DNA of 64,000 nucleotides from Loktanella sp. DSM 29012 (lineage in GTDB: Bacteria; Pseudomonadota; Alphaproteobacteria; Rhodobacterales; Rhodobacteraceae), in the NCBI RefSeq assembly GCF_900110705.1, contig NZ_FOEJ01000010.1, positions 1 to 64,000 on the forward strand, in the 5' to 3' direction. Below, in pieces: positions 1-64,000 of this stretch. Each line of letters begins with the position of its first letter. Within the stretch, counting starts at the first letter, position 1. The notes under the pieces were generated by a model that searched no databases, was not told the origin of the DNA, and worked only from the letters and a program-made list of their open reading frames with translations. Position numbers and translations under genes: made by a program.

Positions 1-1085
1 GCCCGGCACGATGTTTATGTTCGCCTGCACAAGCGTATCCTCGACGTCATCGAGACGGTCGTGCCAGTTGTGCACGTCAGATCCATCGACGAGGTTGTCT
101 GCAACCTACTGCCATCAGAAGGCGACCGCGCCGAGGATCTGGCGCGGCAGCGTTCAGCGAGGTGCTGACCTGCTCCATCGGCATGGCCCACACCGAACTG
201 TTGGCCAAGATCGCCGCTGAGCTACACAAACCGGATGGTATCGAAATCATCAGTGCCGCAGACCTGCCTGCGGCGCTTGCTGACGTTGAACTGAATGATC
301 TGCCGGGTATCTCCAAGGGGATGGGAGCCCGCCTTTTGGCCGCTGGTGTCCAAGATTTCACAGGCCTTTGGGCCTTGGCACCCAAGCAGGCGCGGGCCAT
401 CTGGGGCAGCGTGGAGGGGGAGCGATTCTGGAACGGCCTGCACGGCTTCCATACCGAGCGCCCGGAGACCAAAAAGAGCATGTTCGGTCACAGTCGCATG
501 TTGCCGCACGACTGGCGGAACCCGGAGAAGGTGAAGATCTGCGCGCGCCTACTGACCGAGAGTGCCGGCCGCCGTGTGCGCCGCGCCGATGTCCGCGCGA
601 CCGAACTGACGTTGAGCTTCCGGGGGAGCAGAGTGACCGATGCGTCGGGCCGACGGTCGGATGCACAGCAGTGGAGCCGGGAAGAGGTATTTGCCCCGGC
701 CCGCGATGACCACACATTCCTGACGGCCTTGGACAAAGGACTGGAAGAAGCGGAGAGAAGACTGCCGTTCCAGCCACGATCCGTGAGCGCCATGATTCAT
801 GGCCTGATCGGCGAAAACGAGATCATGACCGATCTCTTCGCTTCATCTACGGATGTCTCGCACGGAGCATCCGCAACGACCGGCCAGGCAAAGTGGGAAA
901 AGGTCAGCGACGTCATGGATGATTTACGTGCGAAGCTGGGACCGCAAGCGCTGTCAATGGGACCGCAAACCGAGGTGCCGGGCGGTTATGTCGGCGCAAA
1001 GATCGCCTTTGGCCGCATTCCGGACGAGGCGGACTTCAGCGGTCCGAAGATCGCCGATGAAGACACGCACTTCGCAACCTTTTAA
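1..1085 (+). pseudogene. Y-family DNA polymerase (DinB/ImuB-like), frameshifted and cut by the window edge
   Basis: Error-prone lesion-bypass polymerase, probably inactive. From base 1, frame 1 encodes a palm segment with the Y-family catalytic SIDE motif (about base 88) and runs to a stop at 166-168. The rest of the protein continues in frame 3: LTCSIGMA palm motif, KPDG, then the helix-hairpin-helix thumb (LNDLPGISKGMGARLL), the little-finger region and a C-terminal tail, ending at 1085. The two frames meet near bases 145-155, where the normal spacer between the LARQ helix and TCSIG is also too short, suggesting a small deletion rather than a lone miscall. A shorter product starting at GTG 162 would lack the catalytic residues. 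Many roseobacter homologues carry the misleading name ImpB. The N-terminus lies outside the window. Confidence 0.7.
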
Positions 1086-1160
1086 CGCCCCGCCACAAAA
1101 TAACGGAGACGCAGCTTCAACCTCTTTCGATAGAGAGCATTCAGACCTACACTCAGAGCG

Positions 1161-2633
1161 ATGTGGAAGACACGCGCGGTGATGGTGGGTTTTGCGATGG
1201 CGATGTGCCTTGTCGCGATGCTGTCCATCGTCCGGCTCGAACAACAGCGCGACGGGGTTTCGGCAGAACGGGTGATCCTTGCCGAGACGCCAGTGACGCT
1301 CTGGCGGTCGGACACCATGAAGGCCGGTCCGCTGGTCGTGGTGGCGCATGGCTACGCGGGATCGCGGCAAATGATGCAACCGGTGGCCATCGCGCTGACA
1401 CAGGCAGGATTCACCGTCGCTACTTTCGATTTTCTGGGCCACGGGCGCAACCGCGCGCCGATGACAGGCGATGTGACCTCGATCGAGGGGACGACCGCTC
1501 GGCTGGTAGAGCAGACCCTCGCCGTGACCGAGGCCGCGCAGGATGCCACGGGGGTCGTGGGCCCAGTCTCGTTCGTCGGGCACTCGATGGCGACCGACGT
1601 GGTGATCCGTGCGGCTGAGAGGAGCCAAGGGGTCGCGGCGGTCGTCGCGATCTCGATGTATTCCGACGCCGTGACACCGACCGCGCCGGAGCAGTTGCTG
1701 ATTATTTCGGGCGCGCGCGAGGGGCGGCTGCGCGCGGTTGCGCTGGACCGTCTGCGCCAGATCGCGCCCGAGGCGGTGGAGGGAGAGACCGTCACCGAAG
1801 GTCGGATCGCGCGGCGCGCTGTTGCGAGTCCCGGCGTCGGGCATGTCGGCGTGCTCTACAGCCCCGTCACTCTTGCTGAGGTGCGCGACTGGATCGGGAT
1901 GGCGACGGACAGGACTTTGTCCGGGCCCCTTCCCCGGATCGCGCCCTGGCTCGCGGCGCTTCTGGTTTCGCTGATTGCTGTGATGTGGCAGGCGAGTGGA
2001 TTGCTGGGGCCAAAGCGTGCCGGGCCCGTGCGGATGGGCCGAAGGCTTGTTCTGATCCTGACCGCCCCGGTCGTTCCAGCCTTGCTGGTCGCGATCCTGA
2101 TCCCGCCGGGACTGGGAGGTCTCTATGCCTTCGGCGCCTTGGCGGGATATCTGGGGACCTGGGGCGCGGTTCAGCTGGCGCTTTTGTGGCGAGCGAATGT
2201 GTTGCCAGAGCGACCGCGCCCGTTGGCCATCGGGATGTTACTGATCTGGGGCCTCGGGCTCTTTGCGCTGGCACTCGACCGCTATGGCGCGGCCTTCGTG
2301 CCAGTCGGTCCGCGGCTGTGGGTAATGTGGGCGCTTCTGCCCGGAACCGTGCTGTTCTGTCTTGCAGACGCTATGGTGGTCACCCGGTCTGGCTGGATCG
2401 CCGCAGGAATTCAGCGGATCCAGCCACTGATCGTCCTGCTGGGCGCGATGCTGATTGCACCAGCCTTGGGGATCGCCTTCACCGTGATCGCCGTGATGGT
2501 CCTGTTCTGGCTAGTCTACGGAGTTGCGGGGGCCTCGGTTCGCCGACGCAGCGATCCCGTGTCGGTCGGTCTGGCGCTTGGCATCATTCTCGCGTGGTCC
2601 ATCGCCGCCAGCACGCCTTTGGTTGCCGGTTGA
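1161..2633 (+). CDS. Alpha/beta hydrolase with C-terminal polytopic membrane domain
   Basis: Predicted membrane-anchored serine hydrolase of 490 aa; substrate unknown. Residues about 5-24 are a hydrophobic signal anchor. Residues about 50-245 are an alpha/beta hydrolase fold: HGYAGSR (oxyanion region), FLGHG, the nucleophile elbow GHSMA near residue 140, and a likely catalytic His in the PGVGHVG segment. From about residue 260 to the end there are six to eight hydrophobic helices, so roughly half the protein is embedded in the membrane. ATG 1161 follows only a weak ribosome site. It stands alone and converges on the SRAP gene. The fold assignment is firm; the role of the membrane domain is not known. 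Confidence 0.75.
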   Translation: MWKTRAVMVGFAMAMCLVAMLSIVRLEQQRDGVSAERVILAETPVTLWRSDTMKAGPLVVVAHGYAGSRQMMQPVAIALTQAGFTVATFDFLGHGRNRAPMTGDVTSIEGTTARLVEQTLAVTEAAQDATGVVGPVSFVGHSMATDVVIRAAERSQGVAAVVAISMYSDAVTPTAPEQLLIISGAREGRLRAVALDRLRQIAPEAVEGETVTEGRIARRAVASPGVGHVGVLYSPVTLAEVRDWIGMATDRTLSGPLPRIAPWLAALLVSLIAVMWQASGLLGPKRAGPVRMGRRLVLILTAPVVPALLVAILIPPGLGGLYAFGALAGYLGTWGAVQLALLWRANVLPERPRPLAIGMLLIWGLGLFALALDRYGAAFVPVGPRLWVMWALLPGTVLFCLADAMVVTRSGWIAAGIQRIQPLIVLLGAMLIAPALGIAFTVIAVMVLFWLVYGVAGASVRRRSDPVSVGLALGIILAWSIAASTPLVAG

Positions 2634-2673
2634 AGGATTACTAACTTCAACGGGTGCTGAGCGCCTCAACCCG
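2629..2673. terminator. Paired inverted repeats between convergent genes
   Basis: Two adjacent dyads lie between the hydrolase stop and the SRAP stop: GTTGAAG/CTTCAAC (2629-2651) and CGGGT plus TGAG / CTCA plus ACCCG (2651-2673). There is no clear T-run on either strand, so a bidirectional terminator is only a positional inference. Confidence 0.35.
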
Positions 2674-2702
2674 CATGAACATTCGGTGATCGGATGTCAG
2701 GA

Positions 2703-3398
2703 TCATGATCCATTCCCATCAAACCCACCGTGGTCAGACTTCAGCCCTTCACCTTGCTGATGAATGACCATCCGCTCGGCCGGGAAAGGCTGGATCAGGT
2801 CGAAGGCTTCATCGGGTGACCCCGTCAACCACTGCGCATAATCTTCCGGCGCCAAAATGGCGGGCATCCGATCGGGGTGGGTTTTCTTCGTGAGTGCGTT
2901 CGGCGTTGTCGTGACCATAGAGGATGTAATCATCTCACGCAGATCGCCGCCGCCATAGTTACCCTTGTAGGCGCGCCAGATGCCCGCCAGCGCGAAAGGT
3001 GGTCGTGGCTCATCACCAGTAGCACCGAACCAGACGTAGGTCGCCGGGTTCCGGCCCTTCGCCTCGCAGAAGCTGGTCGCCGGGATCAGGCAGCGCCGCT
3101 CCTCGAAGCTTTTCTTCCAAAACGAGGACGTGCGCAGCTTGTCGTCCCGCGCGTTGTTCACCGCCTTTGGCTGGATGGGCTTGCCAGTTTTCTTCGAGAC
3201 TTGCGGCATGACGAAGCCCCAGTGCGCGTTCTGAAGCCACCGCGTGCCGTCGTCACTCATCCCGACGATGGGTGCCATGCCCTTCGGAAAGATCGCCAGT
3301 AGTGGCTCTGCGTTGCCGAGCGCGTCCTGCGCCGCATCGATTGAGAACAACTGGCGCATTGCGGCTGCGGGCATCGTGTTTGAATAAAGGTTGCACAT
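2703..3398 (-). CDS. SOS response-associated peptidase (SRAP/YedK/HMCES family)
   Basis: SRAP-domain protein of 231 aa. The family forms a thiazolidine DNA-protein crosslink with abasic sites in single-stranded DNA through Cys2 and so shields them. I chose the ATG at 3398 because it puts Cys at position 2 (MCNLYS), which the family requires after Met removal; an upstream in-frame ATG would bury it. Other hallmarks present are the NARDDKL segment (catalytic Asn region), FCEAKG (Glu) and THPDRMP (His). Length is normal. The broken Y-family polymerase 1.6 kb away gives a loose DNA-damage context, but there is no operon. Confidence 0.9.
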   Translation of the reverse strand: MCNLYSNTMPAAAMRQLFSIDAAQDALGNAEPLLAIFPKGMAPIVGMSDDGTRWLQNAHWGFVMPQVSKKTGKPIQPKAVNNARDDKLRTSSFWKKSFEERRCLIPATSFCEAKGRNPATYVWFGATGDEPRPPFALAGIWRAYKGNYGGGDLREMITSSMVTTTPNALTKKTHPDRMPAILAPEDYAQWLTGSPDEAFDLIQPFPAERMVIHQQGEGLKSDHGGFDGNGS

Positions 3399-3573
3399 TG
3401 GAGTGAGGATACACGCAGCAAGGCTAAAGGGCACCTCATGATCGTAAACCACTCCGGCAAAGTTGGTGATCGTTTGAAGGCCGTCAATTGCATTAAAGGT
3501 TCTGGTGGGCCAAGAGTGTCAAAACCTCGCATCATGCCGGAGGTCGCCGGGATAGAAGACACTCGTGTATTCT

Positions 3574-3600
3574 GCAGCAAATGACCGGTTCGAGCCCAGA
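3574..3600 (-). repeat. Dispersed intergenic repeat, copy R1
   Basis: Read on the minus strand this contains TGGGCTCGAACCGG (3585-3598) followed by a TCATTTGCTGC-like stretch. The same 14 bases start copy R2 at 49267 (+), and a diverged copy R3 is at 55061. It sits in the 425-base gap between the SRAP and creatinase genes (3399-3823). I see no gene in that gap; an AT-rich stretch at 3640-3670 could be promoter for creatinase. Confidence 0.5.
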
Positions 3601-3823
3601 CCTACCGATGCTGCGGTGCGGTCGGATTTCAACTTTCCCTAAAATGCTTGCATTTAGCCGTTATTTCAGAGATGAGATACCAAGGGCCGGCGATGGCGTC
3701 GCCAGCATTTACATGCGAGCCCGTTCCCCTTCCTGAACGCCGGGATTTTTCTTTGCTGCTGCGCAGTCGGGGAAGGTCGACTTCTTCTGATTGTGCTGTC
3801 GCATGATGATGAAGGAGTCACAA

Positions 3824-5026
3824 ATGGATCGTCCAGAATTTTACCGTTTTCATCAGGGTGAAAAAACCCTTCCCTTTGCGCCGCAAGAATACGCGGACCG
3901 CCTCTCGCGATTACGGGCGGACATGGAGGCAAATGGGGTGGATGCCTGTGTCTTCACCTCAATGCACAACGTGGCTTACTATTCGGGTTTTCTATACTGT
4001 GCGTTCGGCCGGCCATATGCCTTGGTCGTGACGCAAACGGAGGACGTGACAATCAGCGCCGGCATTGACGCGGCACAACCGTGGCGGCGCAGTCATGGCG
4101 ATAACATCACCTACACGGACTGGCAGCGGAACAACTACTGGCGCGCCGTGCGATCGGTCACGGGACAGGGCAAGGCTATCGGATACGAGGCGGACCACCT
4201 GACACTATCTCAGCGTGACTTGATGAACGATTTCCTGGCGCCCAAAACGACCACGGACGTTGCCCCGATGACGATGCGCCAGCGTATGCACAAGTCCGAT
4301 GCTGAAATCGCGCTGATCCGGTCCTGTGCGCAGGTCGCCGATGTGGGCGGATATGCGATTAAGGATGCGATTGAGGTAGGCACCCGCGAGATCGACGTCG
4401 CCATGGCGGGCCGCGACGCGATGGAGTTGGAAATCGCCAAACGATTTCCAGATGCTGAATACCGCGATACCTGGGTCTGGTTTCAGTCCGGCATCAACAC
4501 CGATGGCGCCCACAACCCCGTGACAAGCCGCGCGTTGCAAGCGGGCGATATCCTCAGCCTCAATACCTTCCCGATGATCAGCGCTTATTACACAGCACTC
4601 GAACGCACACTGTTCGTAGAAACCGTAGATGACGCCAGTTTGAAGATATGGGAAGCCAACGTTGCGGCACATGAGCTGGGCATCAGCCTTCTCAAGCCGG
4701 GTGTAAGTTGTGCGGAGGTTACGGAGCAGATCAACACATTCCTTAATGAACGTGATCTGCTGCAATATCGCACTTTTGGCTACGGTCATTCTTTCGGCGT
4801 GCTGTCCCACTACTACGGCCGCGAGGCAGGTCTGGAACTGCGCGAGGACATAGATACCGTGCTCACGCCGGGCATGGTGATTTCGATGGAGCCGATGCTG
4901 ACTGTTCCAGAGGGAACACCCGGATCCGGTGGCTACCGTGAACATGACATCATGATCATTACCGACGACGGGAATGAGAATATCACCGGCTACCCCTACG
5001 GACCGGAATTTAACGTGGTCACATGA
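3824..5026 (+). CDS. Creatinase (creatine amidinohydrolase)
   Basis: Creatinase, EC 3.5.3.3, hydrolyses creatine to sarcosine and urea in the cytosol. The 400-aa protein has the metal-independent M24 'pita-bread' fold and closely follows known creatinases through the landmarks YCAFGRPYALVVT, TDWQRNNYW, WFQSGINTDGAHNPVTSRAL (the His here corresponds to the general acid/base His232 of the Pseudomonas enzyme), YYTALERTLF, FGYGHSFG.LSHYYGREAGLE and GGYREHD. The start at ATG 3824 has GAAGGAG ten bases upstream; the upstream in-frame ATGs lack a site. It is monocistronic. No creatininase or sarcosine oxidase gene is adjacent. Product glycine or glyoxylate could feed the bhc cycle 30 kb away, which is inference. 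Confidence 0.9.
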   Translation: MDRPEFYRFHQGEKTLPFAPQEYADRLSRLRADMEANGVDACVFTSMHNVAYYSGFLYCAFGRPYALVVTQTEDVTISAGIDAAQPWRRSHGDNITYTDWQRNNYWRAVRSVTGQGKAIGYEADHLTLSQRDLMNDFLAPKTTTDVAPMTMRQRMHKSDAEIALIRSCAQVADVGGYAIKDAIEVGTREIDVAMAGRDAMELEIAKRFPDAEYRDTWVWFQSGINTDGAHNPVTSRALQAGDILSLNTFPMISAYYTALERTLFVETVDDASLKIWEANVAAHELGISLLKPGVSCAEVTEQINTFLNERDLLQYRTFGYGHSFGVLSHYYGREAGLELREDIDTVLTPGMVISMEPMLTVPEGTPGSGGYREHDIMIITDDGNENITGYPYGPEFNVVT

Positions 5027-5462
5027 TGCTGGCTCACGCAGTGAGCAACGGTCTTTCCGCCTGAAAACCAAAGCCGACCTTGGCACACATACAGCGAAGG
5101 TCGGTTAAGTCCGCAGGGCGATCACGGACGGATCAAGCAGGTTTCTTTTGTCCGCCATGCCTGCGATCTGGGAGTTTTAGTCGAGGGCTGACCGCCATCA
5201 TCGCTACAGTCGCAACCCCGATAGCGATATCGGAGAGAGGCGGCCCCGATCAGGACCGCCTCACATTGGCGATAAGCGCGATCCACTTTACAGACCGGCC
5301 TGATAAAAAACCACGCCTTCTCCAGCACCGCCGCCGGATCGTTCCCCATACCGGGTCAGCCATCGGGCATTCCGAGCCCTGCGATACCTGTTATGTCCGG
5401 GCGTTCTTCGAGCGGTTTGCACAAGCCCCTCAGATGACGGGATGTTTCCAACCTGCTCCCGA
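5027..5462. other. Gene-free interval after creatinase
   Basis: 436 bases between two convergent genes. No convincing coding region on either strand. A short CGAAGGTCGGTTAAG-containing stretch at 5090-5110 and several imperfect dyads are present, but no clear terminator with a T-run. Confidence 0.4.
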
Positions 5463-6368
5463 TCACTTCAGAACATTGTCGATGGCGGCCAATGGCGCGG
5501 GCGGATCGCGGTCCGTTGCCTCGGCCACGGAAATCTCGACGATCCGGCACATCGCATCGAGAGGCAGACCGTTCTCCATATCCCGGAACGGATGCTCCAA
5601 CTGATTTGTGACCGCTTGCAGGCCGAAGAAAACGTAAGCCACCACCGCGACGAACATCGGCACAAACGGCCCCGCGGCTTCCAACAATGCAAATGGCAGC
5701 AGCAGGCAACAAAGATACGTCGTGCGACGGACCAGCAGGGAATAAACGAAAGGAAGCGGGGTCGTGGCAATCCGCTCGCATCCCGCCTGATGGTGACCAA
5801 GGGATGTCACAATCCGCGCAAGCGTCATTTGACCAAAGCGATCAATACCGCTCCGGTCGTGCGAGTGTCTGATTTTCCGGGACATGTCGCGCAGAGCCGC
5901 GTCCGTGCTGTTGGCCTTGTTCCCCAGACGGACCCCATCTTCTGCGCCAATCCATGCAGCGACATTGTCGTCAACTGCAACACCGCGCAAGGCGGAACGA
6001 TGAAAATGCGCAAAGGCCACGGCGCAGTTCAACAAGTCTTTGCGGTCGCTCGGATCAGATATGAAAATTTCGGCACTTTTCGCCAGGCTGCGCACATCGG
6101 CGATGATCCCGCCCCACAATGTCCGGCCTTCCCACCAGCGCAAATAGGCAGCGTTGTTGCGAAAGCCCAGGAACAGCGACAAGGCAACACCAAAAACGCC
6201 AAGCGCGGTCAGCGAGACGTGCGGGAAAGGCACGGCAATGTAGTCCAGCGCCATGACGATCACGGAGAAGCCCGCAAGGCCCGCGATCTTGGGCATGATC
6301 TGCGGAACCACAGAGCCTTGCATATCGAAAAACAGGGTCCACCCCGAAGGCTGGTCTTTCACAATCAT
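5463..6368 (-). CDS. Bestrophin-family (YneE/UPF0187-like) membrane channel
   Basis: Inner-membrane protein of 301 aa, bestrophin-like anion/ion channel family. Family landmarks: an N-terminal helical pair (residues about 20-60), then LGFRNNAAYLRWWEGRTLWGGI, which matches the conserved 'fR.n.aY.RwwEgR..wG' signature, and later helices (LLVRRTTYLCCLLLPFALLE; GPFVPMFVAVVAYVFFGL). The segment NQLEHPFRDMENGLPLDAMCR matches the conserved 'iE.PFG.d.ndLpld' end of the core. ATG 6368 was chosen because the MIVKDQPSGWTLFF start matches the family; the upstream extension is unlike any member. Transported ion in this organism is unknown. Confidence 0.85.
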   Translation of the reverse strand: MIVKDQPSGWTLFFDMQGSVVPQIMPKIAGLAGFSVIVMALDYIAVPFPHVSLTALGVFGVALSLFLGFRNNAAYLRWWEGRTLWGGIIADVRSLAKSAEIFISDPSDRKDLLNCAVAFAHFHRSALRGVAVDDNVAAWIGAEDGVRLGNKANSTDAALRDMSRKIRHSHDRSGIDRFGQMTLARIVTSLGHHQAGCERIATTPLPFVYSLLVRRTTYLCCLLLPFALLEAAGPFVPMFVAVVAYVFFGLQAVTNQLEHPFRDMENGLPLDAMCRIVEISVAEATDRDPPAPLAAIDNVLK

Positions 6369-6492
6369 GCAAGCGTTTCTTCTATCTGGTGCAGGTGAGC
6401 AATCACGCTGTTGCGCCGCGACGCATGTCAAAAGAAAAGCCAGAACGCTGATTTCAGTGCTCTCGCTTTTCAATTCCTCAGGTCGGTGTCGT

Positions 6493-6843
6493 TTACGGCA
6501 CGGCGACCACGGCGATCATCTCGACACGCATGCCGGGGCGGGCCAGGGCAACACCGCCCGTAGCACGCGCAGGCGGCGCATCCTTGCTGACCCATTCGTC
6601 CCAGACAGCATTCATGCCCTGAAAATCGGCCATGTCGGCCAACCAGACCTGAACAGTGGCGATGTCGGATTTGGCGGCACCAAGCTCGGCCACCACCGCA
6701 TCCATCTTGTCCAGCACCGAACGCGTTTGCGTCTCGATATCGGCGGTCAGGTCATCGGGGACCTGTCCGGCCAAAAAGGCGATGTTGCCGATGGTAACGG
6801 CCTGGCTCATGCGAGCACCGGGGTTGAGGCGGGAGAGTGTCAT
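6493..6843 (-). CDS. RidA family protein (reactive enamine/imine deaminase-like)
   Basis: 116-aa YjgF/YER057c/UK114 protein. RidA members hydrolyse reactive 2-aminoacrylate-type enamines or imines; diverged members work inside catabolic operons. Visible landmarks are IGNIAFLAGQVPDD, TQTRSVLDKMDAVVAELGA, VWLADMADFQGMNAVWDEWV and the C-terminal ARPGMRVEMIAVVAV. The RidA Arg normally found in the C-P-x-R-(A/S) region is represented by PPARATGG. ATG 6843 is preceded by AAAGGA and sits 13 bases after the stop of the DUF3726 gene; an alternative ATG at 6864 would overlap that gene. Last gene of the catabolic operon, so it probably handles an imine intermediate of that pathway (inference). Confidence 0.85.
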   Translation of the reverse strand: MTLSRLNPGARMSQAVTIGNIAFLAGQVPDDLTADIETQTRSVLDKMDAVVAELGAAKSDIATVQVWLADMADFQGMNAVWDEWVSKDAPPARATGGVALARPGMRVEMIAVVAVP

Positions 6844-6856
6844 GATGTGTCCTTTG

Positions 6857-7594
6857 TTAATCATTGTCACTGAGGGTTGATCCGGCACCGGCCCGCGACG
6901 CGTCGGACGCGGGAACGACGGTGCGCATTGCGAAGGTATTGAGCGTCTGGATGGTCTCGGCCGTGGTCGTCGCCTTGGCCACCATAAGACCCGCCACAAA
7001 GGGCGTTTGAGTTTGCACCGCGGCTGGTATGAAAGAGAGCGTCAGCGCGTCGCTACCTTGGCCCAGAATCTGCGTCATTTTTTGCAGGCATGCATCCTTG
7101 TCGTCAGTGCTGATCTGTCCGGCACTTCCAGTCAGTGTGATGCAAACCGGTTTCATCCGCGCCAATTCAAATAGAAACGGCAACAACAGGATAGGCGTGC
7201 TGACGACGCCCAGGGCCATATCCGATCCGGCTGTCAGTCCTTCGGGCAATTCCACGAAATCGCACAACGTCGCACCCAGGATGATTGGACAGTTGGTGCG
7301 GCCGCGCGCATTTTGCCAGTCGCCCGGTGTGATGGCGGGACACAAATCAGCCCAATCGCGCCCGTCGGCCTGCATCAGATGGGCACAAAGATGCGAAGGG
7401 CCATCGACCCCATGAGAGACGAGCCAGGCAGCCGAGAACCCGGCTTCCTCGGCCATGCCCCAGCTCATACCGGCACCGCGTGCGGCCTTCATGCATAACG
7501 ATACGGCCTCGTTGCACGATAAGGGCGCCGGTGCGGAATCGCGAAAGAACGGCGTGGAATCGCCACGCGTCTGATCATGTGGGGTCGCGGTCAT
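6857..7594 (-). CDS. DUF3726 domain-containing protein
   Basis: 245-aa cytosolic-looking protein. It resembles the DUF3726 family by recall of overall pattern (CNEAVSLCMKAARGAGMSWGMAEEAGFSAAWL near the N-terminus); no catalytic function is established for that family to my knowledge. There is no signal peptide. The start ATG at 7594 overlaps the stop of the upstream gene by ATGA, so translation is probably coupled. It sits between the unrecognised 562-aa gene and RidA, which implies a role in the same pathway, but no reaction can be read from the sequence. Confidence 0.7.
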   Translation of the reverse strand: MTATPHDQTRGDSTPFFRDSAPAPLSCNEAVSLCMKAARGAGMSWGMAEEAGFSAAWLVSHGVDGPSHLCAHLMQADGRDWADLCPAITPGDWQNARGRTNCPIILGATLCDFVELPEGLTAGSDMALGVVSTPILLLPFLFELARMKPVCITLTGSAGQISTDDKDACLQKMTQILGQGSDALTLSFIPAAVQTQTPFVAGLMVAKATTTAETIQTLNTFAMRTVVPASDASRAGAGSTLSDND

Positions 7595-9279
7595 ACTGCA
7601 CCACCCGCGTGTAGCTCGTCCGGAAAAGGCGCGCCGGCAAATAGATTGATCCGCACCCACCGGTCCGAGCGTGGATCGAACTGGTTCGCCCCAAAGAACG
7701 CAAGCTTGCAGCGCAGCAAATCAATCGGCAGCATGTCAGCGGCGATCAGATTGTCATGCACTTCTGCATAAGGGTGGTTCTGCGCCGTCTGGGCGCGGCG
7801 CACGGCGAACCGATGCTCTGGGTGGGCCAGCAAAAGTGCTGCGACAGGCTGCGCGCCGTCCATGCCTTTGACCGTTGCATACAACTCGGATATCAACCGT
7901 GCGATGCACAGGGGTTGCTCCAGCGTCGCGCCGTCCTCGGTGGCGCGTTCGCCCAGTCGCGGTTCCAGCTTCTCTTCCGAGACATACCAGAACCGCGCTG
8001 TATTTTCGGGCGCGGCGAAATCAATTTCCAGCGCCCAGCCATAGCCGGTTTCCAGGATGTGGCACAAATCGCGGACAGACATCGCGCCCGCGATGCGGAA
8101 GCTGGCGGCCTCATCCGCCCCCATACACTCGGCCAGATCGTCAATCAACGCGCCATGCGGCTCCAGCATCAGCGACAAGAGCGCCTCTTGCCCCTCAAGG
8201 GTCAGCGCATCTTCTCCCCATGTCCAAAGGGCATCCCACGGGTTCCGTGCTGTCCAGTCGTGGGTGTCCAGCACCTGTGAAATCAACGCAAGATCGCGGC
8301 GCAGGTCGTGTAGCTTGCGCAGTTGGACAGGATGCGCGGAATGCCAGACGGCGGCATTTTGCGTCGCGGCCTGACTCTCTTGCGTCAACTCGGAAATGGC
8401 GTCCGGCAACGCAGCGGTCTGCGCGCGCACTCGGGCCAGCGCCTCTTCGCGGGCCATCATCCAATTGTTAAGCAGGACCGGGTGCCGCACGATAAATGGC
8501 GCCATGCCAAGCCCCGTGGAATTGCCGACGCCAAGTCTACGACGCGTGTCACGATCCAGCTTTGCAGCTTGCGCGCCGCCTTTGGCAGCGGCGATATGCT
8601 CGACGATATCGACCGTAAAGGCACGGATAAGCCACACCGTCAGCATCTCCACCTGAAACGGCGGGGCGAGTTCCGGGCGCGCGGCGATATCGGCGCGATC
8701 AGCCGCGCCGAATTTTCCCGATCCATAAACGGCAGTCGTGCGCATGAGATAGCCGACGGCGTCAATTTCGGACGTGTCAGGTTGCCGGCCCTCGGACAGG
8801 GCTTTCACAACATGATCGAAGAGCCGCACCGAGCGGTTGGCGCGTGCCAGCGTCAGCTCGCAGTCACTGATACGGCCAGCCTCCTGAAAAGGGACATTTT
8901 CAGCAAGTCGCGCGATATCCTCGGGCGTCGGGTCCCCATCGAACAGGGTAAATGTCGCGTCCCACGCGGTTGCAATCACCCGGTCCGATCGCAACTCCGG
9001 CGGCAGGTCATGAGCAAACGCCACAAGGCTGTAGGTCCGCTCTGCGCCTCTGACACGGTAGACCGCGTGTCCTACACCGTTGGCTTCCACGTTCCAGACG
9101 GGACGATCGATCTGCCATTCCGCCGCCTGCAACCGTCGCAGCAGGACGCGAAGAAACGACAGTCGCGTCGGATGCGCGCTGCCCATGCGGGCAAGGCGCA
9201 TCACCTTGGACGCGGGACGCATGAAACGGGCCACATCAGGTGCGATCTGCGGGGCAGAACCAAAGGGTGTGACAGACAT
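7591..9279 (-). CDS. Unrecognised 562-aa protein of the BCCT catabolic operon
   Basis: I do not recognise this protein. It is 562 aa, soluble (no signal peptide or membrane helices), mildly acidic, with a long N-terminal alpha/beta part (YRVRGAERTYSLVAFAHDL; TAWDATFTLFDGDPT), a GxGKFGAADRADIA segment near residue 195, RLGVGNSTGLGMAPFIVRHPVLLNNWM near residue 275 and ARFWYVSEEKLEPRLGER near residue 435. The conserved-looking 'GNSTGLGMAPF' and 'FWYVSEEKLEPRLGE' strings suggest a substrate site, but I cannot assign one. ATG 9279 has a good GGAGG site eight bases upstream. It lies downstream of the BCCT transporter after a strong hairpin and overlaps the DUF3726 gene by four bases, so it is almost surely a pathway enzyme or assembly factor. 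Confidence 0.8.
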   Translation of the reverse strand: MSVTPFGSAPQIAPDVARFMRPASKVMRLARMGSAHPTRLSFLRVLLRRLQAAEWQIDRPVWNVEANGVGHAVYRVRGAERTYSLVAFAHDLPPELRSDRVIATAWDATFTLFDGDPTPEDIARLAENVPFQEAGRISDCELTLARANRSVRLFDHVVKALSEGRQPDTSEIDAVGYLMRTTAVYGSGKFGAADRADIAARPELAPPFQVEMLTVWLIRAFTVDIVEHIAAAKGGAQAAKLDRDTRRRLGVGNSTGLGMAPFIVRHPVLLNNWMMAREEALARVRAQTAALPDAISELTQESQAATQNAAVWHSAHPVQLRKLHDLRRDLALISQVLDTHDWTARNPWDALWTWGEDALTLEGQEALLSLMLEPHGALIDDLAECMGADEAASFRIAGAMSVRDLCHILETGYGWALEIDFAAPENTARFWYVSEEKLEPRLGERATEDGATLEQPLCIARLISELYATVKGMDGAQPVAALLLAHPEHRFAVRRAQTAQNHPYAEVHDNLIAADMLPIDLLRCKLAFFGANQFDPRSDRWVRINLFAGAPFPDELHAGGAV

Positions 9280-9312
9280 AGCAATTCCTCCCGAATATGC
9301 AGATGAATTGTC

Positions 9313-9340
9313 GGGGGGCGCGCAGCAAAGCGCGCCCCCC
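9313..9340 (-). promoter_or_regulatory. Perfect GC-only hairpin between transporter and downstream genes
   Basis: Arms GGGGGGCGCGC (9313-9323) and GCGCGCCCCCC (9330-9340) pair over 11 base pairs around a six-base loop. On the transcribed minus strand the hairpin is followed by GACAATTC rather than a T-run, so it is more likely an mRNA-stabilising or attenuating element than an intrinsic terminator. Confidence 0.6.
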
Positions 9341-9347
9341 AAAAGGC

Positions 9348-10907
9348 TTATGCAGCCGCCGTTTTCGGGGCCTTGCCCAGCATAACCGTGATGCGCAGCG
9401 CGTCCCAAAGCGATGGCAGCAGGATCAGAGACACCGGCACCGCCGTGACCACGATAAAGCTTTGCAGCTTGCCGATGCCGCCCGATCCCGAGGAAATCAG
9501 GATCAGCGCCATCACGCCCATCGCCAGCCCCCAGAACGCGCGCATGGCGCTGGACGGCTCACCCGTCGTCATTGTGGCCGAGATCACATAGCTCATCGAG
9601 TCGCTGGTGGTCGCGACAAAGCACATTGTCAGCACCAGAAACAGGACCGACAGGATGATGCCCATGGGCATGGCCTGCGTAATTGCCAGCAGGCCCGCAG
9701 GCAGATTGAACCCCTCGAACGGGCCCGAGATGACGCCCGGCTCGGCGATCTCGAAGAAGATGCCCGAACCACCGATGATCGTGAACCAGAAGTTCGTGAT
9801 CAGTGGTGCCATCACCGACAGTGTCAGGATGATCTGGCGGATCGACCGACCCCGGCTGATGCGTGCGATGAACACCGCCATCAGTGGCCCGTAGCCCATG
9901 AACCATCCCCAAAAGAACACGGTCCACCAGCCCAGCCAGCCCGCATCGCCGAACAGGCCCGCATCCCCGCGATAAAGCGCCATGTCAAAGAAATGCGTGG
10001 CATAGACCCGCATGCCGCCAAAGAAGCCTGCGAAAATCTGCATCGTCGGACCTGCGATCAGCATGAACGCCAGCAGCACGCCCGCAAGGACCACGTTGAT
10101 CTGCGACAGGATCTTGATGCCTTTTGCCAGCCCCGTGATGGCAGAAATTGTGTAAAGGCCGACCAGCGACAGGATCGCAATCGCCTGCGTGGTGAAGTTG
10201 TCGGGGATGCCCGTCAGCTCGTTCAGGCCATAGGACATCTGCAGCCCCAAAAAGCCGATGGGACCCACGGTGCCCGCAACCACTGCGATGATGCAGGACG
10301 CATCCGCAATCAGCCCGATGGGACCGTTGATCGCGCGGTCGCCGAACACGGGGTAAAGCAGCGTCCGTGGTGCAAGCGGCAGGCCCATGTCGTAGTGGTA
10401 GTGCATCAGCATCACCGTGGTCAGCGAACCCAGGATTGCCCAGGCCAGAAACCCCCAATGCAGAAAGCTTTGTGCAAGGGCGGCATGAGCCTGCGCAGTT
10501 ACATCGCCGCCCAGATCGCCGAAAACCGGCGGGGGCGAGATGAAATGCGCAATCGGCTCTCCGGCGGCCCAGAATACGCCTCCGCCTGCAAGCAGAGTGC
10601 ACATGATCATGGAAGCCCAGCTGAACGTCTTGAATTCGGGCACGCTCATCCCGCCCATCACGCTGCGCGACCCCGGAAGGACGCAAAGCACAAGGCCTAT
10701 CAAGAAGGTCGCCAGCAACAGCACCTGCCAATAGAGGCCGAAGTATTTTGCCGAGAACGCAAAGCTGCTGTCAACAAGTGCCGACAATCCTTCGAGATCG
10801 AAAAAGGCATAGGCGCAGAATAGCGCGATGAATCCTCCGGTAATGGCAAAAAGCGTCGTGTTGGTCGTGCCGGGCCCCCTCCCGGTGGTGTTGGTCGTAT
10901 CGCTCAT
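9348..10907 (-). CDS. BCCT-family transporter with altered TM8 aromatic box
   Basis: Betaine/choline/carnitine-type secondary transporter of 519 aa with about twelve hydrophobic segments in the inner membrane. The BCCT signature around TM8 is present as WTVFFWGWFMGYGPLMAVFIARISRGR; in classical glycine-betaine carriers this region reads WxxxWxxW(W)xSWxPF, so the serine/tryptophan part is replaced here by FMGYG. That argues for a substrate other than glycine betaine. ATG 10907 has GGGAGGA upstream. It lies 30 bases after the M19-like gene, in one transcription unit with the aldehyde dehydrogenase; the solute taken up is presumably the operon's substrate. Confidence 0.9.
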   Translation of the reverse strand: MSDTTNTTGRGPGTTNTTLFAITGGFIALFCAYAFFDLEGLSALVDSSFAFSAKYFGLYWQVLLLATFLIGLVLCVLPGSRSVMGGMSVPEFKTFSWASMIMCTLLAGGGVFWAAGEPIAHFISPPPVFGDLGGDVTAQAHAALAQSFLHWGFLAWAILGSLTTVMLMHYHYDMGLPLAPRTLLYPVFGDRAINGPIGLIADASCIIAVVAGTVGPIGFLGLQMSYGLNELTGIPDNFTTQAIAILSLVGLYTISAITGLAKGIKILSQINVVLAGVLLAFMLIAGPTMQIFAGFFGGMRVYATHFFDMALYRGDAGLFGDAGWLGWWTVFFWGWFMGYGPLMAVFIARISRGRSIRQIILTLSVMAPLITNFWFTIIGGSGIFFEIAEPGVISGPFEGFNLPAGLLAITQAMPMGIILSVLFLVLTMCFVATTSDSMSYVISATMTTGEPSSAMRAFWGLAMGVMALILISSGSGGIGKLQSFIVVTAVPVSLILLPSLWDALRITVMLGKAPKTAAA

Positions 10908-10937
10908 CTCAAGTCCTCCCCCTGGTGATGATGCGCG

Positions 10938-11948
10938 CTATTCAGCGGCGCGTTGAATGTCCTTCGTCTTCGTCTGCGTTCCAAAGCTGGCCTCGAAAAA
11001 CCGGTGCCAGTTGTCGCCCATCACCCCGTCGGTGGTGGCCTCGTCCAGCCCCGCGGCGCGCAGCCCTGCGCGGATGCCTGCCAGATCGCGGTTGTCGTGG
11101 AACCAGTCAGGCATGGGCGGGAAACCTGCATTGTCCGCACTGCCCTCGCCGTAATCGATGGTCTTGGTCCAGCGACCCACGCGCATCCATTCCACGATGC
11201 TGTCGGGCTGGTCCTGACACAGGTCCGTGCCGATCCCGACGTTCTGCGGCCCGACCAGATCAACGGCCAGCGCGACCATATCGCACCAGGATTGCAAGCT
11301 GCATTTACTGCCGTCCTTCAGATGGTGCGGATACGCAGACAGCCCCAGAAACCCGCCGCTCACGCCCAATGCGCGCAGCAGCTCGTCGGATTTGTTGCGC
11401 AGCGCTTTGTGCCAGCTCGCCGGATTGGCGTGGCTGATGGTAATGGGGCGGGTCGCATACTCGATCGCCTCAAATGTGGACCGTTCGCCAGAATGGCTCA
11501 TGTCCACTACCAGGCCTACGCGGTTCATTTCCGCCACGACCTGACGGCCCATGCGGGTGAGGCCCGTGTCCTCGTCTTCGTAACAGCCCGACGCCAGCAA
11601 GGACTGGTTATTGTAGGTCAGCTGCATGAACCGCAGGCCCAGCGTGTGCAGCACCTCAACCAGCCCGATGTCGTCCTCAATGCAAGACGGGTTCTGCGAA
11701 CCGAAAAAAATCGCCGTGCGGCCTGTTTCGCGGGCGATGCGGACATCATCGGCGGTGCGGCCCTGAAAGATCAGATCAGGATACTGCTCGAACCAGCGGT
11801 TCCACCTTTCGATCATCAGAACCGTTTCGCGGAATGTCTCGTGGTAAGTGATGGTGACATGGACCGCGTCCACGCCCCCCTCGCGCATCTGGCGAAAGAT
11901 CTTTTCGGACCAGTTCGCATATTGCAGCCCGTCGATCAGATATGTCAT
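10938..11948 (-). CDS. M19 (renal/membrane dipeptidase)-like protein lacking part of the metal site
   Basis: 336-aa amidohydrolase-superfamily TIM barrel related to membrane dipeptidase. Ordinary members bind two zinc ions through an N-terminal DGHND (His, Asp), a bridging Glu and two later His. Here the N-terminus reads DGLQYANW, so the His and Asp are absent, and the Glu region reads FFGSQNPSC, where Gln seems to replace Glu. The DMSHSGE and ISHANPAS histidines and the GIGTDL Asp are kept. It may bind one metal or act on a different bond. Start ATG 11948 overlaps the aldehyde dehydrogenase stop by four bases. The C-terminus (ATTDGVMGDNWHRFF) matches the family's GxNxLRV end, so it is full length. 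Confidence 0.85.
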   Translation of the reverse strand: MTYLIDGLQYANWSEKIFRQMREGGVDAVHVTITYHETFRETVLMIERWNRWFEQYPDLIFQGRTADDVRIARETGRTAIFFGSQNPSCIEDDIGLVEVLHTLGLRFMQLTYNNQSLLASGCYEDEDTGLTRMGRQVVAEMNRVGLVVDMSHSGERSTFEAIEYATRPITISHANPASWHKALRNKSDELLRALGVSGGFLGLSAYPHHLKDGSKCSLQSWCDMVALAVDLVGPQNVGIGTDLCQDQPDSIVEWMRVGRWTKTIDYGEGSADNAGFPPMPDWFHDNRDLAGIRAGLRAAGLDEATTDGVMGDNWHRFFEASFGTQTKTKDIQRAAE

Positions 11949-13396
11949 GACGGCTCACCTGCCGAGACATAAGCGGTCTTGACGGCCGTGTAGAACTCGG
12001 CTGCATAGGACCCCTGCTCGCGCGGACCAAAGCTGGAGGCACCGCGCCCGCCGAAGGGAACGTGGTAATCGGTGCCCGCCGTGGGCAGGTTCACCATCAC
12101 GCAGCCCGCGCGCATATTGGCGCGAAAGTGGCTGGCACGCGCCAGCGAGGTCGTCATGATGCCAGCGGTCAGACCGAATTGTGTGTCATTGGCGACCGAC
12201 AACGCCTCTTCATAACTCCCGATTTTCTGAACGGCGGTGATCGGCGCGAACATTTCCTCGCGGTTGATCTGCATGTTGTTGGCTGTGCCTGCAAACACGG
12301 CGGGCGCCATATAATAGCCTGTCGTTGCCATCTCCAGACGATCGCCACCGCAAAGCAGTTCAGCACCTTCGGCTTTGCCGATAGCGATATATTCAAGGTT
12401 GCCGTTCAGCTGGCTTTCGCTGACGACCGGGCCCAGTTGTGTGCCCTCCTCCAACGCGTGACCGACTTTCATCGCCTTTGCTGCCGCGACCAGTTTTTCA
12501 ACGAATTGGTCATGCACAGCAGAATGCACAATCAGTCGGCTGGCGGCGGTGCATTTCTGCCCCGTGCCACCAAAGGCAGACCCTGCGGCGTGCATCACCG
12601 CCAGATCAAGATCGGCGTCATCCATGACGATCAACGGGTTCTTCGAGCCCATCTCCATCTGCACTTTGGTCATGTTCTGCACTGCCGCAGCCGCGATCCC
12701 CCGGCCTACGGGCACGGAGCCGGTGAAACTGATCGCATCCACATGGGCGCTCTCGACAAGACGCTGGCCCACGTCACGGCCCGGCCCTGCCACCAGGTTG
12801 AACAACCCCTTGGGGATGTCCTGACGCGCGATAATTTCGGTCAGCGCGATGGCGCTGGCAGGGGTGACATTGGCCGGTTTCCACACGACCGCATTTCCAA
12901 ATGCCAGCGCTGGCGCGATCTTCCACGCAGGCGTTGCAACCGGAAAATTCCACGGACTGATGATCGCGACCACGCCCACAGGCTCGCGGCGCACATCGAT
13001 TTCGATGCCGGGCCGCACGCTCTCGGCCAGATCGCCGTGCTGGCGCAGGGCCTCTGCCGCGAAATAAGTAAAAAACTGCCCCGCGCGGTAGACCTCGCCC
13101 TTGCCCTCGGCCAGCGGCTTGCCTTCTTCACGCGACAACATCCGCCCAATCTCTTCGGCGCGGGCCATCAACTCGGTGCCGATCGCCATCAGGACATCAT
13201 GGCGTTTCTGAATACCTGCTGCCCACCACGCAGGTTGCGCCACGCGCGCGGCTTCCAACGCCTGATCGAGCTGACCGGCATCCGCCTGCGCATACATCCC
13301 GATCAAATCTGACGTGTCGGACGGATTGCGGTTCTCGATTTGCGATGCCCCCTCCGTCCAGGTGCCGTCGATGTAAAGCTGGGTGCGCTCGGTCAT
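11945..13396 (-). CDS. NAD(P)-dependent aldehyde dehydrogenase (2-oxoglutarate semialdehyde dehydrogenase-like)
   Basis: 483-aa soluble aldehyde dehydrogenase. It has the PWNFPVATPAWKIAPAL cofactor region, FTGSVPVGRG, catalytic Glu in MEMGSKNP and the nucleophile in GTGQKCTAASR, plus the EEMFAPITAV and C-terminal PFGGRGASSFGPREQG segments. The closest recalled subgroup is the alpha-ketoglutaric semialdehyde dehydrogenases of sugar-acid and hydroxyproline pathways, but subgroup substrate calls are unsafe. It is the first gene of the minus-strand operon, 90 bases from the divergent LysR gene, with AGGAG before ATG 13396. It probably oxidises a semialdehyde made by the other operon enzymes. Confidence 0.9.
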   Translation of the reverse strand: MTERTQLYIDGTWTEGASQIENRNPSDTSDLIGMYAQADAGQLDQALEAARVAQPAWWAAGIQKRHDVLMAIGTELMARAEEIGRMLSREEGKPLAEGKGEVYRAGQFFTYFAAEALRQHGDLAESVRPGIEIDVRREPVGVVAIISPWNFPVATPAWKIAPALAFGNAVVWKPANVTPASAIALTEIIARQDIPKGLFNLVAGPGRDVGQRLVESAHVDAISFTGSVPVGRGIAAAAVQNMTKVQMEMGSKNPLIVMDDADLDLAVMHAAGSAFGGTGQKCTAASRLIVHSAVHDQFVEKLVAAAKAMKVGHALEEGTQLGPVVSESQLNGNLEYIAIGKAEGAELLCGGDRLEMATTGYYMAPAVFAGTANNMQINREEMFAPITAVQKIGSYEEALSVANDTQFGLTAGIMTTSLARASHFRANMRAGCVMVNLPTAGTDYHVPFGGRGASSFGPREQGSYAAEFYTAVKTAYVSAGEPS

Positions 13397-13486
13397 GGGA
13401 ATCTCCTGATTGCTCGCCCATGGCCTAGACCTTCTGATAGCCTTAAGTCATTCTAAAAATATTGAACGAAGCTACAGGAAATCTGA

Positions 13487-14368
13487 ATGTCGATCAAACT
13501 GGAGATGCTGCGCGTGTTCCGAACGGTTGCCGAAACCGGAACTTTGGCCGCCGCCGCACGCGCGTTAAACCGCACCCCCTCGGCCATCTCGATGACGCTT
13601 GCGCAACTGGAAAGCGACATCGGCGCGCCCCTGTTCGAAACTGACCGCAAAAGCCGCCTGACCCCGCTGGGCCGATTGGTGCTGGAAGAAAGCAGCCGCG
13701 CCACAGAGACCTTCGACAAAAGCACGTTGGCCATTCGGCGTCACGCCCTCTCGTCTGCGGGCATCGTTCGTGTTGCTGCCGTGCCTTCGGCCACTGTTTC
13801 GCTCATCCCGGATGTGATCGCGCTTTTTCGCAAAACACACGCCAAGGTGCGCATCGAAATTAGCGACGTTGACACCGGTGCAGTGCGCCGCCGCGTGCAA
13901 CGGGACGAAGCGGATATCGGCATCATCTCTGCCCGCAAAGGCGAGGTATCACATGGCGAGGTGATCGCGTGCGATGATCTTGGCATCGTTTGCAAAGAGG
14001 GAGGCGCGGTTCACCAGGCGCATCTGGCGCAGGGTGGCGCATCGGATTGGGACGTGCTGTTGCGGGAACCTTTGATTGCAAATCCACTATGCCGACTTGT
14101 CGGAGAACCGATGATCGATGCGGCAATGACCGCAAGCACACTGGAGGCCCGCAACACGACCGCGATCCTGTCGTTCGTGCGCCGTGGTTTTGGGGTCAGC
14201 ATCCTGCCCTATGAGGCGGTCCAAAGCCAACCTGAAGGCGTGGAATTTTTCGTTCCCGCAAAAGCCACCGTCGTTCAACGCGAATTGCGCAAGATAAGAC
14301 AGGAGAATGAAACCTTGCGAGGGTTCGTCCAGGCGTTCTGGATACTCCTTGACGTTCGGAATGGATGA
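13487..14368 (+). CDS. LysR-family transcriptional regulator of the divergent catabolic operon
   Basis: 293-aa LysR regulator. The N-terminal winged helix-turn-helix is clear (MLRVFRTVAETGTLAAAARALNRTPSAISMTLAQLESDIGAPLFET, residues about 6-52), followed by the linker helix and a two-subdomain effector domain starting about residue 90. It is divergent from the aldehyde dehydrogenase gene with a 90-base shared region (13397-13486), the classic arrangement for a LysR protein controlling its neighbour. Co-inducer is presumably the operon substrate or an intermediate (inference). Confidence 0.9.
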   Translation: MSIKLEMLRVFRTVAETGTLAAAARALNRTPSAISMTLAQLESDIGAPLFETDRKSRLTPLGRLVLEESSRATETFDKSTLAIRRHALSSAGIVRVAAVPSATVSLIPDVIALFRKTHAKVRIEISDVDTGAVRRRVQRDEADIGIISARKGEVSHGEVIACDDLGIVCKEGGAVHQAHLAQGGASDWDVLLREPLIANPLCRLVGEPMIDAAMTASTLEARNTTAILSFVRRGFGVSILPYEAVQSQPEGVEFFVPAKATVVQRELRKIRQENETLRGFVQAFWILLDVRNG

Positions 14369-14556
14369 CCCACTAAAGTCACACACGGCTTTCCGCGGCA
14401 GGCCGCCTGTCCTGATCCACTGACCAAGAACCAGGGATATTCAACACAATCAGCAGATGCGAAAAGCAGCTTGATTTACGCCAGAAACTGTCCACCTCAT
14501 GGGAAGCAGCTTAGCTTCTAATCCGGAAATGCTTGGCTTTCTTGCGGTCGAACCAC

Positions 14557-15135
14557 TCAAAGCAAGTCAATATCCTGCCTGCCGATCGCAGCCAGTTTCG
14601 GAAGACCGGCTCTTGTCAGGTCAAGCAGGAATTCACTCACGCCCATCGGTGGGTTCCGGTATCGCCTGCGCACTTTTCCAAGCGCACGGGCAGCCACTGA
14701 CGGGAATAGTTCATAAGTCGTCGCAAGCATATCGTCGGCGCCAAGCACTTCGATATCGTATTCTTCAAGCAGAGCTTGCGGAAAGTCGCGCTTGTTTTCT
14801 GTGACGATGACTTGAGCAGAACAGCGGATCGCAGCGGCCAAAACATGACGGTCATTTTCGTCAGGCATTTTGAGGCCGTCAATAAGCGGCATGTGACCGG
14901 TCACAAAGCATTCATCAAAGGCCCGACGGATGGCATCGACTTGCGAATCGATACTGTCCCTGAGGTCAGGCTTCAACGCGATTACATTCCGGGTCCACTC
15001 ATCCATGATTTCCTCTGTAAACCTGGCGCGGAACAGACCCTCATGCGCAAAAGTCAAAAGAACATCCCGGACGCGAAATGGGAAAAGCACGTTCGCGTCC
15101 AAGATCACGACAAATGGATTGGCTACAATACTCAA
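14557..15135 (-). CDS. PIN-domain toxin (VapC-like ribonuclease)
   Basis: 192-aa PIN-domain protein, predicted Mg-dependent ribonuclease. Acidic site residues are visible: Asp in VVILDANVLFPF (residue about 13), the EEIMDEW Glu/Asp, and DENDRHVLAAA with VIVTENKRDF near the middle. It is longer than typical VapC (130-140 aa) because of a C-terminal helical extension after the PIN core (AARALGKVRRRYRN...). Its start overlaps the stop of the helix-turn-helix gene by four bases, the usual antitoxin-first order. The role is inferred as plasmid maintenance given the replicase 800 bases away. Confidence 0.85.
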   Translation of the reverse strand: MSIVANPFVVILDANVLFPFRVRDVLLTFAHEGLFRARFTEEIMDEWTRNVIALKPDLRDSIDSQVDAIRRAFDECFVTGHMPLIDGLKMPDENDRHVLAAAIRCSAQVIVTENKRDFPQALLEEYDIEVLGADDMLATTYELFPSVAARALGKVRRRYRNPPMGVSEFLLDLTRAGLPKLAAIGRQDIDLL

Positions 15136-15596
15136 GCCGCGTCGAACGCCTGTCCCAGACGCGCCAGTTCATCCAGAGCATTTTCCCGATCCTGCCGCTT
15201 CCGATCTCGATAAGCGACAAGCGCCTCAAGGGGAACGCGACGGTGTTTGCCGACTTCCTCGAATTCGATCTCGCCCGATTTCAAAAGTTTGGTGAGATGA
15301 GGACGCGAGACATTTAACATGTCAGCCGCTTCCTGTGTCGTTAGCATCGTTCCAACCGGAACCAGCGTGACCATATTTCCTGACGCCACATGGCCCAGAA
15401 GGTCGACGATCAGGTGACCGACGGCGGGCGCGATATGCACGAAATCTCCATCTTGACCAGAGACCTTCAGATTTCCATCGGCATCCATCGCCACCGCGAT
15501 TGCCGTGGCCGCATGGGCGGCACTGTTGATTTCTTCGGGGGTCGGAAGGCGCTTTTCGAGTCCTTTTTCGACTTCAGTCTGCGTATTCTCGTTCAT
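15132..15596 (-). CDS. Helix-turn-helix antitoxin (excisionase-type DNA-binding domain) partner of PIN toxin
   Basis: 154-aa protein. Residues about 80-130 form an excisionase/MerR-like winged helix (MLTTQEAADMLNVSRPHLTKLL..GEIEFEEVGKHRRVPLEALVAY). The N-terminal part is acidic and alanine-rich, and the C-terminal helix (RKRQDRENALDELARLGQAFDAA) is probably the toxin-binding tail. It precedes and overlaps the PIN gene (ATGA-type overlap), so it is likely the autorepressing antitoxin. GGGAG lies before ATG 15596. The upstream region carries tandem nine-base repeats that could be its operator. Confidence 0.8.
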   Translation of the reverse strand: MNENTQTEVEKGLEKRLPTPEEINSAAHAATAIAVAMDADGNLKVSGQDGDFVHIAPAVGHLIVDLLGHVASGNMVTLVPVGTMLTTQEAADMLNVSRPHLTKLLKSGEIEFEEVGKHRRVPLEALVAYRDRKRQDRENALDELARLGQAFDAA

Positions 15597-15651
15597 TCCG
15601 TATCTCCCTCTTTGTTCAAAGATATGCGGTCAGAACGCAAAGCTTTCAATA

Positions 15652-15678
15652 GAAATATGTGAAATATGTGAAATAAGC
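15652..15678. repeat. Three nine-base tandem repeats upstream of the toxin-antitoxin genes
   Basis: GAAATATGT occurs twice in tandem, followed by a variant GAAATAAGC, in the AT-rich gap 15597-15961. Placed 56 bases upstream of the antitoxin start, they are candidate operator sites. The rest of that 365-base gap shows no convincing gene. Confidence 0.5.
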
Positions 15679-15961
15679 GTAACGGGACTAACGACAGTAG
15701 ATCTTAATTATTTGGGTTCAATAGTGACCGATGTGTCGTCTGCTTCTTGGACCTATCTGACAAGATGTCCCCCCACCCTTGCATCCTGGCAGCGAGCTTT
15801 TTTCTATTCACCAACTGTTGCGTCTGTCCCGATCCCGTCACGAAACCGCGTTGAACGACGGTAAGGCACTTTCGGAAGTTCCGCCTCAATCATGATCCGC
15901 TTGAGGAGCTGCCACAGGCTGATCGGCAAAACCTGCACATCAGCATCAACGGATCACCAAA

Positions 15962-16651
15962 TTATGCAGGTGAGCTATCTATCGTAATCTGCACGATCGC
16001 CGCATCACTCTGGCGGACCGCCGCGTATAGCCGCGGCATGTAATGCTCACGCACGTAATCCGCGATGAACCGTGTCGGTGCTGTCAGGGTCAGACCCCCT
16101 GCCCCGTCGTCGGTCCCGATCAGACTCGCAAACCACGCGCGATACAGCGCGCCGTCTTGGGCCATCAACAACGCCTGCGCTCCCGCCCAGACACCCGTTT
16201 CGGCGGCACGTGCCGGATGCAGCGGAACGATCTTGTTATCGGGCAGGGGCGCCACCGGGGCCGGCGCACCGGTCATCCGCTCTTCAAAGTCGGGTCCGAC
16301 TTGCGGCCACAACGGCATGGAATCGCGGATGATCCGGTCCAGGTCGATCGCATGGGTCGCGACCCGTCCGCGTGCCGCAGGTTGTGTGACCCTGATCCAG
16401 CCGCGCGTGCGCATCTGCGCCAGTTCCCGTTTCGCCGTCCGTTCGGTAACGCCCCACAGCCGCGCGATTTCGCGCTGGCCCGTCGAAAACCGCCCCATCC
16501 GCCAGTTGTATCGCGCGGTGATCAGCAAGGACAGCCGCAGCGCCAACCGCCCCTCGACCGGATCGCCCTGTGCTGCCATGACCAGCAACGCGGTCAGTAT
16601 GTCGTATTTGACGGCCCCTGCCCCGGGTCCAGCCGCATGTTTCGTTTGCAT
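15962..16651 (-). CDS. DnaA-like plasmid replication initiator
   Basis: 229-aa replicase of the 'DnaA-like' class known from Roseobacter plasmids; it starts replication of the element. Residues about 25-115 look like a winged-helix region (REIARLWGVTERTAKRELAQMRTRGWIRV). The C-terminal ~80 residues match the DnaA N-terminal (domain I) pattern: WFASLI..DDGAGGLTLTAPTRFIADYVREHYMPRL. There is no AAA+ ATPase, so it is not chromosomal DnaA. I prefer ATG 16651 (CAGGAG upstream); an in-frame ATG at 16723 would add 24 residues. It is divergent from parAB, with a presumed origin between them. This gene is the main evidence that the window is extrachromosomal. Confidence 0.8.
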   Translation of the reverse strand: MQTKHAAGPGAGAVKYDILTALLVMAAQGDPVEGRLALRLSLLITARYNWRMGRFSTGQREIARLWGVTERTAKRELAQMRTRGWIRVTQPAARGRVATHAIDLDRIIRDSMPLWPQVGPDFEERMTGAPAPVAPLPDNKIVPLHPARAAETGVWAGAQALLMAQDGALYRAWFASLIGTDDGAGGLTLTAPTRFIADYVREHYMPRLYAAVRQSDAAIVQITIDSSPA

Positions 16652-17167
16652 GGTCCCGCTCCTGCCGCATGCTGTGCCTCTTATCGAATCGTCTTTTGCG
16701 TTCTCCTTGGGTGTCACCGGCAACCTGACCGGATGTCGCCTTCTGGACTATGCAGCGACCGTGCGGTCATCACTTCAAACGCTTTTGCGATACTTTTCAT
16801 GATTAGCGTTGAAACCCGCCCGTCTGTCAAGGATTCGCGGTTTCAGTGGCATCCCAAAAAATCCATAGATCAATTTCAGGTATAATATTGGTATTGGGGG
16901 ACGCTCAGAATGTCCCGTCAAATCGCCCCCATGTCCCCTCAATCGGCGGTATCCCGCATCCGGTGTCCCCCCAAGATACGGTAGCGACACCGTCCCGATG
17001 GCCCCGCGCCTGCCAGCCCGGCGAATCGGTCTGCCCTGCGGCTTTCATTTATCGCAGGGCCAGACCCTTATCCGCGGATAAGGATATGGAGAAGACAAAC
17101 ACATCTCGACATTTTGTGCAAATCCGTCATAAATCGGCGAAGTAACAGAATTAACGTCCGAGGCATC
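16652..17167. other. Intergenic region between replicase and parA: probable origin of replication
   Basis: 516 gene-free bases between divergent replicase and parA. It contains an AT-rich stretch (about 16855-16895) with a TATAAT-like box, two imperfect 21-base tandem repeats beginning ATGTCCC (16910-16930 and 16931-16950) plus looser GTGTCCC copies that may be iterons, an inverted repeat CCCTGCG/CGCAGGG (17034-17059), and the first parS-type palindrome at 17066. Assignment as origin is by position and composition only. Confidence 0.5.
17066..17083. promoter_or_regulatory. parS-type palindrome 1 (upstream of parA)
   Basis: Perfect 18-base palindrome CCTTATCCGCGGATAAGG, 85 bases before parA. 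Identical to copy 4. Likely ParB binding site and possibly an operator for parAB. Confidence 0.75.
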
Positions 17168-18514
17168 ATGTTCACTCATACCGACCTGCGCGAGATTCAG
17201 GCGCGATCGCTCAAGCTTCAGGGGTGGATCCGGCAGCAGACCTTCTCGCCCGAAAACGCCAAGACCCTGCGCCGCTTTTCCAGTTGGGAGGTGTCGGAAC
17301 TGATCCTGCATATGAACCAGTCGACGTTCCGTGGCCGCCTTGCCGCCGACCCGACCTTACCCGCGGGTAAGGTCGAACCGGACGGTCGCCAGCGCTGGTT
17401 CACGATGGAAGAAGTCAACATCCTGCGGCGCAAGCTGGGATCGCGCGGGCGGTCCCTGATGCCACCCCGCCCCAAGGGCCGCGCCTTTCGCACCGCCATC
17501 GCCAACTTCAAGGGTGGGGCCGGCAAGTCGACAGTCGCGCTGCATTTCGCCCACGCCGCCGCACTCGAAGGTTACCGCGTGCTGTGCGTCGATTTTGACC
17601 CGCAGGCGACGCTGTCCCATTCGATGGGCCTGACCGACGTCAGCGAGGAGCAGACTGTCTGGGGCATCATGGCCCGCGACCTCGTTCGCCAGACAGAGGC
17701 GAGCAATGCCACCCCATCCGCCGCCGGGTCCGGGACCGCCCTGCCCCGCCGCACCCTGCCCGCGTCGATCACCGGTCTTGGGTTGCAGGACCTGCGCATC
17801 GCGGACTTCATTCAGCCGACGGCGTGGCCGACCATCGACATTGTTCCGTCCTGCGCCAACGCGGCCTTTGTCGAATTCGCCTCTGCCCAGTATCGCCATC
17901 TGAACCCCGAATGGTCGTTCTTCGCCGCCGTGTCCCGCTATCTGGATCAACTGCCGGACGACCAGTGGGACCTGATCTTTTTCGACTGCCCGCCCGCCAT
18001 CGGCTATCAGTCGATGAACGCCGTGTTCGCAGCCGACATGCTTTATATCCCGTCCGGCCCCGGCTACTGGGAATACGATTCCACCACGTCATTCATCGGG
18101 CAGTTGTCAGAAGCGTTAGAGGATCTCGCCCATGGGTTTGGCGACACCTTGTCCGCGGACAAGGTCACTTTGCCGAAATCCTTTGCCGACATCCGCTTCC
18201 TGCTGACGCGGTATGAGCCGGGCAACGATTTGCACCGCGCGATGCAAGAGGCCTTTGGAAAGGTTTTCGGCGAAAAGCTCGCGCAGCATCCGGTCGAAAT
18301 GACACGTGCGGTCGAACAGTCGGGACGGTTTCTCGCCTCGATCTACGAAATGGATTACCGCGACATGACGCGGGAAACATGGCGTCGCGCACGGGCCAGC
18401 TTTGATCAGGCTTATGACGAATTCCACGCAACGATGCTGCCGCACTGGCAGGCAATGGGGCAGGGCACGCAACCCTTATCCGCGGATAAGGTCGAGACAG
18501 GAGAGAAAGCATGA
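17168..18514 (+). CDS. parA: ParA partition ATPase
   Basis: 448-aa deviant Walker ATPase of a plasmid partition system; it forms dynamic patterns on the nucleoid and moves ParB-parS complexes. The N-terminal ~100 residues are a DNA-binding/regulatory region typical of plasmid ParA (RepA-like). Walker A is FKGGAGKST (residues about 114-122), A' is CVDFDPQATLS, and Walker B is LIFFDCPPAIGY. ATG 17168 follows GAGG; an upstream in-frame ATG at 17114 lacks a site and overlaps the palindrome region. Three parS-type palindromes lie inside the gene in the same frame, each encoding LSADKV or LPAGKV, including one at the C-terminus. It overlaps parB by four bases. Confidence 0.92.
   Translation: MFTHTDLREIQARSLKLQGWIRQQTFSPENAKTLRRFSSWEVSELILHMNQSTFRGRLAADPTLPAGKVEPDGRQRWFTMEEVNILRRKLGSRGRSLMPPRPKGRAFRTAIANFKGGAGKSTVALHFAHAAALEGYRVLCVDFDPQATLSHSMGLTDVSEEQTVWGIMARDLVRQTEASNATPSAAGSGTALPRRTLPASITGLGLQDLRIADFIQPTAWPTIDIVPSCANAAFVEFASAQYRHLNPEWSFFAAVSRYLDQLPDDQWDLIFFDCPPAIGYQSMNAVFAADMLYIPSGPGYWEYDSTTSFIGQLSEALEDLAHGFGDTLSADKVTLPKSFADIRFLLTRYEPGNDLHRAMQEAFGKVFGEKLAQHPVEMTRAVEQSGRFLASIYEMDYRDMTRETWRRARASFDQAYDEFHATMLPHWQAMGQGTQPLSADKVETGEKA
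17355..17372. promoter_or_regulatory. parS-type palindrome 2 (inside parA)
   Basis: Perfect dyad CCTTACCCGCGGGTAAGG; symmetry continues two more bases each side (GA..TC). It differs from copy 1 by a paired change (T:A to C:G) that preserves the palindrome. Encodes TLPAGKV in ParA. Confidence 0.75.
18147..18164. promoter_or_regulatory. parS-type palindrome 3 (inside parA)
   Basis: Perfect dyad CCTTGTCCGCGGACAAGG, with a paired A:T to G:C change relative to copy 1. Encodes TLSADKV in the middle of ParA. Confidence 0.75.
18474..18491. promoter_or_regulatory. parS-type palindrome 4 (3' end of parA)
   Basis: Identical to copy 1. It encodes PLSADKV eight residues before the ParA stop, just upstream of parB. 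Confidence 0.75.
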
Positions 18515-19581
18515 GCCGCAAGAAACGCATCTTCGATATCGACATGCCAGAGGAGGCGGATCCCGCACTACAGGTCAGCCAGCCCGGCCTGCGGCGTGGC
18601 CCGATGGCCAGCGCCATTGCCGAAAATGCAGAGGCCGTTCAGGCCCGGCGCGACGCCGAAACCGCGATCCGGGCCGAAAACGACAGCCTGGCCCACGAAT
18701 ACGTGCGCCTGCGCGATGCCGGTCTGGTGGTCGCCGAAATCCCGCTGGACGACGTGCATACGCATCTGCTGGTGCGCGACAGGATGCCCGGTCAGGATTA
18801 CGAGTTGCCGGAGTTGGTGACATCCATTCGCGAACTGGGACTATCCAACCCCATCCGGGTAGAGCCGCGCGCAGACGGCGACGGCTATGAATTGATCCAG
18901 GGGTTCCGCCGCCTGTCCGCCTACCGCGTGCTTCATGCGGACGGCGATGGCTGGTCCACGATCCCCGCGCTTGTGCTTCCCCGTGGTGAAGGTGTCGCCG
19001 GGCTGTATCGCCGGATGGTCGATGAAAACGTGATCCGCAAGGATCTGTCCTTTGCCGAAATGGCCTACGTCGCCCAGAACTATGCGGCTGATCCCGCGAC
19101 CCCCGAACAGGATCTGCGCGGGGCCATCGCGACGCTTTTTCAATCCGCGCCCTACTCCAAGCGTAGCTATATCAAGAGCTTCGCCACGCTGTTGGATCGC
19201 ATCGGTGGCGCGCTGGCCTACCCCACCGAAATCCCGCGCAAGCTGGGTGTCGATCTGGCCCGCGCAATCGACGACAACCCCGGCATCGTGGACCGGGTCC
19301 GTGACGATCTGCGGGATTGGGACAACCGCAGTGTGCAGGACGAACTGACCGTCCTGCGTCGCTACGCCGGCGATCTGCCGGATGCACCCGCCACCGCCCC
19401 ATCCAAAAGCCGGGGCAAGACCAAGACGCGCACGACCTTCAACCTTGCCACCAGCAGGGGTCACGTCAAATGCACCGCCGCCGAGGGTCGGCTGGAAATC
19501 AAGCTGGACCGCGATTTTTCCACCATGGACCGCGCCCGGCTGGAACGCGCCATCGCGGCGCTGGTCGACGGTCTGGAATAG
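18511..19581 (+). CDS. parB: ParB centromere-binding partition protein
   Basis: 356-aa ParB. The N-terminus is basic (MSRKKRIFDIDM) followed by a linker predicted to meet ParA. The ParB/Sulfiredoxin NTPase-type domain covers residues about 85-190 (ELVTSIRELGLSNPIRVEPR..GYELIQGFRRLSAYR) and includes the ENVIRKDLSFAEMAYVAQ helix-turn-helix entry. A helical DNA-binding region follows, then a KSRGKTKTRTTFN linker and a C-terminal dimerisation segment. ATG 18511 overlaps the parA stop (ATGA), so the two are translated as a unit. It presumably binds the five palindromes listed nearby. Confidence 0.92.
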   Translation: MSRKKRIFDIDMPEEADPALQVSQPGLRRGPMASAIAENAEAVQARRDAETAIRAENDSLAHEYVRLRDAGLVVAEIPLDDVHTHLLVRDRMPGQDYELPELVTSIRELGLSNPIRVEPRADGDGYELIQGFRRLSAYRVLHADGDGWSTIPALVLPRGEGVAGLYRRMVDENVIRKDLSFAEMAYVAQNYAADPATPEQDLRGAIATLFQSAPYSKRSYIKSFATLLDRIGGALAYPTEIPRKLGVDLARAIDDNPGIVDRVRDDLRDWDNRSVQDELTVLRRYAGDLPDAPATAPSKSRGKTKTRTTFNLATSRGHVKCTAAEGRLEIKLDRDFSTMDRARLERAIAALVDGLE

Positions 19582-19582
19582 A

Positions 19583-19600
19583 CCTTATCCACGGATAAGG
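19583..19600. promoter_or_regulatory. parS-type palindrome 5 (directly after parB)
   Basis: CCTTATCCACGGATAAGG, one central base departs from perfect symmetry. It starts two bases after the parB stop, bounding the partition locus. Confidence 0.65.
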
Positions 19601-19741
19601 TCCACATCATGGCCTGCGAACGCGAAATTGCAGCGATTTAGCGATGCGGCAGAACGGACCGCCCGGTGCTACGAATCCCGAACCAACTTCCGAATTGCGC
19701 CATCAAACCCGGCGCGGTAACGGAAATCATGCGCCCCGACC

Positions 19742-20545
19742 TCAGCCAGAGCTTTGCAAAAGCATGGGAAACCAGTCGGTCCGCAGTTGTTGACCGGCCA
19801 CCATGCCATGATCTGGAAATGGAGGGGAGGTCGGTCCCGGGCGTTCGACATAGCGTGCGTCGTCGCCAATCAACCGAAGGGAAAACGCCCGGCGACGTCT
19901 GCCTGAATCGTTCCCGCGCGCGCCGTGTAACGTCTTGAAATTGAACGCAACCGCGTCTCCCGGCTCCATCTCGAATTCACGAATGTCCATTCCTTCGTTA
20001 TCAGGGTCAGGCACAGGCATATAGTCAGCATCGTTCGGATAGAAACTCGTTTCTGCAAGCCAACGCGTCGGCAGAACCGGTCTGTCCCATTTGTGTGAGC
20101 CCGCGACGCACCGCAGCGAAGCCTTGCGCACGGGATCGAGTGGTGACCAGAAACTGATCGTCTGCTTGCCTTCGACAAAGTAATACGGCGCGTCCTGGTG
20201 CCAGGGCGTTGGCTTGGATGTCCCGGGCTCCTTGACGAGGACATGATCGTGAAACAGCTGGACGGTGCTGGACCCCATCAAGTCCGCCGCGACGGCCGCC
20301 GCAGGAGATGCCTCGATGGCCTGCTGGAACTCGGGAATACGGGTCCAATTGCAGTAGTCGTCAAAGAATCGTCCGGCCTCTCCATCCCGCAGATTTTCGG
20401 CTGCATAGGGGCCCGGTTCCATCATGTTGCGTTCCACGCCAGCGCGCAGCAGGTCAACCTGATCGGTGAATAGGCCTTTCACAAGAACGACGCCATCACG
20501 TTGATAGGTTTCGATATCGTTTGCAGACAAGAGCGGATGGGGCAT
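19742..20545 (-). CDS. Phytanoyl-CoA dioxygenase (PhyH) family Fe(II)/2-oxoglutarate oxygenase
   Basis: 267-aa non-haem iron oxygenase, substrate unknown. The iron facial triad is visible as WHQDAPYY (His and Asp, residues about 120-123) and KTLHGARGN (distal His, about 205), with the 2-oxoglutarate Arg in RRAFSLRL. Length is normal. It lies 17 bases downstream of the aspartate dehydrogenase gene and is co-directional with puuD. PhyH members hydroxylate diverse small molecules such as ectoine. Beside an aspartate-processing enzyme, a hydroxylated amino acid is a possible product, but this is speculation. Confidence 0.88.
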   Translation of the reverse strand: MPHPLLSANDIETYQRDGVVLVKGLFTDQVDLLRAGVERNMMEPGPYAAENLRDGEAGRFFDDYCNWTRIPEFQQAIEASPAAAVAADLMGSSTVQLFHDHVLVKEPGTSKPTPWHQDAPYYFVEGKQTISFWSPLDPVRKASLRCVAGSHKWDRPVLPTRWLAETSFYPNDADYMPVPDPDNEGMDIREFEMEPGDAVAFNFKTLHGARGNDSGRRRRAFSLRLIGDDARYVERPGPTSPPFPDHGMVAGQQLRTDWFPMLLQSSG

Positions 20546-20562
20546 GGCTTGGACCTTACAGT

Positions 20563-21333
20563 TCAGATGTGTGAAAAAGCGCGGATGCTTTCGACAATAG
20601 ACAGGATCGTGGTCAGGGACGTGCGCGGATTTGATGGACTTGGGGCGTTCTCAATTCGGAAATCATAGACACAGGCCGCCGATGTGACCATGTAGCTGTG
20701 TGTGTTACCACGCGATGCAGGATCAGCTACCAGATCGACCTGCACCGCATCGAACCCAGGCCCCGCAAGCGCGAGAGCTGCGACAACATTTGCATTCTTG
20801 GGAAAGCCCTTGGCGGCCTCACGGGCGGTTCCGCTGAAGAACTTGCAAGGCTGGGTCAGTGCAGACAGATCGCACAGATTTTCAGCCGGTGAACCGACCC
20901 AGGCAGAAGGCGGTTTAGTCCCGGTATAGCGCACCTCGACGCTGCCTTCGGCGGCGACAGCACGCAGAACGTCCAAAGCACCGATCGCACCCGACGGATA
21001 GATCAGTCGCGCGCCGGCGGTCTTGGCCGCTGCAGTTAGACGGGCTGATAGTGCCGCATCCGCCAGCGACCCGAGGCTCGCAATAAGAAGAGGGCAGCCG
21101 GATAGAAGCAATGCCTCGGCATGATCTACGACGGCCGAATGGCCGGCGCATTCAACGACCAGATCGGGCGCGGTTGCAAGAAAGGGATCCCGATCATGAA
21201 ACTGTCTGAGGTTTTTTGGCGCATCTACAATGGCTGATCGGGTAAGGGCGCAGAATGAAAATTCCGGCTCTTGGCTGAGCCTTGCGTGAACTTCACGTCC
21301 GATGCTGCCGAAACCAATAAGACCGATTTTCAT
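20563..21333 (-). CDS. L-aspartate dehydrogenase (NadX/DUF108 family)
   Basis: 256-aa NAD(P)-dependent L-amino-acid dehydrogenase fold. It interconverts L-aspartate and iminosuccinate, which hydrolyses to oxaloacetate and ammonia (EC 1.4.1.21). The N-terminal Rossmann motif is GLIGFGSIG. The family core VVECAGHSAVVDHAEALL, IASLGSLAD, YPSGAIGALDVLRA, YTGTKPPSAW, FSGTAREAAKGFPKNANVVAALALAGPG and NTHSYMV with conserved His are all present. It sits seven bases after puuD. Iminosuccinate is also the BhcD substrate made by the bhc cycle in this window, which makes the co-occurrence notable. Confidence 0.9.
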   Translation of the reverse strand: MKIGLIGFGSIGREVHARLSQEPEFSFCALTRSAIVDAPKNLRQFHDRDPFLATAPDLVVECAGHSAVVDHAEALLLSGCPLLIASLGSLADAALSARLTAAAKTAGARLIYPSGAIGALDVLRAVAAEGSVEVRYTGTKPPSAWVGSPAENLCDLSALTQPCKFFSGTAREAAKGFPKNANVVAALALAGPGFDAVQVDLVADPASRGNTHSYMVTSAACVYDFRIENAPSPSNPRTSLTTILSIVESIRAFSHI

Positions 21334-21339
21334 GCCGCT

Positions 21340-22581
21340 TCACTCCGTATTCGCGCGGCCCTCACGCACCCAAGCGACGATCGTTTTTCGCGCCTCTTCC
21401 GGCATCTGAATGGCATTCGGGGGCGGCATCGCGTGGCTGACGCCTGCCTGCAGGTAAATGGCTTCGGCGTGACGCGCGACATCAGCCTCGGTTTCAAGGT
21501 GGACGCCTTTGGGGGCCCATTGCATGCTGCCCCAGACCGGTTCACGCGCGTGGCACATGGAACAATTGCCGAGGACGGTGCTGTAGGCTTCGTCAAAGGA
21601 CGCGACGTTTGCATATTGCTGTTCGTAGGAGGTTAGTTCAGCAGATTCGAGCGCGTCATAGTCGCCGTCCCATGTGGACGCCGTGGACAGCCATGCGATT
21701 ACGATCATGATCAGGACCGTGGCCCCCCAGGTCCAGTGGGGGCCAGACCCGGTGCGATGCATCGTATTGAAGTAATGCCGAATCGTGACGCCTGTCAGAA
21801 AGATGAGCGAGGCGATGATCCACGCGTATTCCGTCCCGAACGCCAGCGGGTAGTGGTTGGACAACATCAGGAAGACCACCGGCAACGTCAGGTAGTTGTT
21901 ATGGGTCGAGCGCACCTTGGCGATCTTGCCGTATTTTGCGTCCGGTGTGCGGCCTTCTTTCAGGTCTTGAACCACAATACGCTGGTTCGGCATGATCTGA
22001 AAGAAGACGTTGGCGGTCATGATCGTCGCGGTAAAGGCGCCAAGATGCAGCAGGGCAGCGCGGCCTGTGAATATCTGGTTGTAGCCCCATGACATGATGA
22101 CCAGCATCACAAACAGCAGAAGCATAAGAACCGTCGGCGTGTCGGCGAGCCTTGATTTGCAGGCGGCGTCATAGATCAGCCAGCCGATGGTAAGGGAGCC
22201 TGCCGAGATCACGATGCCCTGCCATAGGGTCAGATCAACCTTGGTCGGGTCGAGCAAATAAAGTTGGCCACCGACCCAATAAACGATCATCAGCAATGCG
22301 GCACCGGACAGCCACGTAGAGTAACTTTGCCATTTATGCCAAGTTAGATGCTCGGGCATTTCGGAAGGAGCGACGAGGTATTTCACCGTGTGATAGAACC
22401 CTCCGCCGTGAACTTCCCATTCCTCTCCATGCGCTCCCCTGGGTAGGTTTGTGTTAGGCTTCAGCATCAAATCAAGCGCGATAAAGTAAAATGATGCGCC
22501 GATCCACGCCATGGCGGTGATGATGTGAAGCCAACGCACGGAAAACGCGATCCAGTCCCACAGAATTGCAACGTCATACAT
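21340..22581 (-). CDS. puuD: Urate hydroxylase PuuD (membrane urate oxidase with cytochrome c domain)
   Basis: 413-aa inner-membrane enzyme oxidising urate to 5-hydroxyisourate, with electrons passed to its own c-type haem rather than O2 to H2O2. The N-terminal ~300 residues form about eight helices with the family start (WDWIAFSVRWLHIITAMAWIGASFYFIALD). The C-terminal periplasmic cytochrome c carries CSMCH (residues about 335-339) and the Met ligand in HAMPPPNA. It is the first gene of puuD-aspDH-phyH and is divergent from a LysR gene. Other purine genes are just beyond that regulator. Confidence 0.92.
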   Translation of the reverse strand: MYDVAILWDWIAFSVRWLHIITAMAWIGASFYFIALDLMLKPNTNLPRGAHGEEWEVHGGGFYHTVKYLVAPSEMPEHLTWHKWQSYSTWLSGAALLMIVYWVGGQLYLLDPTKVDLTLWQGIVISAGSLTIGWLIYDAACKSRLADTPTVLMLLLFVMLVIMSWGYNQIFTGRAALLHLGAFTATIMTANVFFQIMPNQRIVVQDLKEGRTPDAKYGKIAKVRSTHNNYLTLPVVFLMLSNHYPLAFGTEYAWIIASLIFLTGVTIRHYFNTMHRTGSGPHWTWGATVLIMIVIAWLSTASTWDGDYDALESAELTSYEQQYANVASFDEAYSTVLGNCSMCHAREPVWGSMQWAPKGVHLETEADVARHAEAIYLQAGVSHAMPPPNAIQMPEEARKTIVAWVREGRANTE

Positions 22582-22681
22582 GACGGTTCTCCCTCAATAT
22601 CCGGTCGCGGTCAGCCTATGCGAGGTTGAATTGTTCTGCTATCCTGCCTTAACACCAAGCAGCATCAAAAAAGTCAGAATA

Positions 22682-23614
22682 ATGTCGTATTTAGATAACG
22701 TGCAAACCTTTGTCCGCGTCTACGAGCTTGGCAGCATGTCGGCCGCGGGACGTGATTTGCGTATATCGCCGGCTTTGACGTCGTCGCGCATTTCCCAGCT
22801 CGAGGAAAAGCTTGGCGTTCGCCTATTTCGACGCACCACCAGAAGCCTGACCCCAACCGGTCAGGGCAAGGCGTTTTATGGGGGTGCCTGCGAGATTCTG
22901 GAGACAGTTGAAGCTGCGGAAGCGCAGGTCGTGAACATAACTGACAATCCAAAGGGATCTTTGTATGTCGCGGCCCCCCTTGGCGTCGGACGCAGGTTGA
23001 TTGCACCGCAGGTGCCAGCGTTCTTGAAAAAATACCCTGACGTCAATATTCGCTTGCGCCTCACTGATCGAAAGGTTGACCTAACGACCGAAGGTCTTGA
23101 TCTGTCGTTTTTCCTCGGTCAGCCCGAAGACAGCACCCTCCGCATTCGTAAGATTGCGGATGTCGAAAGAGTGCTGTGTGCGTCCCCCGAATATATTGAA
23201 GAGCGAGGCATGCCCAAGGATGGTTCGGACCTGATCAAGGGAAATCATGATTGCTTGAATTTGCGGTTTCCCGGTGCGACCGAATTCCAATGGCCCTTGG
23301 TCACCCCCGATGGGGTCAAAAAGTATTCGGTCAGCGGGCGCTACGAATCCGATGACGGGGATGTTTTGACCGACTGGGCGTTGGCCGGACACGGCATCAC
23401 GCTCAAGCCGGTTTTCGAGGTGGCCGAATACATTTCGGCGGGCACTTTGGTGCCGGTGATGACCCAAATGCGGCCGGAACCGATCCAGATGGCTTGTCTG
23501 TTCACCCACCGTCGCAGGCAGGACCCAAAGTCCCGCCTGTTCATGGAGTTCGTGATCGACCGCATCGCGAAAATAATCCGCAATGCGACCATCAAGTCTC
23601 AGCTGCCGCGGTAG
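22682..23614 (+). CDS. LysR-family regulator of purine genes (probable)
   Basis: 310-aa LysR regulator. The HTH is residues about 4-60 (NVQTFVRVYELGSMSAAGRDLRISPALTSSRISQLEEKLGVRLFRRTTRSLTPT), followed by the effector domain, which resembles the CrgA/DntR-like subgroup. ATG 22682 was chosen because the HTH begins directly after it. It is flanked by puuD (divergent) and hiuH (convergent, tails overlapping by 16 bases), so it most likely senses urate or a downstream metabolite (inference). Confidence 0.88.
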   Translation: MSYLDNVQTFVRVYELGSMSAAGRDLRISPALTSSRISQLEEKLGVRLFRRTTRSLTPTGQGKAFYGGACEILETVEAAEAQVVNITDNPKGSLYVAAPLGVGRRLIAPQVPAFLKKYPDVNIRLRLTDRKVDLTTEGLDLSFFLGQPEDSTLRIRKIADVERVLCASPEYIEERGMPKDGSDLIKGNHDCLNLRFPGATEFQWPLVTPDGVKKYSVSGRYESDDGDVLTDWALAGHGITLKPVFEVAEYISAGTLVPVMTQMRPEPIQMACLFTHRRRQDPKSRLFMEFVIDRIAKIIRNATIKSQLPR

Positions 23615-23952
23615 GTTGAATAGCTGAACGGGGACAGCAGCAGCGGCACGTGGTAATGTGACTCTTCTGACATGCCGAACCGCAGCGGGATTACGTTCAG
23701 AAAACGAGGATTTTCGGCGGGGTTGCCGCAAGCGTCTAAATAGTCACCCGCGTGGAACACCAATTCATAAATGCCGACCACGAACGTGTCTTTGGGCATG
23801 ATTTGTTCGTCCGTGCGACCATCATCATTCGTTGTCAGCGTCTTGAGGTGTGTGCGCGTCTCGCCGTCAATTTTGAAGAGCTCGATTTTCAACCCCTTGG
23901 CAGGGCAGCCCCGCGCCGTGTCGAGGACGTGCGTTGTCAGATATCCAGCCAT
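23599..23952 (-). CDS. hiuH: 5-hydroxyisourate hydrolase
   Basis: 117-aa transthyretin-related protein that hydrolyses 5-hydroxyisourate to OHCU. Family marks: N-terminal LTTHVLDTARGCPA (catalytic His), TTNDDGRTDEQI (Arg of the active site), and the C-terminal diagnostic tetrapeptide YRGS with HYHVPLLLSPFSYSTYRGS. ATG 23952 gives the canonical start before GYLTTHVLD. It accepts the PuuD product. There is no periplasmic signal, so it acts in the cytosol. Confidence 0.95.
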   Translation of the reverse strand: MAGYLTTHVLDTARGCPAKGLKIELFKIDGETRTHLKTLTTNDDGRTDEQIMPKDTFVVGIYELVFHAGDYLDACGNPAENPRFLNVIPLRFGMSEESHYHVPLLLSPFSYSTYRGS

Positions 23953-24106
23953 GATCGACTCCTGTGACAAATGGTTATCGGCTTATAGGTCACAAAACGC
24001 CTGAACGGCAAAGACGACTGCGCTTATGGGTCTTTCTTGTTTTATTTGAAAGAAAGCCGGATTGTTTTGATTTACGGTCAGCCTACCTCAGCAAGGGATT
24101 TCTACC

Positions 24107-25516
24107 GTGAACCGCTACCCCCGTGACATGACAGGTTATGGCGAAAATCCACCGGCGGCCAACTGGCCGAATGGTGCGGCAGTCGCTGTGCAGATCGTGC
24201 TAAACTACGAAGAAGGCGGGGAAAACAACATTCTGCACGGGGACGCCGCATCCGAGGCCTTTCTGTCCGAAATTACGGGGGCTCAGCCGTGGCCGGGGCA
24301 GCGTCATGGGAATATGGAATCACTGTATGAATACGGTAGCCGTGCCGGATTTTGGCGGGTTCACCGTATGCTGTCTGACCTTCCCGTGACCGTATACGGT
24401 GTCGCCACGGCCCTTGCGCGCGCGCCCGGACAAGTCAGGGCAATGAAGCGGGCAGGGTGGGAAATTGCGTCTCATGGCTATAAATGGGTCGAACACAAGG
24501 ACATGGCCGAGGACGAGGAACGCACCCAGATGGCCGAGGCCATCCGACTGCACACAGAGGTGACCGGCGAAGCACCGAGGGGTTGGTACACCGGCCGTTG
24601 TTCAAACAATACCGTGCGTCTGGCAGCACAAACAGGGCAGTTTGCCTACGTGGCCGACAGCTATGCAGATGATTTGCCCTATTGGGTCAACGAAAGCGGC
24701 GTCGATCAGTTGATTATGCCCTACACGATGGACTGCAACGATATGCGGTTCGGAATTCAGGCTGGCTTTACCAACGGGGCGCAGTTTGAAAGCTACCTCA
24801 AGGACAGCTTTGACTACTTGTATGAGGAAGGGCAGGCGGGTCGCCCCGCGATCCTGTCCATCGGTTTGCACTGCCGGATCGTAGGTCGCCCGGGCCGTGC
24901 GGCCGCCCTGCGCCGTGCCATAGAATATATGAAATCGCACGACCGCGTTTGGTTCGCCACCCGTCTTCAGATTGCCGAACACTGGACGAAGGAACACCCT
25001 CCGATGACCACAACACGCCCTTCTGAGATGTCGCGCGATCAGTTTGTTGCTGAATTTGGTGGCGTGTTCGAGCATTCGTCGTGGATCGCCGAAGGGGCAT
25101 TCGACCTTGAGCTGGGACCAACCCACGACAGTGCGGTGGGCGTGCATAACGCCTTGGCCCGCGTGTTTCGCAGCGCATCAACGGACCGGCGTCTTGGCGT
25201 ATTGACGGCCCACCCCGATCTGGCTGGAAAACTGGCCGCAGCCGGTCAACTGACCGCCGAAAGCACAGCTGAGCAGGCGGGTGCGGGGCTTGATCTTTTG
25301 ACAGACCAAGAGCGCGACATGTTCCAAAGCCTCAACGCGCAATACGTCGAACGTCACGGTTTTCCGTTCATCATTGCCGTCAAGGACAACGACAAGGCGT
25401 CAATCCTTGAGGCGTTTCATCGCCGCATAGAGAACGACCGCGACGTGGAATTTGCAGAGGCCTGCCGTCAGGTCGAACGTATCGCCGAAATTCGCCTTGA
25501 GGAGAAATTCGCATAA
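24107..25516 (+). CDS. Bifunctional allantoinase PuuE - OHCU decarboxylase UraD fusion
   Basis: 469-aa fusion of two consecutive-pathway enzymes. Residues 1 to about 300 are a PuuE-type allantoinase of the polysaccharide-deacetylase fold (RYPRDMTGYGENPP, LNYEEGGENN, GWEIASHGYKW, GWYTGRCSNNTVRL, LHCRIVGRPGRAAAL). Residues about 305-469 are OHCU decarboxylase (FVAEFGGVFEHSSWIAEGA, VLTAHPDLAGKLA, LTAESTAEQAGAGLD, HGFPFIIAV). The UraD half works first (OHCU to S-allantoin) and the PuuE half next (allantoin to allantoate), so fusion may channel the product. The start is GTG 24107 after AAGGGA. It overlaps allA by one base. Confidence 0.93.
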   Translation: MNRYPRDMTGYGENPPAANWPNGAAVAVQIVLNYEEGGENNILHGDAASEAFLSEITGAQPWPGQRHGNMESLYEYGSRAGFWRVHRMLSDLPVTVYGVATALARAPGQVRAMKRAGWEIASHGYKWVEHKDMAEDEERTQMAEAIRLHTEVTGEAPRGWYTGRCSNNTVRLAAQTGQFAYVADSYADDLPYWVNESGVDQLIMPYTMDCNDMRFGIQAGFTNGAQFESYLKDSFDYLYEEGQAGRPAILSIGLHCRIVGRPGRAAALRRAIEYMKSHDRVWFATRLQIAEHWTKEHPPMTTTRPSEMSRDQFVAEFGGVFEHSSWIAEGAFDLELGPTHDSAVGVHNALARVFRSASTDRRLGVLTAHPDLAGKLAAAGQLTAESTAEQAGAGLDLLTDQERDMFQSLNAQYVERHGFPFIIAVKDNDKASILEAFHRRIENDRDVEFAEACRQVERIAEIRLEEKFA

Positions 25517-26040
25517 TGCCAAAGACACTCGCCCTTGAGTCGTTGACCGCCGAAGCCTTTGCGCCGTTCGGCGACCTGATGGTAGCCAAAGGTCAACCGG
25601 ACAAGATCATCAACCAAGGCAAATGCGGCCGTTTTCACGATCTTGGCAAGCTCGACTTCGACGGTGGCCGTGCAGGCATCAGCCTGTTTCGTGGGGAGAT
25701 CGAGTCGTTTCCAATCAGTGTCGAGATGGTTGAGCGGCATCCAGACGGAAGTCAGGCCTTCATTCCGATGTCGGAAACCGAATTTCTTGTCATCGTCGCC
25801 CCAGATGAGGACGGCGTGCCCGGAACGCCGCGCGCGTTTCTGGCCGCTCGCGGGCAGGCAATCAATTTTCATCGCGGAACGTGGCATGGGGTTTTGACCC
25901 CGCTGTCCGTGCCCGGCTTGTTCGCGGTCGTCGACCGTATCGGCACCGGCGCAAATTTGGAGGAACACTGGTTCGATACCCCATACTCGGTCGAAGCAGT
26001 TACGGAGGACGCTGGCGAGGGGCTGGCACAGGTTTCATAG
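25516..26040 (+). CDS. allA: Ureidoglycolate lyase
   Basis: 174-aa cupin-like AllA, converting (S)-ureidoglycolate to glyoxylate and urea (EC 4.3.2.3). Landmarks are LTAEAFAPFGDLM, GISLFRGE, VEMVERHPDGSQAFIPM, FLVIVAP and INFHRGTWHGVLTPL. It is translated directly after the puuE-uraD fusion (TAATG overlap). This is the step that delivers glyoxylate to the bhc cycle and malate synthase encoded further along, and urea to the AmiS/UreI-type channel or an off-window urease. Confidence 0.92.
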   Translation: MPKTLALESLTAEAFAPFGDLMVAKGQPDKIINQGKCGRFHDLGKLDFDGGRAGISLFRGEIESFPISVEMVERHPDGSQAFIPMSETEFLVIVAPDEDGVPGTPRAFLAARGQAINFHRGTWHGVLTPLSVPGLFAVVDRIGTGANLEEHWFDTPYSVEAVTEDAGEGLAQVS

Positions 26041-26049
26041 GGAGGGACA

Positions 26050-27504
26050 ATGACTATGGCCGCTAATTCAATCGGGACCCCGGAGCAGCTCCGCGATCCC
26101 AACTACACCCCGGCGCTTTCGCGCGCTATTCCACTGGGCATCCAGCATGTGCTGGCGATGTTCGTGTCCAACGTAACGCCGGCGATTATCGTTGCCGGTG
26201 CTGCGGGCTTCGGGTTCGGATCCAACAGCCCCGATTTCCCCGAGCTTTTGTATCTCATTCAGATGTCTATGCTTTTTGCGGGCGTTGCGACACTTTTGCA
26301 GACTGTGACTCTTGGACCAGTTGGCGCAAAATTGCCTATCGTTCAGGGCACATCCTTTGCGTTCATCCCAATCATGATCCCGCTTGTTGCGGGTAAAGGT
26401 GTCGATGGTTTGGCGGCCCTGTTTGGCGGTGTCATCGTCGGTGGCCTGTTCCATGCTTTCCTTGGCCTGTTCATCGGCAAGATCCGCTTTGCCTTGCCGC
26501 CATTGGTTACCGGACTGGTCGTGACGATGATCGGCCTGGCGCTGGTTCAGGTGGGCATTCAGTATGCGGCTGGCGGCGTTCCGGCTATCGGAACACCCGA
26601 ATACGGAAGCCTGCTGAACTGGTCAGCCGCTTTGGTCGTGATCTTTGTGACCCTTGGCCTGAAGTTCTTCACCTCTGGCATGTTGTCGATATCCGCCGTT
26701 CTGATCGGCCTGATCGTGGGCTACTTCTATGCGTTGGGTGTGGGTATTCTCGAATGGTCCGCCGTTGCGGGTTCTTGGGAGCGTTCCGCGGCGTTCGCAT
26801 TTCCTCAGCCATTCAAATATGGATTCGAGTTCTCTGCTGCTGCAATCATCGGCTTCTGCCTGATGGCCTTCATTTCCGCCATTGAAACTGTGGGGGATGT
26901 CTCGGGGATCACCAAAGGTGGCGCTGGCCGTGAAGCGACTGACAAGGAGATCGAAGGTGCAACCTACGCCGATGGTATCGGCACCGCTTTCGCGGGCATC
27001 TTTGGTGGTTTTCCGAACACGTCATTTTCACAAAACGTCGGGCTGATCGCAATGACGGGGGTGATGTCGCGCCACGTGGTCACTTGCGGGGCGATCTTTC
27101 TGATCATCTGCGGCCTGATCCCGAAAGTGGGCGGCGTAATCCGCACCGTGCCGATCGAAGTGCTTGGCGGGGGTGTGATCGTGATGTTCGGCATGGTCGT
27201 GGCCGCCGGTATCTCGATGCTGTCGGACGTGGATTGGAACCGGCGCAACATGGTGATCTTCGCGATTTCGCTGTCCATCGGGCTGGGTCTCCAGCTTGAG
27301 CCCGGTGCGGTCGCGGGTCTGCCCGAAACGGCGCGCATCCTCATGACGTCCGGTCTGCTGCCGGCTGCGTTTATCGCGATCGTTCTGAACCTGATCCTGC
27401 CCGAAGAACTGGCCGCGGAATCGACCGAGGAAGTTTCGGGCGGAATGCACGGCCACGGCACGGGTTTGAAGGGCAAGGAACAGACGAACGCCGCCAATAT
27501 CTAA
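26050..27504 (+). CDS. NCS2 nucleobase permease (urate/xanthine type)
   Basis: 484-aa purine permease of the nucleobase:cation symporter-2 family with about fourteen membrane segments. The QHVLAMFVSNVTPAIIV start, the VQGTSFAFIPIM region, SAIETVGDVSGITKGG (family signature with the substrate-binding Glu) and FPNTSFSQNVGLIAMTGVMSRHV are clear. The QNxGxxxxTxxxSR motif reads QNVGLIAMTGVMSR. GGAGGGA precedes ATG 26050, nine bases after allA, so it is the last gene of puuE-allA-permease. Substrate by context is urate or xanthine. Confidence 0.92.
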   Translation: MTMAANSIGTPEQLRDPNYTPALSRAIPLGIQHVLAMFVSNVTPAIIVAGAAGFGFGSNSPDFPELLYLIQMSMLFAGVATLLQTVTLGPVGAKLPIVQGTSFAFIPIMIPLVAGKGVDGLAALFGGVIVGGLFHAFLGLFIGKIRFALPPLVTGLVVTMIGLALVQVGIQYAAGGVPAIGTPEYGSLLNWSAALVVIFVTLGLKFFTSGMLSISAVLIGLIVGYFYALGVGILEWSAVAGSWERSAAFAFPQPFKYGFEFSAAAIIGFCLMAFISAIETVGDVSGITKGGAGREATDKEIEGATYADGIGTAFAGIFGGFPNTSFSQNVGLIAMTGVMSRHVVTCGAIFLIICGLIPKVGGVIRTVPIEVLGGGVIVMFGMVVAAGISMLSDVDWNRRNMVIFAISLSIGLGLQLEPGAVAGLPETARILMTSGLLPAAFIAIVLNLILPEELAAESTEEVSGGMHGHGTGLKGKEQTNAANI

Positions 27505-27530
27505 GGCGTAACAAGACATTGCGACGACGG

Positions 27531-27559
27531 GACACGGGCCGGAAACGGTCCGTGTCTTT
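27531..27559 (+). terminator. Rho-independent terminator of the purine operon
   Basis: An 11-base-pair stem from GACACGGGCCG to CGGTCCGTGTC (one G:T pair) closed by a GAAA loop, 27531-27556, followed by TTT. It lies 27 bases after the permease stop. Confidence 0.8.
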
Positions 27560-27603
27560 GTGTGAGATACGCGTCGTAGGTTCGGGATAAAAGGAACAAT
27601 ATT

Positions 27604-28347
27604 TTGGACATCATCATACTGATCATCGCGGCGTTCGGGGCAGGGGCGCTTAATACTGTCGCGGGCGGGGGCACCTTTCTGACGCTGCCCGCCCTGATCT
27701 TTATCGGCATACCGCCCGTCGCCGCCAATGCGACCAGCGCGGTTGCCGTCTTTCCAGGTTACGCTGGTGGTGCCTTGGGATTTCTTCCGGAAATGCGCAG
27801 TTTCGACCGATCGCTGCTGTTGCGTCTGACACTGGTGACACTGGCGGGCGGTCTGGTCGGAAGTCTGCTTTTGATGGTCTCTTCGGACGCCGCTTTTTCG
27901 GTTATCGTGCCGTTCCTGCTACTGGCGGCAACGCTGGTGTTCCTTTGGGGCGAACGGATACGTGGGTGGGCCGCCGCCACTACCCATGGCGTTGCCCCTT
28001 ACGGAAATATCGCCCTTTTCGCGGTTGCCGTTTACGGTGGATATTTCAATGGCGGTCTGGGGATCGTGCTGCTGGCGCTTTTCGCACTGTGGGGCATGAC
28101 AGATCTGCATCGGATGAACGGCTTGAAAAGTGGTTTGTCCTTTGCGTTGTCTGGGATTTCCGTCATGGCCTTTGCCGTTGCTGGGCTGGTGGAATGGAAT
28201 GCTGCAATTGTAATGATGCTCGCGGCTACGGCGGGCGGTTATGCAGGTGCACCGCTGGCCCGCCATATTCCGATGCGCACCTTGCGGTTTATCATCGCGA
28301 CCATCGGTTTCGGGATGAGCGCGATATTCTTTTTCCATGCGTTCTGA
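27604..28347 (+). CDS. TauE/SafE-family membrane exporter
   Basis: 247-aa integral membrane protein of the sulfite exporter TauE/SafE (DUF81) family. Its opening GAGALNTVAGGGTFLTLPAL is the family signature, with eight or so membrane segments and a second repeat half starting near GGYFNGGLGIVLLALFALWG. The start is TTG 27604, supported by AAAGGA nine bases before it; there is no ATG in reach. It is separated from the purine operon by a terminator. The transported anion cannot be told; in this context an organic anion is as likely as sulfite. Confidence 0.88.
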   Translation: MDIIILIIAAFGAGALNTVAGGGTFLTLPALIFIGIPPVAANATSAVAVFPGYAGGALGFLPEMRSFDRSLLLRLTLVTLAGGLVGSLLLMVSSDAAFSVIVPFLLLAATLVFLWGERIRGWAAATTHGVAPYGNIALFAVAVYGGYFNGGLGIVLLALFALWGMTDLHRMNGLKSGLSFALSGISVMAFAVAGLVEWNAAIVMMLAATAGGYAGAPLARHIPMRTLRFIIATIGFGMSAIFFFHAF

Positions 28348-28356
28348 CCTGAGGCG

Positions 28357-30636
28357 TCAGCCGTAGCTGGAGACGTCCGACCCGGCCAATGCCGCGATGT
28401 TCAGCAACCCTCTTGGTGTTACACCCGGTGTCACGATATGCACACGATTGCCCATGCCCATCAGGATTGGACCGACCTCGATCCCGCCCGCAACGGACCT
28501 GAGCAGATTGCGTGCAGCGCCGGCGGCGTCGGTGTTGGCATAGACCAGCACATTGGCCTTGCCGGTCAGTCGGTTGCCGGGCAGCAGGCGTTCGCGTAGT
28601 TCGGGGTCAAGCGCCGCATCGGTGTGCATCTCGCCTTCGTAGGCGAAGCCGCGCGGTGCAGCGTCGAGAATTGCGAGGCCGCCCCGCATGACGCGACCGG
28701 ACAGGCAGTCGTTATTGCCGAACTGCGAACCGGAACACAGGGCGATCTGTGGCTCGACCCCGAAGCGACGGACGTGACGTGAAGCGGCAATCACCGTTTC
28801 GGCCAGCGTTTCCGGTGTCTGTTCCACATTCACGTGTGTGTCGGCTACAAACAACGGCCCTTGGTCCAGCAACATCAGCGACATGGCCGCAACAGGGTGC
28901 AAGCCGTCCGTGGCCAGCATCTGCTGCGCGTAGTTCAAGTGCCAGTGATACTGTCCAAATGTGCCGCAAATCATGCTGTCCGCGTCACCACGCGCGACCA
29001 TCACGGCGGCAATCGCGGTGGTATTTGTGCGCATCACGGCACGGGCCAGATCGGGGGTCACACCCTTGCGATCCATCGCCTGATGATAGGTTTGCCAATA
29101 GTCACGATACCGATCGTCGCGTTCCGGGTTCACGACCACGAAATCCACACCGGCTTTGATCGGCAACCCCGCCCGGTCCAGGCGTGCCTGAATAACGTCG
29201 GGGCGACCGACCAGCACGGGCGTGTCCGCATTTTCCTCTATCATGGCTTGGGCCGCACGCAGGACGCGCTCGTCCTCGCCTTCGGCAAAGACGATCTTGC
29301 GTTTCGCCTGACGGGCAGCGTCGAATACGTTACGCATGATCAGCGCAGATTTGAACACCTGCGCCTGAAGTGCGTGTGCGTAGGCGTCAAGGTCGATGGT
29401 GCGTCTGGCGACACCGCTGTCCATCGCCGCCTTGGCGACAGCCGTCGCGATCGTCGGCAACAGGCGCGGATCGAAAGGTTTCGGGATCAAATAGTCGGGA
29501 CCGAAGGTCAGGCGTTCGCCTTTGTAGGCCTCGCCGACTTCGGCGCTTGTCGTCTGGCGCGCCAGCCCGGCTATTGCATCCACGCAGGCCAGTTTCATAG
29601 CGTCGTTGATGTCGCTTGCCTCGACGTCGAGCGCGCCGCGGAAGATGAACGGGAAACACAACACGTTGTTGACCTGATTGGCGAAATCCGAACGGCCCGT
29701 GGCGATCATCGCCCCTGGGGATGCCGCCCGTGCGATGTCGGGCATAATTTCGGGTGTGGGATTGGCCAGTGCAAAGATGATCGGGTTGTCGGCCATGTGT
29801 TTGACCTGTTCTGGCTTCAGCAAACCGGGGCCGGACAGGCCAAGGAACATATCCGCGCCGACCAGCGCCTCTTGCAAATCAACGTCAGCGTCTGCATTGG
29901 CGAAGGCCATTTGTTCGGGGCACAAATCCGTGCGTCCGGCGTGCAATACACCGTCCTTGTCAAAAATAGTGATGTTGGCCAACGGCACGCCCATCTTGTG
30001 CAACATGGTATGACAGGCCACGCCCGCAGCCCCTGCGCCCAGCCCCACGACACGGATGTCTTCGGCGCGTTTGCCCGCGATGTGCAGCGCGTTGGTCGCG
30101 GCGGCGGCGACCACGATTGCGGTGCCGTGCTGATCGTCGTGAAAGACTGGGATGTTCATGGTTTCGCGGCATTGGCGTTCGACGATGAAACACTCTGGCG
30201 CTTTGATGTCTTCAAGGTTGACGGCCCCGAAAGTCGGCTCCAGCCGTTTGACCAGATTGGCCAGTTCAACCGGATCGTCCTCGTCCACTTCGATGTCGAA
30301 ACAGTCGATACCTGCGAACTTCTTGAACAGGACGGCCTTGCCTTCCATCACAGGCTTGGACGCGGCTGCCCCGATGTTGCCGAGTCCCAGCACCGCGGAC
30401 CCGTTGGTGATGACCGCGACCAGATTACGTTTGGCGGTGTAGCGGTTTATTGTGGCGGGGTCTTTCGAGATTTCAATGCAAGCCTCTGCTACTCCGGGGC
30501 TGTAGGCACGGGCCAGATCGCGGCCAGTGGCCATCGGTTTGGTTGGGCGGATTTCAAGTTTTCCGGGCTTGGGAAATTCATGATAGTCCAACGCCGCCTG
30601 ACGTTCTTTTTGCTTTTGTGCGTCAGCTTGATCCAT
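28357..30636 (-). CDS. maeB: NADP-dependent malic enzyme with C-terminal phosphotransacetylase-like domain
   Basis: 759-aa MaeB-type malic enzyme: malate to pyruvate with CO2 and NADPH. Residues 1 to about 420 are the malic domain ([63 protein letters not shown]). Residues about 430-759 are the regulatory phosphotransacetylase-like domain ([53 protein letters not shown]). ATG 30636 was chosen as the family start MDQADAQKQ. With malate synthase G nearby it would turn glyoxylate-derived malate into pyruvate. It overlaps the GAPDH-family gene upstream by 14 bases. Confidence 0.95.
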
Positions 30637-31642
30637 CGTGTTTCCTCTTTGCATCCCGCGCGGCAATGCGGCGGGTCATGTCGATCATGCGGGCCGAAAA
30701 GCCCCATTCGTTGTCATACCACCCAAAGAGGCGGAGTTGTTTGTGCTGTATCGCAGCCGTTTCGCGGGTTGCGATGACAAGTGATTCCGACCGCCCTCGC
30801 ATGTCGGTGGATACGCACGCGTCATACGTCAGCCCGATGATTGGATCGTCTTCGAAGGCTTCTTCAATGAATTCGCTGAGCCGCTTTTCACAGTCCTCGG
30901 CCACCTGAATAACGGCGTCGATCGCAGAGACCGACAAGCTGGGCACGCGGACTGCCGACACGCTGATGCGACGCAGGAATTCTGGTAGAACTTGAATAAT
31001 CTGCTCAGCGGCGCTGGTTGTCGTGGGGATCATCGATACCGCAGCAGCCCGGCTGCGTTCGAGTGACTGTCCGGGCAAATCTACGGTAGGTTGGCTGCCT
31101 GTGTAGCAATGAATTGTTGTGATGTGTGCACGTTCAATGCCGAGGCCAAGGTCGATGATCCGCAAGAGGGGTGCGATTGCGTTCGTCGTGCAGGAGGCAT
31201 TCGATATGATCCGCGCTGTGCCAAGATCATGAGTATTGGCCCCGAGCACAACGGTGACTTCCGCCGCGGGCGATGGGCCCGAGATCAGGACTGCGGCCGC
31301 ACCCGCCACCAGGCCTGCGTCGGCTACATCCTGTGTCACTGCACGGCCAGTGCATTCCAGCACGACATCTATTTCTGACAGATCGGCCTTGGCAAGATCG
31401 GGCTGGGACCAGACCGGAATGCTAAGATCACCGATGCGCAGCGCATGGCCTATCCCGACGACGGCAAGAGGGTAGGGGCCATAGACGCTGTCGTATTTGA
31501 AAAGGTAGGCGCAGGTTTCAAGAGGAGCGATGTCGTTGATCGCCACGACCTCTATATCGTCGTTTGCGGGTATGGTCAGGATTTGCCGCAGCACAGTGCG
31601 CCCGATCCTGCCAAAGCCATTGATGACGATGCGTGTCGTCAT
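30623..31642 (-). CDS. Glyceraldehyde-3-phosphate/erythrose-4-phosphate dehydrogenase family protein
   Basis: 339-aa phosphorylating aldehyde dehydrogenase fold. The NAD-binding N-terminus (INGFGRIGRTVLRQ, VVAINDIA) and the active-site Cys motif SNASCTTNAIAPLL are intact, as is IHCYTGSQPT. The phosphate-site loop differs from housekeeping GAPDH (IPTTTSAAEQI in place of the usual IPTSTGAAK) and VRVPSLSVSAID replaces RVPTPNVS, so it is probably not the main glycolytic enzyme. It overlaps the AmiS-like gene (4 bases) and maeB (14 bases), forming a tight operon. A role beyond the fold is not clear. Confidence 0.85.
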   Translation of the reverse strand: MTTRIVINGFGRIGRTVLRQILTIPANDDIEVVAINDIAPLETCAYLFKYDSVYGPYPLAVVGIGHALRIGDLSIPVWSQPDLAKADLSEIDVVLECTGRAVTQDVADAGLVAGAAAVLISGPSPAAEVTVVLGANTHDLGTARIISNASCTTNAIAPLLRIIDLGLGIERAHITTIHCYTGSQPTVDLPGQSLERSRAAAVSMIPTTTSAAEQIIQVLPEFLRRISVSAVRVPSLSVSAIDAVIQVAEDCEKRLSEFIEEAFEDDPIIGLTYDACVSTDMRGRSESLVIATRETAAIQHKQLRLFGWYDNEWGFSARMIDMTRRIAARDAKRKHDGSS

Positions 31643-32166
31643 GCCGCCACTCCGTAGATCCGCACCAGTGCAGGGACCCAGGCGGTAGCAACCCCCGTGC
31701 CCAGCGTCGCAAAAGCCGTGTGCGTTGCAATATTACGCCGCAAGGCGAGGGCGAAGAAATACATCAACCACAGACCCGACCACGCCAGCCAGCTGAGGCC
31801 CAGCCAGATCTCCATGATGCCTTGCGCATTCGACAGAACGGATAGACCCTGCGGAAGAACGGTGACGGCTACGAACAGGCTGAACCAGCCAAGACCGCGC
31901 CCGTCCAACCTGAACACGCGATTGAAGCCGACCCACAGGTAGGTGACGCTGAACAGCATCGTCAACGCCGCAGCACCGATATCGGCGGCGCTATCTGCGT
32001 TCAGCACGATCAACAGGGCAACAGCGCCCGTGATGGTGGCTGTCACGAAATTGATGATCGTGATCTCGCGGTCTTCGATCCGCCCCAGCATCCACAGACC
32101 GTTCAGGACGAGGACCGCCCCGACGAACAATAAGGACACCGGCAATAGCAGTGTCGTCAGATCCAT
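31639..32166 (-). CDS. AmiS/UreI-family channel (urea/short amide permease)
   Basis: 175-aa inner-membrane protein with six helices of the AmiS/UreI family, which forms urea- or amide-conducting channels. Recognisable are LLFVGAVLVLNGLWMLGRI (family N-terminus), the INFVTATITG second helix, LLFSVTYLWVGFNRVF, FSLFVAVTVLP and the C-terminal LSWLAWSGLWLMYFFAL. Its placement with enzymes handling purine and creatine breakdown suggests urea passage, either export of excess or uptake. First gene of the unit with the GAPDH-family gene and maeB. Confidence 0.85.
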   Translation of the reverse strand: MDLTTLLLPVSLLFVGAVLVLNGLWMLGRIEDREITIINFVTATITGAVALLIVLNADSAADIGAAALTMLFSVTYLWVGFNRVFRLDGRGLGWFSLFVAVTVLPQGLSVLSNAQGIMEIWLGLSWLAWSGLWLMYFFALALRRNIATHTAFATLGTGVATAWVPALVRIYGVAA

Positions 32167-32293
32167 GGTTCAGCCAGCTTGCCCGCGCAACCGGACAGCG
32201 ACATCGGCCGAACCTTGGTCGTGCCGTCCGTCGCGGTTGAGCATACGTGTGGCAGACCGGGCCAGATCGAGCGGTCTGCAGCGATAGCAGTCA

Positions 32294-33259
32294 TCAGAAA
32301 TCGACCTCGATGGCGATGCCTTTGGCCACGGCCAGATCAACGACCGAGGCCGCGACGGCAAGGTCTTGCAGTCCGACGCCGGTCCCGTCGAACAGCGTAA
32401 TTTCATCATCCGACGCACGGCCCTTGTGAGTGCCGTTGATGACAGCGCCCAGTTGCGCCACATCGCTTTCCTTTATCAGACCTTCGGCAATGGCGTGTTG
32501 TGCTTCGCCGATGGAAATGGATTGCGCGACCTCGTCGGTGAAAACGGATGCGCGCGCCAACAAAGCCGCCTCGACTTCCTGCTTGCCCTTGGTGTCGGTG
32601 CCCATGCAGGCCACGTGAGTTCCGGGACTGACATGATCGGCCATCAGCGACGGTGCAAAGGCGGAAGTGATCGAGATGATAACATCGGCGTCGCGCATGC
32701 TGGGTAGATCGACCGCCTCGAACGGAACGCCTGCCTCATTCGCGACCTTTTCGATGTTGGGCAGCATGTCGGGGTGGAAATTCCAGCCGATAACTTTCTT
32801 GAACCTGTGCGTTTCAAGGGCCGCACGCAACTGGAACGTCGCCTGATGGCCCGCCCCGATCATGCCGAGAACTTTCGCATCCTTGCGTGCCAGATGTTTG
32901 ATCGATACGGAAGACGCGGCCGCCGTGCGCAGGGCCGTCAAAAGGTTGCCGCCGACCATCGCCTTGGCCTTGCCCGTGTCCGGATCGAACAGGAAAACTG
33001 TCGATTGATGATTGATCTCGCCACGCTTTTCGAGGTTGTGGGGCCAGTAGCCCCCCGCCTTTAGACCCAGTGTCAGACCTGCCCTGTCGAACCCGCCCTT
33101 GAAGCCGTAAAGTGCGTCCTCGTGGCCGATTGCCTCGCGGATAACGGGGAAGTTATAGGCGTCTTCGGACGCCATGGCTGCGAACGCCTTCTCCACCGCT
33201 TCGAAGGCCGCATCGCGGGTCATCAAATTAGAAATTTCGCGTTCTGGAACGATCAGCAT
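32294..33259 (-). CDS. bhcD: Iminosuccinate reductase BhcD (ornithine cyclodeaminase/mu-crystallin family)
   Basis: 321-aa NAD(P)H-dependent reductase. In the beta-hydroxyaspartate cycle it reduces iminosuccinate to L-aspartate. The fold marks of the ornithine cyclodeaminase family are clear: ALRTAAASSVSIKHLARKDAKVLGMIGAGHQA (dinucleotide motif GAGHQA), ADVIISITSA, VACMGTDTKGKQEV and LFDGTGVGLQD. Assignment to BhcD rather than an alanine or ornithine enzyme rests on the bhcABC genes immediately upstream. It is separated from bhcC by 196 bases rich in stem-loops. GAGG lies upstream of ATG 33259. Confidence 0.92.
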   Translation of the reverse strand: MLIVPEREISNLMTRDAAFEAVEKAFAAMASEDAYNFPVIREAIGHEDALYGFKGGFDRAGLTLGLKAGGYWPHNLEKRGEINHQSTVFLFDPDTGKAKAMVGGNLLTALRTAAASSVSIKHLARKDAKVLGMIGAGHQATFQLRAALETHRFKKVIGWNFHPDMLPNIEKVANEAGVPFEAVDLPSMRDADVIISITSAFAPSLMADHVSPGTHVACMGTDTKGKQEVEAALLARASVFTDEVAQSISIGEAQHAIAEGLIKESDVAQLGAVINGTHKGRASDDEITLFDGTGVGLQDLAVAASVVDLAVAKGIAIEVDF

Positions 33260-33313
33260 CCGGCAAATCCTCTTGTTAAAACGGGGGTCCGCTGTTTCCG
33301 GCCCTCAATGTGT

Positions 33314-33331
33314 GAGCCATATCGATGGCTC
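33314..33331 (-). promoter_or_regulatory. Stem-loop 1 in the bhcC-bhcD gap
   Basis: GAGCCAT - ATCG - ATGGCTC, seven perfect pairs around a four-base loop, 55 bases before bhcD on its strand. No T-run follows on the minus strand. Confidence 0.55.
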
Positions 33332-33356
33332 AAGGCACGCGCCCGGGACAGTGGTG

Positions 33357-33380
33357 GGGCGCACGCGTGTTCGTGCGCCC
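33357..33380 (-). promoter_or_regulatory. Stem-loop 2 in the bhcC-bhcD gap
   Basis: GGGCGCACG and CGTGCGCCC, nine perfect pairs around a six-base loop. Together with CCGGC/GCCGG at 33426-33440 it makes three consecutive hairpins directly after bhcC. This may stabilise the upstream transcript or lower bhcD expression. Confidence 0.55.
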
Positions 33381-33455
33381 GCATGCATACCAAAGGGTTG
33401 GCCACCGCATGCGAACGACTTGGCACCGGCTTCTTGCCGGGCCCCCTTTATCCGT

Positions 33456-34619
33456 TCAGTAGGCCTTGCCTCGGGCGCTAACGGGCCAGACGGTTTCGAC
33501 CTTTCCGTTGCGCACGCCCACATACCAATCGTGCACGTTTGCGGTCGGATCACAGTGGCCGGGCACAAGCCGCAGCTTGTCGTTTACCTTGAGCACTGCA
33601 TTTGGGTCAGCCACGACGCCGTGTTCGTCGGAACATTTGACGTATTCCACGTCATCACGTCCGAAAATCACCGGCAATCCACTGTCCACGGACTGCGCTT
33701 TGAGGCCGGCGTCCACAATCGCCTTGTCGGCCTTTGCGTGGGACATGACGGACGTCAGGATAAAGAATGCGTTTTCCCATTCGCCCCGGTCGATGCGGTT
33801 GCCATCCGCGTCAAGGATACGGCCATAATCTGCATCCATGAAGGCATAGCTGCCGCACTGCAATTCGTTGTAAACGCCCGAGTTGCTTTCGAAATAGTAA
33901 GATCCGGTGCCGCCGCCGCCGACGATATCGCACTCAAGGCCTTCCTCTTTCAGCGTATCGACCGCGTCCTTGACCTGCGCCACTGCGATTTCGATCTTCG
34001 CCTTGCGGTCGGAGTAGGCATCCATGTGTTGCATGGCGCCCTGATAGGCCTGGATGCCAGAGAACTTCAGCCCCTCGGCCGCATCGATGGCCTTGGCAAT
34101 CTCGACGACGGCGGGCGTCGTCGTCACGCCGCAGCGGCCGGCGCCGCAGTCAATTTCGACCAGACATTCGATCTGCGTGCCGTGCTTGACCGCCGCCGCC
34201 GACAGATCGGCCACATTGTTCACATCGTCCACGCAGCAGATCGCGCGCGCGCCCAGCTTGGGCAGACGGGCCAGACGGTCGATCTTGGCCGGCTGGGTCA
34301 CTTGGTTGGACACCAGAATGTCCTTGATGCCGCCACGCGCAAACACTTCGGCCTCGGACACCTTCTGACAGCAGACACCGCAGGCACCCCCAAGGTCTTC
34401 TTGCAGCTTCTGCACGTCTACCGACTTGTGCATCTTGCCGTGGGTGCGGTGACGCATCCCGTGGTCCCTGGCGTAGTCGCCCATTTTCTTGATGTTGCGT
34501 TCCAGCGCATCCAGGTCCAGCACGAGGGCAGGGGTCTGGATATCGGCTTCATCCATGCCTGGTTTGGCGGGGATGTCGTAGCCGACTTCAAAATCTTCAA
34601 AATCCGGTTGCTTGTTCAT
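33456..34619 (-). CDS. bhcC: Beta-hydroxyaspartate aldolase BhcC
   Basis: 387-aa PLP enzyme of the D-threonine aldolase / fold-type III group. In the bhc cycle it condenses glycine with glyoxylate to (2R,3S)-beta-hydroxyaspartate. Visible are IQTPALVLDLDALERNI, the PLP-Lys segment THGKMHKSVDVQ, GARAICCVDDV, VEIDCGAGRCGV, VGGGGTGSYYFE and the metal-binding C-terminus PGHCDPTANVHDWYVGVRNG (His and Cys ligands for the divalent ion). It is nine bases downstream of bhcB. Confidence 0.94.
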   Translation of the reverse strand: MNKQPDFEDFEVGYDIPAKPGMDEADIQTPALVLDLDALERNIKKMGDYARDHGMRHRTHGKMHKSVDVQKLQEDLGGACGVCCQKVSEAEVFARGGIKDILVSNQVTQPAKIDRLARLPKLGARAICCVDDVNNVADLSAAAVKHGTQIECLVEIDCGAGRCGVTTTPAVVEIAKAIDAAEGLKFSGIQAYQGAMQHMDAYSDRKAKIEIAVAQVKDAVDTLKEEGLECDIVGGGGTGSYYFESNSGVYNELQCGSYAFMDADYGRILDADGNRIDRGEWENAFFILTSVMSHAKADKAIVDAGLKAQSVDSGLPVIFGRDDVEYVKCSDEHGVVADPNAVLKVNDKLRLVPGHCDPTANVHDWYVGVRNGKVETVWPVSARGKAY

Positions 34620-34628
34620 GGTCGGTCC

Positions 34629-35579
34629 TCAGTTGAGCCATGGCAGTTTGTCGAGGTCGACATTCCCGCCGGTTACAATCACGCCGACGCGCTTGCCGGC
34701 AAAGTAGTCCTTGTTCTTGAGAATGATGGCCAATGGCACGGCGCAGCTGGCCTCCATCACGATCCGCAGGTGCTTCCACGTCAGCTTCATCGCGTCGATG
34801 ATTTCGGCGTCCGAGGCCGTCTGGATATCGGTCACGTAGTTGGACACGAAATGCCAGGTCCGTTCCTTCAGTGGGACCAGCAGACCATCGGCGATCGTCT
34901 TGGGTGCGTCGTCAGCGATGATGTGACCGGCCTTGAAGCTGCGGTAGGCGTCGTCCGCCTGCTCTGGTTCGGCGGCTATGATCTTCACCTCGGGGGCCAG
35001 AGTGGACAGCGTCAGGCAAGTGCCGGAAATCATGCCGCCTCCGCCGATGGGGGCAACCATCATGTCCAGACCATCGGTTTGCTCCATAAATTCTTTGGAA
35101 CAGGTGCCCTGTCCTGCGATCACGCGCGGATCGTTGTAGGGGTGGACGAAATCACCGCCCGTTTCAGCCTGAACGCGGGCGAAGGTTTCTTCGCGCGACG
35201 ACGTAGAGGGCTCGCATTCGGTGATCTTGCCACCATACCGTTTCACGGTGTCCTTCTTGGCCTGCGGGGCGGTTTTCGGCATGACCACGTTGCAGGGGAT
35301 ACCGCGCAGCATGGCCGCATAGGATAGGCAGGACGCATGATTGCCTGACGAATGTGTCGCCACGCCCGCCTGAGCTTGCGCATCGTCCAGCCCGAAGACA
35401 GCGTTTGTCGCGCCGCGCACCTTGAACGCACCCGGTGTCTGGAAGTTCTCGCATTTAAAGAACAACTCGGCTCCGGTCAGTTCGTTTAGGTAGTGCGACG
35501 TCAAGACGGGTGTGCGGACGATATGCGGCGCGATCCGCTCATGTGCGTCCAGCATGTCCTGATATGTGGGGATATACAT
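34629..35579 (-). CDS. bhcB: Beta-hydroxyaspartate dehydratase BhcB
   Basis: 316-aa PLP-dependent serine/threonine dehydratase fold. It eliminates water from beta-hydroxyaspartate giving iminosuccinate. Motifs: CENFQTPGAFKVRGA (Schiff-base Lys), SSGNHASCLSYAA (phosphate/substrate loop), GGGGMISGTCL (PLP phosphate loop) and GVIVTGGNVDLD. I chose ATG 35579 (MYIPTYQDM), which matches the family start and has AAGGA ten bases upstream. In-frame ATG 35588 is too close to that site, and GTG 35597 would give an overlap with bhcA. Confidence 0.92.
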   Translation of the reverse strand: MYIPTYQDMLDAHERIAPHIVRTPVLTSHYLNELTGAELFFKCENFQTPGAFKVRGATNAVFGLDDAQAQAGVATHSSGNHASCLSYAAMLRGIPCNVVMPKTAPQAKKDTVKRYGGKITECEPSTSSREETFARVQAETGGDFVHPYNDPRVIAGQGTCSKEFMEQTDGLDMMVAPIGGGGMISGTCLTLSTLAPEVKIIAAEPEQADDAYRSFKAGHIIADDAPKTIADGLLVPLKERTWHFVSNYVTDIQTASDAEIIDAMKLTWKHLRIVMEASCAVPLAIILKNKDYFAGKRVGVIVTGGNVDLDKLPWLN

Positions 35580-35593
35580 CTCATTCATGTCCT

Positions 35594-36760
35594 TCACGAT
35601 CCGTGGCGATAGAATTCCTGGGCGGCGGCGACGCCGGAGCCCAGCTTGATATCAAGCCCGAGGTCCACCATGACCATTTCCGCGACACCCAGACCCGACA
35701 GCATCATCGCGTCCGTCAGCAGGCCAAGATGACCGATACGGAAAACCTTGCCCGCAACCTCGCCAAGGCCCACGCCGAACGCCATGCCGTATTTGTCGGC
35801 GGAGCGGGTGACGATGTCCGTCGCGTTGAATCCTTCTGGCGTGCGGATGGCCGAAACGGAATCCGAATAAACTTCGGGCGAATTGGCGCAAAGTCTCAGG
35901 CCCCACGCATCGACCGCATGGCGCACGCCTGTTGCGATCCGGGTGTGACGGGCCAAGACATTCTCCAAACCCTCATCCTCGATCAGCTTCAACGAAGCTT
36001 CGAGCCCGCGCATCAGGCCGACGGGCGGAGTATAGGGGAACGCGTTGTTGTCATACCCCTTCTGCATGTCCTTCACGTCGAAAAAGGTGCGGGGCAGGGT
36101 GGCTGTTTCAGTAGCTTTCATCGCCTTGTCGGAAAACCCGACGATCGCCAGTCCGGCGGGCAGCATAAAGCCCTTTTGCGAACCGGTGACAGCCACATCA
36201 ACGCCCCAGTCGTCGAACCGGAAATCCATTGACCCGATAGAGGATACACCGTCGACGAACAGAAGGGCCGGGTGTTCTGCAGCATCCAGCGCCTTTCGCA
36301 CGGCCCCGATGTCGGATTTGACGCCTGTCGCGGTTTCGTTGTGGGTGGCCAGCACGACCTTGATTTCGCGGTTGGTGTCCGCCTTCAGTATCTCTTCGTA
36401 TTTGTCCGCAGGCAGACCGTCGCCCCAGGCGGTTTCCACAATCTGAACGTCCAGCCCGTGACGCTGACACATGTCGATCCAGCGATGGCTGAACATGCCG
36501 TTGCGGGCGGCCAGAACCTTATCGCCTGCGCTGAGGCAATTCGTCAGCGCCGTTTCCCAGCCGCCGGTGCCGGTTGACGGAAAAATGAAGATATGCGCGC
36601 TTTGCGATTTCATAACCCGGCGAACACCGTCCAGGATCGGGTGCAGCATCTTGCCAAACATCGGCGAGCGGTGATCGATCGTCGGCATGTAGCAAGCCTG
36701 ACGGATATGCTCGGGCATGTTGGTCGGGCCGGGAATGAAGACTGGGTTTTGAAAGCTCAT
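35594..36760 (-). CDS. bhcA: Aspartate-glyoxylate aminotransferase BhcA
   Basis: 388-aa class V PLP aminotransferase. It transfers the amino group of aspartate to glyoxylate, giving oxaloacetate and glycine, and so closes the beta-hydroxyaspartate cycle. Marks: NPVFIPGPTNMPEHIRQA, PSTGTGGWETALTNCL, VLATHNETATGVKSDI, FVDGVSSIGSMDFRFDDW and the Schiff-base Lys in GSQKGFMLPAG. ATG 36760 follows AGGAG; further upstream codons lack a site. First gene of the bhcABCD cluster, with a dyad resembling an IclR operator 60 bases upstream and the IclR gene divergent. Confidence 0.94.
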   Translation of the reverse strand: MSFQNPVFIPGPTNMPEHIRQACYMPTIDHRSPMFGKMLHPILDGVRRVMKSQSAHIFIFPSTGTGGWETALTNCLSAGDKVLAARNGMFSHRWIDMCQRHGLDVQIVETAWGDGLPADKYEEILKADTNREIKVVLATHNETATGVKSDIGAVRKALDAAEHPALLFVDGVSSIGSMDFRFDDWGVDVAVTGSQKGFMLPAGLAIVGFSDKAMKATETATLPRTFFDVKDMQKGYDNNAFPYTPPVGLMRGLEASLKLIEDEGLENVLARHTRIATGVRHAVDAWGLRLCANSPEVYSDSVSAIRTPEGFNATDIVTRSADKYGMAFGVGLGEVAGKVFRIGHLGLLTDAMMLSGLGVAEMVMVDLGLDIKLGSGVAAAQEFYRHGS

Positions 36761-36818
36761 GGCGGACTCCTGGGTCATTTTCATCCGTTCTAAGGGTCCG
36801 TCCCTTGCGACGCTATTT

Positions 36819-36839
36819 TTTTGAAATTGTATTTCAAAA
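36819..36839. promoter_or_regulatory. Candidate BhcR (IclR) operator in the bhcA-bhcR intergenic region
   Basis: Perfect nine-base inverted repeat, TTTTGAAAT and ATTTCAAAA separated by TGT, in the 167-base gap between the divergent genes. IclR-family operators are commonly AT-rich dyads of this kind; which regulator binds is inferred from position. Confidence 0.65.
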
Positions 36840-36927
36840 TAGGTGCGGGATATATTTTGGTTTGTTGTCAGTCTCTTATATTTTTCATAAGGTGAAAAAG
36901 TCTTTCCAATAAAATTAGAGGCATTCT

Positions 36928-37767
36928 ATGGATTCCCAAGACAATCTTTCTTCGACGGGTCGACGTGCACGCGGGCGACCGCGCGATTGGGATGACAAGA
37001 CATCCCAGAACACGATCAAGTCGCTGGATCGCGCCATGGAGGTCTTTGAGTTTCTAAGCGAAGCGCAAGGCAAGGCGCTGACAACGATCGCGACCGAGAT
37101 GGGTCAAGCGCCTGCAACGGTTTACCGTGTGCTTGTCACGCTGGAGGGGCGGGGTCTTGTGGAATTCGACGCTGTGGAACAGATCTGGCACATCGGTCCT
37201 ACGGCCTTTGTGATCGGGTCGCGGTTCCTGCGGCGCACGTCGTTGGTCGATCGCGCCCGGCCGGTCCTGCGCAAGCTGATGGAGAATACGGGCGAAACGG
37301 CAAACCTTGGCGCCGAACGGGACGGATCGGTCCTGTTTCTCAGTCAGGTCGAGACCCATTCAAACATCCGCGCGTTCTTTCCGCCCGGATCGTTGTCGCC
37401 CATGCATGCATCAGGTATTGGCAAGGCGCTGCTCGCCGAAATGGATGCGGGTCATCTGGAACGGACCATAGACGGCGCACCGCTTACCGCGTTCACGCTG
37501 CATACGATAACAGATAAAGACGCGCTGTTGGCCGACCTCGAAACCACGCGCGACCGTGGTTACGCTCTTGACGGAGAAGAAAAAAACCTCGGCATGCGCT
37601 GCATCGCCGCGACCGTCTTTGATGTAAACGCCGAACCCGTTGCCGGCATTTCCGTCTCTGGCCCGACCAGTCGCGTGGGTGCGAATGACATTCCGCGTCT
37701 GAGCCTTGCGGTGATTGATGCTGCCCGTGAGCTGACCGCTGCCATCGGGGGCATACGTCCACGCTAA
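36928..37767 (+). CDS. bhcR: IclR-family regulator of the bhc cluster (BhcR)
   Basis: 279-aa IclR regulator. After a basic N-terminal tail (GRRARGRPRDWDDK), residues about 32-95 form the winged HTH (TIKSLDRAMEVFEFLSEAQGKALTTIATEMGQAPATVYRVLVTLEGRGLVEF). The IclR effector domain follows (SGIGKALLAEMD, LDGEEKNLGMRCIAATVFD, AGISVSGPTSRV). Its divergence from bhcA matches the arrangement described for bhcR, a glyoxylate-responsive activator in Paracoccus. Its 3' end overlaps the convergent ureidoglycine hydrolase gene by four bases. Confidence 0.92.
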   Translation: MDSQDNLSSTGRRARGRPRDWDDKTSQNTIKSLDRAMEVFEFLSEAQGKALTTIATEMGQAPATVYRVLVTLEGRGLVEFDAVEQIWHIGPTAFVIGSRFLRRTSLVDRARPVLRKLMENTGETANLGAERDGSVLFLSQVETHSNIRAFFPPGSLSPMHASGIGKALLAEMDAGHLERTIDGAPLTAFTLHTITDKDALLADLETTRDRGYALDGEEKNLGMRCIAATVFDVNAEPVAGISVSGPTSRVGANDIPRLSLAVIDAARELTAAIGGIRPR

Positions 37768-38597
37768 CCTTTGGAAAGGGGACGCAGATTCATGTGCCGG
37801 TTCACGTCTTTATACAACAGATAGCGGAAGCGCCCCGGCCCGCCCGCATAGCAGGCTTGCGGGCAGAACGCGCGCAGCCACATGTAATCGCCTGCCTCGA
37901 CCTCGACCCAGTCATTGTTGAGATTATAGACTGCCTTGCCCTCCAACACGTAGAGCCCGTGTTCCATGACATGGGTTTCCAGAAACGGGATCACGCCTCC
38001 GGGTTGGAATGTCACGATGGTGACATGCATGTCGTGGCGCAGGTCAGCCGGATCGACGAACCGGGTGGTCGCCCAGGCACCGTTCGTATCGGGCATGACG
38101 GTCGGATCAATGTCGTTTTCGTTGGCGATCACGACGTCGGGTATATCAATGCCGTCGACAGACTCGTATGATTTCCGGATCCAGTGAAACCGCGTCACCG
38201 CTTGCGAGGTATTGCGCAGGGTCCATCCCGACGACGGGGGCAGATAGGCGTATCCACCTGTCGCCAGTTCGTGATCCTTACCGTTGATGGTCAGAGTAAA
38301 CGACCCTTCGACGACAAACAGGACACCTTCGGCATGGTCGTCCAGTTCGGGCTTGTCCGACCCGCCTCCGGGTTGGACTTCCATGATGTATTGCGAAAAC
38401 GTTTCGGCAAATCCTGTCAAGGGCCGGGCCAGCACCCATAGGCGTGTGTGATCCCAGAACGGCAGGAAACTGGTTACAATATCACGCATCGTGCCCTTGG
38501 GGATCACCGCATAGGCATCTTTGAAAATCGCGCGATCCGTCAGCAGTTGCGTTTGCGGTGGATGACCGCCCGTGGGTGCGAAATAGGTGGCTGACAT
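37764..38597 (-). CDS. allE: (S)-ureidoglycine aminohydrolase (bicupin)
   Basis: 277-aa bicupin that releases ammonia from (S)-ureidoglycine to give (S)-ureidoglycolate, the AllA substrate. Two cupin halves are seen: the N-terminal one carries VQPGGGSDKPELDDHAEGVLFVVEGSFTL, the C-terminal one VTFQPGGVIPFLETHVMEHGLYVLEGKAVYNL (Mn-binding Glu/His) and ends in DYMWLRAFCPQACYAGG. The FAPTGGHPPQTQLLTDRA start and YAVIPKGTMRDIVTSFLPFW are typical. It is co-directional with, and 125 bases downstream of, malate synthase; an inverted repeat lies in between. Confidence 0.93.
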   Translation of the reverse strand: MSATYFAPTGGHPPQTQLLTDRAIFKDAYAVIPKGTMRDIVTSFLPFWDHTRLWVLARPLTGFAETFSQYIMEVQPGGGSDKPELDDHAEGVLFVVEGSFTLTINGKDHELATGGYAYLPPSSGWTLRNTSQAVTRFHWIRKSYESVDGIDIPDVVIANENDIDPTVMPDTNGAWATTRFVDPADLRHDMHVTIVTFQPGGVIPFLETHVMEHGLYVLEGKAVYNLNNDWVEVEAGDYMWLRAFCPQACYAGGPGRFRYLLYKDVNRHMNLRPLSKG

Positions 38598-38672
38598 GAT
38601 AAAATCCCGAAATCTGAGTTGTGTGCAGGATGGTCCAGATCACCCGACGCGACCACTACCTGCAACGACACA

Positions 38673-38709
38673 ACACCTTTCGCAATCATTTGATAATCGC
38701 GAAAGGTGT
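38673..38709 (-). promoter_or_regulatory. Long inverted repeat between malate synthase and ureidoglycine hydrolase
   Basis: Perfect arms ACACCTTTCGC (38673-38683) and GCGAAAGGTGT (38699-38709) around a 15-base spacer that itself holds ATCA/TGAT. It lies 75 bases upstream of the allE start. The absence of a T-run argues against a terminator; an operator is possible. Confidence 0.6.
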
Positions 38710-38722
38710 CAAACTGATCCGC

Positions 38723-40885
38723 TTAATCTGCCAACCGCGACTTCAATTCAAGTCGGCGGGCGTGCAACACCGGCTCGGTATAGCCGGAGGGTTGGGCCAC
38801 CCCGTCGAATACCAGATCGCAGGCCGCCCTGAACGCGACACCGGTAAACCCTGGGGCCATGGGCGTGTAGGCTGGGTCGCCTGCGTTCTGGCGATCCACC
38901 ACCTCGGCCATGCGCTCCATGATTTCCATCGTGTCGTCACGGCTGACGATACCGTGATGCAGCCAGTTGGCGATATGCTGCGCTGAAATCCGGCAGGTCG
39001 CGCGGTCTTCCATCAGGCCGACGTCGTTGATGTCGGGGACCTTGGAACACCCAACCCCCTGATCGATCCACCGCACCACATAGCCGAGGATGCCCTGAGC
39101 GTTGTTTTCGACCTCGTGCCGGACCTGTTCGGGTGTCCATTTGCGGTAGGCCGCCGTCGGTATGTCCAGCAGGGCCTCGACATACGCGCGCCGCCCACCT
39201 TTGGCCAAACCGGCCTGCACATCGAAGACGTTTACACGGTGGTAATGCATCGCATGGAGCGTGGCCGCAGTGGGCGAAGGGACCCAGGCACAGTTTGCGC
39301 CCGCTTTCGGGTGCTCGATCTTTTGTTCCAACATCGCCGCCATCTTGTCGGGCATGGCCCACATGCCCTTGCCGATCTGGGCGCGACCGCTCAACCCGCA
39401 TTCCAGCCCGATGTCGACGTTCTGGTTTTCGTAGGCCGTGATCCAGCCCTTGCGCTTGATGAAATCCTTGCGGCTGAACGGGCCGGCCTCCATCGAGGTA
39501 TGAATCTCGTCCCCGGTTCGATCCAGAAAGCCCGTGTTGATAAAACACACGCGATGCTTCGCCGCGCGGATCGATTCCTTGAGGTTGACCGAAGTGCGTC
39601 GCTCTTCGTCCATGATCCCCAGCTTCACGGTATATTGCGGCAGGCCCAGCACCTTTTCGACGTGCGTGAAAATGTCGTTTGCAAAGGCAACTTCTTCGGG
39701 GCCGTGCATCTTGGGTTTGACGACATACATGGATGCGGTGCGGCTGTTGCGTTGTCCGCTCAACTTGCTCAGGTCGTGCAGGGAAATGGCCGTCGTGATC
39801 ATCGCGTCCATCAGTCCCTCGAAAATCTCTTCGCCGTTGCGATCAAGAATTGCGGGGTTCGTCATCAAATGGCCGACATTGCGCACCAGCAGCAGTGCGC
39901 GTCCGTGCAGTGTCAGGTCCGTGCCATCGGGCGCGGTATAGCGGCGGTCGGGTTTGAGTGCGCGCGTAATCCGTTCGCCGTTCTTTTCGAACGTGTCAGA
40001 CAAATCGCCTTTCATCAGACCGAGCCAATTGGAATAGGCCAGCACCTTGTCTTCGGCATCGACGCAGGCGACTGAGTCCTCAAGATCGACAATGGCGGAA
40101 AGCGCGGATTCGAGGATCACATCGCAGAGGCCCGAAGGCGAAGCCTTGCCGATGGGGTGATCGGTATCGAATTGCAGGATCGCGTGCAGGTTATTGTTGC
40201 GCAGGACGATCGCGGTGGGTGCGGATACATCGCCGGCAAATCCTGCAAATCGGTCCGGTTCGATCAGGGGCTGACCGTCGACCAGCAACTTGCCGTCCTC
40301 GACCGTATAGGACGCGGCGGCGTTGTGGCTGGTGCCCTCGGCTGCAAAATTTTCATCCAGAAACACAGCGACTCGCGACACGACACGCGCTGCACGACCC
40401 ATGTCGAACCCACCATTGCGGGGAAGGCTGCCCAAGGCGTCGGTGCCGTAGAACGCATCATACAGGCTGCCCCAGCGGGCGTTCGCGGCATTCAGGACGA
40501 AACGCGCGTTGGTCGATGGCACGACAAGTTGCGGACCGGCGATTGATCCGATTTCGGCGTCGGTATCCTCGGTCTCGATGCAGAAATCATCGCCTTCGGG
40601 AACAAGATAGCCGATCTCTTTCAGAAAGGTCTTGTAGGATGACACCTTATGTGGGGCGTCCCGGTGGGATCGGTGCCAGATATCCAGCTGCGCCTGAAGG
40701 TCGGCACGTTTTTGCAGCAACACCCTGTTGCGGGGGCCGAATTCGTGGGCCAGTTCTGCAAGGCCATGCCAGAATTCGTCAGCGGATACAGCTGTCGCGG
40801 GCAGCACTTGCTGTTCGACAAATTCGGCAAGCAACGGATCTACTTTCAAGGAGTCCCGTTTCAAGTAAGTTGGAGCCTGTGCCAT
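38723..40885 (-). CDS. glcB: Malate synthase G
   Basis: 720-aa monomeric malate synthase: glyoxylate plus acetyl-CoA to malate. The start ([22 protein letters not shown]) and the [104 protein letters not shown] and [19 protein letters not shown] segments are all present. Length is normal. ATG 40885 was chosen at MAQAPTY; the upstream extension is not family-like. It forms the second glyoxylate sink of the window. Confidence 0.95.
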
Positions 40886-41315
40886 AGCTGGTATCCTGAT
40901 ATTGTATGCGTCGGTGTACGGTAAGGCTTCGGGAATACGTAAATGCAATTCCTGATGTAAGCGAGGGAAAGCCGTAAGGACTTTCAAATATGTCTGAAGG
41001 TTCTTGCGTCCATGGAATCCGCGCGTGGCGATATTGCACGCTGCGCGGATAACGCGCGTATTCTTCCAAGCTTTGGGCTTTCGGGCTCTGGGGCTCTTGC
41101 TTGATATCTGCCGCATTGTTCCCCGGCTTTGACCATTTCAGGAGCCGATCCGGCAAACTCGGGCGAATTTGTTGCGCCTTGACCGAAACGATTTGGCCCA
41201 TACGTCCAAAATCGAAGGACAGCGATGGCGTCGCATACAGATCCTTAAAAATCTTCCTGAACGCCCGGAAACCGCCGCATACCGCGGATCGACCGCGACT
41301 GCGCGAAAGGAGAAA
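40886..41315. other. Divergent promoter region, malate synthase / SDR
   Basis: 430 bases between two divergent genes. It presumably holds both promoters. I see no further gene and no strong dyad. Confidence 0.45.
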
Positions 41316-42086
41316 ATGATGTATAATCCTGTAGATTTCACCCTCGGCAACGAGGTGGCATTGATTACCGGAGCAGGTGCGGGAATCGGACGCGCAATCG
41401 CAGAAACGTTCGCCGCAGCAGGCGCAGCCGTTATGATCACCGATCTGGATGCCGATGCCGCCAAAGATGTGGCAGACGCCATCACCGCGAATGGTGGCCG
41501 AGCGGCGCATGGCACCTGCAACGTCACCAAGGAGGCCGATCTCAAGGCGGCGGTCGGTGACACCGTGGACCAGCTCGGCAAGCTGACCACTCTCGTCAGC
41601 AATGCGGGTGGCGGTGGTCCGAAGCCGTTCGACATGTCGATGGATGATTTCCGGTTTGCCTATGATTTGAACGTCTTTTCCCTGTTCCGGCTGGCCCAGC
41701 TTGCCGCACCCGAGATGGAGAAGGCGGGCGGGGGCTCAATGCTCGCAATCACGTCCATGGCGGGCGAAAACAAAAACCAGCGCATGGCGTCCTATGGTTC
41801 GTCCAAGGCCGCCACGAACCATCTGATCCGCAATATCGCGTTTGACCTCGGCCCCCGCAGAATTCGCGTTAATGGCGTGGCCCCCGGTGCTACGCGCACG
41901 GCGGCGCTGAACTCGGTCCTGAACGACGACATTGAGAATGCGATGCTGCAACACACGCCGATCCACCGTTTGGGCGAACCGCAGGATATGGCCAACGCGG
42001 CGCTGTTCTTGTGCTCTCCCGCCGCAAGCTGGATCAGCGGTCAGATTTTGACGGTGTCCGGCGGCGGCGTTCAGGAATTGAATTGA
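41316..42086 (+). CDS. Short-chain dehydrogenase/reductase (7-alpha-hydroxysteroid dehydrogenase-like)
   Basis: 256-aa classical SDR. Cofactor motif TGAGAGIGRA (residues about 17-26), Asp at the end of the second strand (ITDLDAD, suggesting NAD preference), NAGGGGP, catalytic Ser in AITSMAG, YGSSK (Tyr/Lys) and the C-terminal LFLCSPAASWISGQILTVSGGG. The closest recalled group is HdhA-type alcohol dehydrogenases; substrate unknown. AAAGGAG precedes ATG 41316. It is 11 bases upstream of the serine hydrolase gene, so they are co-transcribed. Confidence 0.9.
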   Translation: MMYNPVDFTLGNEVALITGAGAGIGRAIAETFAAAGAAVMITDLDADAAKDVADAITANGGRAAHGTCNVTKEADLKAAVGDTVDQLGKLTTLVSNAGGGGPKPFDMSMDDFRFAYDLNVFSLFRLAQLAAPEMEKAGGGSMLAITSMAGENKNQRMASYGSSKAATNHLIRNIAFDLGPRRIRVNGVAPGATRTAALNSVLNDDIENAMLQHTPIHRLGEPQDMANAALFLCSPAASWISGQILTVSGGGVQELN

Positions 42087-42097
42087 GAGGACATGGG

Positions 42098-43741
42098 ATG
42101 ACCTTGAGAAAATTGACTGCAACAGTTGCCGCTGTGCTGACGCTCGGAGGTGCCGCCATGGCGCAGGAAAGATTGAACGCGACAGAGTCTGACCCGGTCA
42201 CCATGCAATGGATGCAGGGGTTTCCTCCGCCGCCGGACAAAACAATCCGGTTCACGGATCCGGACTACTTTGCCTTTCCCAAGCTGCGCTGGACGGTGTG
42301 TCATTTTCGAGAGTTGATGCCGTCTGTCGCTGTGCCCACGGCACCCGGTGATGTCACGACGCTGCCGCGGGCGCTGGACCCGAACATCGACAACGTGACG
42401 TTCAGCCCGCTTGGCGGCGACGCGACGATGACATGGGAGGAGGCGTTCGATTACAATTACACCGAAGGTCTGCTGGTCATGCACAAGGGCCGGATCGTCT
42501 ATGAAAACTACGACGGCTGTCTTGACGAAAACACGCTGCACGGGGCCATGTCCGTCACCAAAAGCCTGACTGGCCTCATGACCGAAGTCTTGGTGGCTGA
42601 GGGGCTGGTCGATGAAACAGCCCTGATGGCCGATCTGATACCGGAGTTGGCCGACACTGCCTTTGGCAGTGCCACCGTCCGGCAGGTGCTGGAAATGACG
42701 ACGGCGCTTGATTATTCGGAAGATTACGCTGATCCCGATGCAGAAGTCTGGACCTACGCCGAAGCGGGTAGCCCCTTACCCAAGCCCGAAGGCTACACCG
42801 GTCCGCGTGGTTATTTCGAGTATCTGCAAACGGTAGAACAGGACGGCACGCACGGTGAGGCGTTCGGCTACAAAACAGTCAACGCGGATGTAGCCGGGTG
42901 GCTTGTTGCACGCACGACGGGTGTGTCTGCGGCTGAATATCTTTCCAATCGTATCTGGTCCCGCATCGGAACGGAGCGGGACGGGTTTTATACTGTGGAT
43001 AGCATTGGCACCTCGTTTGCAGGGGGTGGTTTCAATGCCGTTCTGCGGGACATGGGCCGACTTGGTCAGCTTGTTTTGCAGAACGGTAAATGGAACGGCG
43101 AACAGGTGATCCCCGCCGCAGCGATTGAACGGATCCGCAAAGGCGGGAACAAGGATGCTTTTGCAAAGGCAGGCTATGATCTGCTGCCCGGATGGAGCTA
43201 TCGCGGCATGTGGTGGGTCAGCCACAACGACAACGGCGCCTTTGCGGCGCGCGGCGTGCACGGCCAGACGATCTATATTGATCCAACCGCAGACATGGTG
43301 ATCGTGCGCTTTGCGTCGCATCCGGTCGCGGGCAATGCGGCCAGCGATCCGACGTCCTTGCCCGCTTACCAAGCTGTTGCGGATTACCTGATGGAACAGT
43401 CCGCCAATCCAACCCTGGTCGGACAGCCTTGGGCCGTCGAGGACGTCGATGGTGCGGAGGTGATCGACAACAGCAACGCTCATCTGGTGTTCACGGCCGA
43501 CGGGTCCCTGACGGGAAACGCGACCTGCAACCAAATTATCGGCAGCTTTGTAGATACGGGCGAAGCTTTGTCGATCGGCCAGACCGGAACCACGATGATG
43601 GCCTGTCCGCCTGCCTTGCTGGATCAGGAGCGGAAACTGTTGACGATCCTTGCGGGCGTGACCGGCTACGAGATCGACGAGACCGGCACATTGACCCTTA
43701 CGACGACGGACGGCGAAACCCTTACCGCTCGCCGTCGGTAG
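42098..43741 (+). CDS. Exported serine hydrolase (beta-lactamase class C-like) with C-terminal META domain
   Basis: 547-aa periplasmic protein. Signal peptide residues 1-23 (LTATVAAVLTLGGAAMA-Q). The serine beta-lactamase/6-aminohexanoate-dimer-hydrolase-like domain spans about 95-430, with SVTK as SxxK (Ser nucleophile), YKTVNAD near residue 270 and RGVHGQTIYIDP as the KTG-equivalent region. The last ~110 residues are an HslJ-like META domain (WAVEDVDGAEVI, LTGNATCNQIIGSF, TTMMACPPALLDQERKLLTIL). That pairing is unusual. Co-transcribed with the SDR. Esterase or amidase activity is likely; substrate unknown. Confidence 0.85.
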   Translation: MTLRKLTATVAAVLTLGGAAMAQERLNATESDPVTMQWMQGFPPPPDKTIRFTDPDYFAFPKLRWTVCHFRELMPSVAVPTAPGDVTTLPRALDPNIDNVTFSPLGGDATMTWEEAFDYNYTEGLLVMHKGRIVYENYDGCLDENTLHGAMSVTKSLTGLMTEVLVAEGLVDETALMADLIPELADTAFGSATVRQVLEMTTALDYSEDYADPDAEVWTYAEAGSPLPKPEGYTGPRGYFEYLQTVEQDGTHGEAFGYKTVNADVAGWLVARTTGVSAAEYLSNRIWSRIGTERDGFYTVDSIGTSFAGGGFNAVLRDMGRLGQLVLQNGKWNGEQVIPAAAIERIRKGGNKDAFAKAGYDLLPGWSYRGMWWVSHNDNGAFAARGVHGQTIYIDPTADMVIVRFASHPVAGNAASDPTSLPAYQAVADYLMEQSANPTLVGQPWAVEDVDGAEVIDNSNAHLVFTADGSLTGNATCNQIIGSFVDTGEALSIGQTGTTMMACPPALLDQERKLLTILAGVTGYEIDETGTLTLTTTDGETLTARRR

Positions 43742-44138
43742 ATCGCGTGACGCACATGACAGGAGTAACGGTTCGTTCCTGCGCGGCTGTAGTGGATATT
43801 TTTGCTGCGCGGCGCGGGCAGAATTGACGGGGGATGTCGCCGCGTCCGCGTGACCGGGATGGACCGTCGCCCGGTTGGTCGGCTTTTCTGTCCTTCGCGT
43901 TCGGAATCTTGTTCAGGGCGCTTGCGGGCCGCTCGGAATCCGAAACCGATATGGCGGCAGCGCATACCTGCTATGGCAGGAACAGGCTTGCCAATGCTTT
44001 GTCTCATCTTCTAAAGCTGGTCGAAGGAAGACCCGTGATGGCGTCATGGGTGCGACCTTCCCGAACCACATTGTCCCGAACGCCCGGATTTGAACGGCCC
44101 CTGTTTTCAAGGGCCGCTTTTATGTTTGGAGTTCTACG
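43742..44138. other. Intergenic stretch before the EamA gene
   Basis: 397 bases. No gene could be supported. The stretch holds GC-rich dyads and ends in the terminator-like hairpin listed separately. Confidence 0.4.
44095..44121 (+). terminator. Terminator-like hairpin 17 bases upstream of the EamA start
   Basis: CGGCCC pairs with GGGCCG around a TTTT-containing loop and is followed by CTTTT. It either ends a leader transcript or attenuates the EamA gene. Confidence 0.55.
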
Positions 44139-45092
44139 ATGATTCAAACGACCAATCTGCCAATCCTGCGCCCCGCCGTAGCCGATCAAGTCAATCGCGG
44201 CATGGTTTACATGATTGTCGCGATGCTTCTTCTGCCTGTGGGAGATACCTTTGCCAAGCTGCTGAGTGATACGATGTCGCCCGCAGGTGTCACGCTTTGG
44301 CGCATTCTGGCGCAGGGCGTGTTTCTGTTTCCGGTTGCGTGGTTGCTGCGGCACCGGCTGGAAGGAGCGATGTTTTCGCCCGTCGTGGCACTGTCGGGTG
44401 GTTTGCTCGCGATCTCGCTGAGTGCCCTGATCGCCGCCTTTGCGGTGATGCCCATCGCCACGGCCATCGCCATCTTCTTTGTCGAACCGCTGATCCTGAC
44501 CATCTTGGCTGCAATTCTATTGGGTGAAACGATCGGGCGGCGCCGCCTGATTGCTGTCGCAGTCGGACTGCTTGGCGCCCTTATCGTGATCCGTCCGGGC
44601 TTTGCGGCCTATGGCTGGGCGACGGCGCTTCCGCTTACATCCGCAGTTGCATATGCCTTGAACATGATCGTGATGAAAATAGCCACCCGCACGCGGTCCG
44701 GGCTGACGGTGCAATGCGGCGCGACAGTCTACGCGGCGCTGGTAATGATCGCAATTGCGGTCGGGTTGAACGGCGCGGGCATGGACGGGCTGGTGCCGGA
44801 CCTGCGCGACGTCGGATCCTTCGCGATGATCCTGTGCGCCGGTGCCGTCGCGGCGATCACTTTCGTATTGATCGCCTCTGCCTACCGCACGAACGATGCG
44901 GCAGGTCTGGCCCCGTTTCAATATCTTGAGATCGTGATGGCAACCGCCCTCGGATTTCTTGTCTTTGGCGATTTTCCCGATGCGTTGACGTGGTGGGGTC
45001 TCGCGATCATCCTTGGATCGGGCATCTATATTTTCCGCCGCGAAGCCCATGCGGATACGTCCGCACCACGCCGCAGACGCGGGGGCCGCTGA
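44139..45092 (+). CDS. DMT-superfamily EamA transporter
   Basis: 317-aa inner-membrane exporter of ten helices in two EamA repeats (first: MVYMIVAMLLLPVGDTFAKLLSD..LWRILAQGVFLFPVAWLL; second: WATALPLTSAVAYALNMIVMKIATR). The FVEPLILTILAAILLGETIGRRR and FQYLEIVMATALGFLVFGDFPD segments are typical. Such proteins export metabolites or amino acids; substrate unknown. GGAG lies nine bases before ATG 44139. The tail is basic (RRRRGGR). Confidence 0.9.
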   Translation: MIQTTNLPILRPAVADQVNRGMVYMIVAMLLLPVGDTFAKLLSDTMSPAGVTLWRILAQGVFLFPVAWLLRHRLEGAMFSPVVALSGGLLAISLSALIAAFAVMPIATAIAIFFVEPLILTILAAILLGETIGRRRLIAVAVGLLGALIVIRPGFAAYGWATALPLTSAVAYALNMIVMKIATRTRSGLTVQCGATVYAALVMIAIAVGLNGAGMDGLVPDLRDVGSFAMILCAGAVAAITFVLIASAYRTNDAAGLAPFQYLEIVMATALGFLVFGDFPDALTWWGLAIILGSGIYIFRREAHADTSAPRRRRGGR

Positions 45093-45309
45093 AGTTCTGT
45101 CAATATCCTTCACTTGAAGACGGACTATATCCCGTTTCCCTTGGGACTGCCGGGGCGGCGGATGCAGGCACGATTTTCATGACGTTGATCGAAACGTCAA
45201 TCTTTTGAGCCTTCGACAAGATGCACGTTTGGTCCGGTGCCGTCGCCGCGTTCGGGTTTCTATTCACCCTAACTTCGGACAATATTTTCGATCCACTGAG
45301 GAGATCACG

Positions 45310-46965
45310 ATGCGCTTTTTTGACAAGACAGGTCTTTACGTCCTGCCGCTCTTTTTGGGGCTGTTGTTCTTCGCGGCCTCGTTGACGCCCACATTGATAC
45401 CGCGCGGCGCAATAGTGCAGGGAGTGCTTGGCGGTGTGGTCACGGCGATTGGCTATCTGATCGGGCGCGGCGTGATTGCGCTTTACCGACTGATGGAGCT
45501 ACCGGAGCCGAAAGGCCGCACCGTGATGATCGCCCGTCTGCTTACGGGCATTCCGGTGGGGATCATCCTTGCCCTGTGTTTGGTGCAGGCACGGGGCTGG
45601 CAGAACGGCATCCGAACCCGCATGGGCATGGAGTCGGTCGAGACCGTCAACACGGTGCAGATGATCCTCGTGGCGCTGGGGGTCTTTGCCATACTGGTTC
45701 TGGTCGGTTACGCGCTGCAGTGGCTGTTCAACCGGTTGCGGCGTTGGCTCTACCGCTTCATGCCTGCGCGAACGGCGAATGTGACGGGGTTGGTGCTGAC
45801 GATCCTTGTGGTCGTAATCGTAACACGCGATGGCGTGTTGGACCGGATTATTGCGGGTCTCGATAATTCGGTAACCGTTGCGCAGAACCTGTTCGATACG
45901 GCACCGCCCATTCCGCCGGGCACGGCGACAGGGGGCGACGGATCGCATGTGGACTGGGGTGCATTGGGCCAGCCGGGGCGTGATTATGTGCTGACCGGGC
46001 CGGATGCCGACGACATTGCGGCCTTTACCGGGCGCGACGCAATACAGCCAATCCGCGTATATGTCGGCCGGGCGCAGTCGAACGACCCGCAGGAGCGCGC
46101 CGACATTGCTTTGGCGGAACTTGTCCGGCAGGGCGGCTTCGACCGCGAGGTGCTGATTTTGGCGCTGCCGACGGGCACGGGCTGGATGGACCCCGGCGCG
46201 GTCGATACCGTCGAATACATGCACGGCGGCGACACTGCGACGGTCACGGCGCAATATTCCTACCTGCAATCACCGCTCGCACTGATCTTGGAAACACGCT
46301 CCGGCCTCGACCAGGCCGAGGCGCTGATCAGCACGGTTCACAAATACTGGCGCGATTTGCCGGATGATGCGCGGCCAAGGCTCTACATCCACGGCCTCAG
46401 CCTTGGGTCTTGGTCCTCGATGCACGGCACCGACCTGTTCGCGCTGCTGGACGATCCCATCGACGGCGCGATGTGGGCCGGTCCGCCGTTCCCTTCCACC
46501 ATGTGGCAAGGAATTGTCGCGTCGCGCAACGAAGGCACGCCAGAGATTGCCCCCGTTCTCGGGGACGGCCAGCTGGTGCGTTTTGCCTCGCATACCGATG
46601 ATGGCGGCGGGCCGGATGGGTGGGGCGATATGCGGATCGTCTATCTGCAATATTCCAGCGATCCGATTGTATTATACGAACCCGCTTCGTTCTGGCGCGC
46701 GCCGGACTGGATGAACGAGGAACCGGGACCGGATGTGTCGCCCGACATGCGGTTCATGCCCGTCGTCACCCAGTTTCAGTTAGCCATTGATCTGGCGCTG
46801 GCAAACACCGCACCGGACGGTCATGGCCATGCCTATTACGGACCCGACTACATCGGGCCCTGGATCGCCGTGACAGACCCCGACGACTGGACCGACGACG
46901 ACACGGCCCGCCTGATCGAACATTGTGATGGCGGTTTTCACCAGGGATGCGATCATGAACGATAG
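45310..46965 (+). CDS. Alpha/beta-hydrolase_9 family membrane protein
   Basis: 551-aa protein. The N-terminal ~190 residues contain four to five helices (LYVLPLFLGLLFFAASLTPTLIPRG is the known start of the family). The C-terminal hydrolase part (residues about 230-551) carries the nucleophile elbow HGLSLGSW (Ser near residue 395) after VLILALPTGTGWMDPGAVDTVEYMHGGDTATVTAQYSYLQSP. This corresponds to the Abhydrolase_9 / DUF-type N-terminal pair. Substrate unknown. ATG 45310 has GAGG upstream. It overlaps the next small membrane gene by 11 bases. Confidence 0.85.
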   Translation: MRFFDKTGLYVLPLFLGLLFFAASLTPTLIPRGAIVQGVLGGVVTAIGYLIGRGVIALYRLMELPEPKGRTVMIARLLTGIPVGIILALCLVQARGWQNGIRTRMGMESVETVNTVQMILVALGVFAILVLVGYALQWLFNRLRRWLYRFMPARTANVTGLVLTILVVVIVTRDGVLDRIIAGLDNSVTVAQNLFDTAPPIPPGTATGGDGSHVDWGALGQPGRDYVLTGPDADDIAAFTGRDAIQPIRVYVGRAQSNDPQERADIALAELVRQGGFDREVLILALPTGTGWMDPGAVDTVEYMHGGDTATVTAQYSYLQSPLALILETRSGLDQAEALISTVHKYWRDLPDDARPRLYIHGLSLGSWSSMHGTDLFALLDDPIDGAMWAGPPFPSTMWQGIVASRNEGTPEIAPVLGDGQLVRFASHTDDGGGPDGWGDMRIVYLQYSSDPIVLYEPASFWRAPDWMNEEPGPDVSPDMRFMPVVTQFQLAIDLALANTAPDGHGHAYYGPDYIGPWIAVTDPDDWTDDDTARLIEHCDGGFHQGCDHER

Positions 46966-47476
46966 CGCGGACGAGACCGTCCTTCGAAAAGTCGAGGCGA
47001 AAATCGCGCGAATTGGACGCAACGCGCATGGGGTGATCTATGGGTCAATCACTGTCATGGCGTTGCTGCTTGCCCTCGGCCACGGGTCGGACGGCCCGGT
47101 CGAGACGGCTGTTATCCTGTTCGGGTCGATCTTTGCCATCGTGCTTGCGGAAGCCTTCGCCAAGATATCCTCTGACGCGGTTCAAACGCGTCACTCGTTC
47201 GGTTGGTCCGAGATCAAAAAAGGTTGGCATCACAGCGCGCCAACACTCGCTGCCGTCACCGTGCCGACGGTTCTGATCTTGGTTGCGGCGCCGGGGCTCT
47301 ATTCGTTAGATACGGGCGTCGCACTGGCGCAAGCCGCCGCAATTGGACTACTTGCGATCTATGGATACAGTATCGGTTGGGTCATCTATGGTCGCGTGTT
47401 TCCCAGTCTCATGCACGGTGCTTTTACCGGCACGATCGGATGTGGTCTCGCAGGCGTGAAATATCTGTTGCATTGA
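46955..47476 (+). CDS. Small four-helix membrane protein
   Basis: 173-aa protein with a short polar N-terminus (MNDSADETVLRKVEAKI) and four hydrophobic segments at residues about 27-42, 52-75, 95-115 and 120-150. Conserved-looking polar residues are the HG at the start of helix 1 and the SFGWSEIKKGWHHS loop. I do not recognise a named family. It is translationally coupled with the hydrolase gene upstream, suggesting a joint function. Confidence 0.7.
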   Translation: MNDSADETVLRKVEAKIARIGRNAHGVIYGSITVMALLLALGHGSDGPVETAVILFGSIFAIVLAEAFAKISSDAVQTRHSFGWSEIKKGWHHSAPTLAAVTVPTVLILVAAPGLYSLDTGVALAQAAAIGLLAIYGYSIGWVIYGRVFPSLMHGAFTGTIGCGLAGVKYLLH

Positions 47477-47550
47477 ACCACACATGAAAAGTTCCATTTT
47501 AACATAAGACGGATTATGCGAAGCAAACCTGTGTAGCCGCAAAGCTAAAA

Positions 47551-48981
47551 TGTCACCCATGTGCAATTCAGGAATGTCACTCTCCCTGCCGAGGAAAGCA
47601 AGCAGAGAGAGCAGACATGGGATGGGTGATGATGAGCGAGCGTGACTTCCACCGGATCGAGGTGTTGGCGCAGGTCGATGATGGACGGCTGAGTGTCCAG
47701 AACGGCGCGAATCTGTTGGACGTGACCAGACGACAGATGTTTCGGTTGCTCAAGACGTACCGCACCGAAGGCGGTGCCGGGATCCGGCACAAGGCGCGCG
47801 GCAAGGCACCGAACAACCAGATCCATGACGCCAAGCGCGACTATGCCGTAGCCCTGGTCAAAGAAAAGTATGAGGATTTCGGACCGACACTGGCGGCCGA
47901 GATGCTGGCGGAACATCACGGGTTCAAGGTCTCGCGTGAGACATTGCGCAATTGGATGCAGGACGCAGGTCTGTGGTTGTCACGCAAGCAGCGCCGCACG
48001 TTCCATCAACCCAGATCACGCCGGGAATGCTTTGGCGAGCTGATCCAGATCGACGGGTCGGATCATCGGTGGTTCGAGGATCGCGCCGATCCCTGCACCC
48101 TGCTCGTCTTCATCGACGATGCGACCAGCATGTTGATGGAATTGCGGTTCGTGCCCTCGGAAAGCACGTTCAGTTATTTCGAGGCCTTGGAAAGCTACCT
48201 GCTCAAATACGGTCGCCCCGTGGCGTTCTACAGCGACAAACACACGGTCTTTCGGGTTGCAAAGCCGAACCAGCACATGACGGGCATGACCCAATTCGGT
48301 CGCGCGCTGGCCGAGCTGAACATCGAGATACTGTGCGCCAATAGCAGCCAGGCCAAGGGCCGCGTAGAGCGCGCCAACCGCACTTTGCAGGATCGGCTGG
48401 TCAAGGAACTGCGTCTCGCAGGCGTATCCTCAATCGAAGACGGAAACGTTTTTCTTCCGGGCTTCATCGAGCGCTACAACGCCAAATTCGCAAAGGCCCC
48501 GGCCCGGTCGGACAATCTGCACCGGGCTTTGAACATTGAGCCGGATCGGTTCAGCGAAGTCTTCTGTCTGCGCGACAAACGCCATGTGACCAAGGATCTG
48601 ATGCTTAAATACGACCGCAAACGGATCAAGCTGGCGGTGAACGATCTAACACGCAGCCTCGCCGGGACATATGTCGATGTCTACGAACTGGCCGACGGGC
48701 GCATTCAGGTCCGCGCCAAAGGTGTCGCCCTACCCTACACGATCATGAACCCCGAGCGCCGGATAACCCACGCGGCGATTACCGAGAACAAGCACCTCAG
48801 CGCCGTCCTGGCCCATATCAAGGAGGAGCAGGACAAGGCTGCACCAAAGCCGAAGGTCAAACCGGTCAGTGCCAAGAACGGCTACGTCAAGAATGGTCGC
48901 TCACCCGGCCGACCGTCCAAGCTGGAGTTGCATTACGCGGCAAAGCGCGCAGCTGCGGCACAGACCGGCTCCGAAAGCTGA
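47551..48981 (+). mobile_element. ISNCY (IS1202-group) insertion sequence, copy 1; left end and transposase
   Basis: The left inverted repeat runs 47551-47580, starting TGTCACCCATG and ending CAGGAATGTCAC, followed by the transposase gene. No matching right end was found within 300 bases after the transposase stop; the only right-end-like sequence on that strand is at 55186-55216. The nominal right border is therefore unknown. Confidence 0.8.
47617..48981 (+). CDS. ISNCY-family transposase
   Basis: 454-aa DDE transposase. The N-terminal HTH (FHRIEVLAQVDDGRLSVQNGANLLDVTRRQMFRLLKTYRTEGGAGIRHKARG) is followed by an integrase core: first Asp in LIQIDGSDHRWF, second in FYSDKHTVF, Glu in GRVERANRTLQDRLVKEL. 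The C-terminal part is basic. The frame is intact, so it may be active. A near-identical but truncated copy occurs at 56437-57000. Confidence 0.92.
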   Translation: MGWVMMSERDFHRIEVLAQVDDGRLSVQNGANLLDVTRRQMFRLLKTYRTEGGAGIRHKARGKAPNNQIHDAKRDYAVALVKEKYEDFGPTLAAEMLAEHHGFKVSRETLRNWMQDAGLWLSRKQRRTFHQPRSRRECFGELIQIDGSDHRWFEDRADPCTLLVFIDDATSMLMELRFVPSESTFSYFEALESYLLKYGRPVAFYSDKHTVFRVAKPNQHMTGMTQFGRALAELNIEILCANSSQAKGRVERANRTLQDRLVKELRLAGVSSIEDGNVFLPGFIERYNAKFAKAPARSDNLHRALNIEPDRFSEVFCLRDKRHVTKDLMLKYDRKRIKLAVNDLTRSLAGTYVDVYELADGRIQVRAKGVALPYTIMNPERRITHAAITENKHLSAVLAHIKEEQDKAAPKPKVKPVSAKNGYVKNGRSPGRPSKLELHYAAKRAAAAQTGSES

Positions 48982-49099
48982 CGTTGGATAATCTAGCCAA
49001 AAGTCGGCTGTGCGGACGAAGCGATCAGTCGACTTTTCGCTGTCACGCAACAGTAGAAGTGGGCAGGATACGAATGACTTTGCTGGCGGTAGATAATCA

Positions 49100-49258
49100 A
49101 TGAAAGTTCTGGCGAGGGCCATTGTCCTCTGTTTTCTGATCTTTGCCCTCCAGTACACACTGCCATCGGATCGCCCTTGGTGGCTGGAAATACTGGTTTT
49201 CGTCGCGATTTTTGCGGCCGCCGATTTCCTTATTGGACGGTGGTTCGCAAGGAAATAG
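49100..49258 (+). CDS. Hypothetical 52-aa membrane protein
   Basis: Short frame from ATG 49100 to TAG 49258 coding 52 residues: a basic start (MKVLARA), a hydrophobic helix (residues 8-22), a PSDRPWWLE turn and a second helix (residues 30-47) ending RWFARK. The positive-inside pattern fits a two-helix hairpin. There is no clear homology and only a weak ribosome site. It lies next to the IS and could be a relic. Confidence 0.4.
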   Translation: MKVLARAIVLCFLIFALQYTLPSDRPWWLEILVFVAIFAAADFLIGRWFARK

Positions 49259-49266
49259 CAACAGTA

Positions 49267-49311
49267 TGGGCTCGAACCGGACCTTCGCGGCGGACCGCAC
49301 CGAGGACCGCT
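49267..49311 (+). repeat. Dispersed intergenic repeat, copy R2
   Basis: 45 bases from TGGGCTCGAACCGG to CCGCT. It matches R3 (55061-55105, same orientation) at 32 of 45 positions and shares its first 14 bases with R1 (minus strand, 3585-3598). R2 and R3 stand on the two sides of the sulfite module. Confidence 0.55.
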
Positions 49312-49403
49312 ATGCGGACGGAATAGTCATTCGCTGCGCCGTATATGTATGTCTGCTTCAAGGGTCTGATTGGCGGAGCCGAATAATCTGCCAGTGCCGT
49401 GCT

Positions 49404-50006
49404 CTAGTGACGGCCAGTCGTCGGACATTCTATTTTCGAAGCGGCTTCAGAGAGCCCAGCCACGATTCGACCTCGCGCTGATGGGTTTGCGTTTACATAG
49501 ACAGGCGACGGGTGCGGAACTCGCAAGACGGGGACCGCGCAGAGGGGCGAGGCGCGTCCGGCAGAGCGTCCGGCCAGAACGACCGCGCGTAGCGCGGGCA
49601 GGAGCCCCAGAAGCGCCGGGAGATGGGCCAGCCCATCACGTAGTTCGGTCATGCGGGACGGTGTGTTGCGCACCGTGCCCGCAGGCGGCAGCCAGGGCAC
49701 GGCGTTCCAGATCACGATCCGCCGACGGGTCAGACCCGCTTCCGCCAAGAACCGCCGCAGGTTGCGCTGCGCCGGTGCAGGGTTGTCACACGAAACGAAC
49801 CGAGGCGCGTCCCCGCGCCGCGCGGGCCGCTCCAGCAGGATCAGGCATCGTGCCGTCGTACCGCCGTCGTGCGGATCGAACCATGGCACGTCGCGACCCT
49901 CCGCGCGCAGGCCCTCTGCATAGGTGTTGAGCGCGGTCATGTGCGGCGCATCCAAAGCTGAAAGGCGCCGGGACCTGGCGGCGGCGTTTGCAAGCTCCTC
50001 CGTCAT
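49404..50006 (-). CDS. Uracil-DNA glycosylase superfamily protein
   Basis: 200-aa protein of the uracil-DNA glycosylase fold. Motif A-like [33 protein letters not shown], a middle segment [13 protein letters not shown], and motif B as [13 protein letters not shown]. The Asp/Asn catalytic position of family 1 is not kept, so substrate and activity are uncertain. ATG 50006 overlaps the YeiH stop by four bases. The pairing with YeiH recurs by context and may be only operon hitch-hiking. Confidence 0.75.
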
Positions 50007-51019
50007 CCGCTCGGCCCGAGAAGAAGAACGAGACCAAGCCCGAGCGCGACGATGAAGAGCCACGACGCCGCCCCGAGGAGCGCGGGTCGCGCGCCCTCGG
50101 CCACGAGCTTGCGAATGTCCGTCTCGAGCCCCATCGCCGCGAGCGCCATGGCCAGAAGGAACTGGGTCAGGCCCTTGTGCCAAGGCTCCGCGGCCGTTGG
50201 CACGATCCCCAACGAAGCGATCCCCACCATGGCGACGAAGCCAAAAACGAACCACGGAATCGGGGCGCCGGCACCCGAGGCACCCTCGTTTCGCCGCCGG
50301 GCCAGGAGGCCGAGCGTCAGAACCAGAGGCGCCAGCATCATCACCCGGGTGAGCTTAGCGATCGTCCCCGTATGCCCGGCCGCATCGCCCTGTTGGAAGG
50401 CCGCGGCGACGACCTGAGCGACCTCGTGGATGACTGCACCGGTCCAGAGCCCGTAGGCATCGGGGCCGAGATGGAGCACCGTCGCCTCGACCACCGGGAT
50501 CAACACCATCGACAGCGAGCCGAACACCGTCACGCAGGCCACCGCATAGGCCACGTCCTCGTCGGAGGCCCGTGTGACGGTGTTGGTGGCGATCACGGCG
50601 GAGGCACCGCAGACCGAGGTGCCAGCGGCGATCAACTCGGTGAGCTTGGTGCCTACCCCGAGCTGCCGCCCGAGCCACTTGGTAAAAAGGAACGTCGCGA
50701 TGAGCGCGGCCGCGATAATACCCACGCCGCGCAGGCCGACCTCGATAACCTGACCGATAGTGAGTTGCAGGCCAAGCAGCACAACCCCCGCCTTCAAAAT
50801 GACCTTCAGAGATACGTTGACGCCGGGCTTCGCCGCGCCCGGCGTACCCATCATGTTGTGCAGCGCCATACCGATAAGGATCGACAGGATCAGCGGCGAG
50901 AGCGCGTCTATCCCGGGGACGAGGCGCAGTCCAAAGGCAGCGGCGGCAATCAGGGCGGTGAGGGCGAGGCCAGGCCAGATCGATCTGTTTGACCCCGCAT
51001 CGGCGGTGGTGTCTGTCAT
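50003..51019 (-). CDS. YeiH-family putative sulfate/sulfite exporter
   Basis: 338-aa inner-membrane protein with ten to eleven helices of the PSE (YeiH/YadS, Cons_hypoth698) family. Recognisable are [75 protein letters not shown] and the final [17 protein letters not shown] 51019 was chosen; an ATG at 51037 is possible. An ECF-type promoter sits 63 bases upstream. With sulfite oxidase across the divergent gap the probable job is sulfite or sulfate efflux. Confidence 0.85.
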
Positions 51020-51081
51020 TGAAGGCTTTCGTATCATTGTCGGAATATTGGCTTGCCCCACTCAGGGACACGTACCTAACA

Positions 51082-51108
51082 GACGTGCGACCCGGGCCGG
51101 GTATTCCC
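51082..51108 (-). promoter_or_regulatory. ECF-type promoter of yeiH
   Basis: Minus-strand GGGAATA (51102-51108) and CGTC (51082-51085) with exactly 16 bases between, 63 bases before ATG 51019. Same elements and spacing as the promoters at 51166 and 52114. Confidence 0.7.
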
Positions 51109-51165
51109 GCGGCTTTCCGTATTGCTCTTCGTGTCCTCTGATGACGCGACTGTGAGTCTCTGTCC

Positions 51166-51192
51166 GGGAATAGGCCGCGTCCTTTGGCCGTC
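51166..51192 (+). promoter_or_regulatory. ECF-type promoter of the AcfC-like gene
   Basis: GGGAATA (51166-51172), 16 bases, CGTC (51189-51192); 54 bases from the -10-like element to ATG 51247. Diverges from the yeiH promoter. Confidence 0.7.
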
Positions 51193-51246
51193 AGTATCTA
51201 TGACGGAGCCAAATCACCGTCGAAGATCCCCAATGAAGGAAGTTCC

Positions 51247-52068
51247 ATGATACGCCTCACTATGCTCATCGCCACCACGACACTGGTGGCTCTGCCGGCG
51301 GCTGCCGACGTGTTCTCCGACCGTGTCGGCAAAACGGACCTCGCCGATCCGAGTATCACCCACGCTCCCGAGGACGGCATCGTCAAGCTCTATGGCGCGG
51401 GCGGGCCGCATACCGCGTTCCAGAAGGTCGCCGATGTTTGGCAGGAAGAGACCGGCACGGAAGTCGAGATTGTTGCCGGGCCAGAAGCGGACTGGAGTGC
51501 TGACGCTCAGGCCGACGCAGACATCCTGTGGGGCACGTCGGAGCAGTCGATGACTGCGTTTCTACTGACCTATCCGGCCTTCGATCACGCCGATGTCGAG
51601 CCGATCTACATCCGCCCCGTCGTAATTGCCGTGAAAGCGGGCAATCCGAAGGGTATCGAAGGTTTCGAGGATCTCCTCGGCGAAGACATCCGCATTGTCG
51701 TGACCGAAGGGGCGGGCGTCTACAACACCTCCGGCACGGGGACCTGGGAGGACGTGGCGGGCCGTCTCGGGCGGCTCGACGACATTGCGGCGTTCCGGAA
51801 GAACATCGTCGCCTACGCACTTGGCTCGGGAGCGAGCTTTCAACAGTTCCAGGACCAGGATGCCGATGCGTGGATTACCTGGCCGAACTGGCCGCTGACC
51901 CATCAGGACGTACTGGAGATGGTGGAACTCGACGAAGCCCGGAAAATCTGGCGCGACGTCAACGTGGTGATTTCCCCGGACGCGGACCCGGCGGCGCAGG
52001 ACTTTCTGAACTTCCTCGTAACTGATGAGGCGCAGGAACTCATGGCCACCGAAGGCTGGCAGAGGTAA
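51247..52068 (+). CDS. AcfC-like periplasmic substrate-binding protein
   Basis: 273-aa exported binding protein. Signal peptide residues 1-20 (MIRLTMLIATTTLVALPAAA). The mature part follows the AcfC/PEB3 pattern: VKLYGAGGPHTAFQKVADVW, DILWGTSEQSMTAFL, VEPIYIRPVVIAVKAGNPKGIEGFEDLL, GVYNTSGTGTWEDVAG, FRKNIVAYA and DADAWITWPNWP, in a type II binding-protein fold. No ABC permease or ATPase gene adjoins it, so it may be a stand-alone anion scavenger or sensor. GAAGGA precedes ATG 51247. It shares the ECF-type promoter with yeiH and the sulfite oxidase. Confidence 0.85.
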   Translation: MIRLTMLIATTTLVALPAAADVFSDRVGKTDLADPSITHAPEDGIVKLYGAGGPHTAFQKVADVWQEETGTEVEIVAGPEADWSADAQADADILWGTSEQSMTAFLLTYPAFDHADVEPIYIRPVVIAVKAGNPKGIEGFEDLLGEDIRIVVTEGAGVYNTSGTGTWEDVAGRLGRLDDIAAFRKNIVAYALGSGASFQQFQDQDADAWITWPNWPLTHQDVLEMVELDEARKIWRDVNVVISPDADPAAQDFLNFLVTDEAQELMATEGWQR

Positions 52069-52113
52069 GCGCTCCCCGGCTAGGAACCTCGCGGCGGAAA
52101 TTCTTCGTCGCGA

Positions 52114-52140
52114 GGGAATAATCTGTGCGGGCAGACCGTC
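52114..52140 (+). promoter_or_regulatory. ECF-type promoter of the sulfite oxidase operon
   Basis: GGGAATA (52114-52120), 16 bases, CGTC (52137-52140); 45 bases from the -10-like element to ATG 52186. Confidence 0.7.
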
Positions 52141-52185
52141 TCTCTATTGAGTCCATTGCGGCTTTGAATATGGAGGGAGGACATC

Positions 52186-53367
52186 ATGACCACTATATAC
52201 CCGGTGAAACGTCGCCAATTCCTGATCGGCTCGGCCGGCCTTGCCGGCGCAGGCCTGACAGGCTTGCCGGCGATCGCGCAGGAAGGCGGAAAACTGCCCG
52301 CCTATGTCGCCTGGAAGGACGCGGACGACATGATCGTCCATACGTCCGAGACGCTTGAGACCACGCGCGCTGCGCAAGGCGATGCGCTCGTCACGCCGTC
52401 GAGCGATCTCTACATCCGCAACAACCTGCCCGCGCCTTCCGAGGAGATCGTCGCCGATCGCGACGCGTGGGAAGTGTCGATTGAAGGCGTCGGAGAACCC
52501 GGCACGATGACGCTCGGCGAGTTGAAGTTGCTCGGGTCGGAAACCGTGGTCGCGGTCCTGCAATGCTCGGGCAACGGGCGCGCGTTCTTCGATCACGAGA
52601 CGAGCGGGTCGCAATGGGCGACCGGCGCGGCCGGCAACGTGATCTGGACGGGGGTTCCGATCCGCGCCGTGGCCGAAGCCATGGGCGGCGTCGCGGGCGA
52701 CATGGCCTTCCTGACCGGAACCGGGGGCGAGGAGATCCCCGAGGGCCTGCCGCCCGAGAGCATTCAGGTCGAACGCTCCGTGCCCATGGAGGCGATGGAG
52801 CAGGCGATCCTGGCCTGGGACATGAACGGCGAGCCGATTCCGCTGGCCCATGGCGGTCCGCTGCGGCTGATCGTTCCGGGCTATTACGGCGTCAACAACG
52901 TCAAATATCTCAAACGGCTCGCTTTCACCCCTGAGGAGAGCCCTGCCAAGATTCAGCAGACCGGCTACCGCGTTCGTCCCGTGGGCGTCTCAGGCGACCC
53001 GTCCCAGCCCTCGATGTACGAGATGAGCGTCAAGTCATGGATTACCGGCCCGCTCGAGGATGCCGGAACCGGACAGGTCAGGATCGCAGGCCTCGCAATG
53101 GGGGGCACCAGTGCCGTAACGGGGGTGGAGGTCTCCACCGACGGCGGCGAGAGCTGGCAAGAGGCCGAACTCCTCGGGCCCGACATGGGCCGCTATGCTT
53201 GGCGGCCCTTCGTCCTCGTCGCAGATCTGGGCGCGGGGACCCACACGCTCACGAGCCGCGCCACCAACGGCAATGGCGACACCCAGCCCAAGGAGTTCGA
53301 GCCTAACGAGCGTGGCTACGGGCATAACGGTTGGCTCGGCCATGCCGTCGATGTGACGGTCGGATAA
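52186..53367 (+). CDS. Periplasmic sulfite oxidase (molybdenum, SorA-like)
   Basis: 393-aa molybdenum oxidoreductase oxidising sulfite to sulfate. A Tat signal is visible (KRRQFLIGSAGLAGAGLTGLPAIAQ, residues about 8-32). The molybdopterin Cys is in VLQCSGNGRAFF (near residue 125); WTGVPIRAVAEAMGG, AHGGPLRLIVPGYYGVNNVKYLKRL and the C-terminal dimer domain (TGVEVSTDGGESWQEAEL, YAWRPFVLVADLGAGTHTLTSRATNGNGDTQP) are typical. It is followed by a cytochrome c gene, the usual sorAB pair, and shares an ECF promoter motif with yeiH. Confidence 0.92.
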   Translation: MTTIYPVKRRQFLIGSAGLAGAGLTGLPAIAQEGGKLPAYVAWKDADDMIVHTSETLETTRAAQGDALVTPSSDLYIRNNLPAPSEEIVADRDAWEVSIEGVGEPGTMTLGELKLLGSETVVAVLQCSGNGRAFFDHETSGSQWATGAAGNVIWTGVPIRAVAEAMGGVAGDMAFLTGTGGEEIPEGLPPESIQVERSVPMEAMEQAILAWDMNGEPIPLAHGGPLRLIVPGYYGVNNVKYLKRLAFTPEESPAKIQQTGYRVRPVGVSGDPSQPSMYEMSVKSWITGPLEDAGTGQVRIAGLAMGGTSAVTGVEVSTDGGESWQEAELLGPDMGRYAWRPFVLVADLGAGTHTLTSRATNGNGDTQPKEFEPNERGYGHNGWLGHAVDVTVG

Positions 53368-53377
53368 GGAAGAGACG

Positions 53378-53740
53378 ATGAAAATTTATTCTAAGGAACT
53401 CCGACGGCACTCCCACGGGCGTCCGGCAGGCCTTTCGACCGTCCTCCTCGCGTTTCTGGCGACACCGCTTGCTGCGCAGGAGGCCGGTCCCGAGGCCGGC
53501 CGGACGATCTTCAACGAGACAGCGCAGCCCCAATGCGCGCTCTGCCACGTCCTCGCCGATGCGGAGGCCGAGGGCAAGGTGGGCCCGAACCTCGACGAGC
53601 TTCAGCCCAGCGTAGACCAGGTTCGTGTCGCCGTCACGAGCGGAGTGGGTGTCATGCCCGCCTTCGAGGGCACCTTGAGCGAGGAAGAGATCGAAACGGT
53701 CTCGGCATATGTTGCAAAGGTCGCGGGCGGCGGGGACTGA
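53378..53740 (+). CDS. Cytochrome c (SorB-like electron acceptor)
   Basis: 120-aa c-type cytochrome with an N-terminal signal (residues about 1-33). Haem motif CALCH (residues about 53-57), and the Met ligand in GVGVMPAFEGTLSEEEIETVSAYV. It is ten bases downstream of the sulfite oxidase gene and would pass electrons from the molybdenum enzyme to the respiratory chain. Confidence 0.9.
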   Translation: MKIYSKELRRHSHGRPAGLSTVLLAFLATPLAAQEAGPEAGRTIFNETAQPQCALCHVLADAEAEGKVGPNLDELQPSVDQVRVAVTSGVGVMPAFEGTLSEEEIETVSAYVAKVAGGGD

Positions 53741-53752
53741 ACCCTTCGCCCG

Positions 53753-54445
53753 TCAGACGCAGGTCTCGGTCTCCGAGACCTGCCGCGCGAAGGCAAGGCG
53801 GTCCGCGTTTCTGCCATCCGGACCGGTCACGGCCTTGAGATATGTCTCGATCGCCGCAAAGCGGTCGGGTTTCATGCCCTCGGCTTGGACGGCATAGCGC
53901 AGTCCACCGACAATCCAGACATCCGGCGCATCGGGTCCGTCCGCAGTCCCGTCCTCCAGCCTCAGAAGCGTAAGACGACAGGCATTGCGGCCCGCATAGT
54001 GGCCGGCGATGCCACCCTCTACCTCGCGCACGGCCACGAGCGCCAATCCGGCCGGGGACAAGTCGGGAAGTGGACCGCCCCCGCTGAGGCCCGCTTCGGC
54101 GAGGGCATCATCCGAGGTCGGAAAGCTTTGCCTAAGAAAGGTCTCGTGGATCGAGGTCAAGTCTGTTCGGTCTGCCCCGGGCATCGCGAGAAATGCGACT
54201 AGGGCCAGGGTTGCCGCGATCGCTCCGCCCCAAGCGACGGGACGCACCCGGACGGTCGATCCCGCATCGGCGACGGGACGCATTCGCGCCAAGCTTTCGG
54301 ATTGGGCATGCAGCTCTGCCGCGGCGGTGGCCAGGTCCGGTTCCCGGGCCAGACGTCTGGCAAAGGCGCGGCGCTCGGCCCCCCGCAGCTCGCCGTCGAG
54401 ATAGGCGTTCAGGGTCTCCCAGTCCTTGTCGCAGGGATAAGTCAC
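53753..54445 (-). CDS. Anti-sigma factor, membrane-spanning
   Basis: 230-aa predicted anti-sigma factor. Residues about 1-70 form an ASD-like sigma-binding region (LNAYLDGELRGAERRAFARRLAREPDLATAAAEL), then one membrane helix (residues about 75-92, VAWGGAIAATLALVAFLAM) and a periplasmic C-terminal part that may sense oxidised sulfur compounds. The start is GTG 54445 overlapping the sigma stop by four bases (GTGA), showing coupling. It converges on the cytochrome gene with a 12-base gap. Confidence 0.85.
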   Translation of the reverse strand: MTYPCDKDWETLNAYLDGELRGAERRAFARRLAREPDLATAAAELHAQSESLARMRPVADAGSTVRVRPVAWGGAIAATLALVAFLAMPGADRTDLTSIHETFLRQSFPTSDDALAEAGLSGGGPLPDLSPAGLALVAVREVEGGIAGHYAGRNACRLTLLRLEDGTADGPDAPDVWIVGGLRYAVQAEGMKPDRFAAIETYLKAVTGPDGRNADRLAFARQVSETETCV

Positions 54446-54939
54446 GGTGTTCTCCGCTTGATGCTCTCGACTCCGGTGATCCGGTCGCGAAGCGCGCGGC
54501 GTGCGCGGCTGATCCGGCTCATCACCGTTCCACGCGGCACGTCGATGACGCGCGCTGCCTCGTCGTACTTGAGGCCCAGAATGTCGATCAGGGTCAAAAT
54601 TTCTCGCATCTCGCTCGATAAGGTCGCAAAGGCCGCACGGACATGCATGTCCCGCTCGTGTTTCGGATCATCTGAGATCTCACCGGATAGACGTGTCTCG
54701 CGCTCGAGATATTCCCGGCGGACGCGGCGCTTGCGCAATTCGTCGATGTTCAGGTTGCGGATCGTCCGGAACATCCAGGGTCTGAACTCGCCAAGACGCC
54801 GCGGCGGCGAGTCCGCGCGCAGGGCCCGGGCCACGGCGTCCTGCACGAGATCGTCCCCATCCTCGCGCCGATCACTGATCCAGTAGGCATAGGCTTTCAG
54901 CTCCGGCAGAAGCCGCTCGATATGCCGACGTCGGCTCAT
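54442..54939 (-). CDS. ECF sigma-70 factor
   Basis: 165-aa ECF sigma factor. Region 2 (LPELKAYAYWISDRREDGDDLVQDAVARALRA.. FRPWMFRTIRNLNID) and region 4 (FATLSSEMREILTLIDILGLKYDEAARVIDVPRGTVMSRISRARRALRD) are complete. It is co-transcribed with its anti-sigma. By context it drives the three GGGAATA-N16-CGTC promoters in the same module. No copy of the motif was seen in front of its own gene, so it may not be autoregulated. Confidence 0.9.
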   Translation of the reverse strand: MSRRRHIERLLPELKAYAYWISDRREDGDDLVQDAVARALRADSPPRRLGEFRPWMFRTIRNLNIDELRKRRVRREYLERETRLSGEISDDPKHERDMHVRAAFATLSSEMREILTLIDILGLKYDEAARVIDVPRGTVMSRISRARRALRDRITGVESIKRRTP

Positions 54940-55060
54940 CTCAGCAAGTCAGGCCACATGGTTTGAGCATCCGCGTTTACCCATGCTCATTCATAGCGTT
55001 GTGTGGTTGCCTAAGTAAAGTCGCTTCGGTCATTCGCGTCGACCGCAGCAACCAAAGAGG

Positions 55061-55105
55061 TGGGCTCTTTCCAGACCTTCGCCGCGTCTCGCCCGAACGT
55101 CCGCT
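55061..55105 (+). repeat. Dispersed intergenic repeat, copy R3
   Basis: 45 bases from TGGGCTC to CCGCT, 32 of 45 matching R2. It lies in the 370-base gap between the ECF sigma gene and the IS30 transposase gene (54940-55309), which also holds the orphan ISNCY end. Confidence 0.5.
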
Positions 55106-55185
55106 TAGCGATCCCGCAAGGCTTATCAACCCTGCGATATTTGAGGTCTCCGGGCTGCTAAGCCTTGCTACCGCCGGCGCTCTTG

Positions 55186-55216
55186 GTGACATTCCTGCTT
55201 TGCGCAGCAGGTGACA
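55186..55216 (-). mobile_element. Orphan ISNCY right-end inverted repeat
   Basis: Read on the minus strand the 31 bases begin TGTCACC and end CAGGAATGTCAC, matching the left end of ISNCY copy 1 (47551-47580) at both termini. No transposase frame lies to its left, so it is a solitary right end. Confidence 0.65.
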
Positions 55217-55251
55217 TTTCTGGATGGTTGCAACAAACCTGTAGCTGGGTG

Positions 55252-56356
55252 GATTCACAAATGAAGTGCAAGTTCTGTATCAAAACAGAGTATTGCATGG
55301 AGTTGATCAATGGGACGCACCTACTCTCACCTGAGCCTGGAAGAACGCCGCAGGATTGCCAAGTGGCGTGAAGCCAAAGTGCCGATCGCAGAGATAGCCG
55401 ATCGCCTGGGCCGCGATGCATCGACTGTCTATCGGGATCTGCGTCGCAACCACTACGATGACAAGGAACTACCCGCGTTGAACGGCTACTACGCTTTGAG
55501 CGCACAGGACATGTACGAACGCCGCCGTGCAGTACATTGCAAACTGGTCCTGCATCCCCAGGTTATGGCCGCTGTACGTGCGGGTCTGGATGCCGGGTGG
55601 TCACCGGAACAGATCGCCGGTCGGATGCGCTTGGAATGCCATAGTGTCCGCGTGAGCCACGAGACGATCTATCGCTTCGCCTACTCGAAAGGCGGTCTTG
55701 CCGAACAGTTCTACAGGCACCTGCCGGAACATCGCAAACGCCGCAGGCCACGTGGGCAACGGCGGCACAACCGCACCCATATTTTTGAGGCCCAAAGTCT
55801 GTCTTACAGGCCTGAGAGCATCGGCGAGCGCACGGAGTTCGGCTACTGGGAATGCGATCTGATGATGTTTCGCAAAGAGCATGGAAAGGTGAATGTGACA
55901 TCCTTGGTGGAACGCGTCAGCCGCTATACCGTCGTCATGCGCAATGAGGACCGCCAGTCAAAACCGATCATGGAAGCCTTAGTTAAAGGTCTGGCGACCC
56001 TGCCCGCGGATGCGCGTCAATCAATCACCTTCGATCGCGGGACAGAGTTCTCAGCTTGGCAGCAGTTAAAAGACGGGATCGGCGCAGACGCTTGGTTTTG
56101 CGATCCGCAGGCACCCTGGCAGAAAGGAACGGTCGAGAACACGAACAGCAGATTGCGCCGCTACCTTCCCAGATCGACGCCACCGACAGCGCTGACAAAT
56201 CGATATTTAAGGTCGATTTGCCATCGCCTCAATGCAACGCCGCGCAAGTGTCTCGGCTACCGGACACCAGCAGAGATCTTCGAAAGCCAGCTGATGGAAA
56301 TTCAGAACCGATTGGATTAAAATAGGATATCAGAACTGGCACTTCACCGTGAGTTC
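55252..56356 (+). mobile_element. IS30-family insertion sequence
   Basis: Bounded by imperfect inverted repeats. TGAAGTGCAAGTTCTG (55262-55277) matches the reverse complement of 56331-56346 at 15 of 16 positions. It is inserted between the orphan ISNCY end and ISNCY copy 2; outer bases are approximate. Confidence 0.8.
55310..56320 (+). CDS. IS30-family transposase
   Basis: 336-aa transposase with intact frame. N-terminal HTH (SHLSLEERRRIAKWREAKVPIAEIADRLGRDASTVYRDLRRN), then the DDE core: Asp in GYWECDLMMF, Asp in ITFDRGTEF, and Glu in WQKGTVENTNSRLRRYLPR. The GCxxY-type end LNATPRKCLGYRTPAEIF is typical for IS30. Confidence 0.94.
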   Translation: MGRTYSHLSLEERRRIAKWREAKVPIAEIADRLGRDASTVYRDLRRNHYDDKELPALNGYYALSAQDMYERRRAVHCKLVLHPQVMAAVRAGLDAGWSPEQIAGRMRLECHSVRVSHETIYRFAYSKGGLAEQFYRHLPEHRKRRRPRGQRRHNRTHIFEAQSLSYRPESIGERTEFGYWECDLMMFRKEHGKVNVTSLVERVSRYTVVMRNEDRQSKPIMEALVKGLATLPADARQSITFDRGTEFSAWQQLKDGIGADAWFCDPQAPWQKGTVENTNSRLRRYLPRSTPPTALTNRYLRSICHRLNATPRKCLGYRTPAEIFESQLMEIQNRLD

Positions 56357-56373
56357 ACATTGCAAAGTTAGAA

Positions 56374-57000
56374 TGTCCCACATCTGCAAAGTAGAAGTGT
56401 CACACTTCCCTGTTGAAGCAGGATTGGAGTGTGGCCGTGGGATTGGTGATGATGAGCGAGCGCGACTTCCACCGGGTCAAGGTGTTGGCGCAGGTCGATG
56501 ATGGACGGCTGAGCGTCCAGAACGGCGCGAACCTGTTGGGCGTGACCAGGCGGCAGATGTTTCGGTTGCTTAAAACGTATCGCACCGAGGGTGGCGCCGG
56601 CATCCGACACAAGGCGCGCGGCAAGGCACCGAACAACCAGATCCATGCCGCCAAGCGCGACTATGCCGTGGCCCCGGTCATAGAAAAGTATGAGGATTTC
56701 GGACCGACGCTGGCGGCCGAGATGCTGGCGGAACATCACGGGTTCAAGGTTTCGCGTGAGACATTGCGCAAATGGATGCAGGACGCAGGTCTGTGGTTGT
56801 CCAGTAAGCAGCGTCGGACATTCCATCAGCCCAGATCACGCCGGGAATGCTTTGGCGAGTTGATCCAGATCGACGGGGCGGATCATCGCTGGTTCGAGGA
56901 TCGCGCGGATCCCTGCACTCTGCTCGTCTTCATCGACGATGCGACCAGCATGTTGATGGAATTGCGGTTCGTTCCCTCGGAAAGCACGTTCAGCTACTGA
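56374..57000 (+). pseudogene. ISNCY copy 2, truncated transposase remnant
   Basis: Left repeat at 56374-56403 (TGTCCCACATC to AGTGTCAC), then a transposase frame from GTG 56437 that matches copy 1 over about 185 residues with roughly ten differences (for example D/G, N/K, S/A). The match stops after ESTFSY; a stop follows at 57000. The second Asp and Glu of the DDE triad are lost, so it is inactive. Sequence after the break is unrelated to copy 1, indicating a deletion or another insertion. Confidence 0.9.
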
Positions 57001-57217
57001 GCTACTCCCCATCGGCTGGACAGGATCTGGCGTAATTTAAGCTACTCTTTGCACCTGCTGATCGGGTTGCCTGAACTGGAAAGACGCGAACATTGCCGCC
57101 GTCTGACCTCGATGGGCAAATGGCCGCATCATGACAGCAGGCCGCGCAGCCAAAAATAGGGCTGTGTCTGTTTTGGCCCGCTGACGAACTATTGCGTGAT
57201 CAAAAACCTCAGCGTTC
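57001..57217. other. Junction region after truncated ISNCY
   Basis: 217 bases. GCTACTC occurs twice (57001 and 57040), which could be a mobile-element end, but I could not identify an element or a gene. Confidence 0.3.
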
Positions 57218-57889
57218 TTACGCCGCTCGGATAATCGCTGCAATCTCTTGGTAGCCACGCGCCTCGGCATGTTGCAGTGGCGTGACGCCATCGCGGTCGG
57301 GGATGGTGATGTCCGCGCCCGCCTCGACCAGCGCACGCACGGTGGCGACATGATCGGGGCCGCCGTCACCCAGAACCACGGCCTCCATCAGCGCGGTCCA
57401 GCCCAGATTGTTGACGTGGTCGAGCGGTGCGCCACCGGCGATCAGGCGGCGGACGACTTCGGCATGGCCCAGATGCGCTGCGGCAATCAGGGCAGTACCG
57501 TCATAGACGCTGGTGATAAGATCCGGTCGGTTGCCCAGACCCATCGCCAGCGAGACCATTTCGGGATCGTCCGCAACCGCTGCGATGGTCAGCACGTCAT
57601 AGACGCGGTTTTCCAGCGCGTTCATGTCGGCCCCGGTCTCAGACAGGGCGCGCAGTGCGGCCTCGTTGGAGGCGAAAGCAGCGACATGTGCGGGCGTCCG
57701 CCCCGCCTGGTCGCGTGCATCGAGGTCGGCCTCCGCATCGGCAAGCCGTAGGATGGTCTCGACATCGTTTTCATTCGCGGCACTGAAAAGGCCGTCATAG
57801 GCAGCGATCTCGGATACCGACGGAGCGGTCTGCGTCTGTGCGGCTGTCGCGAGCACGATCAGAAGAAGGCTCTGGATTATTCGAATCAT
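57218..57889 (-). CDS. Exported ankyrin-repeat protein
   Basis: 223-aa periplasmic protein. Signal peptide residues 1-19 (MIRIIQSLLLIVLATAAQT). Five or so ankyrin repeats follow: LFSAANENDVETILRLADAEADLDARD, AGRTPAHVAAFASNEAALRALSETGADMNA, TALIAAAHLGHAEVVRRLIAGGAPLDHVNNL, WTALMEAVVLG and VTPLQHAEARGYQEIAAIIRAA. GGAGG precedes ATG 57889. It lies downstream of the GlcG-like gene on the same strand and may bind a partner in the periplasm. Confidence 0.85.
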   Translation of the reverse strand: MIRIIQSLLLIVLATAAQTQTAPSVSEIAAYDGLFSAANENDVETILRLADAEADLDARDQAGRTPAHVAAFASNEAALRALSETGADMNALENRVYDVLTIAAVADDPEMVSLAMGLGNRPDLITSVYDGTALIAAAHLGHAEVVRRLIAGGAPLDHVNNLGWTALMEAVVLGDGGPDHVATVRALVEAGADITIPDRDGVTPLQHAEARGYQEIAAIIRAA

Positions 57890-57952
57890 CGTCTCGATCC
57901 TCCATCGAGCGGTCGGCCCGTGGGGGCTGACCGCAAGACACTCTTGCAGAGG

Positions 57953-58435
57953 TTACTCGGCACCGATCTCGACGAGCCCGGCACGGGCGCAGGTGGCGTC
58001 GATATCGCCCGAGGGCGCGCCGCCGACGCCGACGCCGCCGACCAGCGCGCCGCCGATACGGATTGGCAGACCGCCCGCCTGGATCACGAGCCGTCCGTCC
58101 ATGTCGCGCAGACCTTCATTGGTGGGGTTTTCGCCGATGAAACCGGCCAGACCGGCGGTGTCGCGGCCCATGCTGGCCGAGGTGAAGGCCTTGCCGGTGC
58201 TGCTGCCCACGGTGTGCGGCCCGGCATTGTCGGCGCGCAACAGAACCTTGGTCTCGCCACTGCGGGCGACGATGGCGACGCTGACGTTGTGACCCTCGGC
58301 GGCGCAGGCTTCCAGCGCGGTCCGCGCGGCGGTCTGCGCCATGTCGAGCGGCAGGTAGGGGGCCGTTGGCAGGTCCTGTGCGGCGACGGAAACGGGGGCC
58401 AGCAATGCGGCGGCCAGGGTGAGATTGCGGATCAT
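57953..58435 (-). CDS. Exported GlcG/HbpS family protein
   Basis: 160-aa protein with a signal peptide (residues 1-19, LTLAAALLAPVSVAA). The GlcG/HbpS domain shows MAQTAARTALEACAAEGHNVSVAIVARSGETKVLLRADNAGPHTVGSSTGKAFTSAS and LPIRIGGALVGGVGVGGAP. HbpS-type members bind haem or sense redox state next to two-component systems, which fits the sensor kinase pair directly upstream. ATG 58435 has AAGGAG. Confidence 0.85.
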   Translation of the reverse strand: MIRNLTLAAALLAPVSVAAQDLPTAPYLPLDMAQTAARTALEACAAEGHNVSVAIVARSGETKVLLRADNAGPHTVGSSTGKAFTSASMGRDTAGLAGFIGENPTNEGLRDMDGRLVIQAGGLPIRIGGALVGGVGVGGAPSGDIDATCARAGLVEIGAE

Positions 58436-58525
58436 GTGAGGTCTCCTTGATTTCGATGACAAGGGGAACCTACGGGCAGCCGTCGCCGTCCGGTATTCGT
58501 AGGCCTTGCAGCGATATGGGTAGTT

Positions 58526-59134
58526 CTACGGACCCGCGCCCGCGTCGAGCCAGAGCCGGGTCAGTTCCGCCGCCGAGGTCGTTCCGGCCTTGGCCCCGAT
58601 GGCCGAGCGATGGCTGTCCACGGTGCGGGGCGACAGTGACAGCGCGTCGGCGATCTGGCGTGTGGTCAGGCCCTTCGCGACCATTTCCAGAACCTCGGCT
58701 TCGCGTTCGGTCAGTTGCGTCAGTATCTGCCGCGCCTCGTTCGTCTCCGACACCTGCTGGCACCGGCTATCAAGCTCCGCGTGGCCCTTCTGGATCGCGT
58801 CGATCAAATCCTGCTCGTCCACCGGCTTCGACAGGAAGTCGATAGCCCCATTGCGAAAGGCGAGACGGCAGGCCTCGATGTCGCCATGTCCCGAAATGAT
58901 GATCGTCGGCCAGTCCACGCCTCGTTCGGTCAGTTGCTCCTGCAATTTCAACCCGGAAATTTGCGGCATCCTGATATCGAGGATCAGGCAACCCGGATCG
59001 AGCTTTTCGAGCGCGACCAGGAAACTGCCCGGTGCCCCAAAGCTGCGCACATCAAGGCCGACGGTGCGCAGAAGCAGCGACAACCCCTCGCGCACGGCAT
59101 CGTCGTCATCGACCAGATAGACTGGCAGGTTCAT
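58526..59134 (-). CDS. FixJ/StyR-type LuxR-family response regulator
   Basis: 202-aa regulator. Receiver domain residues 1-115 with acidic pocket VDDDD, phospho-acceptor Asp in LILDIRMPQISG (near 51) and Lys in FLSKPVD. The LuxR HTH is residues about 140-195 (LTEREAEVLEMVAKGLTTRQIADALSLSPRTVDSHRSAI). ATG 59134 overlaps the kinase stop by four bases. It likely controls the secreted GlcG and ankyrin genes downstream. Confidence 0.92.
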   Translation of the reverse strand: MNLPVYLVDDDDAVREGLSLLLRTVGLDVRSFGAPGSFLVALEKLDPGCLILDIRMPQISGLKLQEQLTERGVDWPTIIISGHGDIEACRLAFRNGAIDFLSKPVDEQDLIDAIQKGHAELDSRCQQVSETNEARQILTQLTEREAEVLEMVAKGLTTRQIADALSLSPRTVDSHRSAIGAKAGTTSAAELTRLWLDAGAGP

Positions 59135-60672
59135 TCAGCGGCCTCCCGTTTTTCTGCAGTTGCGCCCGGCAGCCAGAGCCGAAACACGGTTTCCCCTCGC
59201 TTTTCGACCAGCGTCAGGTCGCCGCCCATGCGGTCCGTCAATCGCTGGCAGAGCGCCAGCCCCAGCCCCGTTCCGTCAGGCTTGCCGGTCACGAAGGGCT
59301 CGAACAGCCGGTCCCGGATATTTTCGGGAACGCCCGGCCCGCTGTCGGCGATCTCGACGACGATGCCGGTTTCCATCAGGTCGCTCGTTATCCGAACCCG
59401 CCGTTCGGAACTGTCCGTCGCGGCGTCCACGGCATTGCGGGCGAGGTTAAAGACGATCTGTTCCAGCGCGATCCGGTCGAGACGCAGCACGACATCGCGG
59501 GTGGTGGAAAGATTGGTTGTCAGCTTCACGCCCTCCTTTTCGACCTCGCGCCGCAACAGAGCCTCGACATTGCCTATCGCTTCGTTGATCGGCACTTCTT
59601 CGATCCGTTCGGATTGCGGACGGGTCCAGTCGCGCAGCCGGTCGAGGATTGCAGCCGCGCGTTTGGCTTGTTCCACGACGCGCCCGAAGCTGGTTTCAGA
59701 ACCGTCGACGTCCCCCCGCCGCGCCAGATGCCGCCCCGCTTGCGCCTGCGAGAGAATGGCGGTCAGAGGCTGCGTCAGTTCGTGGGCCATGCCGCTGGCC
59801 ATCTCGCCCAGGGCATTGACGCGCGAGGCATGGGCCAGCCGCGCATCGTCCGCGCTGAGTCGCGCCTCGCGTTCGGCCCGGCGCGTGCGCACGCGCTGGC
59901 GCAGCCCGAGGACGGCCAGCAGGTAGAGCAACGTCATCGCTGCGACGACCGCCAGCACACGGCCAGGAGGCAGAAGGTCGGTCAAGCGAGGCGCAATCCC
60001 GGCGTTGAGTATCAAGGGTTGCGATATGCTGCCGAGCGCCTTGCTGAACTGCATTTCCACATCGCCCGGCCCGGTGTCGAAAAGCACCGTTCCATTCGGT
60101 AAGCTCAGGCTGCGCGCCACGGAAGATCGCGTCCAAAAATCGGCATCCGTTTCAAGCAGACGATCCGCATCGACCGTGAGCGCCAGTCCAAACCGGGCCG
60201 CATCGGTATTGGGGCTGCGCTTGACAACGAGGTAACGGTCGTTTGCCTCCGGCGCCGACCGCAGGACCAGCTCGCCCTCGGATGCTTCCGCGCTTGCAAC
60301 AATCGTTTCGGCCAGTGCATCGGGCAGGCCGGGCCGCGTCGTGACGTAACGGACGGGACGGTCCAGCGGCACGAGATCGACGGCCACGATCCGGGGATAG
60401 AACCTCTGGATAGTCGCCGCGACGTCAAGGAACAAGTCCTGCCTCTCGGCCTCTCCGGCCACGGCGAGTGCCGAGAGCGACGTCAGATGCGCATCGTGCT
60501 GATCCGCCCGCTGCGAGGCCAAGCGGTGTAGGATCGCGGCCTCGGTCTGCAATTCCGAGAAGAGACGCTGACGTTCGAGGGCGGCCATGACGACCATGGT
60601 CACGACGAGAAGTCCGAGCCACCCGAAAAGGACTATCGACCGTCCTGCACCCTGCAATCGTTTCACGCTCAA
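59131..60672 (-). CDS. Sensor histidine kinase (DctB-like architecture)
   Basis: 513-aa membrane kinase. Helix 1 at residues about 12-32 and helix 2 at about 232-252 bracket a 200-residue periplasmic sensor with a PAS/CHASE-like fold. The H box is MASGMAHELTQPLTAILSQ (His near 292), N box FNLARNAVDAA, G1 IADSGPGVP and G2 GTGLGLALCQ. The start is TTG 60672, supported by AAGGAAG with six-base spacing. Operon with the FixJ-type regulator. Confidence 0.9.
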   Translation of the reverse strand: MSVKRLQGAGRSIVLFGWLGLLVVTMVVMAALERQRLFSELQTEAAILHRLASQRADQHDAHLTSLSALAVAGEAERQDLFLDVAATIQRFYPRIVAVDLVPLDRPVRYVTTRPGLPDALAETIVASAEASEGELVLRSAPEANDRYLVVKRSPNTDAARFGLALTVDADRLLETDADFWTRSSVARSLSLPNGTVLFDTGPGDVEMQFSKALGSISQPLILNAGIAPRLTDLLPPGRVLAVVAAMTLLYLLAVLGLRQRVRTRRAEREARLSADDARLAHASRVNALGEMASGMAHELTQPLTAILSQAQAGRHLARRGDVDGSETSFGRVVEQAKRAAAILDRLRDWTRPQSERIEEVPINEAIGNVEALLRREVEKEGVKLTTNLSTTRDVVLRLDRIALEQIVFNLARNAVDAATDSSERRVRITSDLMETGIVVEIADSGPGVPENIRDRLFEPFVTGKPDGTGLGLALCQRLTDRMGGDLTLVEKRGETVFRLWLPGATAEKREAAE

Positions 60673-60939
60673 TTTGTACTTCCTTGTTCCACAAGGGCAA
60701 ATATATCCGAATATTACTGCTGCTGCATTGCAAAAGGCTCGTTGTCACAACCTATCCAATTTCACGTCGCAACACCGCTTCAACGAAAGCTGCCCTTCGT
60801 ACACAATGCAGCATTGGTCGAAACGGGCTCACTGCCGACCTTGGAGGCATTGCAGCATCTTGTGCTATGCTGGCTTGATCAACGTCGGGTTGTCGATGTG
60901 GGTGGGCGTGGCGGATTTGAGGACCAGTCATGCAAACAC

Positions 60940-61486
60940 CAAACTTACCTGCCATGCGGGCGCTTCGCCCCGCCTGGAACAATGGGCGCATCGTCGGTCA
61001 GAAGCGACCTCTCAAACTGAAACACGTCTGGGCGATAAGGGTTCGACTTGAACTGGCCGATACCAAGCTGCATGCCGTCACCGATGTGCGTGGGCGGCCC
61101 ATACGGTTCTTTATGACGGCTGGTCAGGTCAGCGACTACACTGGAGCGAGGGCATTACTGAGCAGTCTTCCGACCGCGGACTGGCTCCTGGGGGACCGGG
61201 GATATGACGCGGATTGGTTCCGCGAAGGCCTTATAGACAAGAAGATAACGCCCTGCATCCCCGGTCGAAAGTCACGCGACAAGCCCGTCAAATACCCCTC
61301 TCGGGACATTGCTGCGCAATACCCTGCCGGGCAGCGGACCAGCGCCGCTACCAAAAGCGCAACCGAATCGAAATCATGTTCGGACGTCTAAAGGACTGGC
61401 GGCGCGTCGCCACGCGCTATGACCGAAGCCCCAAGGTCTTCCTTTCTGCCATCGCTCTCGCCGCAACCGTAATCTTTTGGTTATGA
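60940..61486 (+). pseudogene. IS5-family transposase remnant, 5' truncated and frameshifted
   Basis: Pieces of an IS5-type DDE transposase in more than one frame. TKLHAVTDVRGRPIRFFMTAGQVSDYTGARALL.. LLGDRGYDADWFREGLIDKKITPCIPGRKS lies in the frame ending 61391; NRIEIMFGRLKDWRRVATRYDRSPKVFLSAIALAATVIFWL continues in another frame to 61486. The N-terminal half is missing. The downstream GAGTCCAGAGCCTAG resembles an IS5 right end. In intact members some of these splits are programmed, but here the truncation makes it inactive. Confidence 0.85.
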
Positions 61487-61637
61487 GTCCAGAGCCTAGG
61501 CAGCGGGAGCCAGAAACTAAAATTTATTCTGCCTGCATCAAATTCATACTTTTCATGGCGCCACTCTGACAGGGAGGTCTTGGCTGGTTTGAAGATCGTT
61601 CTTCACCAAGCGAACCGCCGATCATTGGAGCAGACAT

Positions 61638-61811
61638 TCAACTTTGAGGATTACGCTGTAGCCAATCATCGATCATTCTTCTGATTTGCTCTGGTCGCGT
61701 CGGCGGATCGCTTTCTTTTCGCCGCGCTAAATCGATCTGATCAATTGTTTCTTGTGACAGTCTTACGTTGATTGACATTGTATCTAATTTCGGTCGGCCC
61801 ATCTTTGCCAC
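61638..61811 (-). CDS. Small ribbon-helix-helix-like DNA-binding protein
   Basis: 57-aa protein (MGRPKLDTMSINVRLSQETIDQIDLARRKESDPPTRPEQIRRMIDDWL after a VAK lead). The strand-helix-helix pattern and the GRPK start fit CopG/Arc-type repressors. GTG 61811 was chosen because AAGGAG lies six bases upstream; an internal ATG at 61802 has no site at proper spacing. Divergent from the next gene, which it could regulate. Confidence 0.7.
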   Translation of the reverse strand: MAKMGRPKLDTMSINVRLSQETIDQIDLARRKESDPPTRPEQIRRMIDDWLQRNPQS

Positions 61812-61917
61812 AAATATCTCCTTGACTAAATGGTACCAGTGAACCATATTGTTCGCATGGGTAGAGAGTGGTCGCTCTCACACCCATGCTAACCACAACG
61901 ATCCTATGGAGATCATC

Positions 61918-62520
61918 ATGGATAACACCGTTCCTACCACGCCATTTGGCGTGTCTCAAACCCCGAATGAAGCGCTGGATTTGTCTGTGGCGAACGCCGC
62001 TGGCCTTTTGGCGTTTGATCGCTGCGTGGCGCTGACGCGCGCTGCGATCGCGGCGGAGGCCTGCGCGGATGCGGCCAATCAGGATCCCGCACTGGCGGGT
62101 TGCGACCAGGCCGCTGCCGATGCCTGGGCGATGGCCGACGAAGCGCTCTGGCAGTTCCGCTCCGACAGGTCTGTGACCCTGTGTGACGTGAAGTATGCGG
62201 CTTGGGTGCTTCTGCTGATGCTCGAAGATGACGGACAAGGCCTCGACACCTTGGCGCAGCGTGCGCAAAGTCTGCGGTATCGGGCCAAGAAGTTCGCCCG
62301 CAGCCCTCTGACCGTCGAGCAGGTCTCAGCACCGCGCATGGTCGTGGCCGCCAATCTGGTCGATGAGATCATCGCGACTGCTCAAGAAGACCATGTTGCA
62401 ATCGAGGCGATACGCACAACGCCGGTTGTGAGCACCGATCTTGGTCTGTCATCGCCCCGTGATCCGCGATGCGAAGAGGTCGAAGAGATCGACGAGGATT
62501 TGGACGTCAGTCCCGTCTGA
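61918..62520 (+). CDS. Hypothetical alanine-rich protein
   Basis: 200-aa protein I do not recognise. It is alanine-rich and helical in the middle (LLAFDRCVALTRAAIAAEACADAANQ; AADAWAMADEALWQF; AAWVLLLMLEDDGQGLDTLAQRAQSLRY), with an acidic tail (CEEVEEIDEDLDVSPV). No signal peptide. ATG 61918 has GGAG upstream. It is 100 bases ahead of the GIY-YIG gene on the same strand, likely co-transcribed accessory plasmid content. Confidence 0.65.
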   Translation: MDNTVPTTPFGVSQTPNEALDLSVANAAGLLAFDRCVALTRAAIAAEACADAANQDPALAGCDQAAADAWAMADEALWQFRSDRSVTLCDVKYAAWVLLLMLEDDGQGLDTLAQRAQSLRYRAKKFARSPLTVEQVSAPRMVVAANLVDEIIATAQEDHVAIEAIRTTPVVSTDLGLSSPRDPRCEEVEEIDEDLDVSPV

Positions 62521-62620
62521 CCTGCCCCCATCCCGATCTGAGCGACTGCGGCATCCGCGCTTTCGGATGCCGCCGGTCCGCCTTTGCCTGCAGTTCATCC
62601 CCATTCAGGAGGTGCGTTCC

Positions 62621-63625
62621 ATGAACGTCCATTCCCCAAACGTCCCATCCCCATCCTCTGCGTCCGACACATTCATTATCGACGGCGTCCCCTACCCTGC
62701 CCTCGCCAAGCCGCTCCAGCCGAACTGGATCGCGGCGGCCGCGCGCGCGGGCTTCGATCTGATCGGCCGCGCCCGTGACGCCAACCATGGCGTGTTGCGC
62801 TGTCGCACCTGCGCTACCGACGCGCTGGTGCGGATCAGTGTCATTCGTGACGCGACCCCACTGTGCCACGCCTGCATCCACGATCGGCGGTCACGCGCAG
62901 CCAAGGCTATTGGCGCAGAGCTGATCGCCAAGTGTCCGGACCACCGGCACTACGGCCTGTTCCGCCTGCCCTGCGGCCATGTCGTGCGGCGGCAATACAC
63001 CCGCGTGGAAGCCGCTGCAGACGGCGGTCATGCCCTTGGGTGCGAAGACTGCCGCGCCGCACGCGATGATGAGGCGGCGCGCGACTTTGGCTGGGCGCTG
63101 GTCGGTCCTGCCACAAGCGGACGCGCAGGATATCGCGACTACCGCCACCAGTGCGGTCATGTGCAATCCATCAGTGTGGGCAACATGCGCTGGGGGGACT
63201 GCACCTGTGCGGCCTGCGGTGAGGGCTGGGCGGCCAAGCCGTCGTTCATCTACCTGTTCCGGATCGACCTGCCGGGGATGTCGGTCCTGAAGCTGGGCTA
63301 TTCCGCCCGTCCGGCTAAACGGCTGCGCCACCAGCTGGGTCTGAACCGCAGCGTGTCGTCCGAAGTGATCCGCGTGCTGGCGCTCTCCTCCGGCAATCTC
63401 GCCGTTCGTGAAGAGAAGGCCTGTCATCGTTACATGCGCGACGCCCATCCCGAATTGGTTTTGCCCAAGCGCGTGTTCGGCGACGCGATCAATACCAAAG
63501 GCGAGATCTATCATCTGCGGGCAGAACCCTTGCTGCACGCGCTGATCGATGGCGTCACGGCGCGATCCCGTTCCGCTGCGAACATCGCGCAGATATCTAC
63601 CGCGCTGCGGGCGACGGCCACATAG
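62621..63625 (+). CDS. Multi-zinc-ribbon protein with C-terminal GIY-YIG/T5orf172-like domain
   Basis: 334-aa protein. Residues about 55-220 hold repeated Cys/His clusters: CRTC...CHAC, CPDHRHYGLFRLPCGH...GCEDC, and YRDYRHQCGHVQSISVGNMRWGDCTCAACG, which look like three zinc-ribbon units sharing a 'CGHxxxxxxxxxRxGxxxC..C' plan. Residues about 230-320 resemble the T5orf172 branch of GIY-YIG nucleases (FIYLFRIDLPGMSVLKLGYSARPAKRLRHQL, REEKACHRYM). AGGAGG precedes ATG 62621. A nucleic-acid-binding or cleaving role is likely, target unknown. Confidence 0.75.
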   Translation: MNVHSPNVPSPSSASDTFIIDGVPYPALAKPLQPNWIAAAARAGFDLIGRARDANHGVLRCRTCATDALVRISVIRDATPLCHACIHDRRSRAAKAIGAELIAKCPDHRHYGLFRLPCGHVVRRQYTRVEAAADGGHALGCEDCRAARDDEAARDFGWALVGPATSGRAGYRDYRHQCGHVQSISVGNMRWGDCTCAACGEGWAAKPSFIYLFRIDLPGMSVLKLGYSARPAKRLRHQLGLNRSVSSEVIRVLALSSGNLAVREEKACHRYMRDAHPELVLPKRVFGDAINTKGEIYHLRAEPLLHALIDGVTARSRSAANIAQISTALRATAT

Positions 63626-63832
63626 CGCCACAGGCACAGCGACCAACGCCACCGTCCCGCCCGCACCATCTGGCGTGACGGCAGTCTGCGACGGCACCTG
63701 CCTGATCTTGGACACCGTCACGGACCGCTGGCCCACCACTCCTCACCTGCCACGCCTTCTCACCCTCGCCATTCACCGGTTGCCCCTTCGCGCACCGAGT
63801 TCTCCGCTCGTTCCAACAGACTGGATATCGCC

Positions 63833-64000
63833 ATGACACATTCGAACACCAATACCGCTCCTAAGCTTCCGCAAACTTCAACCGCACAGACCCGAGTTGC
63901 CGCCACCGCCGCCGCACCCGCGTGGCATCCATTGGCAGACGCGGCCCTGTTGCGCCTCTATCCCGACCGCCCACGCGGGTTGCGCATCGGAGAGATCCTG
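63833..64000 (+). CDS. Hypothetical protein, cut by window end
   Basis: ATG 63833 opens a frame that stays open to the edge (56 codons). The start is Thr/Ala/Pro-rich (APKLPQTSTAQTRVAATAAAPAWHPLADAALLRLYPDRPRGLRIGEIL). There is no recognisable motif in the visible part. The 207 bases before it (63626-63832) show no other gene. Confidence 0.5.
   Translation, partial: MTHSNTNTAPKLPQTSTAQTRVAATAAAPAWHPLADAALLRLYPDRPRGLRIGEIL

Follow-up and report, generated by a model that had tools for sequence, protein, structure and literature searches.

A probable RpoE4-type ECF26 sulfite circuit in Loktanella sp. DSM 29012 with a putative exporter gene, a conserved site inside the sigma gene and an anti-sigma cysteine pair

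A gene block of the marine bacterium Loktanella sp. DSM 29012 is a member of the RpoE4-type ECF26 group of sulfite circuits, which is already known from the soil bacteria S. meliloti and St. novella. The block was found in a 64-kb stretch of contig NZ_FOEJ01000010.1 (positions 1 to 64,000; hereafter the window), and it is quite likely to operate as a self-contained RpoE4/ECF26 sulfite stress circuit with a fourth promoter and cysteine sensing as proposed below. Compared with the known circuits, the apparent novelties are the placement of yeiH in the predicted regulon, a conserved site within the sigma gene, and a pair of cysteines in the anti-sigma factor that is a candidate sensor. A sequence-only reading of this DNA had predicted a local ECF stress circuit that joins an oxidase, an exporter-like protein and an orphan binding protein; this is still the best reading of the block, although a circuit of this kind was already known.

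Two forms of the promoter-like motif were used in the analysis, the strict motif GGGAATA-N16-CGTC and the core motif GGAATA-N15..17-CGT[CT]. Exact copies of the strict motif, all of the ECF26 type, precede yeiH (51082..51108, minus strand), the acfC-like gene (51166..51192, plus strand) and sorT-sorU (52114..52140, plus strand), and the distances from the end of the -10 element to the likely ATG are 62, 54 and 45 bases, respectively. The three copies with 16-base spacing that had been reported from the sequence were thus all exact, and their distances agree with the 45 to 63 bases given for them, but a fourth copy inside the sigma gene had been missed. The four strict matches in the 64-kb window compare with 0.02 expected (mean of 100 dinucleotide shuffles; maximum 1). 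When the search was extended to the whole genome (3.42 Mb, 21 contigs), as the earlier reading had proposed, six strict matches were found, of which four fall in the sulfite block and the other two both lie within open reading frames.

The oxidase of the block is the SorT sulfite dehydrogenase catalytic subunit (52186..53367, plus strand; NF052247, 638.9 bits, cut-off 570), and it is followed by the SorU c-type cytochrome (53378..53740, plus strand; NF052248, 115.6 bits, cut-off 100). The genes had first been named sorAB, a name that was replaced because SorT and SorU score above their curated cut-offs, whereas the enzyme reaches 196.2 bits against the cut-off of 600 of the curated SorA model. 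Among the best 80 of at least 551 relatives, all 17 sorT loci that have an ECF26-type neighbour carry the core motif upstream of the gene, compared with 1 of the 63 that lack such a neighbour; the strict motif was found in 9 of the same 17, and reversed and complemented control patterns in none of the 80. Conservation of the motif in orthologous loci, a check that the earlier reading had proposed, therefore holds for sorT, while the support for yeiH and acfC comes from few lineages. A similar association was observed in 120 ECF loci sampled irrespective of sulfite genes (the top of the sigma match list down to about E 1.4e-40), where 19 loci contained a sulfite-oxidase-like gene and the motif preceded it in its core form in 17, in a looser form in 18 and in its strict form in 3. 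The single motif-bearing locus among the 63, L044, lies on a contig that ends shortly past sorU. At another locus, L131, Mo-oxidoreductase genes adjoin an RpoE1-like pair, with neither the motif nor the cysteine pair. Of the 248 genomes of the family, 3 have a SorT match at 1e-100, the genome of origin included.

Control of sulfite oxidases by ECF26 factors through a GGAAT/CGTC promoter has been described in S. meliloti and St. novella, similar loci in Sulfitobacter and Roseovarius have been noted, and the induction of sorT has been linked to sulfite through RpoE4, with added sulfite giving no induction in Bastiat et al. and induction in Tan et al. (PMC3511301, PMC6527743). The Loktanella block shares with the S. 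meliloti RpoE4-EcfR4-sorT-sorU-azu2 circuit (PMC3511301, PMC6527743, PMC6180224) the sigma clade, an anti-sigma factor with the cysteine pair, the SorT/SorU target and the GGAAT(A)/CGTC promoter. In contrast to S. meliloti rpoE4, whose promoter precedes the sigma gene, the Loktanella gene has no copy of the motif upstream and carries a site inside its own sequence. The Loktanella block also includes yeiH and acfC with no pseudoazurin gene seen, whereas the S. meliloti circuit has azu2. The closest published copy of the block is located on a Roseivivax marinus plasmid. Fulvimarina (L039) contains the same gene set in a different order, and a site precedes each of yeiH, sorT and the acfC-sigma-anti-sigma genes.

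The yeiH gene (50003..51061, minus strand) encodes a YeiH-like membrane protein, a putative sulfite/sulfate exporter, that scores 261.2 bits with PF03601 (cut-off 24.5) and 183.5 bits with TIGR00698 (cut-off 232.6); its likely start is the ATG at 51019, as in the R. marinus annotation, and the first possible start is the GTG at 51061. An ECF-type site also precedes yeiH in L026, L036, L038 and L039, where the gene order differs, and two further clusters, L029 and L045, contain yeiH without the site. The site-bearing cases represent about three lineages, namely the near-identical group of the window, Roseivivax and L036, then Paracoccus albicereus, and Fulvimarina. A LysR neighbour was found beside none of the five site-bearing yeiH genes and beside eight of the nine without a site, and in the window no match to two LysR seeds was found near yeiH. 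Because of this partition, yeiH is probably a member of the sigma regulon, and sulfite oxidation and export would then be switched on jointly. Of 386 alphaproteobacterial genomes, 7 (the genome of origin counted) have a YeiH match at 1e-90 and 1, the genome of origin, has an AcfC-like protein at E <= 1e-55, so the counts of yeiH and acfC conservation stay small. None of the 120 sampled ECF loci contained either gene, and their linkage is therefore rare. In Salmonella, YeiH contributes to sulfite resistance, and the YeiE-YeiH system there resembles the present case in having a protective protein of the same family; however, Salmonella yeiH is under a sulfite-binding LysR regulator (PMC12880088), while an ECF-type site precedes Loktanella yeiH and no adjacent LysR gene was found. 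A search of the open-access literature, including the article text of PMC3511301 and PMC6527743, found nothing that ties yeiH to the RpoE4/ECF26 circuit.

The acfC-like gene (51247..52068, plus strand; PF13531) encodes an AcfC/PEB3-like periplasmic binding protein that is the orthologue of SMc02156 and matches the PDB profiles of PEB3 at 3e-69 and of AcfC at 1e-67. The S. meliloti and Loktanella proteins are 63-64% identical and both genes have an ECF26-type promoter upstream; the published SMc02156 promoter was located upstream of the S. meliloti ORF that shows the 63% identity. SMc02156 is an experimental target of RpoE1 and RpoE4 in S. meliloti, mainly RpoE1-dependent (PMC3511301, PMC6527743), and its product co-purified with SorT (PMC3511301). 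In the S. meliloti record searched, SMc02156 is distant from sorT, whereas the Loktanella gene is located in the sorT block. The upstream site is found at the same place in relatives as GGGAATA, GGAATA or GGGAAGG variants, and in Paracoccus albicereus the sites are kept with an altered spacer, the acfC copy ending in CGTT. The AcfC/PEB3/Paa proteins form one sequence family that is known for colonisation, chemotaxis or adhesion; in Loktanella the tie would be to a sulfite regulon.

The ECF sigma factor gene (54442..54939, minus strand) was placed by FastTree in the RpoE4-like (ECF26) clade, which contains 42 of 42 sulfite-oxidase-linked sigma factors with a support of 0.81; this set includes S. 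meliloti RpoE4, leaves the RpoE1-like factors aside, and takes its ECF26 class from the tree. Since the linked sigma factors form a single clade, the counts of linked loci are not independent events. The window branch within the clade comprises 24 of 24 sigma factors with a support of 0.99, and among the 248 genomes of the family, 6 have close sigma relatives at 1e-30, the genome of origin counted. The fourth strict site (54690..54716, minus strand) lies inside this gene and 245 bases upstream of the point where the anti-sigma gene starts. An internal site is present at the identical position in 20 of the 24 window-branch sigma genes (it is absent from L022, L032, L039 and L119) and in none of 106 sigma genes without a nearby sulfite oxidase, and the core motif was not found in the 300 bases upstream of any of the 24 window-branch genes.

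The fourth site was at one stage taken for a coding coincidence, also seen inside the G141 sigma gene, and this view was overturned by tests on synonymous codons. In a recoding test, the internal site was present in 14 of 18 branch genes compared with 0.54 expected (maximum 5 in 4000 recodings). The E76 and R83 codons are identical in all same-residue pairs, against 39% over the remaining ORF. High synonymous conservation was also observed at S141, S144 and R142 of the sigma factor, and at the two serines it presumably reflects the AGC/TCN codon split and not a signal. The synonymous conservation and the lack of a core motif upstream of the sigma gene together suggest that the intragenic site is a promoter for the anti-sigma gene. 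A comparable arrangement was proposed by Lang et al. for S. meliloti rpoE6-ecfR6, where RpoE6 would act on a promoter inside the rpoE6 ORF to feed the anti-sigma gene (PMC6180224); that proposal concerns a single case in one species, whereas in the window branch the synonymous sites are conserved across the branch and no upstream site is present.

The anti-sigma gene (53753..54445, minus strand) was identified from its position and its similarity to EcfR4-type anti-sigma factors, and its ORF overlaps the end of the sigma gene. The protein has one hydrophobic segment at about residues 72-92 (by eye) and a C-terminal domain that is probably periplasmic; it scores 17 bits with zf-HC2 (PF13490), below the cut-off of 22.2. 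Two cysteines, Cys156 (codon 53978..53980, minus strand) and Cys229 near the C-terminus (codon 53759..53761, minus strand), are invariant in the 43 distinct anti-sigma sequences of sulfite-oxidase-linked pairs, with identical sequences counted once, the exceptional L131 left out and L031 represented by its annotated anti-sigma factor; the true anti-sigma factor of L177 has the pair as well and sits outside the 43. The pair was found in none of 50 others, which are ORFs of 215-310 residues resembling an anti-sigma query, 45 of them non-linked ones from the 120 sampled loci (13 of which yielded no anti-sigma ORF) and the rest from other loci. In the sets examined, the pair is therefore restricted to this clade. 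Among the S. meliloti proteins in the record searched, EcfR4 has the pair whereas EcfR1 and EcfR3 do not; EcfR6 lies outside that record. The AlphaFold model of the anti-sigma factor is moderate (pLDDT 71.8, pTM 0.56), and a Foldseek search of the model against the PDB gave no match at E <= 0.001. From these patterns we infer that sulfite may be sensed by cleavage of a Cys156-Cys229 disulfide. The way in which these anti-sigma factors detect sulfite was stated to be unknown by Tan et al. 2019, and no title in our literature search concerned a cysteine sensor in the ECF26 anti-sigma clade.

The competing account of the cysteines carries about an even chance: the pair would form a disulfide with a purely structural role or would respond to redox state in general, and sulfite would be sensed through the AcfC-like protein, another partner, or damage. 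Invariant periplasmic cysteines are often structural, and the AcfC-like protein could be the one that binds a ligand. In 19 chosen loci, 13 of which have a distant sigma factor beside sorT, anti-sigma factors of other types next to sorT lack the pair (8 of the Marinobacter/Pseudomonas type and 5 of a second, mostly beta-proteobacterial type), so the pair is no general rule of sulfite control. Against this account, related non-sulfite anti-sigma factors manage without the pair, including EcfR1 and EcfR3 of the very species that has EcfR4, and acfC is missing from the cysteine-pair clusters of the ECF sample. For the intragenic site, it is rather unlikely that protein conservation (R-R-E-Y...R-L) produced it as a by-product with no promoter. 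The site does lie within a conserved coding stretch whose matching residues are kept in most of the branch, but the codons at the -35 and -10 bases show no synonymous variation (GAA 15/15, CGT 15/15) even though these loci use CGT for about 10-28% of their arginines, the spacer codons vary, and L117 and L120 retain the site amid different neighbouring residues; the rpoE6-ecfR6 proposal also speaks for a promoter.

The sites before yeiH and acfC could be accidental, with sorT alone regulated, and the two yeiH clusters without a site would fit this. We consider it very improbable, since both genes have exact 11-base matches at promoter distance, the sites persist despite a different spacer in Paracoccus albicereus and a different gene order in Fulvimarina, and the S. 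meliloti acfC orthologue is an experimental RpoE1/RpoE4 target whose mapped promoter was found in place. There is likewise a very slight chance that a second, RpoE1-like ECF26-type sigma factor elsewhere in the genome drives some of the promoters. On Sulfitobacter and Aminobacter plasmids acfC does adjoin an RpoE1-like pair; however, the sigma profile has just one further match in the Loktanella genome at 1e-30, and by eye the ORF beside it is PhyR-like, of the general stress response.

In the preferred reading, the membrane anti-sigma factor would hold the sigma factor until sulfite arrives in the periplasm, and the simplest sensor of this signal would be the pair of invariant periplasmic cysteines. 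The freed sigma factor would bind the promoters of yeiH, the acfC-like gene and sorT-sorU. YeiH would move sulfite outward from the cytoplasm, the AcfC-like protein would bind a periplasmic sulfur oxyanion, perhaps for SorT, and SorT-SorU would convert sulfite to sulfate and pass the electrons to a cytochrome. Through the fourth promoter inside its own gene, the sigma factor would also raise the amount of anti-sigma factor and so shut off the response. A more specific version is possible but doubtful as a whole: sulfitolysis of the anti-sigma disulfide, which leaves an S-sulfonate, would free the sigma factor; the intragenic promoter would replace sigma autoregulation and feed the anti-sigma factor only; the response would be pulse-like and self-limiting; and yeiH would be a captured exporter gene formerly under LysR control.

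The sulfite exporter was described as not known by Bastiat et al., and the link between yeiH and the sigma factor offers a candidate for this missing component. The presence of the cysteine pair in EcfR4, the partner of the sulfite-responsive RpoE4, but not in EcfR1 or EcfR3 of the same species provides for a two-residue test of sulfite sensing. If the intragenic site is a true promoter, then a coding sequence may hold a conserved feedback of a sigma operon.

The sulfite block at 50003-54939 holds, from left to right, a YeiH-like gene (- strand), an AcfC/PEB3-like binding protein gene (+), sorT and sorU (+), an anti-sigma gene (-) and an ECF sigma gene (-). The sequence-only reading had taken the enzyme for SorAB, but curated models identify it as SorT/SorU. 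A search of the window with the strict motif GGGAATA-N16-CGTC found the three sites described in that reading, before yeiH, the AcfC-like gene and the sulfite oxidase operon, and a fourth match at 54690-54716 (-), within the sigma gene. When the search was extended to the whole genome, as that reading had suggested, six strict matches were obtained, four in the block and the other two within reading frames; with GGAATA in place of GGGAATA, there were eight genome matches versus one for the reversed control.

The sulfite circuit is already known in kind. Bastiat et al. (2012, PMC3511301) showed that two ECF26 sigmas of S. meliloti, RpoE1 and RpoE4, respond to compounds that generate sulfite and that sorT is under their control; they also pointed out the same arrangement in Sulfitobacter and Roseovarius. 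Tan et al. (2019, PMC6527743) report the consensus GGAAT / CGTC and name a marine Rhodobacterales group, and mapped promoters are tabulated by Lang et al. (2018, PMC6180224).

To follow the motif in relatives, a genome collection was scanned with a SorT alignment and the best 80 of at least 551 loci were kept. Among these 80, the expected conservation was borne out: the core motif (GGAATA-N15..17-CGT[CT]) lay upstream of sorT in 17/17 loci with a nearby ECF26-type sigma gene, nine of them in the strict form, and in 1/63 loci without such a gene. That single locus, L044, is on a contig that ends shortly after sorU. Upstream of sorT, the reversed and complemented patterns used as controls occurred in none of the 80. 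In a second survey, blind to sulfite genes, a sigma alignment was run against 386 alphaproteobacterial genomes and 120 loci were taken from the matches listed. A sulfite-oxidase-like gene was present in 19 of these 120, preceded by the core motif in 17, a looser motif in 18 and the strict motif in three; only L131 had no form of the motif, the looser one included. None of the 120 loci held yeiH or acfC, and extension of the circuit to these genes is therefore rare.

The intragenic site is a conserved feature of the RpoE4-like (ECF26) branch that contains the window sigma. This branch comprises 24 distinct genes and is monophyletic (support 0.99); the core motif occurs at an identical nucleotide position within the gene in 20/24 (it is absent from L022, L032, L039 and L119) and in the 300 bases 5' of the gene in 0/24. 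The L039 sigma gene is placed behind the acfC site. Sigma genes without a nearby sulfite oxidase had the internal core motif in 0/106 cases and an upstream one in 22/106, and among 19 sigma genes of the S. meliloti-like branch, four had an upstream motif and two an internal motif at another place. When 18 non-redundant genes (<85% nucleotide identity) were randomly recoded by the codon usage of their own loci, motif-bearing genes averaged 0.54 and never exceeded five in 4000 draws, versus 14 observed. Same-residue pairs at the E76 and R83 codons were all identical (106/106 and 105/105), versus 38.8% across the rest of the ORF, while codons of the spacer were variable. The site lies 245 bases upstream of the anti-sigma gene and is likely a sigma-dependent promoter for it, its activity being inferred. 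A similar intragenic arrangement is proposed for rpoE6-ecfR6 by Lang et al. (PMC6180224). In the other sulfite-oxidase-linked branch, the sigma genes of L154 and L155 have an internal core motif at a different place, nucleotides 284 and 290, which may mark an independent promoter within the gene.

The anti-sigmas share a second feature. All 43 distinct anti-sigmas of pairs beside sulfite-oxidase genes have a cysteine 60-110 residues before the end and another within the last eight residues, which were found together in 0/50 anti-sigmas of other ECF26-type pairs. In the window anti-sigma these are Cys156 (context G-R-N-A-C) and Cys229, two of the seven exceptionless columns among the 43. S. meliloti EcfR4 has the pair; of the anti-sigmas identified via published promoters, EcfR1 lacks such cysteines and EcfR3 has one, with none near the end. 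Because the linked sigmas form a single clade, the cysteine pair is one inherited trait retained across deep divergence, not many independent gains. One exception is L131, whose RpoE1-like pair lacks both the cysteine pair and the motif and whose Mo-oxidoreductase genes are 34-38% identical to the query enzyme. Two other anti-sigma types beside sorT also lack the pair, one at eight Marinobacter/Pseudomonas-type loci and one at five, mostly beta-proteobacterial, loci.

In terms of yeiH, the site is retained in the Roseivivax marinus plasmid (the closest published copy found; 93% identity, 91% of query covered), L036, Paracoccus albicereus (L038), with an altered spacer, and Fulvimarina (L039), which has another gene order with one site each heading acfC-sigma-anti-sigma, yeiH and sorT. 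The yeiH-containing clusters L029 and L045 lack the yeiH site. Among 14 yeiH loci examined, a LysR gene stood beside yeiH in 0/5 with the site, of which three are near-identical and which thus represent about three lineages, versus 8/9 without it; L045 has neither site nor LysR neighbour. In Salmonella, according to PMC12880088, sulfite resistance requires YeiH, which is controlled by the LysR protein YeiE. The simplest reading is that the regulator of yeiH was switched from LysR to ECF. The end of yeiH is overlapped by an ORF at 49404-50255 (-); the R. marinus annotation gives a uracil-DNA glycosylase family protein for the gene that follows yeiH.

The AcfC-like protein is the orthologue of S. 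meliloti SMc02156: the published SMc02156 promoter directly precedes an ORF 63% identical to it. Bastiat et al. (PMC3511301) place SMc02156 under the control of RpoE1 and RpoE4 and describe its co-purification with SorT. A GGGAAGG variant occurs at acfC in Sulfitobacter and Aminobacter. In two Sulfitobacter conjugative plasmids (L027, L028), an RpoE1-like sigma/anti-sigma pair that has a motif of its own upstream is immediately followed by acfC, so that one cluster contains two ECF26-type circuits. The conjugative 31.6-kb Aminobacter plasmid pUSP5 (L029) carries two ECF/anti-sigma pairs, sorT-sorU-pseudoazurin, acfC, YeiH, a LysR gene, cytochrome bd genes and a chromate efflux gene. In S. meliloti Ak57, the acfC-like gene, the SMc02156 orthologue, passes into an IS30 element close to its end.

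The window covers nearly all of the 67.6-kb contig, and the sulfite module may be mobile as one unit. A 300-base direct repeat (47596-47895 and 56416-56715, 89% identical) sits in two transposase-like ORFs, the longer at 47617-48981 and the shorter at 56413-57000, one on each side of the module, and an ORF at 55310-56320 appears IS30-like by eye.

Disulfides are split by sulfite, and we propose that a disulfide of the anti-sigma cysteines is split in this way. The release mechanism is stated to be unknown by Tan et al. (PMC6527743). SorT is periplasmic according to published work, the N-termini of SorT, SorU and the AcfC-like protein resemble export signals by eye, and YeiH belongs to a family of membrane proteins. 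The conserved domain of the anti-sigma is expected to face the compartment of SorT, SorU and the AcfC-like protein. With a sulfite signal in that compartment, the sigma would be released from its anti-sigma and would bring about more export, binding and oxidation and, via the intragenic site, more of its own inhibitor.
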